A stretch of DNA of 54,399 bases from Candidatus Altimarinota bacterium (GCA_013368515.1 JABWCI010000009.1:1-54399); one strand, 5' to 3'. Shown: positions 1 to 54,399, numbered from the stretch's first letter. The notes: a model not told the origin generated them from the letters alone. Made by a program: numbers and translations.

Positions 1-34
1 AAATATTATATTTTTTTATTTATTAAATATTTAC

Positions 35-1378
35 TTAAAATAGTATATTAAATGCTACAAGTAAAGAATAAATTGCTGCTGACTCTACTAGTGCTATACC
101 TAGAATCATATAAGTTAATATTTTTGATTTATAAGCTGGATTTCTATACATTGCTTCAAATGCTCATGAAACCATATATCATTCACCAACTCATGCTCAT
201 ATTCATGCAAATCATACTCATAGTCAAGCTCATAATCACATAACTCACAAAATAGTAGGTGTAGAAATAATTTGCACAGCTATAATTAATCAGTAAATAG
301 CAGCTGATTCTACTAGTGCTATTCATAATATAGTAACTGTTAAAAAAAACATAGATAAAGTTGGCCTTTTAGATATAAGCAATATAGATTTACCTGATAA
401 AACTCATTCTCATATTCAAACTCAAAGTCATGCAAGTCATACTGCTAATCAAGCTCATATAGCTCAAATTCAAGACATATTTCAAACTGATATCATTTGT
501 AATCATATAATCAAACCATAAATAGCAGCTGATTCTACCAATGCTAAAAATAAGATCATATAAGTAAGAGTTTTAGTTTTATTTACTCTAGATATTCACA
601 TAGATTCTATAGCATTTGAAACCAATATTCATTCTCAAACTCAAACTCAAAGTCATGCAAGTCATACTGCAAGTCATGCTCAAATCGCAATAACTGGATC
701 AACTAAATTTGTTGCATTTATGATAGAAAAAGACATTATAAGACCATAAATAGCAGCAGATTCTACTAGTGCTATTCATAAAACAGTTATAGGTAATAAA
801 TAACTAGTTAATTCAGGTTTATCTCAAATAACAAGTAAAGATTTTCTTGATAAAAGTCATTCTCAGATTCAAACTCAAAGTCATGCAAATCATACTGCAA
901 ATCAAGCTCATACAGATAAAAATGGTGATATATCCAATTTTGATAATAATTGAAATGCAATAATCAATCAATATATTGCTGAAGATTCTACAAGAGCTAA
1001 AAATAAAATCATATATGTTAGTATTTTATTTTTATTTTCAGGGTCTTTATTCATAGCATCAAGTGCTCCAGAGACAAGATAACCTTCTCAGACTCAAGCT
1101 CAAAGACCAGCAAGTCAGATAGCAAGTCAAACTCAGATAGCAGTAATAGGATCTACAAAAGTTGTTGACAATATTTTAAATGCAACTATCAAACCATATA
1201 TTCATGCTGATTCTACAAGTGCAACTCATAAAACAGTTACCGTTAAATAAAATGGAGACATTTTTGGATTTTTACCAATAACTTCCATTGATTTGTAAAT
1301 CAAAAATCATTGACCTATTGATATTCAAAGTCATGCAAGTCAAATAGCAAGTCATGCTCATGCAAATGATAAGTCCAT
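35..1378 (-). CDS. atpE: Six-hairpin fused F-type ATP synthase subunit c (rotor ring)
   Basis: The 447-residue protein consists of six tandem c-subunit hairpins, each about 75 residues. Every unit has a Gly/Ala-rich first helix (for example GLAVGLAGLGVGVGEG), a polar loop (R-N-P in unit 6) and a second helix with L-V-E-S-x-x-I-Y. The ion-binding Glu falls at residues 56, 131, 206, 282, 357 and 432. A partner carboxylate lies exactly 33 residues earlier in units 2-6 (98, 173, 249, 324, 399); unit 1 has Gln23 there. Ordinary bacterial c is a single hairpin of 70-100 residues. Nearly all helix-1 glycines are TGA. ATG at 1376-1378 starts just before the first helix; TAA at 35-37 ends it after the sixth. 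No frame break was found by reading through all units. It forms the membrane rotor of the synthase; other atp genes are not in the window and may lie to the left. Confidence 0.93.
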
Positions 1379-1432
1379 AAATAATATTTTAATAATAATA
1401 CTATTATTAAATCATATTTTCTCAAAAAAAAC

Positions 1433-1464
1433 AAAAATAAAGGAAAAATTTTTCCTTTATTTTT
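1433..1464 (-). terminator. Intrinsic terminator, copy B
   Basis: This is a near-perfect palindrome, AAAAATAAAGGAAAAA followed by its complement, that ends in a T run on the minus strand just after the 212-residue gene (stop at 1466). The same sequence recurs at 2642-2673 as part of the segmental duplication. Confidence 0.7.
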
Positions 1465-1465
1465 A

Positions 1466-2104
1466 TTAATCTCTACATGGTTTTAAAATTGTTTCTTCAA
1501 ACATAAATAAATTTAAATCATAATTTGCAGGTACCCTTTTCAAATAAGGCATATCATACTTAGGATAAGCAAAATAATTTTTTTTATATACATATATATT
1601 AAATAATGATTCTAGCTTAAATCAAAATATATATTTTTCATTTTTTTATTCTTTGCATGGATTTGAAATAATAAGATAAAAATACTCATATAAGCTATCT
1701 TGTAAAGGTAATTTTTTTATAATTGGCTGATCATATCATGGATATGAATATAAATTTGTTCAATATATATAACTATAAAATAATGATTCCAATTTAAATC
1801 AAAATATATATGGGTATTTTCAATTGTTATTATTTAAATAATAACAATTTTTAATTGGTTTTATATTTTGATTATATATTTTATTAAATTCATTAAGTGA
1901 AAAAAATCTTTCATCTTCTTCTCTTATTGTTTCCAATATAGGTTTAGCTTTTTCTAATTGTTCAAAATTATATTTATCTATATATATTCAATATGATTCT
2001 CTAAGTATAAATAATCCTAATAACATTAAAAATCATATCTTAAATACCTTTATATCTATTTGTTTAATTATATCTTTAATTATATCTTTAATTTTTTCTT
2101 TCAT
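1466..2104 (-). CDS. Small membrane-anchored protein, expanded paralogue (212 aa)
   Basis: I do not recognise the family. A lysine-rich N-terminus leads into one hydrophobic segment (about residues 20-35), then YNFEQLEKAKPILETI, shared with the 167-residue paralogue at 2675-3178. The outer part is rich in Tyr and Phe and contains a module (I-F-G-F-K-L-E-S-L-F, Y-I-Y, Y-P-x-Y-D, K-x-L/V-P) present twice here but once in the paralogue; this accounts for the extra 45 residues. Both paralogues end with E-E-T-I-L-K-P-C-R-D. It is probably anchored in the cytoplasmic membrane with the bulk outside, and its tie to the neighbouring surface protein suggests an accessory role, which is inference. Confidence 0.75.
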
Positions 2105-2114
2105 ATTTTATAAA

Positions 2115-2640
2115 TTATTTTTTATTATTTCATTTTAAAAATTTATTCTCAAAATCTAGATTAACTATATTTTGTCAATTATTAATATTTATATCATAGT
2201 AATTATTATTTGGTTTTATTTGTTCCCAATTTGGCTTCATAATTATCTTTATACTATAATCTCATTTTTTTAAATCTTTGAATTCATAATATCCATTATT
2301 ATCTGTAACTACAAATCTTTCTTTATTTTCTTGTAGTTTGCCATCATTATTACTATCTATATATATTTTCCATCAAGCCATATTAGAGTTTCAAGGAGTA
2401 TTTATTCATTTTAGATATCATGATATACTTCAAGTCTCATTTTCTATTTTTGGCATAGAGTTAAAGTAACTTTCTTGATTATAACTTCAATCATTATTAG
2501 TATCTACACTATATTTTATAGAATCATTTTCATTATTTGTTACTTTATTCCAATCTATATTTAGTTCTTGTTTTTCTTTTATTATTTCTAATTTATGTAG
2601 ATATATGCTTCAAGTAGAGATATTTTGGAAGTCATCTACT
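2115..2640 (-). pseudogene. Orphan C-terminal fragment of the large surface protein
   Basis: This reads in frame as about 175 residues matching the last part of the 960-residue protein at 3190-6072: V-D-D-F-Q-N, then an SdrD/Cna-B-like domain with D-S-N-N-D-G-K (a calcium-loop-like Asp/Asn-rich motif), V-T-D-N-N-G-Y-Y-E-F and a Lys/Asn-rich tail ending at TAA 2115-2117. It has no ATG, signal peptide or protease-like domain. The 5' end is the duplication breakpoint, and upstream in-frame codons run into the terminator of the preceding gene. It is most likely a silent remnant, although the frame has stayed open. Confidence 0.75.
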
Positions 2641-2641
2641 A

Positions 2642-2673
2642 AAAAATAAAGGAAAAATTTTTCCTTTATTTTT
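2642..2673 (-). terminator. Intrinsic terminator, copy A
   Basis: The palindrome AAAAATAAAGGAAAAA plus its complement has a T run on the minus strand and directly follows the 167-residue gene (stop at 2675). It is identical to copy B at 1433-1464. Confidence 0.7.
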
Positions 2674-2674
2674 A

Positions 2675-3178
2675 TTAATCTCTACATGGTTTTAAAATTG
2701 TTTCTTCAAACATAGATAAATTTAAATCATAATCAGCTGGCAACCTTTTCAAATAAGGCATATCATATTTAGGATATGCAAAATAATTTTTTTTATATAT
2801 ATATATGTTAAATAATGATTCTAGCTTAAATCAAAATATATATTTTTCATTTCAATTATAATTACTTACATAATAACAATTTCTAATTGGTTTTATATCA
2901 GTACCATATCTTTCATTAAATTCATTAAGTGAAAAAAATCTTTCATCTTTTTCTCATATTGTTTCTAGTATAGGTTTAGCTTTTTCTAATTGTTCAAAGT
3001 TATATCTATCTATAGCTATCTTGTCTTTTTCAAATGTAAAACTATATATAGCTATTAATACATAACTTAAAATATATAATATTAATAAAAAAATAATAAG
3101 TATTTTGATATATTTTACATTTATTAATTTTATATTTTCTTTCATAGTAATTAGTATTTTTTTTGTTTTATTTTTCAT
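2675..3178 (-). CDS. Small membrane-anchored protein (167 aa)
   Basis: This is a paralogue of the protein at 1466-2104; the family is not recognised. A basic N-terminus is followed by one strongly hydrophobic helix (about residues 24-47, IKILIIFLLILYILSYVLIA), then F-E-K-D-K and YNFEQLEKAKPILETI. A single copy of the Tyr/Phe-rich module (I-F-G-F-K-L-E-S-L-F and Y-P-K-Y-D-M-P-Y-L-K-R) comes before the conserved E-E-T-I-L-K-P-C-R-D end. The start is 11 nt downstream of the surface protein stop, so the two are probably co-transcribed. The predicted topology is N-in with an external C-terminal domain. Confidence 0.78.
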
Positions 3179-3189
3179 TTTTTTATTAA

Positions 3190-6072
3190 TTATTTGTTAT
3201 TATTTTTATTTCCATTAATTTTACTATTTTCAAAATTTAGGTTAACTATATTTTGTCAGTTATTTAGTTTAATAGTATATTTCTTATCAAGTGGTTTTAT
3301 TATTTCCCAATTATTTCTTGGTTCTTGAATTATATTATAACTTCATTTGTTTAAATTATCAAATTTATAATTTCAAGTATTATCTGTAACTATAAATGGT
3401 TCTATGTTTTCTTCACATTTTCAGTTATTATTTATATCTAAACATACTTTATATCATGCATTACTTGGAGATGATATAACTCTTCATGATATACTTCAAG
3501 TTTCATTTTCACTTTTTGGTAGAGAATTGAAAGTGCTTTCTATATCATAAGTTCAATCATTATTTGTATCTATAAAATATGATATACTATTATCTATATT
3601 ATTTATTACTTTATTCCAATCTATATTTAGTTCTTGTTTTTCTTTTATTGTTTCTAATTGATGTAGATATATACTTCATGTTCAGTTGTTTTGAAAGTCA
3701 TCTACTAGTATATTATATGTTCAAGTACTTGTTTTTATATCATCTAAATCTATCTTAATATTTTCTCTTGATATATTAAATACATCTGTTTGTCATAATG
3801 ATGTAGTTATTCATTCTAGTTTTGTGTAATAATCTCATCATGCTATCATTAAGTCATAGTTTTCATCTGTTTTACCATTTATTTCTATTGTTAGGTTTTC
3901 TAGTTTTTGTGGTAGATAGATTTGTTTCCATGTGTCATCTGTAGAATCTCAAGAATAGTTTACTAATACTCTAGTTCATTGTATTTCGTCATATATTTCT
4001 CCATTTTTATATCATGTTTTATTTCAGTTTATATCTGTAATTAATAAATCAGAATTTCATCTCAATATATATAGTGTGTCTGTATCATTAAATCATTTTG
4101 GAATAGATTTTTTTCAATTATTATTCATTTCTTCTATATCCATTAATCAAATTAATGTAAAATCATTTTCATTAATTTCTGGCCATGATTTAATTATGAT
4201 TTTTCAATTATCTTGAATTTCAATATATTGTTCATATGATTTTAATATTCAATATTTTTCAGTATCAATAAATGGAAATTTAACTACATTATCATAAATA
4301 TATATTCTATTTCAATCAACTCTATATGGAATTACAGAATGACCATATTTTTTTCAATTTTTTTCCCATTCAAAATTAAGTATATATTTTTTATCTGGAT
4401 TATTTTTTAGAGTTTCAAGTATTTTATTTGGATTAAAAATAAGTTTTCAAATAAAATTTCTAGGAACTCAAGCATCATTTAAATCAATATTATTTTTACT
4501 ATTTCATGATAGATGAAAAGCAAATATATCTTCCAAATCATCACTATATGTATTCCAATTTTGATTTAAAGTAGAACTAGGATTACTAATCAAATCATAT
4601 ATATTACCATTTTTTATTTTAGTATACAATCTATTATGATTTTGTTCTAAATAATTTGGTATGTTTTTACTTTTAAAATAATCATCTTGATATTTTAATA
4701 ATGCCAAAGTAGATAATCAAAAACAACTTCAATTATCAAAAAGTGTTATATCATTATTTAGTCCTAATGATTCAAACATATCAAATAATTTTCTTTTATC
4801 ATTTTCTATTTCTGATGTATCAAAAGCTTTATAAAATATATTCCATTTTCTTCAAGATATTTTAAATCTTAAATCATAGTTTCAAACTTCAAATCATGAA
4901 ATTCATCAAGTTAGCATTCAATTATTTGGAGTTCAATTCTCAAAATTAAACCCATAAGGATAAGGCTCAAATCATTCAAAAATAGAGAAATCTATATCTA
5001 TTCCATTATTTCCAAATTCTTTCCAATCACTAGTATTTCACTGAGTATCTTCTAGTCTCAACTTCCAAGTATAATCTCATGCTTCAAGTGGTATAGTAAA
5101 TGTTCTTTTTCAAGTTACATTTAAAAAATCACTATTTAAAACCCTTGTATTTCAAGATAGTTTTTCATATAACTCTATTTTTATTTTTAATTCTTTTGAT
5201 TCAGGATTATCTAATTCAAGTTCAAATATAACTCAACTTCCAGATTGAAATTTACCTATTTTACTTCAAACTTGTATTTCTTCCCTTTTTTCAATATATG
5301 GTGATTGTATATATTGTTTTAAGTTTGTTGGTATTGGGATTTGTATTGGTTGTTGTTCACAATTATTAAAACAATTAAGGTTTGATACATCAAATAATCA
5401 ATTATCATTTTCTCATATTATTTTCCATGAAAAATCTGAGGTAAAATATCTTGAAGATAAATTATAGCTATAACTATAATCTCATAAATTAATAATTCAT
5501 AAGTTAGATAAATATATATAATATTTTTTATAGTGAATAGGATAATAATAATCATCATAATAATCTATAGGAGAACTAGCTACTAAATATATTTTAGAAA
5601 ATTGTATAATTCAATTATTAACAAAATCATTATAAATGTTTATAGTATTAATTTCACTAATTTCTCAATTATTTACTAATTTTCATTTAATATTAAAAGT
5701 AGTATGTCTTTGATATAATCATTTACATCATCAAAAGTAACCATTATTAATTGTATCTCAATAAATAGTTAATGATGAAGATGATGGTCAATTATATTTA
5801 CAAATCATTCCAAGTCATGAATTAATTAACAAATCTCAATTAATAATAATATCTCATTTAAATAATACAGGTCAACTTATAACTACATCATCTTCCTCTG
5901 ATGGAACAATTCATCAAATCCATGTACTACTATCACTCCAATTTCATCAAATTGTTTTTGATTCTATTGTTGCTGCATCAACATATCATAAAAAAGACCA
6001 AAATCACATCAAAAATATAACTATTTTTAAGGAGATTTTGGTCAATAAATTTAACTTATTTTTATTTAACAT
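3190..6072 (-). CDS. Secreted surface protein with cysteine-protease-like and SdrD-like domains (960 aa)
   Basis: ATG at 6070-6072 gives a Lys/Asn-rich start and a hydrophobic signal segment ending near G-Y-V-D-A-A (about residue 35). Next is a G-N-W-S-D-x-S-T-W-x-G-G-x-V-P motif typical of secreted beta-rich proteins. Middle regions are beta-rich, including G-D-Y-T-W-K-L-R-L-E-D. Residues about 445-590 hold a papain-like pattern: D-N-G-S-C-F-G-L-S with Cys450, then G-H-S-V-I-P-Y with His578, then Y-I-Y-D-N. The last 160 residues resemble an SdrD/Cna-B domain (L-D-I-N-N-N-G, V-T-D-N-T-G-N-Y-K-F). There is no LPXTG motif. Protease activity is inferred from motif spacing only. It probably forms an operon with the 167-residue gene. 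Confidence 0.8.
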
Positions 6073-6213
6073 AAAACTAAATATTATATAATAAAAGTTA
6101 GGAGAGCAATTTTATTATACATTTTTTTAGTTACTTTCAAATCTATTTTTACTATATTAAATCTATATTAAAATTTGAGATAATTAGAACTAATAACATT
6201 ATATAAAAAAACA

Positions 6214-6240
6214 AAAAATAGCCACTTCGTGGCTATTTTT
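6214..6240 (-). terminator. Intrinsic terminator of the beta-propeller gene
   Basis: AAAAATAGCCAC, a CGAA-type loop and GTGGCTATTTTT form a strong hairpin with a T tail on the minus strand immediately after the TAG at 6241-6243. Confidence 0.85.
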
Positions 6241-8523
6241 CTATTTTAATTGTAATTTAAAAATTTCTTTTCAAGTTTTTATATTGTTTCAAGAAACATA
6301 TGAATTTGATAAATTATAAGAATTTTCTCAAACCCAAACTGCTCTTTTAATAAAACTATTGTAATAATCCCAACTTCTAGAAGCTAAATATTCTCAAATA
6401 GAAGAATCAGCATAACAATATTTTGGAACATAACTATAAACTTTTTCTTCACAATACTCTTCTCAGTTTAAAAGCTTAACACAAGAATTTTGAGTAGATT
6501 GTTTAGTATAAACACTACATTCTTTTACTCTTTCTGCTTCAAGTCAAGAAGTATCAATATGAGTAACTCTATAATCTTCTTTTATTCAAGTATCTTTATC
6601 TATAGATATAGTTAATACTCCGTTAAAGAAATCAGTATATCTATACATATCATTTTTATCATTTTCATATATAGTAGAAGGCAAGAATAATTTTTTATCA
6701 TTTGCTTTCCACATAAACATTCTTGGATTATATAAAGCTTCACTATGACTTCCATTTCCACCAAATGTTTTTGTATATTTTTGTTTTACTATAATTCACT
6801 TATAATCACCACTAGCACATTTTGCTTTTTCATCACTAGTTAGATTTGAGTCTCAACATTTTTTATCGTAGTTTATTTCATATAAATCAACTTTTATTCA
6901 AGAATTTGTTATACCTCACCAATTATTTTCTTTTGTATCATAACCAATACCTATAAGATGTTTATCATCATATGGATGTAAGTAAGTACTATAACCAGGC
7001 ATTTTTAATTCTCATAATATTTTTGGATTTTTTGAATCTGCTACATCTATAACAAAAAGTGGATCTATTTGTTCAAAAGTAACTAAAAATAATTTATCAC
7101 CTATATATCTACTTGATTTAAATTGTTCTCATTCTCACAATTTTTTTAAACTAGATTTTAATTTTAAATCTTTATCTAAAATATATAAATCAGTATAACT
7201 TTCATTTGCTTGTCAAGTCCAATTATTTGTTTGAGTAAGTATTCTAAAATCTGATTTATACTCATCCATACTATATTGAGTAAGTGGAGTTCAAGGAATT
7301 ATTGTTGAATCTTGATATTTTAGTGTAGATCAAGAAATATTTAATTTATGTAAAAGTGTGTTTGAACCTCTAGAAAACCAAGGAGCAAAACATCTAGCAT
7401 TAGCTGGACAAGAAAAATCATAACTAGTATACATATATGAAGTCATATACAGATTATCTAAACTCATATATATTTCAGAATTACTTCAAGCTATAACAGT
7501 AGTTTCTACTTTTTTAGATGTATCTTTTGTGTTTATAACTGATAAAACATTATAACTAGGACTGAAATCATATTGTTTAATTGTTTCAACATCTGGTAAA
7601 ACATAGTTTATATCATCACAATCTGCAACATTTCAAGTAGTTATATTGTATGGTGCAGTAGCTCATTTTATTTTTAAATTTTGATCAGATTTAACACTTG
7701 TTTTAGATATATCTATTTTTTGAGGCATTACTTTTCATAGAGAAAATTTTATGTCATCTTCACTTTTAAAAGTATAATAAGGTATATTAAAATAATTGTT
7801 TGAAATTACATATAATAAATCTCCTATTTTTCTTGTTTGAGTAACATCTCAATCTGTTATATATAATTTATCTAATTTTAAAGTTTCGATATTTGAAACA
7901 TCATAAACTATAACATAAGTTTTGTTATTTCTATTTATATAATAACCTTTTGAAGAATAATCATAATCACTATAACCATTTGAAACTATAGAAAGTTTTC
8001 CATTTCATAAATACAATACAGGATTAAAAAAATTGTATGGAACTTTTATTTTTTTAACTATTTTTTTATCATCTACTCAAACAACATATATAAAGCTATC
8101 ACTATCGTTAAAATAGTATATATATTTACCATCTGTTTTTACTATATCTGATTCATCAACTCAAGCAACTTGAGTATTTGTTTGTGAAAAATCATCACTT
8201 GGTGCTCAAGCATTTGAAACTGATTTTTCCATACTTGAAGAAACCATACTATCTTCCATTGCCATTTCCATTACTGCTCAACCTCTACCAAAATAAACAG
8301 GATATTGAAATCTAGATTTGTTGTTTTTCCAATATTCTTTTATATAATCTCACATAACTTTTTCCATGTCATTACAACTACTAAATGACTTTAACTTAAA
8401 ATCTGTAGTTAAAGTTTTTGCAGTTTTATTTAACTCTTTTTCAATAGAGTCATCAACAATAGAAGCATAAGTAGGAGCAAAAGATAATGCTCAAACACAA
8501 AATAATAAAATACTTTTTTTCAT
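6241..8523 (-). CDS. Secreted C-terminal beta-propeller domain protein (760 aa)
   Basis: The N-terminus MKKSILLFCVGALSFAPTYA is a clear Sec signal peptide. The line G-V-D-E-S-D-I-V-K-T-D-G-K-Y-I-Y near residue 120 is the hallmark of the secreted beta-propeller family (Beta_propel, PF09826), whose members have WD40-like blades after such a motif. The remainder consists of repeated short beta-strands with Tyr, Gly and Asp, as expected for blades, and several Cys in the C-terminal half. Function in the family is poorly known; an extracytoplasmic binding role is likely. It has its own ECF-type promoter (8557-8587) matching that of the sigma-factor operon upstream, so it is a probable target of that sigma factor. 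Confidence 0.88.
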
Positions 8524-8556
8524 ATTTTTATATTAAATAATAAAATACTTCAAATA

Positions 8557-8587
8557 ATATAACGAATAAAAATTTAAAAAGTGACAA
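8557..8587 (-). promoter_or_regulatory. Putative ECF-sigma promoter of the beta-propeller gene
   Basis: On the minus strand TTGTCAC (8581-8587) is followed after 16 nt by CGTTATAT (8557-8564). The same pair, with a 15-nt spacer, lies directly upstream of the ECF sigma gene at 10048-10077. The -10 element ends 33 nt before the start codon. The CGTT-type -10 differs from the TATAAT elements elsewhere in the window, as expected for an alternative sigma. Confidence 0.6.
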
Positions 8588-8594
8588 ATAAATT

Positions 8595-9488
8595 TTATTT
8601 TATTTCTTTAAATTCACAAACTCAATTTATATAATCACTTGATAAACAATACTTTTGTTTTACTCTACATAATTTAGCCTTTTCATTTTGCAATATAGAT
8701 CAAGAATTTGATAAACAATAATCTTCAAAACTCATATATTCTTCTTCATAAACCATATAAAAAGATGTAGTTTTCATCATCATAGAATCTCTTTCAAATC
8801 AAACTCCAGGATCTCAAACATAAGGCATACTTTCATGATTTATAAATCAATCTCCAGTTTCAGGATACATTTCTCAAACGGCTCAAAGTATAGTTGAGAT
8901 ATCATCATTTTCATATGAATTATTATCATTATTATCTACAATGATTTTTTTACTTTTCTCAGATTCATAAAACATCGAATCATTTGATTTTATTGGATCT
9001 ATGAAGTTATCTTTTTCAACTTGGATATTTTTTTCACTTGGAAAAATAGAATTTGTATTCTCTACTTGAATAATTTTAGAACTTTTAGAATTTGAATCTA
9101 ACTCATTATTAGAAATATCTTCATTAAATGATTTTATATCTTCATTTAAAATAAGTCATTCTTTTTCTAAAGAGTCATTGTCATATAATCAAGTACTTAT
9201 ATTTTCTATATCATTTAAAAAATTTATTTGTTTAAAATAATAAGTAAATCAAACAACTATAAATAGAAAACTAAAAACTGGAACTGCAAAAACTAAAAAT
9301 GGTGACTTTTTTTGAGACTTGATAGAAGATATATTTTTTAATCTATTTTTTAAATTTTTTTTAAATTCTTTTGAAACACTAAAAACAGGTTTATTATCTT
9401 TTAGATAATAAACTGCTTTTTCTATATCTTCCTTTTCTTTTTCGAGTTCAGGAAAATTTTCTATCAATTCTTTTAAAATTTTTTTCAT
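8595..9488 (-). CDS. Membrane-bound anti-sigma factor, cognate to the ECF sigma (297 aa)
   Basis: ATG at 9486-9488 lies 2 nt after the ECF sigma stop, so the pair is translationally linked. A charged cytoplasmic N-terminal domain (residues 1-62; Glu/Lys-rich helices, no zinc-binding His/Cys motif seen) is followed by one transmembrane helix (about 63-82, PFLVFAVPVFSFLFIVVG). A long acidic, Ser/Asn-rich external region ends in a Cys-containing segment (C-L-S-N-S, L-C-R-V-K-Q-K-Y-C, V-C-E-F). Position and topology fit an anti-sigma that senses an envelope signal; the sequence itself has no motif I can name. The stop lies 8 nt upstream of the next ECF-type promoter. Confidence 0.75.
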
Positions 9489-9490
9489 AT

Positions 9491-10042
9491 CTATAAAAAA
9501 ATTAAAATCAAAATTAAAATTAAAAAATTTGCACTTATTTCTTTTAGTGTTCTAGAAACAATTTTTTTACAATTATCTACACTTTTTCATGTTATCTCGG
9601 ATATTTCTTTGTAAGATAAATCATCCCAAATCCTATAAATAAGTATTTCTCTATGCTCTTTTTTTATATTTTCAAGATACTTAAATACTTGTTTTAGTTT
9701 ATCTTTATTGTCTATATCTTGACAAAAATCGCTTTGACAAGACAATTCTAAACAATCTCAAACATCTTCAAAATCTTTATTTGTTCTATAAAAATCTATC
9801 ACTTTATTATAAGCTATCTTGTAAAGCCAAGCTTGTACACTAGAACTAGATTCTATTTTAAATGATGAAATATTGTTTATGGCACTTAGAAAAACATCAC
9901 TTACTATATCTTCAGCAACTTCTCTATTTGTTGTTTTTAAATAAACAAAATTGTAAATCTTATCTATATATTTATCATATATATTTCAAAAATGATTTAG
10001 GTCTCAATCTAAACATTTTTGCATAATTTTTAAATCGTCCAT
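9491..10042 (-). CDS. ECF-family RNA polymerase sigma factor (183 aa)
   Basis: Region 2 (about residues 15-85) carries the core-binding and -10 recognition pattern (R-E-V-A-E-D-I-V-S-D-V-F, then A-W-L-Y-K-I-A-Y-N-K-V-I-D-F-Y-R). Region 4 (about 125-175) is H-R-E-I-L-I-Y-R, D-L-S-Y-K-E-I-S-E-I-T-G-K-S, S-R-T-L-K-E-I, a helix-turn-helix for the -35 element. There is no region 1 or 3, as in ECF factors. It directs RNA polymerase to a small regulon. The promoter-like pair at 10048-10077 ends 5 nt from the ATG, so the mRNA would be almost leaderless and autoregulated. The anti-sigma gene follows after 2 nt. Confidence 0.92.
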
Positions 10043-10047
10043 AACTT

Positions 10048-10077
10048 ATATAACGAAAAAAAATAAAAAGGTGACAA
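10048..10077 (-). promoter_or_regulatory. Putative autoregulated ECF-sigma promoter
   Basis: On the minus strand TTGTCAC (10071-10077), 15 nt, CGTTATAT (10048-10055) matches the promoter of the beta-propeller gene. The -10 element ends 5 nt before the sigma ATG (10040-10042), so transcription would begin at or next to the start codon. Confidence 0.6.
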
Positions 10078-10084
10078 TTAAACT

Positions 10085-10537
10085 TTAATGGTGATATTTT
10101 ACACCAGATTTTATACAAGAAACTCTATATAATTGTTCATAAAGCATCATAATTGCTTGAGCATGTGGAAATGTCATAGGAGAAAATGACATCTTAAAAT
10201 CTATAAGATCTTTTATCTTTTCAAAATCAACTCAATATGATCAACCAATAATAAAAATTATATCTGTATACTTCATTTGAACATCTAAAACAAATTTGGA
10301 AAACTCTATTGTGTGCATGGTTTTACTATCTATATAAAGTAGCACTTTATATCATTTTGTTTTTTCTAAATATCTCTTTAGCTCAATAGTTTCTTCAAGT
10401 AGTATTTCCTGTATAGAAGTTCTCTTGCTTGGTTTTAACTTTACAAAATCTATAGTTTTTCACAACCTTTTCTGAAACTCTTTTATAGGTTCGTCATAAT
10501 GCTTAAAACTATCTACAAATGAAACTATTCTAATCAT
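10085..10537 (-). CDS. rlmH: 23S rRNA (pseudouridine1915-N3)-methyltransferase RlmH
   Basis: The 150-residue protein is a normal-length SPOUT methyltransferase that methylates pseudouridine 1915 in helix 69 of 23S rRNA using SAM. Seen in the sequence: the knot motif F-I-I-G-G-S-Y-G (SAM-binding loop), then F-S-P-M-T-F-P-H-A, L-Y-E-Q-L-Y-R and the short terminal G-V-K-Y-H-H that corresponds to the conserved H-P-Y-H end of the family. Three of the loop glycines are TGA or GG-type codons at invariant positions. It lies just upstream of the ECF promoter, which starts 8 nt after its stop. Confidence 0.95.
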
Positions 10538-10614
10538 TTTTTATTTATAAAAATTAATAATCAGTTATATTTTACTGAAAATATAAAAATAATAAATTAT
10601 TATAAAATTTATAG

Positions 10615-10642
10615 TTGACTTTTTATATTTTTAATATATAAA
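10615..10642 (+). promoter_or_regulatory. Sigma-70-type promoter of the 102-aa ORF
   Basis: TTGACT (10615-10620), 16 nt, TATAAA (10637-10642). A clear Shine-Dalgarno sequence GAGAGG (10667-10672) follows, 7 nt before the ATG, which is unusual in this window. Confidence 0.55.
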
Positions 10643-10679
10643 AAATATACTTTTTTCTAACCATTCGAGAGGTAAAAAC

Positions 10680-10988
10680 ATGTCAGGAAAACAAGCAAGA
10701 CTTGAACTATTTGGTTGGGGATTAAAACTCCCTTTACCAAATGGAAATATAGAAACTCTGCTAAAAGAAGGAAATCATGAAGACTCCTGTCTTTACACAG
10801 AGTACTCTGAACTCTGCAAATCGTCAAATTTGACGATTGAGCAAAAAGAAAGGAAAAAACAAATCATTGCAATCTTGCAGCAAAAAATCGCTGCAATGAA
10901 GGCAAGAAAAGAAGAAGAAAGAAGAATTCAAGAAGAAATAGCTAAAAGTAAATTGGTAGGAACTCAACTCTGCTTATTTACCGCCTAA
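10680..10988 (+). CDS. UGA-free hypothetical protein with foreign codon use (102 aa)
   Basis: I do not recognise this protein. It starts MSGKQARLELFGWGLKLPLP, has a Cys-containing middle (S-C-L-Y-T-E-Y-S-E-L-C) and a long basic/acidic helix (about residues 50-90, K-A-R-K-E-E-E-R-R), probably a coiled coil. None of its glycines uses TGA; GGA, GGT or GGG are used, and codons rare in neighbours (CTC, CTG, TCG, ACG, GCC) appear. It has a consensus promoter, a strong Shine-Dalgarno sequence and a GC-rich terminator, so it looks like a self-contained cassette from a standard-code source. A phage or plasmid origin is possible but unproven. Confidence 0.75.
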   Translation: MSGKQARLELFGWGLKLPLPNGNIETLLKEGNHEDSCLYTEYSELCKSSNLTIEQKERKKQIIAILQQKIAAMKARKEEERRIQEEIAKSKLVGTQLCLFTA

Positions 10989-11005
10989 GTCTGTTTCTAC
11001 TGAAC

Positions 11006-11044
11006 AAAAAAACCACGCCCTTGGGCGTGGTTTTAACTTTTTTA
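11006..11044 (+). terminator. GC-rich intrinsic terminator
   Basis: AACCACGCCC TT GGGCGTGGTT followed by a T-rich stretch. It is by far the most GC-rich hairpin in the window and follows the UGA-free 102-residue ORF. Confidence 0.85.
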
Positions 11045-11170
11045 ATTTAATAAATCATCTACTTCTCTTCTTTTTTCTGCTAAATAATCTATATACATAG
11101 CAAATTCATTTGAAAAATTAGAATTATCAACAACTCAATCTGAAGAATTAATTATATTTAAATCAGACAT
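11042..11170 (-). CDS. Micro-protein of 42 residues
   Basis: ATG (11168-11170) to TAA (11042-11044) gives an acidic peptide, MSDLNIINSSDGVVDNSNF and so on, ending A-E-K-R-R-E-V-D-D-L-L-N, with one TGA glycine. The second half would form an amphipathic helix. No known family is recognised. It points away from dnaK and shares the 11171-11248 upstream gap with it. Support is only the clean reading frame in native codon style. Confidence 0.45.
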
Positions 11171-11248
11171 AGATACATATAAAATATTAAAATAAAATTA
11201 CTTTTTAATATTATAACACAAATGAATTTAAAATACAAAAATTAATAA

Positions 11249-11275
11249 TTAGCACCTAAATTAAAAAAGTGCTAA
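11249..11275 (+). promoter_or_regulatory. CIRCE operator (HrcA-binding) upstream of dnaK
   Basis: TTAGCACCT, 9 nt, AAGTGCTAA. This 27-bp inverted repeat has exactly the architecture of the CIRCE consensus (TTAGCACTC-N9-GAGTGCTAA), with a mismatch near the inner end of each arm. CIRCE is bound by the heat-shock repressor HrcA; hrcA itself is not in this window. Confidence 0.85.
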
Positions 11276-11282
11276 AAAACTT

Positions 11283-11310
11283 TTGACTTTAAAAAAATAT
11301 TTGATAAAAT
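11283..11310 (+). promoter_or_regulatory. Promoter of dnaK
   Basis: TTGACT (11283-11288), 16 nt, TAAAAT (11305-11310), starting 8 bp after the CIRCE element, so repressor binding would block polymerase. The 5' leader to the ATG at 11371 is about 55 nt. Confidence 0.6.
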
Positions 11311-11370
11311 ATCTTCAAGTCATAAAAAAAATGACATAATAAAATATTTTAAAACTTAATTTTTTTGAAT

Positions 11371-13275
<1,905 letters not shown>

Positions 13276-13280
13276 GAAAC

Positions 13281-13317
13281 AAAAAACTTAGAATTTAAAA
13301 ATTCTAAGTTTTTTTAT
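13281..13317 (+). terminator. Bidirectional terminator between dnaK and the 132-aa gene
   Basis: AAAAAACTTAGAATTT with its complement AAATTCTAAGTTTTTT, a near-perfect stem with T runs on both strands. It serves dnaK from the left and overlaps the stop (13314-13316) of the convergent gene. Confidence 0.8.
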
Positions 13318-13712
13318 TTAATAACTGATATTATTTGAAATAAACAAATAATATAATAAATAAAACTAAATATCATTGAAATGTAAAATCTAGGAGTAAT
13401 TCAATCTAAAGTTTTCTTTGGTGTCTCTAGAATATCATTATATATATCATCATCATTATCATAGTTATTAATTAAAAATGGATCTTTAAAAATTATTCTT
13501 AATTTAATAAATTCTTCTGCAAATCAAATCAATTTTCTTACTTCGCTATATCCATTTGAAATAATATAAAATTCTAAAGTTATATAAATTAAAATTAATA
13601 AACCAATAACCAAAGTTTCAAATCAATAATTAACATAATTAAAAATTAATAATATAATTAATAATTTTATTATATTAATTATTATATGATAAATATATTT
13701 TAGTATTTTCAT
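13314..13712 (-). CDS. Hypothetical membrane protein (132 aa)
   Basis: Not recognised. The N-terminal half is hydrophobic (two segments, about residues 12-30 and 38-55). A short polar part follows (S-E-V-R-K-L-I-G-F-A-E-E-F, and acidic D-N-D-D-D-I-Y-N-D-I), then a third hydrophobic segment near the C-terminus (I-S-M-I-F-S-F-I-Y-Y-I-I-C-L-F). It probably crosses the membrane three times. It is isolated, convergent with dnaK, and ends inside the shared terminator. Confidence 0.65.
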
Positions 13713-13784
13713 AAATACAATTAAAAAATAAATCCGGAGAGACTTATTTTTATATTATATTTTTATACAACAAAATCAAATTTA

Positions 13785-13919
13785 ACTTTTTCGATATGTA
13801 TCAATGGGATTCTTAAGGGTGAGACTTCGCCATAAAACGAGAGATAAAAAGTAAATCAACTAATCAGCGAATGATTCGAACCCTTGAGGACTTTTGGTAC
13901 CTTTTGGTCACAAAAGTAC
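13785..13919 (+). repeat. Structured repeat element, copy 1
   Basis: This 135-bp non-coding element is shared with copy 3 (16936-17067). It begins ACTTTTTCGATATGTATCAA and ends in a conserved G-T-A-C-C-T-T-T-T-G-G-T-C-A-C-A-A-A-A-G-T-A-C segment that folds on itself. An outer stem pairs TTAAGGGT (13813-13820) with ACCCTTGA (13880-13887), including a G-U pair. The middle, GAAACGAGAGATAAAA-like, is conserved. Confidence 0.75.
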
Positions 13920-13941
13920 AACTAACTAAATAATCAATTAC

Positions 13942-13973
13942 TAAAAAAACCAGAATAAATTCTGGTTTTTTTA
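13942..13973 (-). terminator. Terminator of the YgjV-like gene
   Basis: TAAAAAAACCAGAATTTA-type hairpin: AACCAGAAT against ATTCTGGTT with flanking A and T runs. The gene's TAA (13971-13973) is the outermost base of the hairpin. Confidence 0.75.
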
Positions 13974-14573
13974 GTATCTTAAAAACTTAAGTCTTCTATG
14001 TCTAGAAGCAAACAATCTTATCCATTTTCTATGTAATAGATATTTATAATACCTAATTTTTCACCAAAATCATCTCCTTCTGTACAAGATATATATTGAA
14101 CTTGATAATACAAATATAAATATAATAGAAGTTAGTGTTCAAGATAATGAATTTCAAAAATAACTATATATCAAATAGATAAAATTAGTTAATATATAAA
14201 TTAATCTTAAAGGAATTCAAGTGAAATAAAAAGCTGAAAAAAGTGATATTATAGATCAAAAAGTAAGTAAATAAGATAATATTTCACCATTTGCAGTTTT
14301 ATATCATATAATCAAATAAACTATAGTAAATAATAAAAATAAATATAGATTTTTTTTATATTTTATAACTATTAAATTTTTGAAAACATCAAAAAAATTT
14401 ATAAAAGATGCTGTTAATAACCCAAGTCATAAAAAATGTAATCAATAAAAAAATGAACAAATAGCAAGCATAATAAAAAGCATCCTATCATTTTTTTCAG
14501 TATAAGAAACAACATTAAAAAATAATGCTATAAGTCATATAATCTCCCAAAAAATATTTACTTTTTCAAACAT
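13971..14573 (-). CDS. YgjV-like inner membrane protein (200 aa)
   Basis: A polytopic membrane protein with about six hydrophobic helices spread over residues 8-165. It ends in a strongly basic cytoplasmic tail (R-R-R-G-F-W-G-K-I-R-Y-Y, then R-H-R-R-L-K-F-L-R-Y). Helix spacing and the S-Y-L-L-T-F-G-S-I-I-S-L and P-L-R-L-I-Y-I-L-T-N lines resemble the Imp-YgjV family (PF10688), whose function is unknown; I make this assignment from memory of the pattern only. It stands alone, with its stop codon inside its terminator. Confidence 0.6.
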
Positions 14574-14651
14574 AAGTTAAAATAATTGATATATTTAGTT
14601 AATTTTAACATATATTTTCATACTTTACAAATATTTTAATTATAGTATAAA

Positions 14652-14685
14652 TAAAAAGATAGAAAAATATTTTTCTATCTTTTTA
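14652..14685 (-). terminator. Terminator of the 173-aa gene
   Basis: TAAAAAGATAGAAAAATA with its complement ATTTTTCTATCTTTTTA. It is an almost perfect inverted repeat containing the gene's TAG (14675-14677), with a T run on the minus strand. Confidence 0.75.
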
Positions 14686-15196
14686 ACATAATTACTTCTA
14701 ATAAGGCCAATGTTTCATTTTTGGCATCTCATACCTTATCTACTATATCAAGTCAAAGTTCCATCATAATCATATCTTTATAATTTTGAGGAAAGCAAAA
14801 ATCATTTCAAATTTGTTTTTCACGAGAACTTATCATGTTAGTTACAAAATCTAAAATAGAAATTTTATCATTTTCACTAAGATTATTTATTTTTTCTCAT
14901 AAAACTCTAAGCTCTAAAAGTAATTTATATAATAAAAAAAGATATTTTACTGGTACATCCAAAAATTCTTTTTCATAAAAATAATTGGATAATTCACTAA
15001 AAATAAAAGGTTTTCAATTTATATTTATTGTAACTGATTTACTATCATCTTTCTCCAATAGGACTAGTGGCCATTCAATCTCTTTAGAAAGAGTTAAAAC
15101 ATCATTTATAGCAAACATTACAACTTCTGTTATTTCATCTTTTCAATAATCAATTATCTCTTGTTTTCTCATAATATTTACATTAATATTTTTCAT
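14675..15196 (-). CDS. Hypothetical cytoplasmic protein (173 aa)
   Basis: Not recognised. It is a soluble, mainly helical, Leu/Glu/Lys-rich protein with L-F-L-L-Y-K-L-L-L-E-L-R-V-L-G-E-K-I-N in the middle and a C-terminal helix L-G-L-D-I-V-D-K-V-G-D-A. Two in-frame ATGs are possible. I chose 15194-15196 because a TATAAT (minus strand, 15204-15209) ends 7 nt upstream, consistent with a leaderless transcript; the alternative at 15170-15172 removes eight residues. It is a single-gene unit ending in its own terminator. Confidence 0.6.
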
Positions 15197-15238
15197 AAAT
15201 TTAATTATAATATAAATAAAAAAATATATATGTCAAAA

Positions 15239-15270
15239 TAAAAAGACTAGAAAATTCTAGTCTTTTTTTA
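15239..15270 (-). terminator. Terminator of the rhodanese gene
   Basis: AAAAAGACTAGAA TT TTCTAGTCTTTTT hairpin. The rhodanese TAG (15257-15259) is part of the stem. Confidence 0.8.
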
Positions 15271-15589
15271 ATTTGTATCAATAATTTTCCCAATATTCAA
15301 TTCATCAAACTAAATCATAAACATGTGTGAAATTATTCTCACTCATATAAGCCAAAACACTTTGTGTCCTATTTCAATGAAAACAATAAATTAAATATTT
15401 TTTACTTTTATCAAGTGAAGCAATTTGTGAAACTACTTCTGGTCTATATACATCAAACAAAAAATGTGTTCACTCAATATAACCATAATATTCTTTTTCT
15501 TCTATAGTTCTAAAATCTATCAAAATATATTCTCAAGTTTTTAGTTTACTATCGAAATCTTTAGGGAAAAGTCTACCAATTTCTGCCAT
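15257..15589 (-). CDS. Single-domain rhodanese-like sulfurtransferase (110 aa)
   Basis: The single rhodanese domain is of usual length. It opens with F-P-K-D-F-D and Y-I-L-I-D-F-R-T-I-E-E-K-E-Y, the usual D-x-R and E-x-E-Y/F lines. The active loop is Y-C-F-H-G-N-R-T-Q with the catalytic Cys near residue 75 and Arg closing the loop. The C-terminus reads V-Y-D-L-V-G-G-I-E-Y-W, the conserved glycine-rich turn, with TGA glycines. It transfers sulfane sulfur, for example from thiosulfate or protein persulfides. It might supply sulfur to the SUF machinery, for which no desulfurase is seen in this window; that link is inference. It lies 14 nt downstream of the RlmL-like gene. Confidence 0.85.
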
Positions 15590-15603
15590 TTTCTTTAATA
15601 AAA

Positions 15604-16710
15604 TTATATATTTTTCTTCCAAAAATAACACATTTCACCTCAATTATATAGTTTTCTTTTTTTATAAGTATCTTTTTTAATCAGATTATCAAATTCCATA
15701 TAATTTGAAATAATTCATCAATTTAATTCACTATTTAATCTAAATAATTTATCTATATCATTGTAAACAGATTTTAGATTTTCATCTTTAAGTCTCTCTC
15801 AGTAAGGTGGATTTGAAACAAGAGTTCAAGAAATAGATTTATTTAGATACTCTCTAAAATCTTTAACTTCAAAATTTATTTCTCATCATAATCAAGCTAT
15901 TCTAGCATTATTTTGAGCTAAAGATACCATTTCTGGATTTATATCACTTGCTTTTATAGTATATTCTCCTGAAAATTCTTTTTTTCTAGCTAATGATCTT
16001 TCATTTTCTGTTATTTCAGAACTTACTAATCACAATTTTTCAAAAGCAAATTTTCTTTTAAGTCCTGGAGCTATATTTTTAGCTATCATAAGTGCTTCAA
16101 TAGCGATAGTTCAACTTCAACAAAAAACATCATAAAATGGTTCTTTAAATTTCCAACCAGATAACAAGACAAGTGCTGCAGAAAGAGATTCTTTTATAGG
16201 AGCTTCTCATGATTTTTCTCTATATCATCTCATATGCAAAGCATCTCAAGAAGTATTTAATAAGATACGAGCTTTATTATCTATGATTAATACTAATATC
16301 TCCATTTTTTCTAAAGAAGAGTCTTCATCTACTATTCAATTATCTCAAACTCTAGATTTTATAATTGCTTTTTTTGCTAAACTTTGAATAGTCCTTTCAG
16401 CAAAAAGTTCACTTCTAGTAGAGTTTGATTTAACTACTATAGGAAAATCTTTTTTAAAATAACTCTTCCAAGATATATTTTTTATTAAATCAAAAAGACT
16501 ATCAAAATCTCTAACATTATCTTTTTCAGCTAGTAATACATACATCTTATTTCCTACTCTAGACCATAAATTTATTCTAGGAATAAGTTCAATTCAACCT
16601 GAAAAAGTTATAAGCCTATCTATAGTTTCTTCTATAATTCAACCTTGTTTTTCTATTTCTTTTTTTGCAATACTTTCTACTCAAGCTATTGTTGATAATA
16701 CAAATTTCAT
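15604..16710 (-). CDS. THUMP-domain RNA methyltransferase, RlmL/Trm-G10 type (368 aa)
   Basis: Residues about 1-155 form the ferredoxin-like and THUMP RNA-binding part, beginning MKFVLSTIAGVESIAKKEIE. The Rossmann methyltransferase follows, with the SAM motif D-V-F-C-G-S-G-T-I-A-I-E-A (about residue 195) and the catalytic N-P-P-Y-G-E-R-L (about 299-306), the N6- or N2-guanine/adenine signature. It is shorter than E. coli RlmL because it lacks the second methyltransferase (RlmK) domain. The likely target is a guanosine N2 in 23S rRNA or tRNA. It stands just upstream of the rhodanese gene, so the two may be co-transcribed. Confidence 0.88.
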
Positions 16711-16784
16711 TTATTTTTTATTTAAAAATTAATTTTCTATGATTATAGTTTAAATATGATTAAAGGCAAAAGAAAAACACTTCC

Positions 16785-16905
16785 TACTTTTGTAACCAAA
16801 AGGTAGCAAAAGTTTTAGGGGTTTTCGAACTAGCTAGTATAGTTCTGTTGCTTACGGTAAGTAATCACTATCTCAACCCCTAAGACCCCTGTAAGTTTCT
16901 ATAAG
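16785..16905 (-). repeat. Structured repeat element, copy 2 (inverted, divergent)
   Basis: TACTTTTGTAACCAAAAGGT is the reverse complement of the right end of copies 1 and 3. The outer stem is TTAGGGGTT (16815-16823) with AACCCCTAA (16875-16883). Inside it GAACTA...TAGTTC and CTTACGGTAAG form two further hairpins. The interior sequence differs from copies 1 and 3 while the layout is kept. Confidence 0.6.
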
Positions 16906-16935
16906 CTTTTTTCATTTTGATTTAAATTTTTTCTT

Positions 16936-17067
16936 ACTTTTTCGATATGTATCAATGGGATTTTTAAGGGGAATATTTCGCCATGAAACGAGAGATAAAA
17001 CTTGATAGATTGTATGCGAAAGTTAGTCCCCTTAAAGACTTTTGGTACCTTTTGGTCACAAAAGTAC
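16936..17067 (+). repeat. Structured repeat element, copy 3
   Basis: 132 bp, closely similar to copy 1 throughout. The outer stem is TTAAGGGG (16964-16971) with CCCCTTAA (17028-17035). Relative to copy 1, a T-A pair has become G-C by changes on both sides, and the G-U pair has become A-U. Confidence 0.75.
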
Positions 17068-17093
17068 ATAAAATATTTTACAAAAATAAAAAT

Positions 17094-17126
17094 AAAAAAG
17101 TTCTAGATTTTCTAGAACTTTTTTTA
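17094..17126 (-). terminator. Terminator of the MgtC/DUF4010 gene
   Basis: AAAAAAGTTCTAGA TT TTCTAGAACTTTTTTT hairpin with a T run on the minus strand, overlapping the TAA at 17124-17126. Confidence 0.8.
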
Positions 17127-18482
17127 TGTAAGTTTTAAAAACACCATCCCCACTATTCACATAATCATAGAAACTACAAATCACATCATAACAGCAAATC
17201 AAAATTTCTTTTCTCAAAATTTCATAGCAATAGAACCTTTTACTAAATTATTTGAAATAACAGCTATTATTATAGTAATAGCTGCAAGTTCAGCTCATAC
17301 TTTTCAGTCAATTGCATCAACTGCCATTGTTTGACTTATAGCATCAACATCAGCAAGTCATGATATAACTCATAATGCATAGAAAAAATAATCTCACCAA
17401 ACATCTTTGTATAATGCTCAAACTCAAGCAATAAATTTAATAAAAAGTACAAATGATGCAAATTTTAAAGCAGGTACTATACTAAAAGGACTCTTATATT
17501 TTTTTTCTTCAAAACTCAAATTTTCTATATGTAAATCTCTATCTTTTGAACTATAGTAAAAATATACCATATACAAAACAATTCATAAAAACATAAATAA
17601 ACTTGGATAAATGATTGAAGAAAGCATATTTATATTAAAAAATAACACTATAATTATTACTCTTACAAACATTATAGTTGAAGCAAGAAGAGTTGAAACT
17701 ACATACATAGAAGTATTTTTTAAATCTTTTTTACTTGATTCTGACATAGAGGCTGTAACTGCCGTACTTGAAACTAGTCAACCAATAGCTCAGCTTGCTA
17801 AAATACTTCATTTTTCACCAATAATTTTGCTCATTATATATCAAGCATAAGAAATTGCTGACATTAAAACCACGAAAAACCAGATTCAATAAAAATTTAA
17901 AAATTCTAAATTTAAAATAGAATTATTTAATGGATTTGTATATCAAATATAAGTCAAAATATCACTAATAGAAAATTTCTCATTTGGTAAAAGTGGTAAA
18001 ACAACTATTGATATAACTGCAAATTTGATAGTATTATTTAACTCTTCTCTACTTACTTTTTCAAGAATTTTATCAATCAAACCTTTAGATGAAAGTAAAA
18101 AAGTCAAAACAATAGACATAATTATAGCTATTTGAACATAACCAAGCATAACAAATACTCAAAGAAAAAATGTAACAATAGAAGCAAGTTCAGTAGTCAA
18201 ACCAAATTGTTTTTCTTTATAAATACTATAAGAATAATAAACTACTATAAAAAGTCATATTATAAAAAGAGTTCCAGCTATAAAGAAAATATTACTTGAA
18301 TCCATAGTTAACCAAGTACTCATAGCTCAAAGTAAAGATAAAAGTGCAAATGTTCTAATATCTCAAAATGAAATAGATGATTTACTAAGTAATTTAGTTT
18401 TTTCATTTATACCTCTTTCCATTCAAACAAGTGCTCAAAGTCACATTGCAAGTAATAATTGTAAAATTATATCTACATTCAT
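17124..18482 (-). CDS. MgtC/SapB-family membrane protein with DUF4010 (452 aa)
   Basis: The N-terminus (residues 1-130) is an MgtC-like hydrophobic domain with L-L-L-A-M-G-L-G-A-L-V-G-M-E-R-G, the family's conserved G-x-x-x-G-x-E-R line. The remainder is a polytopic DUF4010 region with about eight helices and the signature G-L-A-D-V-D-A-I-S-Q-T-M-A near residue 385. In total about 12 transmembrane segments are expected. Relatives are linked to Mg2+ homeostasis or unknown transport; the substrate here cannot be told. ATG at 18480-18482 is followed immediately by the first helix. Single-gene unit with its own terminator. Confidence 0.85.
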
Positions 18483-18498
18483 ATTTTTTATTTAAATA

Positions 18499-19008
18499 TT
18501 AAGATAATTCTTCAAATATAGTTTCTTCTTCCAAAAACTCAAAAAGTTTAATTTTGTTTTCCAAAGAAAGATAGATTTCTTTTAAATCTGGAGTTTTTAT
18601 TCTAATAGTTTTTGTAGAAATTCCAGGATTAAACATAAAATATTCGCTATTAAATATCTCTTTGTCTACAAATATTTTTATAGTTTTATTTTGAAATCCA
18701 AATGGTGGAATACTTCAAATAGTTGCTCAAAGTAAATTTGAAATCTCTTCCTGGTAAGCAAATCTGATGTCTTTTGTACCAAACTCTTTTTTAAATCTTC
18801 TAGCTTTTATTTCTTTGTCTCAAATCGTAGTAACAAGATAATATTCTCACTTTGCATGAAAAACTATATTTTTACTACCAATTCCCTCAAGACAAGCCTC
18901 ATCTCTAAATCTCTTTGAATCTTCACAACTCTGTGATTCTCCATGTTCTATTTCATCAAAAGAAATATCATTTTCTTTCAATATTTTTTTTATGTTTTCG
19001 TATAGCAT
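18499..19008 (-). CDS. YbaK/ProX-type aminoacyl-tRNA deacylase (169 aa)
   Basis: A stand-alone editing domain that hydrolyses mischarged aminoacyl-tRNA (Cys- or Ala-tRNA-Pro type). Seen: an early E-H-G-E-S-Q-S-C-E-D-S, the conserved G-I-G-S-K-N-I-V-F line with the catalytic-lysine position, K-A-R-R-F-K-K-E-F-G and the L-L-G-A-T-I-G-S-I-P-P-F-G-F glycine/proline loop typical of the family. The length fits PrdX/YbaK proteins. A TATAAT-like element on the minus strand lies about 30 nt before the ATG. The precise substrate cannot be decided from sequence. Confidence 0.85.
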
Positions 19009-19115
19009 ATTTTTTAAATTAAAAATACTCTATTTAATTATAATTTTTTGCTTTAAATTGCAATATAATAATAAATATTTATAATGTGAAAAATTTATTT
19101 ATTTAATAGTTATAT

Positions 19116-19784
19116 ATGAATCCACTAAGTATATGAGATGAAATAAATTTCAAAACATTGGAATTAAGAAAATGAGAAATTTATAAAATTTGAAGTACTC
19201 AAATAATAACAGTAGTAGAATGACAAGTAAGAGATAGAGTAAAATGAATATTAAATACTTTTGAAAGCTCAGTATATTATTGATGAGAGATTGAGGCTAC
19301 AAATAATACATTAATAACAATATTTGATATTAAAAATAAAGATATAATTTTAAACAAAATAGATGTTAATTGAAATTTTTGAGAATATTGTAGAAAAAAT
19401 TGGACACAATTAAGGTGATTATATGATATTGAATGATTTGAAAAAATAGATTTATATAGATGAAATCAGATTGATTATAGTTTTAATTGAGTAAAATATA
19501 AATTTAATCTTTGGTTTTGTTGAAAAGAAGTAGATTGTTTATGGCATAATCAACATAGTTTCATAGAAACTCATACAAATATTGCATGAGACTGATATAT
19601 GCAAAAATCACTTGATTGAACAGATAATTGACTTATTGAAACTGTTTGATTATTACCTTGAAATTCTCATAAAAAATTTAACATAGATTGAGAAAATGAA
19701 GAGAATTGAAATCCTAAATACCCTTTCCATAGATGGCTTGGAGGTTCAAGTTGAAATATATGGTTAGTTATAGAAAAATATTAG
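19116..19784 (+). CDS. Hypothetical protein, Trp/His-rich C-terminus (222 aa)
   Basis: No signal peptide or membrane helix. Glycine-rich through many TGA codons and rich in Trp, Tyr and Asn. The C-terminal 70 residues carry His-containing lines, H-T-N-I-A-G-D-G-Y-M-Q, L-L-P-G-N-S-H-K-K-F and Y-P-F-H-R-W-L-G-G-S-S-G-N-I-W-L. They look like beta-strands of a small metal-binding or cupin-like barrel; this is a guess from the pattern. The SixA-like phosphatase gene starts 13 nt after its stop, so the two are probably one operon. Confidence 0.65.
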
Positions 19785-19797
19785 TAAAATTTAAATT

Positions 19798-20304
19798 ATG
19801 AAAACTATAATACTTGTTCGTCATGCAAAATCTGGATTTAAAAATACTTCTATGATTGATTTTGACAGACCTCTTAGTGAAGAATGAAACAATGAAGTTA
19901 TTTTTATGCAAAAATTACTTAAAAAACTAAATATAAAATCAGATATTATTTTTTGTAGTGATGCAAAAAGAACAAGAGAAACTTTAGAATGACTTTGGGA
20001 ACAATTAGATGCAGAAAATGATAAAATAGTTTATGACAAGTGAATTTATGATTTTCATATGGATGAAAAACTAAATTATTACTTAAATCTATTTACAAAA
20101 ATAGAAAATAAAAAAGATGTTGCTATCATAGTGTGACACAATCCTTTTATCACTAGGTTACTTAGATATTTTACAAAAAATGAAAATCTAGGTATGGATA
20201 CTCTATGAGTTGCAATTATTGATTTTGAGACAAAGTCTTGGGCTGATGTAGAAACTATGAGATGAGAATTAAATTTTTTTATAAATCCAAACAAAAAAAG
20301 CTAG
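19798..20304 (+). CDS. SixA-like histidine phosphatase (168 aa)
   Basis: Member of the histidine phosphatase (RHG) superfamily, SixA branch. It begins MKTIILVRHAKSGFKNT with the catalytic R-H; a second Arg is in S-D-A-K-R-T-R-E-T, and the second catalytic His is in I-I-V-G-H-N-P-F. Its size matches SixA, which removes phosphate from phosphohistidine, though a small-molecule substrate is equally possible here. It follows the 222-residue gene by 13 nt. The last bases form the hairpin that terminates the convergent gene. Confidence 0.88.
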
Positions 20305-20317
20305 AGAATAACTCTAG
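20291..20317 (-). terminator. Terminator of the UGA-free membrane gene, inside the 3' end of the SixA-like gene
   Basis: GCTAGAG TTATT CTCTAGC followed by TTTTTTTG on the minus strand. It lies across the last codons of the convergent phosphatase gene. Confidence 0.7.
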
Positions 20318-20329
20318 CAAAAGTACAAA

Positions 20330-20938
20330 TCAAAACCATTGCCTAAGTGGTATTTTTTGTTTTAATCTATATCTCAACAAAGGAAATGATACAAGAAAAG
20401 AACCTATAGCCATATAAAGAGGCAAAGATAAATTTTCCATATCAAATTCACTAAGTGAAATTATAGTTAAAATACTTCCTATTGAAAAACAAATCCAAGC
20501 AATGGGTTTATCTTCTTTGGGAAAACTATAAACAAATACCAAAGTTGGAATCAACGCGCACGCATCTGCAAGAATCAATATCAGTGTTGGAAGAACACCT
20601 GAATTACTAGGTATAATATTCCAAAACAAAATTGCAGAAAATGCTAATAATCCAGCAATAGCCTCATACTTTGTTATCTTTTCATTAATACCTCTCCATA
20701 TAGAAACAATGGCAATTAATGTTGGAAATACAGCTAAAACAAGTGAAAAAAGAAATACTTGTAATGTTGTTTTTGGATCATTATATGCAACAATGGAAAA
20801 CATTATTCCTATAAATGACCAAATAAACCAACTAATTCTTTTTGGTTGAACTTCTCTAAAAACTGTTTGTTTTAAATATAATGCTCCTGAAACACTGGTT
20901 AAAAGCTGGGCATAAATCCCAAAATTTGTGATTTCCAT
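20330..20938 (-). CDS. UGA-free polytopic membrane protein, probable import (202 aa)
   Basis: A seven-helix membrane protein (helices roughly every 28 residues) with an early Q-P-K-R-I-S-W-F-I-W-S-F-I-G line; I recognise the shape but not a named family. It has about ten glycines and none uses TGA, although TGA is the main Gly codon in its neighbours, so the gene reads equally well under the standard code. GGAG lies 8 nt before ATG 20936-20938, a real Shine-Dalgarno site, which is why I prefer this start over an upstream one near 21004. A 14-bp inverted repeat overlaps the promoter region. Recent transfer from a standard-code bacterium is the simplest explanation. Confidence 0.8.
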   Translation of the reverse strand: MEITNFGIYAQLLTSVSGALYLKQTVFREVQPKRISWFIWSFIGIMFSIVAYNDPKTTLQVFLFSLVLAVFPTLIAIVSIWRGINEKITKYEAIAGLLAFSAILFWNIIPSNSGVLPTLILILADACALIPTLVFVYSFPKEDKPIAWICFSIGSILTIISLSEFDMENLSLPLYMAIGSFLVSFPLLRYRLKQKIPLRQWF

Positions 20939-20965
20939 GATTATTACTCCAAAGATGAGAATGAA

Positions 20966-21000
20966 ATGTATAATTATTATACGATAATAATTATACATTG
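20966..21000 (-). promoter_or_regulatory. Palindromic operator or promoter of the UGA-free membrane gene
   Basis: ATGTATAATTATTA, a short centre, TAATAATTATACAT. The 14-bp arms are perfect, and each contains a TATAAT. It may be a repressor site, a divergent promoter, or both. Confidence 0.5.
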
Positions 21001-21002
21001 TC

Positions 21003-21035
21003 AAAAAAATCTTAGGAAATTCCTAAGATTTTTTT
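21003..21035 (-). terminator. Terminator of the SAM methyltransferase gene
   Basis: AAAAAAATCTTAGGAA TT CCTAAGATTTTTTT hairpin. The TAG at 21023-21025 is in the stem. Confidence 0.75.
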
Positions 21036-21757
21036 ACTATAAAATACACTCTTTCACTCTCAGCACTAACTTGACCATAATGATAATCTACTTTTTCAAG
21101 TATTTTAAATCAAGCTATTTTTAATTCTTTTTCTATTTTTGAAATAGGAAAAGAATTTTCTTTTACTACTTCTGTAATAAGTTCAAAATCACTCCCCGAT
21201 TTATGACTAAATATCTTTATAAGCCATTCAAAATACCCTGTTTTTTTAAACATTTCAAGACAAACTACATCATCTCAAAAAGTATAAAATTGTGCAAAAT
21301 CTCGAGTTATACTTTCAAATTCAAAAAGTGTATTTATATCAAAAATCAAAATACCATTTTTATTCAAATGTTTATGAGCCATAGCAAAGAAATCTTGCCA
21401 CTCTTTCCAAGTTAATAAATGACAAATAGAATTATAATTACAAAGCACTACATCAAAAGTTTTTCACAAATCAAAATTTGTCATATCTCATAAAATAAGA
21501 TTTTGTTTTCAGATATTTTTTTCTGCCTTTTTTAGCATATTTTCATTTATATCTAAACCTGTTACTTCATAACCTGCTTTTATAAACTCTTTTGCTACAC
21601 TTCAAGTACCACAAGCAACTTCCAAAATAGTTTTAGCTTCACTATTATATTCCATTATACAGTCCTCTTTTAAAAATTCTACTTCGTCTTCTAGTGGACT
21701 ATTTATTCATCTAACAACTTCTTCATAATAATCAAGAAATTTATCATAAGTTTTCAT
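21023..21757 (-). CDS. Class I SAM-dependent methyltransferase (244 aa)
   Basis: Rossmann methyltransferase of the small-molecule/BioC-like kind. Motif I is I-L-E-V-A-C-G-T-G-S-V-A (about residue 45), motif II V-T-G-L-D-I-N-E-N-M-L, motif post-I F-D-V-V-L-C-N-Y-N-S-I-C, then L-N-K-N-G-I-L-I-F-D-I-N-T. Glycines of motif I are TGA or GGT. No RNA- or DNA-binding domain is attached, so the substrate is unknown. The upstream HD-domain gene's stop is 5 nt before its start, so the two are probably co-transcribed. Confidence 0.85.
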
Positions 21758-21762
21758 ATTTT

Positions 21763-22860
21763 TTATTTAGTTAAGTGTACATCATCTATTTTTTCATCAA
21801 AATTATCGATTACATTTTTTAACATATAATCCATACTTCTTAGTTCTATTTTATTCACTCTTTTTTTGATATTTCTATATATCTCACTATAGTTTTTTCA
21901 ACCATAATTTCTTTCCACTTTTGCTTCGAGTAGAGCTGAAAATGTATCAGCATATTTTGCTATTTTTCATAATTCTCATTCAAAAGGAGTTAACATATAT
22001 TTTGAAACACTCTCTTTGTAATCACTATCAACATAAGAAAATATATAGTCATCCATCATTTTTATTTCTACTTGTTCTAAAACATGTTCAAATCAAGCAA
22101 CAGATTTTTTAGTTGGTGTAATTATATCTCAAGTTATAGCTTCTGGAATATCATGATAAATTGATTTTAACATAAGTTCTTTTAAATCTAGAGATTCTCA
22201 GAAATCGTTTTCAAGTTTTCAAAGAATATAAGAAATAAAAGTAATAATAACTAAGTGAGACATTACAGAAATTGGGAAAATCCTTGTTTGACCACTCCAT
22301 CTCATAGAATGATTTAATCTTCTAATATGTGATAGATATCTTTTATAATTTTCACTAGATAAAAGTAAATCTAGGCTTTTTAATTCACTTCTTTTTGTAT
22401 ACAAAAAACTATTTATTTGATCAAGAGGTACTTCATAAATATCACTATATATTTTATGATTTACAAGACATTCATTTAATCATGCATACTTCTTTGCAAC
22501 ACTTATTATAAGTAATTCTAGCTTCTTATCACTATCATTGTAAAGAGTATCTTTTATGTCATTTTTTATGCTTTCTGGAGCATCCATAGACAATATAAAA
22601 TCATAACCAATTTTCTCTATTTGAGAAAATATATTCTCATTGATTTGTTTTATGTATTCTCTAGTTCAAGAATTGATATCAGAAATCAAAAGATATGAAA
22701 AAGAGTTAAAAATAATTCTTTTAATTAAAAATTCTCTATCTACTCTCTTACCATTTTTTTCTTCTAAATATGATAAAAACAATGCAATATGAAGAACATA
22801 TCAAACATTATCCATATGGCTTACATCCTCAATTCTAGGGAAATTATTCCATCTTTTCAT
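21763..22860 (-). CDS. HD-domain hydrolase, YfbR-like (365 aa)
   Basis: The C-terminal half (about residues 160-310) has an HD-superfamily core: R-R-L-N-H-S-M-R, the first metal His in V-M-S-H-L-V-I-I, the H-D pair in S-I-Y-H-D-I-P-E-A-I-T-G-D, and a late Asp in A-K-Y-A-D-T-F-S-A. The H-D-I-P-E line is typical of YfbR-type 5'-deoxynucleotidases. The N-terminal half, also helical with D-V-S-H-M-D-N-V, may be a degenerate second HD repeat. ATG 22858-22860 was chosen; an in-frame ATG at 22879-22881 would add seven residues. Probable operon with the methyltransferase. Confidence 0.8.
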
Positions 22861-22960
22861 AGTTATTCATCTCGTAAGCATCAATTTTAAAATAAATCAA
22901 ATCATATAAGATTTTTAAAAAATATTTTATTAATAATACAAGTATTTTGCTTTTTATCAA

Positions 22961-22990
22961 AAAAAAAGAGCTATTTTGCTCTTTTTATTT
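22961..22990 (-). terminator. Terminator of the RluC-like gene
   Basis: AAAAAGAGC TATTTT GCTCTTTTT hairpin on the minus strand, overlapping the TAG at 22971-22973. Confidence 0.7.
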
Positions 22991-23993
22991 TTTCTATAAA
23001 TTCTTGCATATCAGGTTTGATTCTAGCTTCAAGAGAAAATTCTTTATTTCTAGCATAATGAAAAAATCATATTTTCCATGCATGTAACATTTGTCTACTT
23101 AAAGAATAATTTTTGCTCAAATAAGAGTTTATTTTTTTATCTCAATAAGCCTTATCTCACAAAACTGGATTTCAAATACTAGCCATATGTACTCTTATTT
23201 GATGCATTCTTCAAGTTTCAATTCTAACTTCTACTGAAGAAATTATTACATTTCATTCTGGAGTATTTAAATTGTACTCTTCAATTAATTTAAAATGACT
23301 AACTGCTGTTAAACCATTTTCACTAACTCTAACTTTATTTTCATTTTGAGCATCTTCAATTCTTTCAAGTTTTTTAGTAATTGTACCTTCTTTTCTAGAT
23401 AATCTACCTAAAACCAAAGCAAAATATGTTTTACTAACTTTTTTATGATCTTTGAAATCTCAAACAAGCTTTACCAAAATATCTTTTTTCTTTGCAATAA
23501 GCAAGATACCACTTGTATCTCTATCAATTCTATGAATTAAACTAGGTTTAAATGTAAGACTATTAAGTTTGTCTCATAAGTAATCTTGTACTTGTGCAAT
23601 AATATTTGTTTCTTTTGTTTTATGATCTCAAGGATGCACATTTATTCATGATGGTTTATTTAAAACAAGTAAATCAGCATCTTCAAAAACTATATCTTCT
23701 TTTGATAATTTATCATTTTTTCATAATGGAGTTTCTACAACTGCTTTTGTAGATTTTGTTAATAAATCATATTCACTATCACTTAAAAATATCTTAACCT
23801 CATCTCAAACTTGAAGTTTATATTCATTGTCTCTTTTTTTAAATTTACCTTCACTTCATTCAAATTTGATTTTAATCTTATCTTTTCTATTAAGTTTATA
23901 AATCAAACTTATACTAGCACTTGGAAATAATTTTTTCAAAAATTTATCAAGTCTGCTATTTGCATCATTTTCTTCTATTGTAAATATTTTCAT
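22971..23993 (-). CDS. RluA/RluC-family pseudouridine synthase (340 aa)
   Basis: An N-terminal S4 RNA-binding domain (residues 1-75, N-S-R-L-D-K-F-L-K-K) is followed by the RluA catalytic domain. The active-site line is L-I-H-R-I-D-R-D-T-S-G-I, with catalytic Asp near residue 145. Downstream motifs G-R-M-H-Q-I-R-V-H-M and G-D-K-A-Y-G are those of the family. It isomerises uridines in 23S rRNA; RluC (positions 955/2504/2580) or RluD (helix 69) type cannot be separated here. The length fits. It is a single-gene unit. Confidence 0.92.
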
Positions 23994-24044
23994 TTTTTAT
24001 TATTTTAGAATTAAGAAAAAATAAAAGTATCAAAATAATTTTTA

Positions 24045-24106
24045 TGAAAAAATATAAAATTTTAATTAGCTGTATATAAATACAGTGAATGAATTTTATA
24101 TTTTTG
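24045..24106 (-). terminator. Long AT-rich hairpin after the pilin-like operon
   Basis: AAAATATAAAATT pairs with AATTTTATATTTT, enclosing an inner CTGTAT-ATAA-ATACAG stem. It lies 30 nt after the stop of the last pilin-like gene, in the gap before the RluC-like gene; it is a likely terminator or mRNA 3' end structure. Confidence 0.5.
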
Positions 24107-24136
24107 AGTGAAAATTATGAAGACACTTTTATTTTT

Positions 24137-25036
24137 TTATTGAAATACTGTAAAATCAAAAGCTTGAGAAACAGTCTCTTGTGGTACTTTTATTTCTAAA
24201 GATTTTGTAAATCAATAAGATTTTCAGCTTGATTCTATATTTGAATAACGAAGAGGTATTATATTTGTTCAAGCGTTTAGTCTCCATTCAATAAATGGAA
24301 TTATTGTTCATCAAGAAGTTATATTATTTACAATTGAAAATTTTAAAATACACTTATTAGATACATTATCACAATTATTAGCTGTGAAGAAATTTCAAAA
24401 AGTTTGATTTACTCAATCACTTACTTTTTTTCAAGTTAAAGTATTTAGAGTTACAGATCATCAATTAATTATTGGAGCAGTAAATATATCTACAGAATTA
24501 TTTAAAGAATTTAATGTATCGTCATCACTTAATAACTGCCAATTAATTATAGGAGTATTAACTCATCAATCTAAAGTTTGTAAAAATAATCAGTCACTAT
24601 CAAAATCTGGAACTCTAAAATCTATAGATAATTCATCTACATTTGAATCATCGACAAATGAAAATCAAATTATTAGTTGTATAGGATCAGTAATGCTTAT
24701 AGTATTCCAGCTATTATCAATATTACTATTACCTCTTCAAAGTAAAGGAACTATAGTTCAAGAAGAATATGTTCTATACATAAAATCATAAGTATTGTTT
24801 ATATAATTTTTTCAATCCTCCTCTCTTAATGAAGAATCTCACCTAGTAGAAAAATGATATAATCATAATTCAATTCAATTATTTGCTTGATAATATGCTT
24901 TAGTAGAATTTTCAATTCACTTAATATCTCTAGAAAAAGGTATAATAAATTCTAAAATAGTAAACGCCAATAAAGTTGTAATTAAAACTAATCACATTGC
25001 TATAATTACACTAAATCAATTTTTATTTTTTTTCAT
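24137..25036 (-). CDS. PilX-like minor type IV pilin (299 aa)
   Basis: The N-terminus MKKNKNGFSVIIAMG has a type III (prepilin) cleavage site G/F after a short basic leader, then a long hydrophobic helix (about residues 7-35) and K-A-Y-Y-Q-A-N-N-G-I-E, the line found after the helix in PilX/PulK-like proteins. There is no Glu at mature position 5, as is common in PilX-like minor pilins. The rest is a beta-rich, Asn/Ser/Gly-rich domain with one Cys pair (N-N-C-D-N-V-S-N-K-C). It starts 5 nt after the stop of the PilW-like gene, so both belong to one operon. Confidence 0.75.
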
Positions 25037-25041
25037 AATTA

Positions 25042-26220
25042 TTATTTACTAAATATATCAGTTAAGTTAACTGTAATATTAAAATTAAGAGGATTAGAAT
25101 CTTTTTTTATTTTTTTTCTAGTCTCCCAAGATGGCTTTATTTTAAAATTTAAAATAACATAAGGTGAGATATTTGTACTTGCTGATGGGTCCTTCCAGAA
25201 ATATTTATTATCAAGATTTGGATAAGGATAAACCTTAAAATCAACTACATTAATTCAAGTAGGAAATAAATCTTTCCATAAAGTATCTGTATCTGTTGCT
25301 CATGCTATAATTGAAGTTGAATTATCTATATTTGTTAGTCATGTAAATTGTTTATCTACAAGCCAAGTATCAATAACTCAATCATTTTGTGTTCAATCTG
25401 CTGCAGAACTGTTATAATCATATCACCAATCAACTCATTCCAATTTTAAGAACTCTATAGTTCATCTACATCAAGCAAAATTTGCTCATATTAATGCTCA
25501 AGATCAGTTATTATTACATAAAGCTGTAGTTGGTGCATCTGGGTCCCTCTTAACATTCCATCTTATAAGTGTCCTAGTTTTTTTATCTCAACTTAAAAGA
25601 TATAACTCTTTTACATCACTTCATGCTATAAATGCTGATGGTCAAATTCATAAAAATTCATCATCATCATCTCAAGTTATAACTCAATTTCAATCTTCAT
25701 CTCACAAATCAGAATCAAAATTACTATTGTAATCTATAAATTGGTAACTATATTGTCAATATTTTTGATGTTGTCATGAATAGTTTTGAAAACGATTTGC
25801 TCATGCAGTTACTATTCTATCAGTATTAAAATTAGTATGACATCAAGCGCTAGGCATTTGAATAGCATTATTACTAATACAATAATAGAATCATCAATAT
25901 GTGGTTGTTTCTAATGTTCATCAATGTCAATAATTTCAAAATCAACTTTTTAAATCATAATGTCAGCTAGAAAAAGTAGTTCATAAAACAGTTCTATTAA
26001 AATACTCCTCATAATCTAGAGTTCACCCTTCTTTAATTATTTCAAATAATTTTTCTATAAAATAAAAACTATCTTTTTGTATATTGGTATTTTCAACCAA
26101 TATTATTTTTCAAATAGATATTTTACTATAAGCTTGAAATCATGAAACAATTACAAGAGAAACTATAAGTATTCAAACCATTATTTCAATCAAAGAAAAT
26201 GCTTTTTTATCAATATTCAT
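25042..26220 (-). CDS. PilW-like type IV pilin or pseudopilin (392 aa)
   Basis: The prepilin leader MNIDKKA is followed by F-S-L-I-E-I-M-V-G, with Glu5 of the mature protein and a hydrophobic helix to about residue 30. Cleavage would occur after Ala rather than the usual Gly. The large extracellular part is Gly/Asn/Asp-rich, with acidic loops that may bind calcium (D-S-D-L-G-D-E-D-G-N-G and T-G-D-D-D-D-E) and several Cys. The domain is larger than major pilins, which suggests a minor or tip pilin used in adhesion. It lies in an operon with the PilX-like gene and an 81-residue membrane protein upstream. Confidence 0.8.
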
Positions 26221-26222
26221 AA

Positions 26223-26468
26223 CTACTTTTTAAACAAATAATTAACTAAATTTCAAACAAATGAAAATAATTTATAAAAACTTGGAGAACTCCAAAAATA
26301 TTTAGGCCAATATACAAAAATATAATCTAAAAAAGAAAAAAATAAATTATTTTTTATTTTTTTTCATATTAAAAAAAGATATATAGATCTAAAAAATGAA
26401 AATATTAAACTTATAATAAATAAAATAAGCTCAAAAAAAGAATTTTTAATTTCAATTTTATTATTCAT
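26223..26468 (-). CDS. Small aromatic-rich membrane protein (81 aa)
   Basis: Rich in Phe, Tyr, Trp, Leu and Ile, with one clear hydrophobic segment (about residues 9-33, F-E-L-I-L-F-I-I-S-L-I-F-S-F-F) and a second weaker one. The stop is 2 nt before the PilW-like start, so it is the first gene of the pilin operon. It has no recognised family and could assist pilin assembly, which is only a positional inference. Confidence 0.6.
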
Positions 26469-26567
26469 TAAAATAAAAATAAATTATTAACTAAAAATAT
26501 TATAAAGTATTTGCAAAAATATCAAATATTATTAAAGTTTTTGTATTATTTTATATAAAAAATAATT

Positions 26568-27140
26568 ATGAATAGAAAAAATAAAAATTTGAAAAATGAA
26601 ATTATTGATAAAATTAAAAAAATAAAATTCAAATATTTTAATCTGCCAGTAAAAAGTCAAGCAACAATATTATCGAGCTTATTATGAATAATTAGCTTGT
26701 TTATTCCATGGATAATAGACAAAGAAAATAATATAGATTGGAATTCTTTTAATAGTATTTCATGAAATATATGATATATATTAATTATAATATACTTAAT
26801 ACCTATTTTGATTATATTATCAAGCTCTTACAAAGAAAAAATAAAACTTTACACAGACTTCAATTTTAAAAATCATTATGTTATTATAAACTCAGGATTA
26901 ATTGCAATAAGTTTTAGCATAATATCATTAAGTTTCTCAAATTGACTAACAACTATATGACAAGAAATAACATACTGAAATTGACCTATATTATCAATGA
27001 GTTCATGACTAGTAATAATTTTTTGTTGATTTCTTTTAAGAAAAGAATTCAAAAAAACATCTAGTGAAATCATTTTAGAGCAATTAAATCAAAATAGAGA
27101 AAAAATAAAAGAAAAAAATAATATGGAACTACCTTTTTAA
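26568..27140 (+). CDS. Hypothetical four-helix membrane protein (190 aa)
   Basis: A basic N-terminus (N-R-K-N-K-N-L-K-N-E) precedes helices at about residues 40-58, 70-92, 108-128 and 140-160. A charged C-terminal helix (E-Q-L-N-Q-N-R-E-K-I-K-E-K) ends M-E-L-P-F. No family recognised. The gene is divergent from the pilin operon across a 99-bp AT-rich gap and lies 73 bp before the sigma-4/HTH regulator. Confidence 0.65.
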
Positions 27141-27213
27141 AAAAATAAAAAAGTTTGACTTTTTAATAAAAGCAATTATATATTAGTATGAAATTAACAT
27201 TAAAATTATTTAG

Positions 27214-28263
27214 ATGAGTAATGAAGTTTTAAATAATAAAGTAATAGTTAAATCTTTTGAAGATATACTAAAATCTCTTTCAGAAAAAGAGAAAAATGTT
27301 ATTGAAAGAAGAGTATGACTAAAATGAGAAAAAGAAACTCTTCAAAATATTTGAAATTCTTTTTCGCCAGCTATTACTAGAGAAAGAGTTAGACAAATAG
27401 AAGACTCTTGAATTAAAAAAATTGGTAGAATTATAAAAGCTTCACTTTTAACTAAAATTCAAAGTGTCTCTATTGAATTCTTAAAATTACACTGATGAGT
27501 AATGTCAAAAGACAAACTTATAAATAATGTAATAAAAGAATTAAATATAGATTCTGATGCAAATCATTCTATTTTAGAAATGATTATTCAAAGTGACTTT
27601 GAAATTAAAAAATCTAAACAAAAGTTAGGTTGTCAAATATATTTTTACCTACCTAATATTTCAAAAACAGATATCGATACAGTTTACAAAGAAGCTGTAA
27701 AAATTCTTAAAAAGAAAAAAGATGTAGTTAGCAAAAATTATTTATTTGAAAATATTATATCTAGTCTTAAAAAAGATATATCTGTAACTTTTATTGATTC
27801 ATGTTTAGAGTTATTTGATGATATTGTATACTGAGAAGAAAACCTAGTTTGACTTACAAAATGGAAAATACTTAATCCAAAAACACTAAAGGATAAAGCT
27901 ATTTACGTAATGAAAAAAGAAAAAACTCCTATGCACTTTGTTGATATTTCAAACAAAATAACTCAAATGCTAGAAGAAAAAGTAAAAGTAAATACTATTC
28001 ACAATGAATTGATAAGAAATAGTGAATTTGTTCTTATTGGTAGATGAATATATGCTTTAAAAGAATGGTGATTTAATCCAGGTACAGTTCTAGATGTAAT
28101 AACTTCTATACTTGAAAAAGTATGAGAACCAATGAGTACTGAAGAAATTACTAAAGAGGTATTAAAGATAAGAAATGTTAAACAAACTACAATTTATATG
28201 AACTTACAAAATAAAAAAGCCATAGAAAGAGTAGGTAGAAATTACTATCAATTAAAAAAATAA
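27214..28263 (+). CDS. Sigma-region-4-like plus winged-helix (HARE-HTH) regulator (349 aa)
   Basis: Residues about 15-80 match sigma-70 region 4: L-S-E-K-E-K-N-V-I-E-R-R, then A-I-T-R-E-R-V-R-Q-I-E-D-S-G-I-K-K-I, the -35-recognition helix-turn-helix. There is no region 2, so it cannot be a complete sigma factor. Two winged-helix-like segments follow, the last (about 285-345, G-T-V-L-D-V-I-T-S-I-L-E, M-S-T-E-E-I-T-K-E-V-L) resembling HARE-HTH as in RpoE (delta). It is probably an RNA polymerase-associated or DNA-binding regulator. It stands at the head of a plus-strand run that includes the DnaQ-like exonuclease and recA, each with its own gap. Confidence 0.8.
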
Positions 28264-28295
28264 AAAAGTCTCTCACAAAAGTGAGGACTTTTTTA
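28262..28295 (+). terminator. Terminator of the sigma-4/HARE gene
   Basis: AAGTCTCTCAC AAAA GTGAGGACTTTTTTA hairpin with a T run, directly after the TAA at 28261-28263. Confidence 0.8.
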
Positions 28296-28359
28296 TTTTT
28301 TCTTTACAAAAAAGCAGTATTTTATAATATAGAAATAAGTAAAATTTAAATAAGAAAAA

Positions 28360-28968
28360 ATGAAAATATTTGTGTTTGATACGGAAACAACTTGATTTAT
28401 AAACAAAAAAGAAACTGATTTAGATTTACAACCTAGGATAGTTCAGTTTGCATGAATATTGTGAAATCTAGAAAACTGAAAATTTATAGAAGAAAAAAGA
28501 ATAAATATTCTTATCAATCCTAAAATGCCTATTCCCTATGCATCTAGTCAAGTTCATCATATTTATGATATAGATGTTAAAAATGCACCTACTATAGAAG
28601 AAGTAATAAATGATATATTAGAACATATAACACTACCTGATGTAATAATTTGACACAATATAGAATATGATGAAGATGTACTAAAAATAGAATTAAAAAG
28701 ACTTGAGATGGAATATAAATACAAACCAAAACAAGTTTTATGTACTATGAAAACAACTGTTGATTTTTGTAGTATACAATGAAATTGAGAAAGATTTAAA
28801 TATCCAAAACTTTGAGAATTACACAAAAAACTTTTTTGAGAATATTTTATTTGAGCACATGATGCTATGGTCGATGTAGAAGCAACTCTTAGATGTTTTA
28901 TAGAGTTGAATAAGATTTGAGTTATTAAAATTGAAGAAAAAAAACAAGAAATAATGAGTTTATTTTAA
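28360..28968 (+). CDS. DnaQ-like 3'-5' exonuclease (202 aa)
   Basis: An exonuclease-fold protein of the DEDDh group. Exo I is F-V-F-D-T-E-T-T-G (metal Asp and Glu), exo II is I-I-G-H-N-I-E-Y-D and exo III is G-A-H-D-A-M-V-D-V-E-A-T, with the catalytic His and final Asp. It may be the proofreading epsilon subunit of DNA polymerase III or a repair/RNase T-like nuclease. No other polymerase gene is near. The size fits a single catalytic domain. The zinc-ribbon gene begins 17 nt downstream. Confidence 0.88.
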
Positions 28969-28985
28969 TATTAATTTTTTTTAAA

Positions 28986-29216
28986 ATGTCTAGCTTTTCA
29001 GATTTAGTAAATATAGAAGAATTTGATAAAAGAGATTACTTCTCAGATGATAGATGAGAAGTATCATTTTATTGTAAAGATTGTAGAAAATTGGTTGAAA
29101 CAGAAAGACCAAATCCAAATGGATATAAATTTTTATGTAAGATTTGTAATGGTTCAAATATAGCTATTTGAACAAAAGAATGACTTAAAACAAACTATAA
29201 AATAAAAGATTTATAG
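28986..29216 (+). CDS. Small zinc-ribbon protein (76 aa)
   Basis: Four cysteines in two C-x-x-C knuckles, Cys30/Cys33 (F-Y-C-K-D-C-R) and Cys51/Cys54 (L-C-K-I-C-N-G), 17 residues apart, form a classic zinc ribbon. An acidic helix precedes it and a Gly/Lys-rich tail follows. No catalytic motif. It sits between the exonuclease and recA and is likely a nucleic-acid- or protein-binding accessory; the exact family is not recognised. Confidence 0.75.
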
Positions 29217-29225
29217 AAAAAAGTT

Positions 29226-29254
29226 TTGACAAAAGTATATAAGATATATATACT
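29226..29254 (+). promoter_or_regulatory. Consensus promoter of recA with embedded inverted repeat
   Basis: TTGACA (29226-29231), exactly 17 nt, TATACT (29249-29254). AGTATATA-N5-TATATACT (29234-29254) forms a perfect 8-bp inverted repeat covering the spacer and -10. A second repeat TATACT-N5-AGTATA follows (29259-29275). Both are good candidates for a repressor site. Confidence 0.7.
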
Positions 29255-29298
29255 CATTATATACTAATTAAGTATACATTATTTTTAACTCTATTATT

Positions 29299-30285
29299 AT
29301 GAACAAACAAGAAGCTTTAAACAATGCATTAGCAATGATAGAAAAACAATTTGGGAAATGATCTATTATGAAATTATGAGACGAATGAGCAAAACAAAAA
29401 GTAGAAACTTTTGGTTCTGGTTCTCTTTCTCTTGATTTAGCACTAGGTGGATGATATGCAAAATGAAGAATTGTTGAGATATATGGTCCAGAATCATCAG
29501 GTAAAACTACGCTTACTCTACATGCTATAGCAGAAATTCAAAAAGCAGGTTGAGTAGCAGCTTTTATAGATGCAGAACATGCTCTTGATCCAGAATATGC
29601 TAGAAAAATTTGAGTAGATATTGATAACTTACTTATTTCTCAACCAGATTATGGAGAACAAGCACTTGAGATAACTGAAAAATTGGTAAATTCATGAGCT
29701 GTTGATTTAATTATAGTTGACTCTGTTGCAGCTCTTACTCCTAAAGCAGAAATAGAATGAGAAATGTGAGATTCTCACATGTGATTACAAGCAAGACTTA
29801 TGAGTCAAGCACTTAGAAAAATAACATGATCAATAAATAAAACTAATTGTACTGTTATTTTCATCAATCAAATAAGAATGAAGATTTGAGTTATGTTTGG
29901 TAGTCCTGAAACTACAACTTGAGGGAATGCATTAAAATTTTATGCATCTCAAAGATTAGACATAAGAAGAAAAGGTAAAATAGAATCATGAGCTTGAATG
30001 GAAAAAGAAGTTATGGGTAGTGAAACTACTGTAAAAGTAATTAAAAACAAAATTGCTCCTCCATTTAAAGAAGCTACATTTGATGTAATGTTTAATGAAT
30101 GAATATCAAAATTATGAGAAATACTTGATATTTGAGCTGAAATTTGAGTTATTAAAAAAGCTTGAGCATTTTACTCATACTGAGAAACTAAACTTGGACA
30201 AGGTAGAGAAAATTCTAAAAATTTCCTAAAAGAGAATCCAGCTTTAGCTGTTGAAATTGAACAAGTAATTAAAAATAGTATATAA
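29299..30285 (+). CDS. recA: Recombinase RecA
   Basis: The 328-residue protein is close to usual length with a shortened C-terminal tail. It forms ATP-dependent filaments on single-stranded DNA for homologous recombination. Walker A is G-P-E-S-S-G-K-T-T (about residue 65). Other core lines are [23 protein letters not shown] (Walker B), N-Q-I-R-M-K-I-G and [13 protein letters not shown] replaces glycine in the monomer and DNA-binding loops. It has its own strong promoter with inverted repeats and a terminator directly after the stop. Confidence 0.98.
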
Positions 30286-30311
30286 AAAAAATCGCGTATG
30301 CGATTTTTTTT
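30284..30311 (+). terminator. Terminator of recA
   Basis: AAAAAAATCGC GTAT GCGATTTTTTTT hairpin. It also overlaps the stop of the convergent HD gene (30310-30312), so it probably works in both directions. Confidence 0.85.
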
Positions 30312-31035
30312 AATTAAAATATTTTTCTCTAAATTCATCTAGTGTTATATCTTCATTTTTTAATGTTTCAAACATACTCAATTTTTTATCAAGAGGTATA
30401 TTATAAAATTCTCTTATAGTTTTTAGTGAATTTGGTAATACTTCTCTTGCTTCACTTGAAATCATAACAAATTTATCAATACTCATCAAATATTTAAAAT
30501 AACCTTTTTCAACTTCTGTATAAAAATATTCTGGTTTTACATACTCTTCCAATGAAAATAAAGAAGAATAATATATAAAATCAGCTATTCAAGATCAAAT
30601 ATCACCAATATCTAGATCTGCCATTATTTTAGAATATTTATTTTTATTTTTTGCTCTATTTTTAAATACTGTTCAAATTATTCAATGCCTACAAATACTA
30701 TCATCAATTAAAAAATCAGGATATTTATCCATAGTTTTTCTAAAATAATCAAGAGAAATAAATTCATCCAATTCCATAGCAGTTCAAGTATGCCCAGCAT
30801 CATGAAACAATCATGCAATCATAAGAGAACGAATCTCGAGAGGTGAAAAATCATTTTTATTTAATAATAAAACATAACTCGTAACTCTTAAAACATGCAA
30901 AAAATTATGATAAGGATTATCATAATAAAGTTTACTTGCTTCATTTAAAATATCTTCATCTATAAGTCATGATGATAATATAGTATTTTTAAGTATTTCT
31001 ATCTGTCTATTTTTTGTAACAAAGTCTTTATTCAT
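30310..31035 (-). CDS. HD-domain phosphohydrolase (241 aa)
   Basis: The HD core occupies residues about 40-150: first His in Y-H-N-F-L-H-V-L-R-V, metal H-D in A-G-L-F-H-D-A-G-H-T-G, and a distal Asp in I-M-A-D-L-D-I-G-D-I. The rest is helical. The G-L-F-H-D-A-G-H line is common in phosphodiesterases and predicted metal-dependent phosphohydrolases; the substrate is unknown. It is convergent with recA, shares its terminator, and is divergent from pheT across a 123-bp gap. Confidence 0.85.
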
Positions 31036-31158
31036 TTGATTATAATTAATACAAAACTATTATATCATATTATATAAAAAAATAAAATATATTGTAACTC
31101 TTGCCTTTTAGCTCTTTTTGCATATATTTTATACATTAAGTTTATAATAGAATAAAAA

Positions 31159-33525
31159 ATGAAAATTTCTTACAAAGTTTTACAAAAATATATAAAAAAT
31201 ATAAAAACTGCTGACGAAATATGAAAAGATTTAGTTATGCATACAGCTGAAGTTGAAGATATACACTCTCAAAGTAAAGATTTTCTAAACATAGTTTACT
31301 GAAAAATAAAAAAAGTAGATAATCATCCTGATGCAAATTCTCTTAGAGTTTGTATGGTTGATGTTTGAGAAAATGATGATATTCAAATTGTTTGTGGTGG
31401 TTCAAATCTAGAAGTTTGACAAGCAGTTGCAGTTGCAAAAATTGGAGCTGTAGTTTCTTGGCATGGAACTGAAACTGTAACTATGAAAAAAACTGCTATC
31501 AGATGAGTTGATAGTTATGGTATGATTTGTGCATCTGAAGAAATAGGATTAAAAAGTGAATTTCCAGCGAAAGATGAAAAAGAAATACTTGATCTATCTT
31601 TTATAGAAGCTAAAACTTGAACTTCATTAGATAAAGTATTAAACAAAGATGATGCTATTTTAGAAATAGATAATAAAGCTATAAATCATAGACCTGATTT
31701 ATTTTCACATATTTGAATAATAAGAGAAATATATGCTATTTCTGGAGAGAAATTTGATTTTGAATATCAAAATCTAGATTTTTCAAAATTATGAGACTTA
31801 AAAATAAAAAATGAAATAACTCATGTTGTTTCTAGATATATGTGATTAAAAGTTGAAAATGTTTCAAATATAGAGAGTCCAGAATACATAAAACAAGTAT
31901 TATTTAGTGCATCAATTGCTTCTAAATGATTACTTATAGATCTATCAAACTATTCCCTATATCTTTACGGACAACCAACTCATTGTTTTGATGCAGATAA
32001 AATAGAATGAAATATAACTATTAGATATGCAAAAACTTGAGAAAAATTTGTTGCTTTAAATGATAATGAATATGAGTTATCTAGTGAAGATATAGTAATA
32101 GCTGATGATAAAAAAGTTCTAGCTTTGGGTTGAGTAATCTGATGAAAAAGCTCTGCTGTTTCTGATACTACAAAAAATATAATAATAGAATCAGCTAATT
32201 TTGATCAAGCAACTATTAGAAAAACATGAAAAAGATTGTGAGTAAGAACTGATAGTTTAAATGTATTTGAAAAAGATATTGTTAATGGTATGCAACAAGC
32301 TTGATTATCATTGATAGTTAACGAATTACAAAAAAATTTAAAAGATGTAAAACTGATTTCTTTTAGTGATATTTACCCAAATAAACAAAAAGAAGTATTT
32401 ATAGATTTTGATTTAAATTTTATAAACAAGATTGTAGGTACAAACTATAGTGAAAAAGAAGCACTAAAGATACTAGAAAATCTATGAATACAAAAAATAG
32501 ATAACAAATTGCTTATTCCTTTTTGGAGAAAAGATCTAAATTTCAAAGCAGATATTGCTGAAGAAATAGCTAGAATTACTGGGTATAACAATATAAAATC
32601 TAGTATTCCTGAGATAAATATGTGAGCCGTTTCTCAAACAAATACTTATAAAATAAAACTTGATTCTAGAAATTATTTTTCTAGTGTTTGATTTTTTGAT
32701 ATGTACACTTATTCATTTGTAAATCAAGAATTGATGAATAAGTGTTTAAGCAATACTACAGGTCTTATACCTATGAAAAATGCTCTAAGCGAAGAATTGA
32801 CTCACCTAAGATGAAGTCTTATTCCAAACTTGATGCTATCTCTAGAAAAAAACATAAACGAGTATAAATCTCTAAAATTATTTGAATTAGAAAAAGTTTT
32901 TAACTTAAAATGAAATAAAATAATTGAGAATTATAATATATCTTGAGTTATGCTCGTAGAAAAAGATATAGCATATTATGATATACAAAATACTATAAAA
33001 AATTTCTTTAGATTTATCTGAATATATAATTACTCATTTGAAAATATACAAGATACTCCAAGTTATGCTCATAAATGAAGAACTGCTAGTATAAAAGTTA
33101 GATGACAAAATATATGAATTATTTGAGAAATACATCCAAAAGTAGCAAATAATTTTTCTATAAATTCAAGGATTTGATTTTTTGAAATAGATGTAGAATT
33201 ACTAGAAAAAGTAGCTTACCAAACTATTAAAGCAAAAGATATTTCAAGTTTTCAAGAAAATAATTTTGATTTAAATTTTGTTATTGATAAAGAAAACTCT
33301 ACTTCAAAAATAAAACAAGCTATTGAAAAAAGTGATTCAAAAATTATAAATAAAGTAGATTTAATAGATATATATGAAAATGAAGAAAAACTACCTTGAA
33401 AAAGAAGTTTATTATTTACTATATATATACAATCTCTTGAAAGAACTCTTGATGATAAAGATAAAGCAAATTTGATAAATGAAATCATAAAAAATGTCTC
33501 TAAAGTTTGATGAGAACTAAGATAA
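31159..33525 (+). CDS. pheT: Phenylalanyl-tRNA synthetase beta subunit
   Basis: The 788-residue protein is of usual length. The N-terminal tRNA-binding EMAP/OB domain (about residues 40-150) has H-P-D-A-N-S-L-R-V-C and Q-I-V-C-G-G-S-N. The B3/B4 editing domain follows (N-H-R-P-D-L-F-S-H), then B5 and the catalytic-like core, and a C-terminal anticodon-binding ferredoxin domain (L-F-T-I-Y-I-Q-S-L-E-R-T-L). It forms the alpha2-beta2 enzyme charging tRNA-Phe. The alpha gene pheS, usually directly upstream, is not here, so the two genes are separated in this genome. A terminator follows. Confidence 0.96.
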
Positions 33526-33558
33526 AAAGTATCCTTTTAAAAAAGGATACTTTTTTTT
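33524..33558 (+). terminator. Terminator of pheT
   Basis: AAAAAGTATCCTTTT AA AAAAGGATACTTTTTTTT hairpin immediately after the TAA. Confidence 0.85.
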
Positions 33559-33676
33559 AAAAATAATCTTGAAATGTTTCAAAAATAGATAAAATACAAA
33601 GTTAGGTATATCAATATATACTAGTTCTACTTTTAAAATAATTGGTTTACTTAAATTATTTCTTATCTATAAAATT

Positions 33677-35113
33677 ATGGACCTCATTGCCCCAAGCAAT
33701 ATGCTTATGTTTTTTGTGGTTTTGTACTTATTTGTTACACTTGCAATATGATTATATTTTGCTAGAAAAGTAAAAGATTCAAATGATTATATATTGTCTG
33801 GTAGAAACTTACCTTTATATATAATAACTGCAACAGCATTTGCAACATGGTTTTGAGCTGAAACAGTAATATGAACTTCTTGAGCTGTTATAGAAGAATG
33901 ATTTATATGAATAATTGAGGATCCTTTTGGAGTTGCGCTTTGTTTGATACTTATATGAGTATTTTTTGCAAAAAAGTTATACAATCTAAATTTAACTACT
34001 CTTTGAGATTTTTATAAATTAAAATATTGAAGAAAGGTAGAGTCTGTAGCTAGTATTATAATAATATTGTCATATTTTGGTTGGATTGCAGCACAAATGT
34101 TAGCTTTATGAAAAATACTTAATATAGTTACATGAATTGAAACAACATATGGGATATTAATAGCATCGACTATAGTGATAATTTATACTATTTTTGGTTG
34201 AATGTATTCAATAGCTAGAGTTGATTTTATACAAATGATTATAATAGTTTTATGATTATTTATGGTAGTTTTTCAACTAGTATGAGCAGCAGGATGACTA
34301 GGAAATATATTTGGACAAATACCAGTTTGAACATTTGATATAAGACCAAGCTTAGAACCAAAAGAATTTCTAGCCTGGATAGCTGCATGGTTGACTTTAT
34401 GACTTGGTTCTATACCTCAACAAGATGTATACCAAAGAATAATGTCAGCAAAAAGTGCAAAAGTTGCAATGTGGTGAAGTATTATAGCATGATTATTATA
34501 TTTAACTATTGCAATGATTCCGGCATTTTTATGAATAACTGCAAGTATATTATACCCTGAATTAGTAACGTCTCTATGAGATAATGAACTTGTTTTAACT
34601 TCTATGATATTAAATCACACAAATATATTTACTCAAATAATATTTTTCTGAGCACTATTATCAGCTATAATGAGTACTGCAAGTTGAGCATTATTGGCTC
34701 CATCTACAGTACTATCTGAAAATATAATTAAACCATATTTTAAAGATTTAAGCGATAAAAAATTCTTATTACTAACAAGATATTCTGTTATAATAATGGC
34801 AGTATTATCTCTTTGATTTGCACTAACTCAATGAAGTGTTTATGAGCTTGTTGCATGAACTTATTCACTTGTACTTGTAACTATATTTGCACCACTTGCA
34901 TTTTGATTATATTGGAAAAAAGCAAATTCTCTATGAGCAATGCTTGCAATGATAATATGATGATTAACATATCTAAAAATGGAATATTATAGTGATTGAG
35001 AATTTATAATCCCAGCATTACTAGTATGATTACTAGCAAGTATTTTTGGTATGATATTGTGAAGCTTATTACCTAAAATATTGCATACAAAATTAAGCGA
35101 TAAACAATTATAA
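33677..35113 (+). CDS. Sodium/solute symporter (SSS family, 478 aa)
   Basis: A polytopic protein with about 13 helices from residue 9 on. Family lines seen: N-D-Y-I-L-S-G-R-N-L-P and A-T-A-F-A-T-W-F-G-A-E-T near helices 1-2, then S-I-P-Q-Q-D-V-Y-Q-R-I-M-S-A-K, the SSS signature, and A-L-L-S-A-I-M-S-T-A-S-G-A-L-L-A-P. It imports a small solute coupled to Na+; the S-I-P-Q-Q-D-x-x-Q-R line is frequent in proline/pantothenate-like members, but the substrate cannot be assigned. The Na+ requirement agrees with the Na+-type rotor suggested at the left end. Confidence 0.9.
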
Positions 35114-35114
35114 A

Positions 35115-35155
35115 AAAACAAAATCCTAAGAAACAAAAACTTGGGATTTTTCATT
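35115..35155 (+). terminator. Terminator of the symporter gene
   Basis: AATCCTAAG AAACAAAAA CTTGGGATTTTT hairpin (one G-U pair) followed by T residues. Confidence 0.65.
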
Positions 35156-35166
35156 TAAAAAATCTT

Positions 35167-35194
35167 TTGACTTTTTTATTGTTTCTTATATAAT
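35167..35194 (+). promoter_or_regulatory. Promoter of rpsT
   Basis: TTGACT (35167-35172), 16 nt, TATAAT (35189-35194). The leader of about 95 nt before the ATG is one of the longest in the window. Confidence 0.75.
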
Positions 35195-35217
35195 TGCCGC
35201 ACAAAAGAGACCGATTA

Positions 35218-35247
35218 AAATAACCCAATCCTCAAATATGGTTATTT
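35218..35247 (+). promoter_or_regulatory. Stem-loop in the rpsT leader
   Basis: AAATAACC (35218-35225), 14-nt loop, GGTTATTT (35240-35247). It lies in the transcribed leader about 48 nt before the S20 start. S20 represses its own translation in E. coli; a similar role here is inference. Confidence 0.45.
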
Positions 35248-35294
35248 AATCAAAACAATTTAATTAAAAGTTTTTATATTTAAATAATTTTTTT

Positions 35295-35594
35295 ATGCCA
35301 ATATTAGCGTCTGCAAAAAAACAATTAAGACAAAATCAAAAAAGAAAATCTAGAAATGATCATTATAGATCACTTTATAGAGAAGCAAGAGTAGCTTTTG
35401 AAAAAGCTATTAAAAATAAAGATGTAGAAGCTGCAAAAGCTGTTTACGCAAACCAAAAAGATAAAGATGGGAAAAATACAAAATCTGGTTTACAATCTAT
35501 CATTGATAAATTAGTGAAAAAAAATATTATTCACACAAACAATGGTTCTAGAAAGAAAGCAAAATTTGTTAAAATGTTAAAATCTATATCTTAA
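35295..35594 (+). CDS. rpsT: 30S ribosomal protein S20
   Basis: The 99-residue basic helical protein begins MPILASAKKQLRQNQKRKSR, the typical S20 start (A-S-A-K-K-x-x-R-Q-x-x-K-R). It has A-R-V-A-F-E-K-A-I and K-S-G-L-Q-S-I-I-D-K-L-V-K-K-N-I-I-H-x-N, matching the family's three-helix bundle, and a Lys-rich end. It binds 16S rRNA early in 30S assembly. Its few glycines use GGG or GGT. It lies 19 nt upstream of infC, so it is likely the first gene of the rpsT-infC-rpmI-rplT run. Confidence 0.95.
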   Translation: MPILASAKKQLRQNQKRKSRNDHYRSLYREARVAFEKAIKNKDVEAAKAVYANQKDKDGKNTKSGLQSIIDKLVKKNIIHTNNGSRKKAKFVKMLKSIS

Positions 35595-35613
35595 TTTCTA
35601 ATAAATAAGAATC

Positions 35614-36126
35614 TTGAAAGAAAAAAGAAGACTATTAAATGATGAAATCAAGGCTAACAAAATTCAACTAATTAATGATGAATGAGAAAACCTATGAGAA
35701 ATGTCTATGGATGAAGCTAGAGAAAAAGCTAAATCACTTGAATTAGACTTAATGGAAATGGGAGCTAAATGAGATTTAACTATAATAAAAATTCTTGATT
35801 ACGGGAAATTTTTATATAGACAAAAAAAACAAGAACAAAAAAATAAACAAAAATGAAAAGCTCCTGATATAAAAAATATAAGGATAACTTTCAAAATTTG
35901 AGAACATGATTTAGAAGTAAGAAGAAATCAAGCTGAAGGATTTGCTAAATGATGACACCCTCTAAAAGTTAGCTTAATGCTAAAATGAAGAGAAAATCAA
36001 TATGAAAATATAGCTAGCGAAAAAATAAATGCTTTCGTAAATAGCTTAGCAGAATTTTATAAACTTGATTGACCTATCAAAAAAACATGAAATACATTTT
36101 TGGCAATGTTAAAGCCAATTAAATAA
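35614..36126 (+). CDS. infC: Translation initiation factor IF-3
   Basis: About 170 residues. The N-terminal domain has L-L-N-D-E-I-K-A-N-K-I-Q-L-I and M-S-M-D-E-A-R-E-K-A, the linker contains D-Y-G-K-F-L-Y-R-Q-K-K, and the C-terminal domain has I-R-I-T-F-K-I-G-E-H-D-L and G-H-P-L-K-V-S-L. There is no in-frame ATG: after TAA (35602-35604) the only candidates are ATA (35605), ATC (35611) and TTG (35614). I list TTG, but rare AUU/AUC/AUA starts are a known autoregulatory device of infC. IF-3 checks the start codon and keeps ribosomal subunits apart. Followed by rpmI and rplT in the usual order. Confidence 0.94.
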
Positions 36127-36152
36127 ATTTTTATAATAGTAATAAAAAAAGT

Positions 36153-36347
36153 ATGACTTTAAAAACTAGAAGCTGAGTTAAAAAAAGACTTAAAGTTACT
36201 GGAAGCGGTAAATTTAAACTTGGAAAAGCTTGTAAAAGACATTTACTATCTGATAAAACTAAAAAAGCTAAAGGTAGAAATAAATACGGGTTAATCGTTT
36301 CAGGAACTGAAGCTAAAAAAATCAAACAACAAATGCCTCATATATAA
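36153..36347 (+). CDS. rpmI: 50S ribosomal protein L35
   Basis: 64 residues, the usual size. MTLKTRSGVKKRLKVTGSGK is the typical L35 start, with K-T-x-x-x-x-K-R and a G-S-G-K turn; R-H-L-L-S-D-K-T-K-K-A-K is the family's second conserved line. It binds 23S rRNA. The infC-rpmI-rplT order is the common bacterial operon. Confidence 0.95.
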
Positions 36348-36382
36348 GATGAGAAATATTAAATTTATAATTAAAAATTAAG

Positions 36383-36727
36383 ATGGTTAGAGTTAAAAGA
36401 GGTCTGATGACTAAAAAAAGACATAGTAAAATCTTAAAAGCAAACAAATGATATAGACAATTAAGATCTAGATCTTTTGTAAATGCTAAATTAGCTTGGA
36501 TGAAAGCTGGTACTAATGCTTACATTGGTAGAAGAAGAAAAAAAAGAGATTTTAGACAACTATGGAATACTAGAATTAACATTGCTTCAAGAGAAAGCGG
36601 GTTAAGTTATTCTAAACTTATAAATGCATTATACAAAAAACAAGTAAAATTAGATAGAAAAGCTTTGTCAAACTTAGCTATATCTAATCCACAAGTTTTT
36701 GCAGGAATAGTTAAATTTGTAAAATAA
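36383..36727 (+). CDS. rplT: 50S ribosomal protein L20
   Basis: 114 residues of normal size. MVRVKRGLMTKKRHSKILK, then A-N-K-G-Y-R and R-R-R-K-K-R-D-F-R-Q-L-W-N-T-R-I-N, the characteristic L20 lines, and S-Y-S-K-L-I-N-A-L for the C-terminal globular domain. It is needed for early 50S assembly and, in many bacteria, represses this operon by binding the infC-rpmI leader. It ends with a strong terminator. Confidence 0.96.
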
Positions 36728-36729
36728 TA

Positions 36730-36762
36730 AAAAAGTTCTATTATAATAATAGAACTTTTTTT
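36730..36762 (+). terminator. Terminator of the infC-rpmI-rplT operon
   Basis: AAAAAGTTCTATTAT against ATAATAGAACTTTTTTT, a long stem with a small centre and a T tail. Confidence 0.85.
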
Positions 36763-36775
36763 AAAAGAAAAAATT

Positions 36776-37030
36776 ATGAATAAAGCACAAAAGATAATTA
36801 TAAAAACTGTAGAAAATTATCAAAAATATATTTCCCCTGACCACTCATTTTGGGCAAAATCAAATAATAATGTTCCCTATTGCAAACATATACCTACTTG
36901 TAGTCAGTATATGATAGAAGCAGTAGAAAAAAAAGGTGCAATTTTATGAACTATAAAATGAACTTGAAGAATTTTTAGATGTATGCCCTGGAATAAATGA
37001 TGATATGATCCTGTTGATAAAAATAACTAA
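36776..37030 (+). CDS. yidD: Membrane protein insertion efficiency factor YidD
   Basis: 84 residues. The conserved Cys lines are present: C-K-H-I-P-T-C-S-Q-Y-M-I-E-A-V and R-I-F-R-C-M-P-W-N-K-G-G-Y-D-P-V, which match the P-T-C-S-x-Y and R-C-x-P-x-x-x-G-G-x-D-P signature of the family. YidD is a peripheral membrane protein that helps YidC insert proteins. It usually lies beside rnpA and yidC but stands alone here between rplT and rplA, each with its own terminator. Confidence 0.95.
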
Positions 37031-37034
37031 AAAT

Positions 37035-37068
37035 AAAAAAGTAAAATTAATTTTACTTTTTTATTTTT
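37035..37068 (+). terminator. Terminator of yidD
   Basis: AAAAAAGTAAAATT AATTTTACTTTTTT hairpin directly followed by T residues. A TATAAT (37074-37079), the probable -10 of rplA, starts just downstream. Confidence 0.75.
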
Positions 37069-37146
37069 TTATATATAATTTGCGGGCCTTACAAGGAAGA
37101 GCTTGAAAAAAGTTCGTTATTACCTTTATTTTTTAAAACTATACAA

Positions 37147-37827
37147 ATGGCAAGAGGAAAAAAATATAATAAAGCTGTTGAGTTAATAACTTCAGAAGCT
37201 TATTCAGTTAAAGAAGCTGTTGAATTACTTGAAAAAACAAATACAGTTAAATTTGACCCTACTGTTGAAATTCACTTCAACTTAAATCTAGACCCAAAAT
37301 ATGCTGATCAAATGATTAGAACTACTATAACTTTACCTAATGGTTCTGGTAAAGTATCAAAAATCTGTGCTTTTACAGAAGGTGATGCTGCTGAACTTAA
37401 AAAAGCTGGTGCTGCAGTTGCTGGTGGTGAAGAATTGATTGCTGAAATCGAAAAAGGTAGTATTGCTTTAGATTTTGATGTTTGTGTTGCTACTCCTGCA
37501 ATGATGAGAAATCTATGAAAAATAGCTAGAGTTTTAGGACCAAAATGATTAATGCCTAATCCAAAAGCTGGTACTGTTTCTCCTGATTTAGTTGCTACAA
37601 TAAAAGAAATTGCTGCAGGTAAATTTGAATTCAAAACTGATAAACAAGGTAATGTTCACTCTATTTTTGGTAAATTATCATTTGGAGTTGAAAAATTAGA
37701 AGAAAACTTAAATCACTTCTTAAAAATTATAAATGAAGTTAAACCTACTGGTTCAAAAGGTAAATATATAAATACTGTTTACGTTTGTAACGCTATGGGA
37801 CCTTCTATAAAATTAGATATCGCATAA
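37147..37827 (+). CDS. rplA: 50S ribosomal protein L1
   Basis: 226 residues, the normal length. It begins MARGKKYNKAVELI. F-D-P-T-V-E-I-H-F-N-L-N-L-D-P, L-P-N-G-S-G-K-V, G-K-I-A-R-V-L-G-P-K-G-L-M-P-N-P-K-A-G-T-V and G-P-S-I-K-L are the hallmark L1 lines of the two-domain protein that forms the mobile L1 stalk on 23S rRNA. The gene stands alone; rplK, its common partner, is not adjacent. The leader of about 67 nt before the ATG is long for this genome and could carry autoregulation, which I cannot demonstrate. Confidence 0.97.
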
Positions 37828-37865
37828 TAAAAAAAGAAAGCTAAATTAGCTTTCTTTTTTTATTT
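37828..37865. terminator. Bidirectional terminator between rplA and the SUF operon
   Basis: AAAAAAAGAAAGCTAA ATT AGCTTTCTTTTTTT hairpin with T runs on both strands. It contains the stop (37846-37848) of the last gene of the convergent SUF-side operon. Confidence 0.85.
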
Positions 37866-38136
37866 TAACAAATATATAAATTCAAGTAACAAATAAATCA
37901 TCTTGTAAATATATCCTTCACTCTAATATAATAGAACTTTTCGTTTTTGATATTATATTTATAATATAACTTAAATTTAATATGTCTTTTTGCAATATTG
38001 CTTTATGATAATATATATTTGCATTAGAAGTAAGACATTCTCATAAATAATCTTTTGCAACTTCATGTGTTCTTTCATCTAATTGAAAAAAACTAAATGC
38101 TCAATGAACATAGCCATAACTATTAACTTCTTTCAT
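37846..38136 (-). CDS. Small hot-dog-fold (PaaI-like) thioesterase-type protein (96 aa)
   Basis: The pattern is that of a short hot-dog domain: Y-G-Y-V-H-G-A-F-S-F-F-Q-L-D (equivalent of the G-x-V-H-G-G and Asp helix), T-S-N-A-N-I-Y-Y-H-K-A-I (the Y-x-x-P-I strand), then D-I-L-N-L-S and L-F-V-T-G-I-Y-I-F-V-K. The family hydrolyses acyl thioesters. The gene is about 35 residues shorter than typical PaaI at the N-terminus. It is the last gene of the SUF operon, and its ATG overlaps the IscR-like gene by 14 nt, which indicates translational coupling. Confidence 0.55.
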
Positions 38137-38530
38137 TTTTTATTAATTTATCTAATGTATATAATTTTAAAACTCAAAATAAAGATTTCTGAATCAAAGA
38201 ATATAAATTTGTAGTTTGACAATTATCATGATTAGTACAATAAACTCATTTTGTACAATCAGTTATTCATAATTCTTCTCAAACAGATGATAATATATCA
38301 TAAACAGATATCTTATTTAATTCTCTTCATATCTTAATTCATCAATTTCTTCATTTTATAGTAGTAATAATAGAACTTCTTTCTAAGTCTGCTATCACTC
38401 TTCTAAGAAGAGATTCTGATAATCTTAGATTTGTAGATATCTCTGAAATCCTTACTAAACAATCTCAATTATTTAATAAATAAATAATTGATTTTATAGC
38501 ATAATCTCATTTTGTTGATAATTTTATCAT
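38123..38530 (-). CDS. Rrf2/IscR-like [2Fe-2S] transcription regulator (135 aa)
   Basis: The N-terminal winged helix (L-S-T-K-G-D-Y-A-I-K-S-I-I-Y-L, then R-I-S-E-I-S, S-L-L-R-R-V-I-A-D-L and G-R-N-G-G-I) is the Rrf2 DNA-binding fold. Cys92, Cys98 and Cys104 (C-x5-C-x5-C) have the same spacing and numbering as the cluster ligands of E. coli IscR. It would sense Fe-S status and repress or activate this operon. It is the eighth gene of the SUF run, at the 3' end rather than the usual first place, 1 nt after the SufU-like gene. Confidence 0.88.
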
Positions 38531-38531
38531 A

Positions 38532-38930
38532 TTAATCTATTAAATCATCAAAATCTAAACTTTTAGTATCTCATAAATACTTATAAATAGCATTTATTGT
38601 AGTTAACATTCATAAAACTGAAGCTTGTTTTCTTCTTGGTGAAACAGGCATTCATATAAGTTCTTCTATATAATCATATCTCTTTTCTAAAACTTCTTCT
38701 ATATTCATTCAAATAATTGATTCTCAAAATATTGAAGCACAAGCAGTAGTAATTATAGCGGTCTCTCAAGAAAATGAAAAATTAGTAATTTTATTGTTAT
38801 CTATTGTTAAATAAACTTCTAAATCATCTCAACAAATACTATTATCTTCAGCATGTTTTATAGTATAGTCAGTTAAAACTCATTTATTAGGTGGAGTTTT
38901 ACTATAAAATGTTATTGTATCATTGTACAT
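38532..38930 (-). CDS. SufU/IscU-like Fe-S scaffold with one missing Cys (132 aa)
   Basis: Fits the IscU/SufU fold and size: H-A-E-D-N-S-I-C-G-D-D (first Cys near residue 33 and the nearby Asp), I-T-T-A-C-A-S-I-F-G (second Cys near 64) and P-V-S-P-R-R-K-Q-A-S-V (about residue 98). The third cluster ligand, Cys in almost all relatives (R-x-K-C), is Gln here. It may have lost cluster assembly, or use another ligand, or serve in sulfur relay, as SufU does in Gram-positives. It lies between CcdA-like and IscR-like genes in the SUF operon. Confidence 0.8.
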
Positions 38931-38934
38931 AAAA

Positions 38935-39717
38935 TTAAACTAATATATCAAATAAAATATAAACTCAAAGCAAAAGCATAATTACTCAAGTTATAAGATG
39001 GAGTTTCTCAACATTTAACTCTTTATATTCTCTAAGTTCTCAAATTCATTTATAACCAAGTCATATAAGAAGTGTAATTATAATCATCGGAATAATAAAA
39101 ATCAAATTATAAATAAGTATATAAATATATCACCAAGTATTAATTGTAGCTGATTCCGAAGCTAAATAACCAAGAACTACTAGATATGGTCATGAAGTAC
39201 AAGGAAGCAAAAATAATGATATTAAAAATCAAACAAAAAATGCTCAAATTGGAGAAACTACTTTCTTTAATAAACTTCTCATTTTTGGTCTCCAGCTATC
39301 TGGAACCTCCATTTTAAAAAGCTTACCATACCAAAAATAATCTTTTAAATTTGCAAGTCAGATTAAAACTCAAAGTGTTCAAACTACTAGTTTTAAATAA
39401 AAAACACTATTAGTTGAAGCAAGTGCTTTATAAAGTCATAATCACATAGCCATATAGCTGATAAAAACAGAAAGTGTAAATAAAGCTCAAGCTAATATAA
39501 CTGTTTTTTTATTTCATTGTTCTCTAAGAATTGATGATAATAATATAAACATAACAGCAAATGCACATGGATTTATACTATCTCAAATTGCAGCTGGAAT
39601 CAAAATAGTAAAAAATTTAACTCTATCAACTAAAGAAATAACATCAGTATCTCCTGAAGCGAAAGAAACTGATGTTAAAATAAAAGATAATATAATAAAA
39701 TAAATGAAATTTCTCAT
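38935..39717 (-). CDS. CcdA-like thiol-electron transporter (260 aa)
   Basis: A signal-anchor (MRNFIYFIILSFILTSVSFA) and six transmembrane helices. The two redox cysteines lie in S-I-N-P-C-A-F-A-V-M (about residue 50) and L-L-P-C-T-S-G-P-Y (about 170), the paired CcdA/DsbD motifs. CcdA passes electrons from cytoplasmic thioredoxin to extracytoplasmic thiols. The exported thioredoxin-like gene ends 1 nt before it, so the two form a pair. Their place inside a SUF operon is unusual. Confidence 0.88.
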
Positions 39718-39718
39718 A

Positions 39719-40267
39719 CTAAGATTTGTTTGATAATTTTATTAAAAATATAGGAATAATAATTGCTAGGATAATCAGTATTGTAAAAACAATTGGTTTA
39801 TTATTATTTTCTGGTATATCTCATAATATAGGTTTTAGTTTTTCAATAATTGGTCAATCTCAGATTATAGAAGTTTCAGTTCAAGACTCATTTACTATAA
39901 AAAATGGAACTCAAATATCTGAATCTGATAATCATAATCTTTTCCCTTCACTCATCATTTCAGCTCTATTTTCATCATTAAAATAAACCTCTTTTTTTAT
40001 TATATTTAGTTTATCATATCATCAAACTTTAGTTAAATATTTATCTAAATTTGCACAATGACTACATCATTGTCAATAATAGTATATATAACTAGTATCA
40101 CCTATAGATCATGACGAAGTAATAGTTAATTCATTATCTGGTAAAATAATTCAAGTAGAAGTATTATCTGAAATTGATATATTAGTAACTTCTAACTCAG
40201 CATAAGAAATACCAAAAGATAGGATTCAAATTATAACAAATGATATAATATTTTTTAATTTTTTCAT
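39719..40267 (-). CDS. Exported thioredoxin-like protein (182 aa)
   Basis: Signal peptide (MKKLKNIISFVIIGILSFGI), then a thioredoxin-like domain with Y-Y-G-Q-G-C-S-H-C-A-N (active C-S-H-C, about residue 70) and the cis-Pro line I-G-V-P-F-F-I-V. A C-terminal transmembrane helix (about 155-175) would anchor it outside the membrane. A long acidic N-terminal stretch lies before the domain. It probably works with CcdA directly downstream to reduce or isomerise disulfides in secreted proteins. Confidence 0.85.
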
Positions 40268-40331
40268 TATTTTTTATATTAGTAGTAAATTGAGTATATA
40301 TTATATAGTTTTTAGCATAAATCAATAATTT

Positions 40332-41021
40332 TTACTTAAAATTTCATGTAATTTTTGATGTAGTTTCAAATAATAGTGATTCATAAAAAGAATTATTAAT
40401 CATAGATAGACAAGAAAAAAGAGATTTTATATTTGCTTCTAATAATAAATAATAAGCTGTTTTTTCTTGTATTCATCTACTTTTTAAATAAAAAAGATTT
40501 TTTTCACTTATTTTTTCTATACGACAAGCATGACTAGCTTCAACATCATCACTTCTAACAAGCAAAGTAGGAATTCATTTCATCTTTCATGTGTGTCATA
40601 AAAAAAGATTTTCCTCTACTAAGTGTCAACTAACTTTTTCTATATTTGGAGATATTTCTATAACTCAATCTAAATCAATAAATCACTTTTCTCAAATAAT
40701 ACTAAATATTTTTACATCACTTTTAGAAAAAGAACTTTCAATTTTTGAATATATTCTTGATTTTAGAATAGTTTCATCTTTTGAAAACAATAGATATCTA
40801 ACCTCCAATTTAGAATTTTCTTCTTTCTGAAAAAACTCTATAGTATGATTTTTTTCATCTGTTAAAAAAGAAAAAAATTGTAAAAAAGATTTTTGTTTCA
40901 AAAATATTTTTCTTGAAACATTTCAAGAATCATAAATAGCAACAACAATTCAATCTTCTATTATTACCTCACTATCAAGATAGTTAGATAAATCATAAAA
41001 TCAATTTTCTTTAATTATCAT
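40332..41021 (-). CDS. SufD-like Fe-S assembly protein, short form (229 aa)
   Basis: The C-terminal beta-helix end of the SufB/SufD family is recognisable: V-R-S-D-D-V-E-A-S-H-A-C-R-I-E-K-I, L-F-Y-L-K-S-R-G-I, A-Y-Y-L-L-L-E-A-N-I. The N-terminal region contains a strand-rich core but lacks the long helical N-domain, so the protein is about half the usual 400 or more residues. It partners with SufB in the SufBC2D complex. It sits 9 nt downstream of the A-type carrier gene. Confidence 0.82.
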
Positions 41022-41030
41022 TTTATTATA

Positions 41031-41417
41031 TTATTTTTTAAATTTTTCTCTAAGTAACTTAAGCTTATTTAGATCAATCTGAGGAGCTTTTTTTTCAAAA
41101 CTAAAACTACTACCACAACCACATCTATCAAGTACTTTATCATTACTAAATATATAACGATTTTTTTCTTTTCAAGTATGGTCAGCTACAATAGTTTTTG
41201 TAATTATAGCTCAATCAAACTTTTCCTTGTCTTTTTTTTCTACATAAACAAAAAATGGGCTACTACTTAATTCTAATTTTTCTAAATTATCATCTACTAT
41301 AAAATCTTCTTTAATATCTACTTTTGTACCAGAACATCAAGCATCATAAAAATAAACAAGTATTTTTTCAACTTTTCTTTCTATTAAATCTAGTACTGTT
41401 TTTTTATCTAATTTCAT
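41031..41417 (-). CDS. A-type Fe-S carrier (IscA/HesB-like, 128 aa)
   Basis: The C-terminal C-x-C is present as L-D-R-C-G-C-G-S-S-F-S-F (about residues 104-112), preceded by F-V-Y-V-E-K-K-D and a first Cys in D-A-G-C-S-G-T-K (about residue 30). The three-Cys arrangement and beta-rich centre match the A-type carriers that deliver clusters to targets. The C-terminal extension K-A-P-Q-I-D-L-N-K-L-K is longer than typical. It is the third gene of the SUF operon, 47 nt after sufB. Confidence 0.85.
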
Positions 41418-41464
41418 AAATAAATATGATTTTAATATTATAAATTAAGAAACACTTAAGAAAA

Positions 41465-42868
41465 CTAAAAACCTCATTCAAATTCCATACTTATAAGTAC
41501 ATTCATTTCACTAGCATATTCAAGTGGTAGTTCTTTTACTACTCCAGAAATAAAACCATTTACAATCATAGCTTTTGCCTCATCTTCACTTATTCCTCTA
41601 CTTCTTAAATAAAATAAATAAGAATCATTTATCTTTCAAGCACTTGCCTCATGACCTACTATAGAACTACTATTTCAAACTATTATATTTGGAACAGTAT
41701 CTGAAACAGACAAATTATCTAAAAGTAGAGCATCACAATCTATTTTTGAAACTGATCAAGTTGCAGTTGGTTTTATATCAACAAGTCATCTATATGTACT
41801 TATTCAACCTCACTTACTAAGAGATTTTGAAACTATATTTGAAGTAGTATTTTTTCAGATATGAATAACCTTTGCTCAAACATCTTGATTTTGCCCCTTG
41901 TTTGCAAATGCAAGTCAAAGCATATCAGTCTTAGAATTATCTCAAACTAAAACACTACATGGATAAAGCATAGTTACTCAACTTCACATATTTCAACCTA
42001 CCCACTCCATATAAGCATTTTCTCAAACTATTGCTCTTTTTGTATTTAAATTGTAAGTATCAACACTCCAATTTTCAACTGAACTATATCTCATGTGAGC
42101 ATTTTTATCTACAAATATTTCTACTCATCCTGCATGAAGAGAATTTTCATCATATTTTGGTGCACTACATCATTCTATATAATGAGCTTCTGCTCCTTCT
42201 TCAATTATAATAATTGTATGCTCAAACTGACCTCAACTTTTTTTATTCATTCTGAAATAAGATTGAAGTGGTTCTTTTAATTTAACTCAAGCAGGAACAT
42301 ACATAAAAGTTCCTCAACTCCAAACTGCATAATGCAATGATGCAAATTTATGGTCAGTTATAGGGATAGCTTTTGAAAAATATTTTTTCACTAAATCTGG
42401 ATATTTGTTTACAGCAATAGATGTATCATCAAAAATCACTCAGGCATCTACTAATTCAGCTTTTAAAGAATGATAAACTACTTCAGAGTCATACTGTGCT
42501 CAAACTCAAGCAAGTGATTTTTTCTCAGCTTCTGGTATACCTAATCTATCAAATGTATTTTTGATATTTTCAGGAACTTCATCCCAAGTTTTTTTAGCTC
42601 AAGCTCACTCAGGTTTAGCATAATAATAAATATCATCTAAATTAAGATTAGATAAATCTGGTCCCCATTTTGGCATATCTTTTTCTAAAAATATCTTCAA
42701 TGCTTTAAGTCTAAGTTCAAGCATCCAATCTGGTTCATTATTAGATAATGAAATTTGTCTAACAACATCTTCATTTATTCATCTAATAATTTGATTAGAG
42801 TATTTAATTTCGTCTTGAAAATGCCAAGAATCTGATATACTCATATTTTTTAAATCTGTGTTTGACAT
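41465..42868 (-). CDS. sufB: Fe-S cluster assembly protein SufB
   Basis: 467 residues, the usual length. Early lines [10 protein letters not shown] and [12 protein letters not shown], a middle with Y-V-P-A-G-V-K-L and E-G-C-S-A-P-K-Y, V-E-N-W-S-V and a C-terminal G-H-E-A-S-A-G-K-I and [10 protein letters not shown], all hallmark SufB. It is the core scaffold of SufBC2D, where clusters are built. It starts 15 nt after sufC. Many of its conserved glycines are TGA. Confidence 0.96.
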
Positions 42869-42882
42869 ATTGTATTGTTAAA

Positions 42883-43617
42883 TTATTCAAAACCTTTTTC
42901 CATTATTTCACATACAAGCTCTTTTCATCATTCTCTTTCAACTTTTCAATCTTTCATAACATAAACTTTATCTACATCTATATATTCAAGAATCTTAAAA
43001 TAATGAGTAATTATTATCAAAGAATTATTTTCACTACTTAGATCTTTTAACATACTAGCAACTGCTCTAAATGCATCTAAATCAAGTCAACTATCTATTT
43101 CATCAAGTATTATATATTTTGGTCATATAAGTTTCATTTGAAGTATTTCTATCTTTCTCTTTTCTCCTCATGAAAATCATACATTTAGATCTCTATCTAA
43201 AAAAGTTTCACTTATATTTAATTCTTCTAGATATTTTTTAATATGTCTTTTAAAAATAAATGGTGAAATATCTGCTTGATCTTTATTTATATTTTTTAAA
43301 CTAATATTGTAAATAATTCTTAGATATTCTCATAATTTTATTCAAGGTATTTCTGGTACATTTTGAAATGACAAAAAAATTCAAGATTTACTTCTCTCCT
43401 CTATAGACATAGAAAGTAAATTATTTCAATCAATTTCTACACTTCATCAAATCAAGCTATATTCTGGATTTCACATTAAAAAAGATGACAAAGTTGATTT
43501 TCAACTTCAATTTCTTCAAAGTAGACAATAATTTTTTCAAATTTCAAAAGATATATTTATTCATTTTAATATTTCTTTATCTCAAATTCAAACTTTTAAG
43601 TTATCAATTTTTAGCAT
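42883..43617 (-). CDS. sufC: Fe-S cluster assembly ATPase SufC
   Basis: A 244-residue ABC-type ATPase. It begins MLKIDNLKVGIGDKEILKGI. Walker A is G-R-N-G-S-G-K-S-T, with all three glycines encoded by TGA, a very clear sign of recoding. Next come the Q-loop F-Q-N-V-P-E-I-P-G, the ABC signature with a nearby G-x-K-R-K, and the D-loop with I-L-D-E. SufC hydrolyses ATP to drive the SufBC2D complex. It is the first gene of the SUF run. Confidence 0.96.
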
Positions 43618-43776
43618 CTAATAAAATTTAATTATAAAACATTACTATTTTAGTAATATTTTTTAAATTGCAAATCTTTTTTATATACTCTAATTATATA
43701 CTTTGTTTTAATATAGACAATGTAAATAAAATGTTAAAAACTAGCTTTTTATAGCTTATTAGTCAATAACTTATTT

Positions 43777-43791
43777 TAGACATTTTGTCTA
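43777..43791. promoter_or_regulatory. Palindrome between the SUF operon and rsmH
   Basis: TAGACA-TTT-TGTCTA, with further weak pairing of AATAACT and AGTTATT outside it. It lies in the 291-bp divergent gap (43618-43908), about 160 bp from sufC and 118 bp from rsmH. It could be an operator for the IscR-like protein or another regulator; nothing else was identified in this gap apart from AT-rich sequence and a TTGACA near 43813. Confidence 0.4.
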
Positions 43792-43908
43792 GTTATTTAT
43801 TTATACATATTTTGACAACTGAGAAAAAAAGAATAAAACTATACTAAGTTTTGCTTATAAATAGAGATATTTTTTAATAAATTAACATTTTTTTAACATT
43901 TTAAGTCA

Positions 43909-44850
<942 letters not shown>

Positions 44851-44875
44851 ACATTATTTCGTAAGGTATAAAAAA

Positions 44876-45241
44876 GTGAACTCAAAAATAGTAACTAGAG
44901 ATTTTAGTCAAAATTATTTTTCTAAAAGAAAAAAAGAAAAAGAAAAATTTACTTTCTGAATAAATTCGACATATATAGCATTATTGTCTATAATTTCAAT
45001 GTTACTATTGTATTATGTTTGGATGTTAAATGTAAATGCTACAAAATGATATAATATAAGACAATTAGAAATTGAAAAGAAAAATTTACTAATGGAAAAA
45101 GAAAAACTAGATGTAAAAATAGCTGAACTTGAAAGTTTGTCTAACATAATGAACGAAAGCGATTTAAAAAATATGGAAAAAATAGAAAATCCAAATTATC
45201 TAGTTATAAAAAATAATGTACAATATGTATATAATTATTAA
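44876..45241 (+). CDS. FtsL-like cell division protein (121 aa)
   Basis: A basic cytoplasmic N-terminus (S-K-R-K-K-E-K-E-K-F), one transmembrane helix (about residues 35-55, T-Y-I-A-L-L-S-I-I-S-M-L-L-L-Y-Y), then a Lys/Glu-rich coiled coil. This is FtsL/DivIC architecture, and the place after rsmH is where ftsL lies in most bacteria. Start is GTG (44876-44878) with TAAGG 8 nt upstream; it is one of the few non-ATG starts and one of the few native genes with a Shine-Dalgarno-like site. Confidence 0.7.
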
Positions 45242-45269
45242 AAGAGTCTTGCAAAAGACTCTTTTTTTA
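45240..45269 (+). terminator. Terminator of the rsmH-ftsL unit
   Basis: AAAAGAGTCTT GCAA AAGACTCTTTTTTT hairpin starting at the FtsL-like stop. Confidence 0.85.
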
Positions 45270-45306
45270 GTAATCTAATATAAATAAAATTAATAATAAT
45301 TTAAAA

Positions 45307-45915
45307 ATGCCTGAAAGCTTAAAACAACTAATAAATTCTATATGATACCTTCCTGGTATATGAGAAAAAACTGCAACTAAACTGGCTTTTTTCTTATTAA
45401 ATGCAAATAAAAACTATATAGAAAATTTAAGTGGAAATCTGAAAAACATAAAAGAAAAAATAAGTTTTTGTAAAAACTGTAATTCCCTATGTGATAAATG
45501 AAATGATTTATGCAAAATATGTGAATCAAATTCTAGAAACAAAAATTTAATAGCAATAGTAGAAGAATATCTTGATTTACTAACAATAGAAGAAACATGA
45601 GGTTTCAATTGAGTATATCATGTACTTGGTTGAGCGATTTCTCCTATAAATTGAGTTTTTATTTGAGACTTAAAATTTGAAGAATTATTCAAAAGAATAA
45701 TATCATCAGATGATGATGTAGAAATAATCTTAGCAACAAATCCAAATATAGAATGAGAAGCTACAAGTAATTATATAATAGAAGAAATAGAAAAAAGAAA
45801 ACTAAAATATAAAACAAAAATAACTAGACTTTCTAGATGATTATCAAGTTGATATATAGAATATGCTGATAATATTACTCTAGTTAATGCACTAAAAGAA
45901 AGAAAAGAAATCTAA
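45307..45915 (+). CDS. recR: Recombination protein RecR
   Basis: 202 residues, normal length. The N-terminal helix-hairpin-helix is L-P-G-I-G-E-K-T-A-T-K-L. The zinc finger is C-K-N-C, N-S-L-C, C-K-I-C-E-S, four Cys clusters around residues 57-73. The Toprim domain carries I-A-I-V-E-E-Y-L-D and N-P-N-I-E-G-E-A-T. With RecO it loads RecA on gapped DNA. The usual neighbour recO or dnaX is absent; the gene stands between the division unit and a small coiled-coil gene. Confidence 0.95.
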
Positions 45916-45962
45916 AATTTATTTAAAATTCTAATTTCTTAATTATTATTAATAAAAAAAAT

Positions 45963-46151
45963 ATGTCTGAATTTGCACCAGCATGATCTAATCCAAAAAT
46001 GACAAAAGCTCAAGTTAGAAAATACATTCGTGATATGGAGGAAGCAAGAGAAAAAGCAAGAATAAAGCTTGAAAATGCTAAAAAATCTTGAGAATTTGAT
46101 AATGAAGAAAAAGAACTAGAAAATATAGAAAAAGAGTTAGACAATTTATAA
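45963..46151 (+). CDS. Small coiled-coil protein (62 aa)
   Basis: MSEFAPAGSNPKMTKAQVRK, then a continuous Glu/Lys-rich helix with heptad pattern through residues 20-60, interrupted once by K-S-G-E-F. It has two TGA glycines. Not recognised. It is 47 nt after recR and shares its terminator with the convergent YvcK-like gene. Confidence 0.6.
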
Positions 46152-46167
46152 ATTGTCTAACTCTTTT
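46134..46167. terminator. Bidirectional terminator, perfect 13-bp stem
   Basis: GAGTTAGACAATT TATA AATTGTCTAACTC with T residues on both sides. It contains the stop codons of both convergent genes (46149-46151 and 46157-46159). Confidence 0.85.
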
Positions 46168-47137
46168 TGATTATATCTTTTATAACTTTTGCAATCTTAT
46201 CATAAGAATGTCTAACAAAAGTATTTTCATGTAATAAATCAGCTTCTATAAGCTTATATGATTTTCATTTAAAAGCATCATGATTTTTTACTTTTACTGG
46301 TTTTTTCTTTTCTAAACTTTTATATTTTTCTGCCAATTTTTCTGAAATATATCAATTATTTACAACAAAATAATCAATAACATTGTCTCATAAATACAAC
46401 TCAATAGTATCTATAAAATCAATAGCTTCAAAATCAGTAGTTTCTCCTGGTTTTGTCATCAAATTACAAAAGTAAATCACTTTTGCTTTTTTATTTTTGT
46501 TAATAGCTTCTTTTATACCTTTTACAAGTAAATTTGGAATAACTGAAGTATATAAATCTCAAAATGATAATATAATAACATCTGCTTTATCTATAGCTTC
46601 TATTGCTTTAGAGTTTGCATGGACATCTGGTGTTAAATATGCTCTTTTTATAGGTGAACTATTTTCATCAAGTTTTAAATCTATATTTGTCTCTCATTCT
46701 ACTACACTACCATCAACAAGTTCTACATTTAAATGTGATAATTCCAATGTAACTGGAATAACTCTTCATTTAACTTTAAACATTTTAGCAACTTGTTTAA
46801 GTCATTTATCAAAATTTCAAGTTATTTGAGACATGGCAGTAATTATAAGATTTCATAAATTATGTCATCATACACTACAACCTTTTTCATATCTATAATC
46901 AAATAATTGTTTAACAATTTCATGTTCACGAGATAATGCCATTATTGCTCTTCTAACATCACCTGGTGGTAACATATTAAATTCTTCTCTAAGTATACCT
47001 GTAGATCCTCAACTATCACTCATAGAAATGATTGCAGATATATTATAATCATCATTATCTCTTATACTTGATAATAATCAATAACTTCCATTTCATCATC
47101 CTATTGTAACAACATTTATTTTTCCATTTTTACCCAT
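46157..47137 (-). CDS. YvcK/CofD-like nucleotide-sugar-binding protein (326 aa)
   Basis: The Rossmann-like fold begins INVVTIGGGNGSYGLL, then A-I-I-S-M-S-D-S-G-G-S-T-G-I-L-R, L-P-P-G-D-V-R-R-A-I and S-V-G-G-H-N-L-G-N-L, the conserved lines of the YvcK (gluconeogenesis factor) family. In Firmicutes YvcK binds UDP-GlcNAc and affects cell shape and carbon metabolism. Its size fits. It lacks the Lys-rich extensions of CofD, so cofactor F420 synthesis is unlikely. Single-gene unit. Confidence 0.88.
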
Positions 47138-47176
47138 AAATTTAAGATATTTTTAAACTCTAGATATTATACAAAA

Positions 47177-47208
47177 AAAACAAAGAAAATCTAGTTTTTC
47201 TTTGTTTT
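47177..47208. terminator. Hairpin between the restriction gene and the YvcK-like gene
   Basis: AAAACAAAGAAAA TCTAG TTTTCTTTGTTTT. It lies in the 143-bp gap, with A and T runs on both sides. On the minus strand it would end the transcript of the restriction-modification unit. Confidence 0.65.
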
Positions 47209-47280
47209 CTATTTTTAAATAGTAATACTTTATAATAAAATTATTAAGACAAATATTTATACTTTAATAAATATATTTAA

Positions 47281-48402
47281 TTAAGAAAATGTTTCTTTAA
47301 ATTCTTCATATTTTCATCTATCAGAAAAATTAATTTCAAAATTTAAATCATCAATCTTATCTATTCTAACAGAGTCTATTCATAATACTTGAAGTCTTTC
47401 ATATGTTAATAATTCTCATTCTTCTAAATTCAAAACATCTCTTAATAACCATCTTCATAATTCTCTGTTTGGATTTGACATTAATGCTTTTCAACCATCT
47501 TGACAAATTTTTACTGAAAGTTGTTGTCAATTGGGTAATTTTAATGAAAATTGATTGTCCCTATCTGGGAAAAAATTAGGAAATTTTTCATGTATTATAC
47601 TTGGTATAGGAATATATATTTCATTTCTATCTCTAGTTCTTCATCTTGCATTCCAATGATTTAATCAACTTCTTTCACCTACTATATTATTCCTTCAATA
47701 AAGTGGTAAATAAATAGTATTATTTGAGTTAAAACTACTTAGTAATTCTAATCATCAATTTTCTCAAAAAATATTATTAAGTTCTAATAATGGATCTTTT
47801 ATAATTTCAATATCAAAAGAGTGTAATATAGAATCTGTATTAAATCTTTTAGTTAAAGTACTTTTAGAAACTAAAAAAGAATATTCGTTTATTCAATCAC
47901 TAAAAATAATAGATGATTTATTGTTTTTAGTAATAACAATACTTTCTATATTTATTTTTTCTAATCTTTCTTCAAAAATAATAAACTTATTAATATCCCT
48001 TAATACACAATGATATATTGATTCATATAATCAATGTAATCTTTGTGTAAAATCTATTCTTTCATTTCTTAATTCTGAAATTTTCTTTATCTTATTTAAT
48101 CATTCTAAAGATTCATATAGATTTTTATCAGCATTAAATTCTGCTACTTTTTGAAATGTTTTTTTATTTCATATCAAAAATGTTTTTAATCAAACTCATA
48201 ATCCATCTTTTCTTGCATCTACAGATACATCACTTCTTGATAAATCGTCTGCTGAAAAAGATCTACAAAATATTTTTTCAGCAATACGATAATATAAATA
48301 TGGTATTTCTGAATCTGAAAAAAGATTAGATAATGATCAAACTACTTTTAAGAATTTTTGATATTCATCTTTTTGTTCTTGTGATTGGTTTTCAAAAAAC
48401 AT
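47281..48402 (-). CDS. Type II restriction endonuclease, NgoFVII-like C-terminus (373 aa)
   Basis: The C-terminal 140 residues match the B3-like DNA-binding domain of the NgoFVII/BfiI group: I-Y-I-P-I-P-S-I-I-H, F-P-N-F-F-P-D-R, L-K-L-P-N-G-Q-Q, K-A-L-M-S-N-P-N-R-E-L-G and L-T-Y-E-R-L-Q-V-L-G-I-D-S-V-R-I. The N-terminal part lacks the phospholipase D active site; it has D-V-S-V-D-A-R-K-D-G-L-G-V-G-L-K, a possible D-x-K nuclease centre. It cuts unmodified DNA; the target is not predictable. It starts 4 nt after the methyltransferase stop. TGA codons show the pair is native in code. Confidence 0.82.
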
Positions 48403-48406
48403 ATAT

Positions 48407-49363
48407 TTAATTAAATGTTAAAAGTAGTTTTTCTGCAACTCTCTTTATTACAGGAACTGAAACACTGTTTCATGCTTGTTTATATAAATGAGAATCCGCT
48501 AAATTTGGTAATATAAAATTTTTAGGAAATCATTGAATTAAAAATGCTTCTCTTGGTGTAATTTTTCTAATTCATTTTTTATCAAGAATTATTGGTACAT
48601 TATGTCATCATGTTCACATATTAGCTGTAAGTGTGGGAAAAACTCATGATTTATTCTCTCTTACATATTGCCTTCTCCATTGATAAGCCCTATCAAATCT
48701 ATTTACATCGTCCTTTATTCTATCATATAAACTTTTTCAATTATAATAATATTTATCATCTACATTTTCTTCTAAAATTTCTCTGAAATTAGTTTTTAAA
48801 TCAATTTTCTCTGGAAAAGAAAATCTATCAAATTTTTCTTTATCCCTAAATCATACAATATATATTCTTTCTCTATTTTGAGGTACATTTCAATATTCCA
48901 TACTATTCATAACTTTAAAATGTATAAAATATCATTCCTCTTTTAACATTTTTAACATAAGTCTAAGTGTTTCTCATTCAGCGTGAGAAGCTAAATTTTT
49001 TACATTCTCCAAAAAAATTATTGGTGTTTTTTTCTCTTTTAATATTCTAATTATATCAAAAAATAATGTCCCCCTATTATCCTCAAATCACTTTTGATAA
49101 CCTGCTATTGAAAAAGCTTGACAAGGAAATCATGCACATAAAATATCATGATTAGGGATACTTTTTTCATCTTGTATAGTTATATCTGTATTAAAATTAT
49201 TATTTTTAAATAAATCCGGATTATGATTTTTATAATTTAACTCATATGTCTTTCTAGCATTAATATCTATTTCTGATGAAAAAACACACTTTCATCATAA
49301 TTGAGAAAGAGCATTATGAAATCATCATACTCAAGCAAATAAATCAATAAATTTAAAAGACAT
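48407..49363 (-). CDS. DNA (cytosine-5) methyltransferase, type II
   Basis: 318 residues. Motif I F-I-D-L-F-A-G-V-G-G-F, motif IV C-A-G-F-P-C-Q-A-F-S with the catalytic Cys, motif VI F-L-E-N-V, motif [15 protein letters not shown] and motif X A-G-N-S-V-S-V-P-V all appear in the usual order. The target-recognition region lies between VIII and IX (about residues 190-260). It protects the host DNA against the restriction enzyme encoded 4 nt downstream. All conserved glycines use TGA or GG-type codons, so it has been resident in this code. Confidence 0.95.
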
Positions 49364-49463
49364 AAATATTAAAATTAAAAATTAAAAATTTTTTAAATTA
49401 TCATAATTACATATTAATAAATTAATTGTAAAAATCAATATTAAGTATATATATTGTATATAC

Positions 49464-51281
49464 TTATTTTATCAAAACTGCTTTAATTCTTCTAACTCAT
49501 CTACTACTTGCTTCTTCTTTTTGTATTTTAAATTTTCACATAGTTTTAGAGTTTTCTACATGAGGACCTCAACATAATTCCTTTGAATAAACTGTTCAAT
49601 CTGCTCAAACCATAGAATAAACTTTTACTATATCTGGATATTTTTCCCAAAAACTTCATTCTACTCCAGAGGCTCTAGCTTCCTCTTTATCCATATTTGT
49701 AATAGTAGTTTCAAAACCTGCATTAATAGCATCATTTACATATGCTTCAACCTTATCTAAAATATCCTTCTCTACTTTTTCATCATTAGAAAAATCAAAT
49801 CTAAGTCTTTCAGGAGTTATATTACTTCATTTTTGATGAACTCCATCTCAAAGATATTTTCTAAGTCAAGCTAATAGTAAATGTGTTGCTGAGTGTAGTG
49901 CTGTAGTTTCATCACTACTATCAGCTAATCATCATTTAAATTTTCAAGCACTTGCTGTTCTTGATTTTTCTTGATGTTCACTAAATGCTTTTTTAAATCA
50001 TTCACTATCAACTTTTAAATTATTTTCAATTGCTAACTCTATAGTCATTTCAATTGGAAAACCATATGTATCATAAAGTTTAAATGCTTTTTCTCAAGAA
50101 ATAGTATCAACAAGTTGCCCAGTTCTTTCAAAAGCAATTTTAAAACCAGAAACTAGTTTATCAAATTCTTTTAATCATTTTTCTAGAGTTTCTCAAAATT
50201 GTTTTTCTTCTCTAAGTATTTCAGTAATTATTTCTTCTCTTTTTGTTATCATATGAGGATATGCAACTCACAATTTATCTATAACAGTATTTGCAACACG
50301 ACTTAAGAATTCACCTTTAAATCATAGTTTATAAGCTTGTCTTATAGCAATTCTTATAAGTCTTCTAAGTACATAACCTTGATCAACATTTGCTGGAATT
50401 ACTCAGTCACTTATCATAACTGTAGCAGTTCTAGAATGATCAGCTATTATTCTAATAGATCTCATAGTTTCATCATTGTAAGCAACTCAAATTTCTTTTG
50501 AAATAGAAGATATGATTTCACTAAAAATATCTGTATTATATACTGTTTTTTCTCCATTTAATGTAGCCGTGATTCTTTCAAGTCACATACCTGTATCTAC
50601 ATTTTGAGCAGGAAGTTTAACTAAACTACCATCTGGTAATTTATTAAATTCCATAAATACATTATTCCAAATTTCCATCCAATTTTTTTCGTCATTTCAA
50701 ACATTACTTCATTCTGGTGGAAATTCACTTTGTCATACCCAGTAAAATATTTCTGTATCTGGTCCACAAGGTCAAGTATCACCTGCTGCCCACCAATTAT
50801 CTTTTTTTGGAAGATAAGAAATTCTATTTTTTGGCATACCAACACTTTGCCAAATAGTCGCTGACTCTTCATCTCTTGGAGCATCATTATCTCATTCAAA
50901 AACTGTAACTGCTATCTTTCTAGGATCAAGAGCTAGCCAATCTGAACTAGTTAGAAATTCCCAAGAATAAACTATACTTTCTTTTTTAAAATAATCTCAA
51001 AGTGACCAATTTCAAAGCATCTCAAAAAATGTAAGATGACTATTATCACCTACTTCTTCTATATCTCAAGTTCTGATACATTTTTGACTATCAGCTAATC
51101 TTTTACCTAATGGATGAGATTCTCAAAGTAAATATGGCACAAGAGGTTGCATACCAGCAGTATTAAATAAAACCGTTGGATCATTTTCTGGTACAACAGG
51201 AGCACTTGGAATTATAGCATGTCATTTACTATGGAAAAAATCTAAGTATTTTTGTCTTATATCTCCGCTTAAATATTGCAT
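49464..51281 (-). CDS. alaS: Alanyl-tRNA synthetase, short form
   Basis: 605 residues against about 870 for typical AlaRS. The catalytic core begins [19 protein letters not shown], with V-L-F-N-T-A-G-M-Q and C-I-R-T-G-D-I-E-E-V-G. The editing domain carries H-S-A-T-H (metal His pair) and E-L-C-G-G-P-H (C-x3-H). The C-Ala dimerisation/tRNA-binding domain is absent: the frame ends right after the editing domain at TAA 49464-49466. An AT hairpin (49443-49466) covers the stop. It charges tRNA-Ala and edits mischarged Ser and Gly. Confidence 0.95.
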
Positions 51282-51423
51282 AAATTAATAATTAATTCTA
51301 AAATTTGTATTATTTTAAATAAAAAGCTATTTTTATCAAATAAAAAGCTCATATTTTTTGAATTAAAAAGGAAAATATAGTAAAATAAAATTAATAAAAA
51401 TAATAATTTATATAAAAAAAAAT

Positions 51424-54399
51424 ATGAATCCTCAAGAAATATCATTTGATAGATACAATTCAGTTCAAAAAGAAATATGAAAATATAATGAAATTCAAAG
51501 CGATTTAAAAGAAGCATATGAACTAACAAAAAGCGTAAAAGAAGAAAGAGATAAAAGTAGAAATAACCCTAGTAGATATCAAGAATTGGATAATATGCTA
51601 AACTCTTTTGTTAAAGAATATAAAGATTTAGAAAGAAGTATAAAAGCAGCTATAGAAAATGACAGTAAGATATCTGAGGAAGAAAGAGCTAGGATTATGT
51701 TTGAATTATCTGATATAGTTAATTTAGCAGAACAAAATTGAATAATCGAAAGTAAAAGCAGATGGAGTAAATTATGAGATAGAATTAGAAAAACAGATAC
51801 AAAAAAAGCTAAAGATAGTGCAAATGAACTAAGAGACAAAAATATAAATCAATATACTAAGGATGAAGCAATTGCTGCATTATCTTATCTAAATAATAAT
51901 TATAAAAAAGGTCCTTGGGCAAAAGAAAGTGCTATTTGAAATAGATTAGCTATAAATTATCATAGTATAAATCAGTTAGATGATTTTTGAGAAGTAAATA
52001 TGTTTCAAGAATTATTAATAGAAAAAATATTATGAAAATGACAATGATTTAATAATGAATATATATTATGATTTTCAAATGATAAATGAAACTATATAGA
52101 AAAAATAAGTGATTTTGAAAAATGATTAAGTAATAAAAAGTTGAGTGATTTAAATTCTAGAGCTTTATCTAATTATTTTTTATACTTAGAAAGTATAAAA
52201 AAATTAACGTCTGACTATATAAAAAAAATAATTAATGCAAATTTATTAAAAGAAATTGATGAAACATGGTCCAATAATAATGAAAATAATTATGCAAGAA
52301 ACCTTCTTGAACAAAGATGAATATTAAAAGAAATTAAAAAAATATTAAAAATATCAATTGAGGAAGTAGATAAAATCAAAGATTCTTTAAGTCCAATATT
52401 TAAAAACATAGAAGATATTAATAAAAGAAAAAATTATCAATTCTATTTTAAAAACCCTGAATATATACCATATATTAATGAAGAAGCTATTTTTGAAAAA
52501 GTTTTAAAAATTTTTGAAAACAATAACAAAAAAATAAATTTAAAAAATATACACTCAAAAATAAGAGATAAATTTTTAATAAATAAAAATGTTGAAATTG
52601 ACTTTTTTAATATATGATATATTGAAGAAACAAGTTTAAATACTACAGAAAAATTAAATAAAGTAATAAATCATATACCTAGCTATAAAGAATACATATT
52701 AGCAAGGGCAATTTGATTAAAAATTAGTCCTGAAATAATAAAAACAGTTATAGAAAAAAATAATATAACTATAACAAATGCTTTTTATTATATAAATGTT
52801 TATATATGAAAAAGTGAAAAAATTCAAACTGATAAGATATTATCTATAAAACAAAAATCAAATAATTTCGAAAATATAAATTCTTTAAATAAAGATGAAA
52901 AAATATTAATGACAAGATACCTAATCGATAATTTAAATGACCAAAATATAAATATTATCATTAAGTTAATTAATAATGAATTTGTTTGAGAAAATTGAGA
53001 ATTTTTAAATTTACCAATTGAAAATACTAAAATATCTGCAGCAATAGTAAGAAAAAATCCAAGTATGATTATCATAATCCCTAAAAATCATACTTGAGAA
53101 AAAGATGTTATAAAAGCATTTTTAGAATGATGAAAAAGAGATTCTAATTGAAGATTAAATCAAGAAGAAATAGAAGCAAAAAGTAAATTATTATCTTATT
53201 TAGATTTAAGTAATATAAATAGAACTCTTCAAGTATTTGATCATTTACTAAAACTAGAGCAAAGAATTTGAAGAAATTATATCATAACAAAAACTCTTTA
53301 TGATAATCCTGTATTTTTATCTGTGATTACAAATAATCTAGCTAATAATGCAAATATATGAATAGAAGACGAATATAAAGATGTATTTGAAAAATTTAAA
53401 AATTTTATATCAAAAGCAAATATCATTAAACATAAGTCAGATTTTATTGACTGAAAAGAAAGTTTCGATATGAAAATAAGTTGAAAAGATAAAGATAAAG
53501 AAATAACAAATTTAAGTAAAAATATTGAAAAAAAATTAAGTGAACAAAGAGAAAACAAATTAGATCCTCAACATATTAAGAATATATCAGATATTATTAA
53601 AAAAACTAATAAAGTTAGTAGTTCTTTATTATTAGCAGAAATTACAAATTATTTAATTCAAAATAATTTATCTGAAGATATTCTTAAAATAATAATTTCA
53701 GAATTAAAAAATTATGAAATTAAGCAACAAGAAGAAATAAGTGCAAATTTAGACACAAGAAGTCAAATGATAAGATGATATACTACAGAAGAAAATTGAG
53801 AAAGAAAATTTAATAAAGAATTATTGATAAATGATTATAAAAAATTTATAGAAGAAAATAGAAAAGAATTAGAATGATTAAATTGAATAGAAAAAGATAC
53901 AAAAATAAATGAATTAATTAATATATTTATTGAAGACAGATTCAAAGACTACCATGATAAAGAAAAATTAAAAGAAATTTTATTAATAGAAAATAGAAGA
54001 GATTATTATAATTTAGTTGAAAATAATACTAAAACATACTTTGAATATGTAAAGAGTTGAACTGAATTAAGTTTCACTGACTATGCAAAAGAAAATAATA
54101 TAGTATTAAATCAAGCTAGTAATTCAATAAATAATAAATCTTCTAATAATAAAATAGAAACAAATTCTTATTCTTATGATACAAATTCTTGAAGCTTACA
54201 AATAAATCTTCCAGATTGAACTGGTAATATTTCTCTATCTCCTGAAGAAAAAAGTATTGTACAATCTAATCCTGAAGCACTAAATAATATAGTTGATTTT
54301 TATAAAACTTTAAATGAACTATGACTAGGTGATTTGTGGAATATTAAAAATGACATATTTAAAGCTATTTCTAATTCTGTTTGAATTGGTTTTAATATT
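51424..54399 (+). CDS. Giant protein of unknown function, 5' part (992 codons, continues beyond window)
   Basis: Starts MNPQEISFDRYNSVQKEIGK and remains open to the last base. It is an Asn/Lys/Ile/Glu-rich, mostly helical protein. Residues 1-150 form a coiled coil (E-R-D-K-S-R-N, A-R-I-M-F-E-L-S-D), then long alpha regions. No signal peptide, Cys pair or catalytic motif is seen. Near the right edge (about 920-960) a Gly/Ser-rich stretch and S-L-S-P-E-E-K-S-I-V appear. Unknown family; giant proteins of such composition occur in SR1/Gracilibacteria. The gene has its own gap of 142 bp after alaS, transcribed divergently from it. Confidence 0.7.

Follow-up and report, generated by a model that had tools for sequence, protein, structure and literature searches.

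The repeat present at three places in this stretch of DNA belongs to a family that is almost certainly real, structurally conserved and insertional. It is probably a non-autonomous mobile repeat, with a single-stranded, pseudoknotted fold that an enzyme acting in trans would recognise. The basic unit is ~115–135 nt long. The stretch analysed here, termed the window, comprises 54,399 nt and is one of the 28 contigs of a 1.15-Mb genome.

The first-pass annotation had described three copies with shared ends at 13785–13919, 16785–16905 and 16936–17067. The sequences are there, but the second and third are not independent, being the halves of one 283-bp inverted pair at 16785–17067, and the first is a solo half. 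In the composite, two structured units are inverted with their 3' ends outward and an AT-rich spacer between them. The left unit (copy 2; minus strand, type A) spans 16784–16935 with the spacer and has its core covariance-model match at 16784–16893 (74.3 bits); the right unit (copy 3; plus strand, type B) spans 16936–17067, with a core match at 16953–17067 (85.6 bits). The solo unit (copy 1), also plus strand and type B, has its core match at 13802–13919 (82.7 bits). The model recovers all three units with E values of 1e-14 to 3e-17, the units themselves being members of its training set. The terminal inverted repeats of the composite, 32 nt long and 91% complementary, lie at 16785–16816 and 17035–17066. 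Between copies 1 and 3 identity reaches 91% in the first 65 nt and 95% in the last 40 nt, and the end of copy 2 is complementary to the ends of the other two at 91–93%. Full-length relatives of the composite elsewhere measure 269–285 bp, and full pairs occupy conserved loci in five species of the same genus. Within the same genome there is a second inverted pair on contig C27 and a bare 28-nt end on contig C9.

The genes of the window read TGA as glycine (table 25), as in Gracilibacteria and Absconditabacteria, and table 11 fragments most of them. On the minus strand at 35–1378 lies a 447-aa ORF with six tandem repeats of ~75 aa resembling the membrane c subunit of rotary ATPases, an apparent six-fold fusion. 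At 47281–49363, again on the minus strand, a cytosine methyltransferase-like gene adjoins a 373-aa gene, possibly as a restriction–modification pair. Two 211-nt stretches (1433–1643 and 2642–2852) are 95% identical between similar small membrane-protein genes and point to a recent local duplication. None of the genes accounts for the repeat itself, as had been proposed at the outset.

Alignment of 45 units from many genomes gives the order GGG(G/A)T, an outer stem arm, ~55 variable nt, the second arm and a 3' motif with the consensus XXCTTTTG-N-TA-CTTTTG-GYYA-CAAAAGTA. Stem alignment and the covariance model place the arms of the outer stem at 13812–13819 and 13881–13888 in the solo unit and at 16963–16970 and 17029–17036 in the right unit, all on the plus strand. 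Between these two units the stem changes from TTAAGGGT/ACCCTTGA to TTAAGGGG/CCCCTTAA, and the conversion of a T-A pair into G-C by change on both sides is present as first described. Across the family the arm pairs differ widely (TTCGGGGGCC/GGCCCCCGAA, TTTTAGGGGG/CCCCCTAAGA, TTCTTAAGGG/CCCTTGAGGA and TTTGGGGTGG/CCACCCCAAA), the 129 units having 76 different 3' arms, and yet at least nine of 10 pairs form in 84 of them against ~10 expected from shuffled upstream sequence. In a held-out test, in which the stem was placed by its outer 5 pairs only, at least five of six inner positions were paired in 44% of units and in 1.6% of shuffles. With a seed set selected by the end-motif pattern, the covariance model gave 135 matches, 118 of them distinct. 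When these 118 units were aligned by fitting to the outer stem and the end hairpin, and not to the pseudoknot described below, pairing held at 97.9% in the outer stem, 98.3% in the pseudoknot and 99.6% in the end hairpin, with both-sided changes at 14 of 19 pairs. The covariation noted in three copies is borne out in a larger alignment: the whole-structure score is 0.364 against 0.120 in shuffles, a value that none of 500 shuffles reaches, and in a MAFFT alignment the score lies above those of all 500 shuffles and of every slide.

Variant unit ends revealed a pairing additional to those first noticed. The dinucleotide XX, immediately 5' of the first CTTTTG, is complementary to YY in the loop of the end hairpin, and the first base of this CTTTTG tends to pair with the first base of the loop. 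The combinations read in unit ends are GA/TC, AG/CT, AT/AT, AA/TT, TT/AA, CA/TG and GG/CC. In the window the motif was placed by sequence, XX–YY pairing and covariation at 13889–13918 in the solo unit (GA-CTTTTG-GTAC-CTTTTG-GTCA-CAAAAG-TA, in which GAC pairs with the loop GTC), at 17037–17066 in the right unit (also GA/TC) and, on the minus strand, at 16785–16814 in the left unit (AA-CTTTTG-CTAC-CTTTTG-GTTA-CAAAAG-TA), where AA/TT is a compensatory difference from the other two. Both XX–YY pairs are complementary in 82% of 122 non-redundant units, compared with 0.8% and 4.9% in neighbouring control registers, and all three pairs of the helix hold in 79% of them against a permuted maximum of 30%. 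This helix, which is absent from the structure of the covariance model, has both-sided changes at all three pairs among the 118 distinct units. The end hairpin also changes in a compensatory way in some variants (CTTTCG/CGAAAG with the third strand CCTTTG; CTTTTC/GAAAAG). Compensatory changes preserve the fold in three helices. Each unit would fold on one strand, with the outer stem closing a variable interior and the 3' terminus forming an H-type pseudoknot made of a 3-bp stem, XXC:GYY, and a 6–8-bp stem, TACTTTTG:CAAAAGTA. The TTTTG strand between the stems could sit in the major groove as T(U).A-T(U) triples.

On the strand as written, G.T wobbles outnumber A.C mismatches by 18 to 4 (p = 0.004), a count that rests on a structure-fitted alignment, and the excess leans towards a strand-specific, RNA-like fold. 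It would suit a functional RNA transcribed to act in the cell, as a small RNA or as a structured untranslated region, with dispersal being secondary. A pseudoknot with a pyrimidine strand beside an A-rich stem is an architecture known from functional RNAs, and some units lie within an operon in the direction of its genes, as among the trp-like genes of one genome (G276). Such a role is nevertheless unlikely. The units are intergenic, the flanking genes are of all kinds, and orthologous sites in close relatives are without the element. Among 104 copies, 78 lie between co-directional genes, and the element is anti-parallel to these in 40 cases and parallel in 38; this lack of orientation bias is against a cis-regulatory RNA or a terminator. 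Rfam covariance models gave zero matches in the window above the gathering threshold and only chance-level matches at the elements.

All-against-all comparison of the neighbouring proteins found no recurrent family beyond ordinary synteny and read-through translations of the repeat. A MazF/PemK-like ORF, identified by eye, lies directly before the second composite of this genome (L002 765–1188, on G000:C27) and does not recur at other copies. Units that lie <5 kb from each other on a contig mostly point the same way (17 of 18 adjacent pairs); for those farther apart the tendency is not significant. Targeting to a replication strand was rejected, the strand of the element agreeing with GC skew in 19 cases and disagreeing in 39, with lineages contradicting each other. 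Integron-like arrays were also rejected, since in the three clusters examined the units do not consistently follow each gene and have no cassette-like boundaries. In the G276 cluster (contig C77; L308 5587–13000), five units are interleaved with tryptophan-operon-like genes, all in the direction of the genes, which suggests that operon spacers are common landing sites.

With the covariance model, a search of this genome and related ones found units in 45 of the 288 genomes sampled from the class. Both the additional copies and the wider covariation, whose joint absence would have counted against the first-pass annotation, are clearly present. Many of the matched units come from genomes not used in building the model. 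There are four matches in this genome, 7–12 in genomes of the same genus and at least 13 in some elsewhere. Among the matches listed, the end motif occurs in at least 115 stretches, its carriers including, within Patescibacteria, Gracilibacteria and Magasanik-, Levy-, Davies- and Buchananbacteria and, beyond them, Sedimenticola (with S. selenatireducens strain BK-1), rumen Clostridia and Oscillospiraceae, Bacteroidota and Glassbacteria. Assembly contamination is possible for single records; several genera have multiple copies. XX–YY complementarity is kept in 54–55 of 56 motif copies from outside Gracilibacteria, found with a search pattern that fixed one of the two loop bases and neither XX base. 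Patescibacteria clearly show a covarying outer stem in the standard position; in Clostridia and Sedimenticola it is less clear. Within the genus 25 of 27 copies are paired; outside it most units are solo (82 solo and 15 paired, against a background of ~14%), which makes the inverted pair a local way of arranging a more general unit. Phage and plasmid collections, searched for distant DNA matches, returned no relatives. There are also two variant arrangements. Intergenic spacers at L065, L254 and L249 carry short tandem repeats of the end motif alone (TACTTTTGTGACCAAAAGAGAACAATTCC) besides whole units, as if insertions had been nested and trimmed. In another genome (G066:C1; L340 8571–11879) four near-identical, GC-richer units (CCTTTG..CTTTCG..CGAAAG) lie 0.6–1.3 kb apart in one direction, and a table-25 ORF runs through three of the four.

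Comparison of orthologous sites suggests that the element behaves as an insertion that turns over between them, because some sites in the same genus are empty and unit types are swapped at conserved loci. At three loci where relatives carry the element, this genome has none (G000:C5 near 20045, C4 near 25226 and C23 near 14045), and two of the three are also empty in G202 or G238. The occupied alleles consist of a pair plus extra end-motif repeats within short AT-rich spacers; the empty sites are diverged and AT-rich, and no target-site duplication is readable there. Six conserved loci of the genus carry the A, B and C types of unit in combinations and orientations that differ. Along its entire length the composite of the window matches a copy at another, non-orthologous locus of G258 (C4:99780–100064) with 94% identity, and the orthologous G258 region aligns at ~78%. 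The type swaps and these identities indicate that exchange between loci, via re-insertion or ectopic recombination, has happened. Positions of the element are conserved across the genus, in which nucleotide identity is 75–93%, so movement is slow. Some empty sites can be explained by loss rather than gain, and presence in three species with absence in two could partly reflect deletion.

It is conceivable, if rather improbable, that the repeat is not actively mobile at all and that an intrastrand triplex or hairpin DNA causes local instability, the sequence spreading and being exchanged through replication slippage and homologous recombination. In their triplex-like combination of direct repeats and hairpin, their intergenic placement without orientation bias and their unstable flanks, the units recall the triplex motifs of Holder et al. 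2015 (PMC4666352); the swapping at conserved loci fits ectopic recombination, and the local clusters are co-oriented. Such instability leaves unexplained why several phyla share an almost identical 28-nt end and a conserved pseudoknot, and why some sites are occupied and others empty.

Among neighbouring ORFs and in the searches for two transposase families no related autonomous transposase emerged, PF01797 being absent from most and PF13358 from all carriers tested. The first-pass annotation had pointed to a REP-type or IS200/IS605-type transposase, and this is the part of its proposal that failed. This genome lacks the Y1 transposase family PF01797, as do four genomes of the same genus and four of five other carriers tested, and the same search finds matches in six of 14 control genomes. 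A REP/BIME-type repeat moved by a RAYT (an IS200-like Y1 transposase), or a non-autonomous IS200/IS605 derivative, would share the palindromic, intergenic nature of the units, their inverted doublets, their conserved single-strand structure and their co-orientation at short range. It is very improbable and already largely refuted: besides the missing enzyme, the 5' consensus is GGG(G/A)T with no GTAG/CGTC tag, the copy number is low and the relation of strand to GC skew is inconsistent between lineages. An IS630/mariner-type MITE with ends TA-CTTTTG...CAAAAG-TA and a TA duplication would suit the TA...TA ends and 32-nt inverted repeats of the composite but is scarcely credible, as none of the 12 carriers tested has DDE_3 (PF13358), units outside the genus are mostly solo and conservation continues beyond the TA. 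GIY-YIG nucleases occur in all 16 genomes examined, including four without model matches; they were rejected as partners, one lying beside a unit at only one of 40 loci.

What stands of the initial idea that the element is selected as RNA or as a hairpin DNA transposition substrate is selection on a single-stranded fold and insertion-like behaviour. In the mobile-repeat explanation that we favour, the folded single strand would be the signal for a trans-acting enzyme, which we hold to be probable rather than assured. In this genus the units stand as inverted pairs of ~280 bp with 30-nt terminal inverted repeats, and in most other lineages they are solo. Exchange at occupied loci would rely on the ends that units have in common, through either re-insertion or ectopic recombination. 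A long shot within the same frame is that the units are mobilised as RNA, with a reverse transcriptase or an RNA-guided system recognising the 3' pseudoknot of a transcript in trans, which would make them a SINE-like bacterial retroelement spread across phyla.

If the favoured explanation is true, one structural solution, a covarying hairpin with a 3' pseudoknot, marks a mobile repeat of unrelated phyla. Its carriers would include ultra-small Patescibacteria, with genomes that are otherwise streamlined and, in those tested, without the usual transposase for such repeats. The covariance model, R1, defines a concrete, searchable family and lets the mobilising enzyme be hunted by co-occurrence; whether bacteria have structured repeats moved as RNA would then become directly testable. 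Literature searches covering the end motif, REP-like repeats of Gracilibacteria and MITEs of Patescibacteria gave nothing relevant, and in this coverage, which was not exhaustive, we found no earlier description of the family.

Pseudoknots with U-rich loop triples are found in telomerase RNA, the SAM-II riboswitch and type III antitoxin RNAs. The units resemble them in H-type topology and in a pyrimidine loop beside an A-rich stem; they differ in that no reverse transcriptase, ligand-dependent gene or toxin gene recurs beside them. For the type III antitoxins in particular, no linked toxin gene was found and no protein family recurs next to units. Like REP, BIME and REPIN sequences with their RAYTs, the units are intergenic, palindromic and non-autonomous, occur singly or as inverted doublets and conserve a single-strand structure, but they are 115–135 nt long with a pseudoknotted 3' end, show no GTAG/CGTC tag, are few per genome and occur mostly, among the carriers tested, without a Y1 transposase. 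The genus-specific composite is short, gene-free and bounded by terminal inverted repeats, as are bacterial MITEs such as those derived from IS630, whereas the common form here is a solo unit without inverted repeats, and no transposase relative was found. Intrastrand triplex motifs are intergenic, without strand bias, and mark unstable loci (PMC4666352). The units, with their putative triplex, likewise place a third strand, a direct repeat of a hairpin arm, beside a hairpin of matching sequence, are intergenic and free of strand bias, and have unstable neighbourhoods. The best-studied triplex motif is G/C-rich, with no covarying hairpin body described (PMC4666352), whereas here covariation extends to the 3-bp pseudoknot stem, and a larger covarying hairpin terminates in the motif. 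REP/BIME repeats with RAYTs, MITEs and intrastrand triplex repeats are thus the closest published kinds, and the family differs from each of them in a defining respect.
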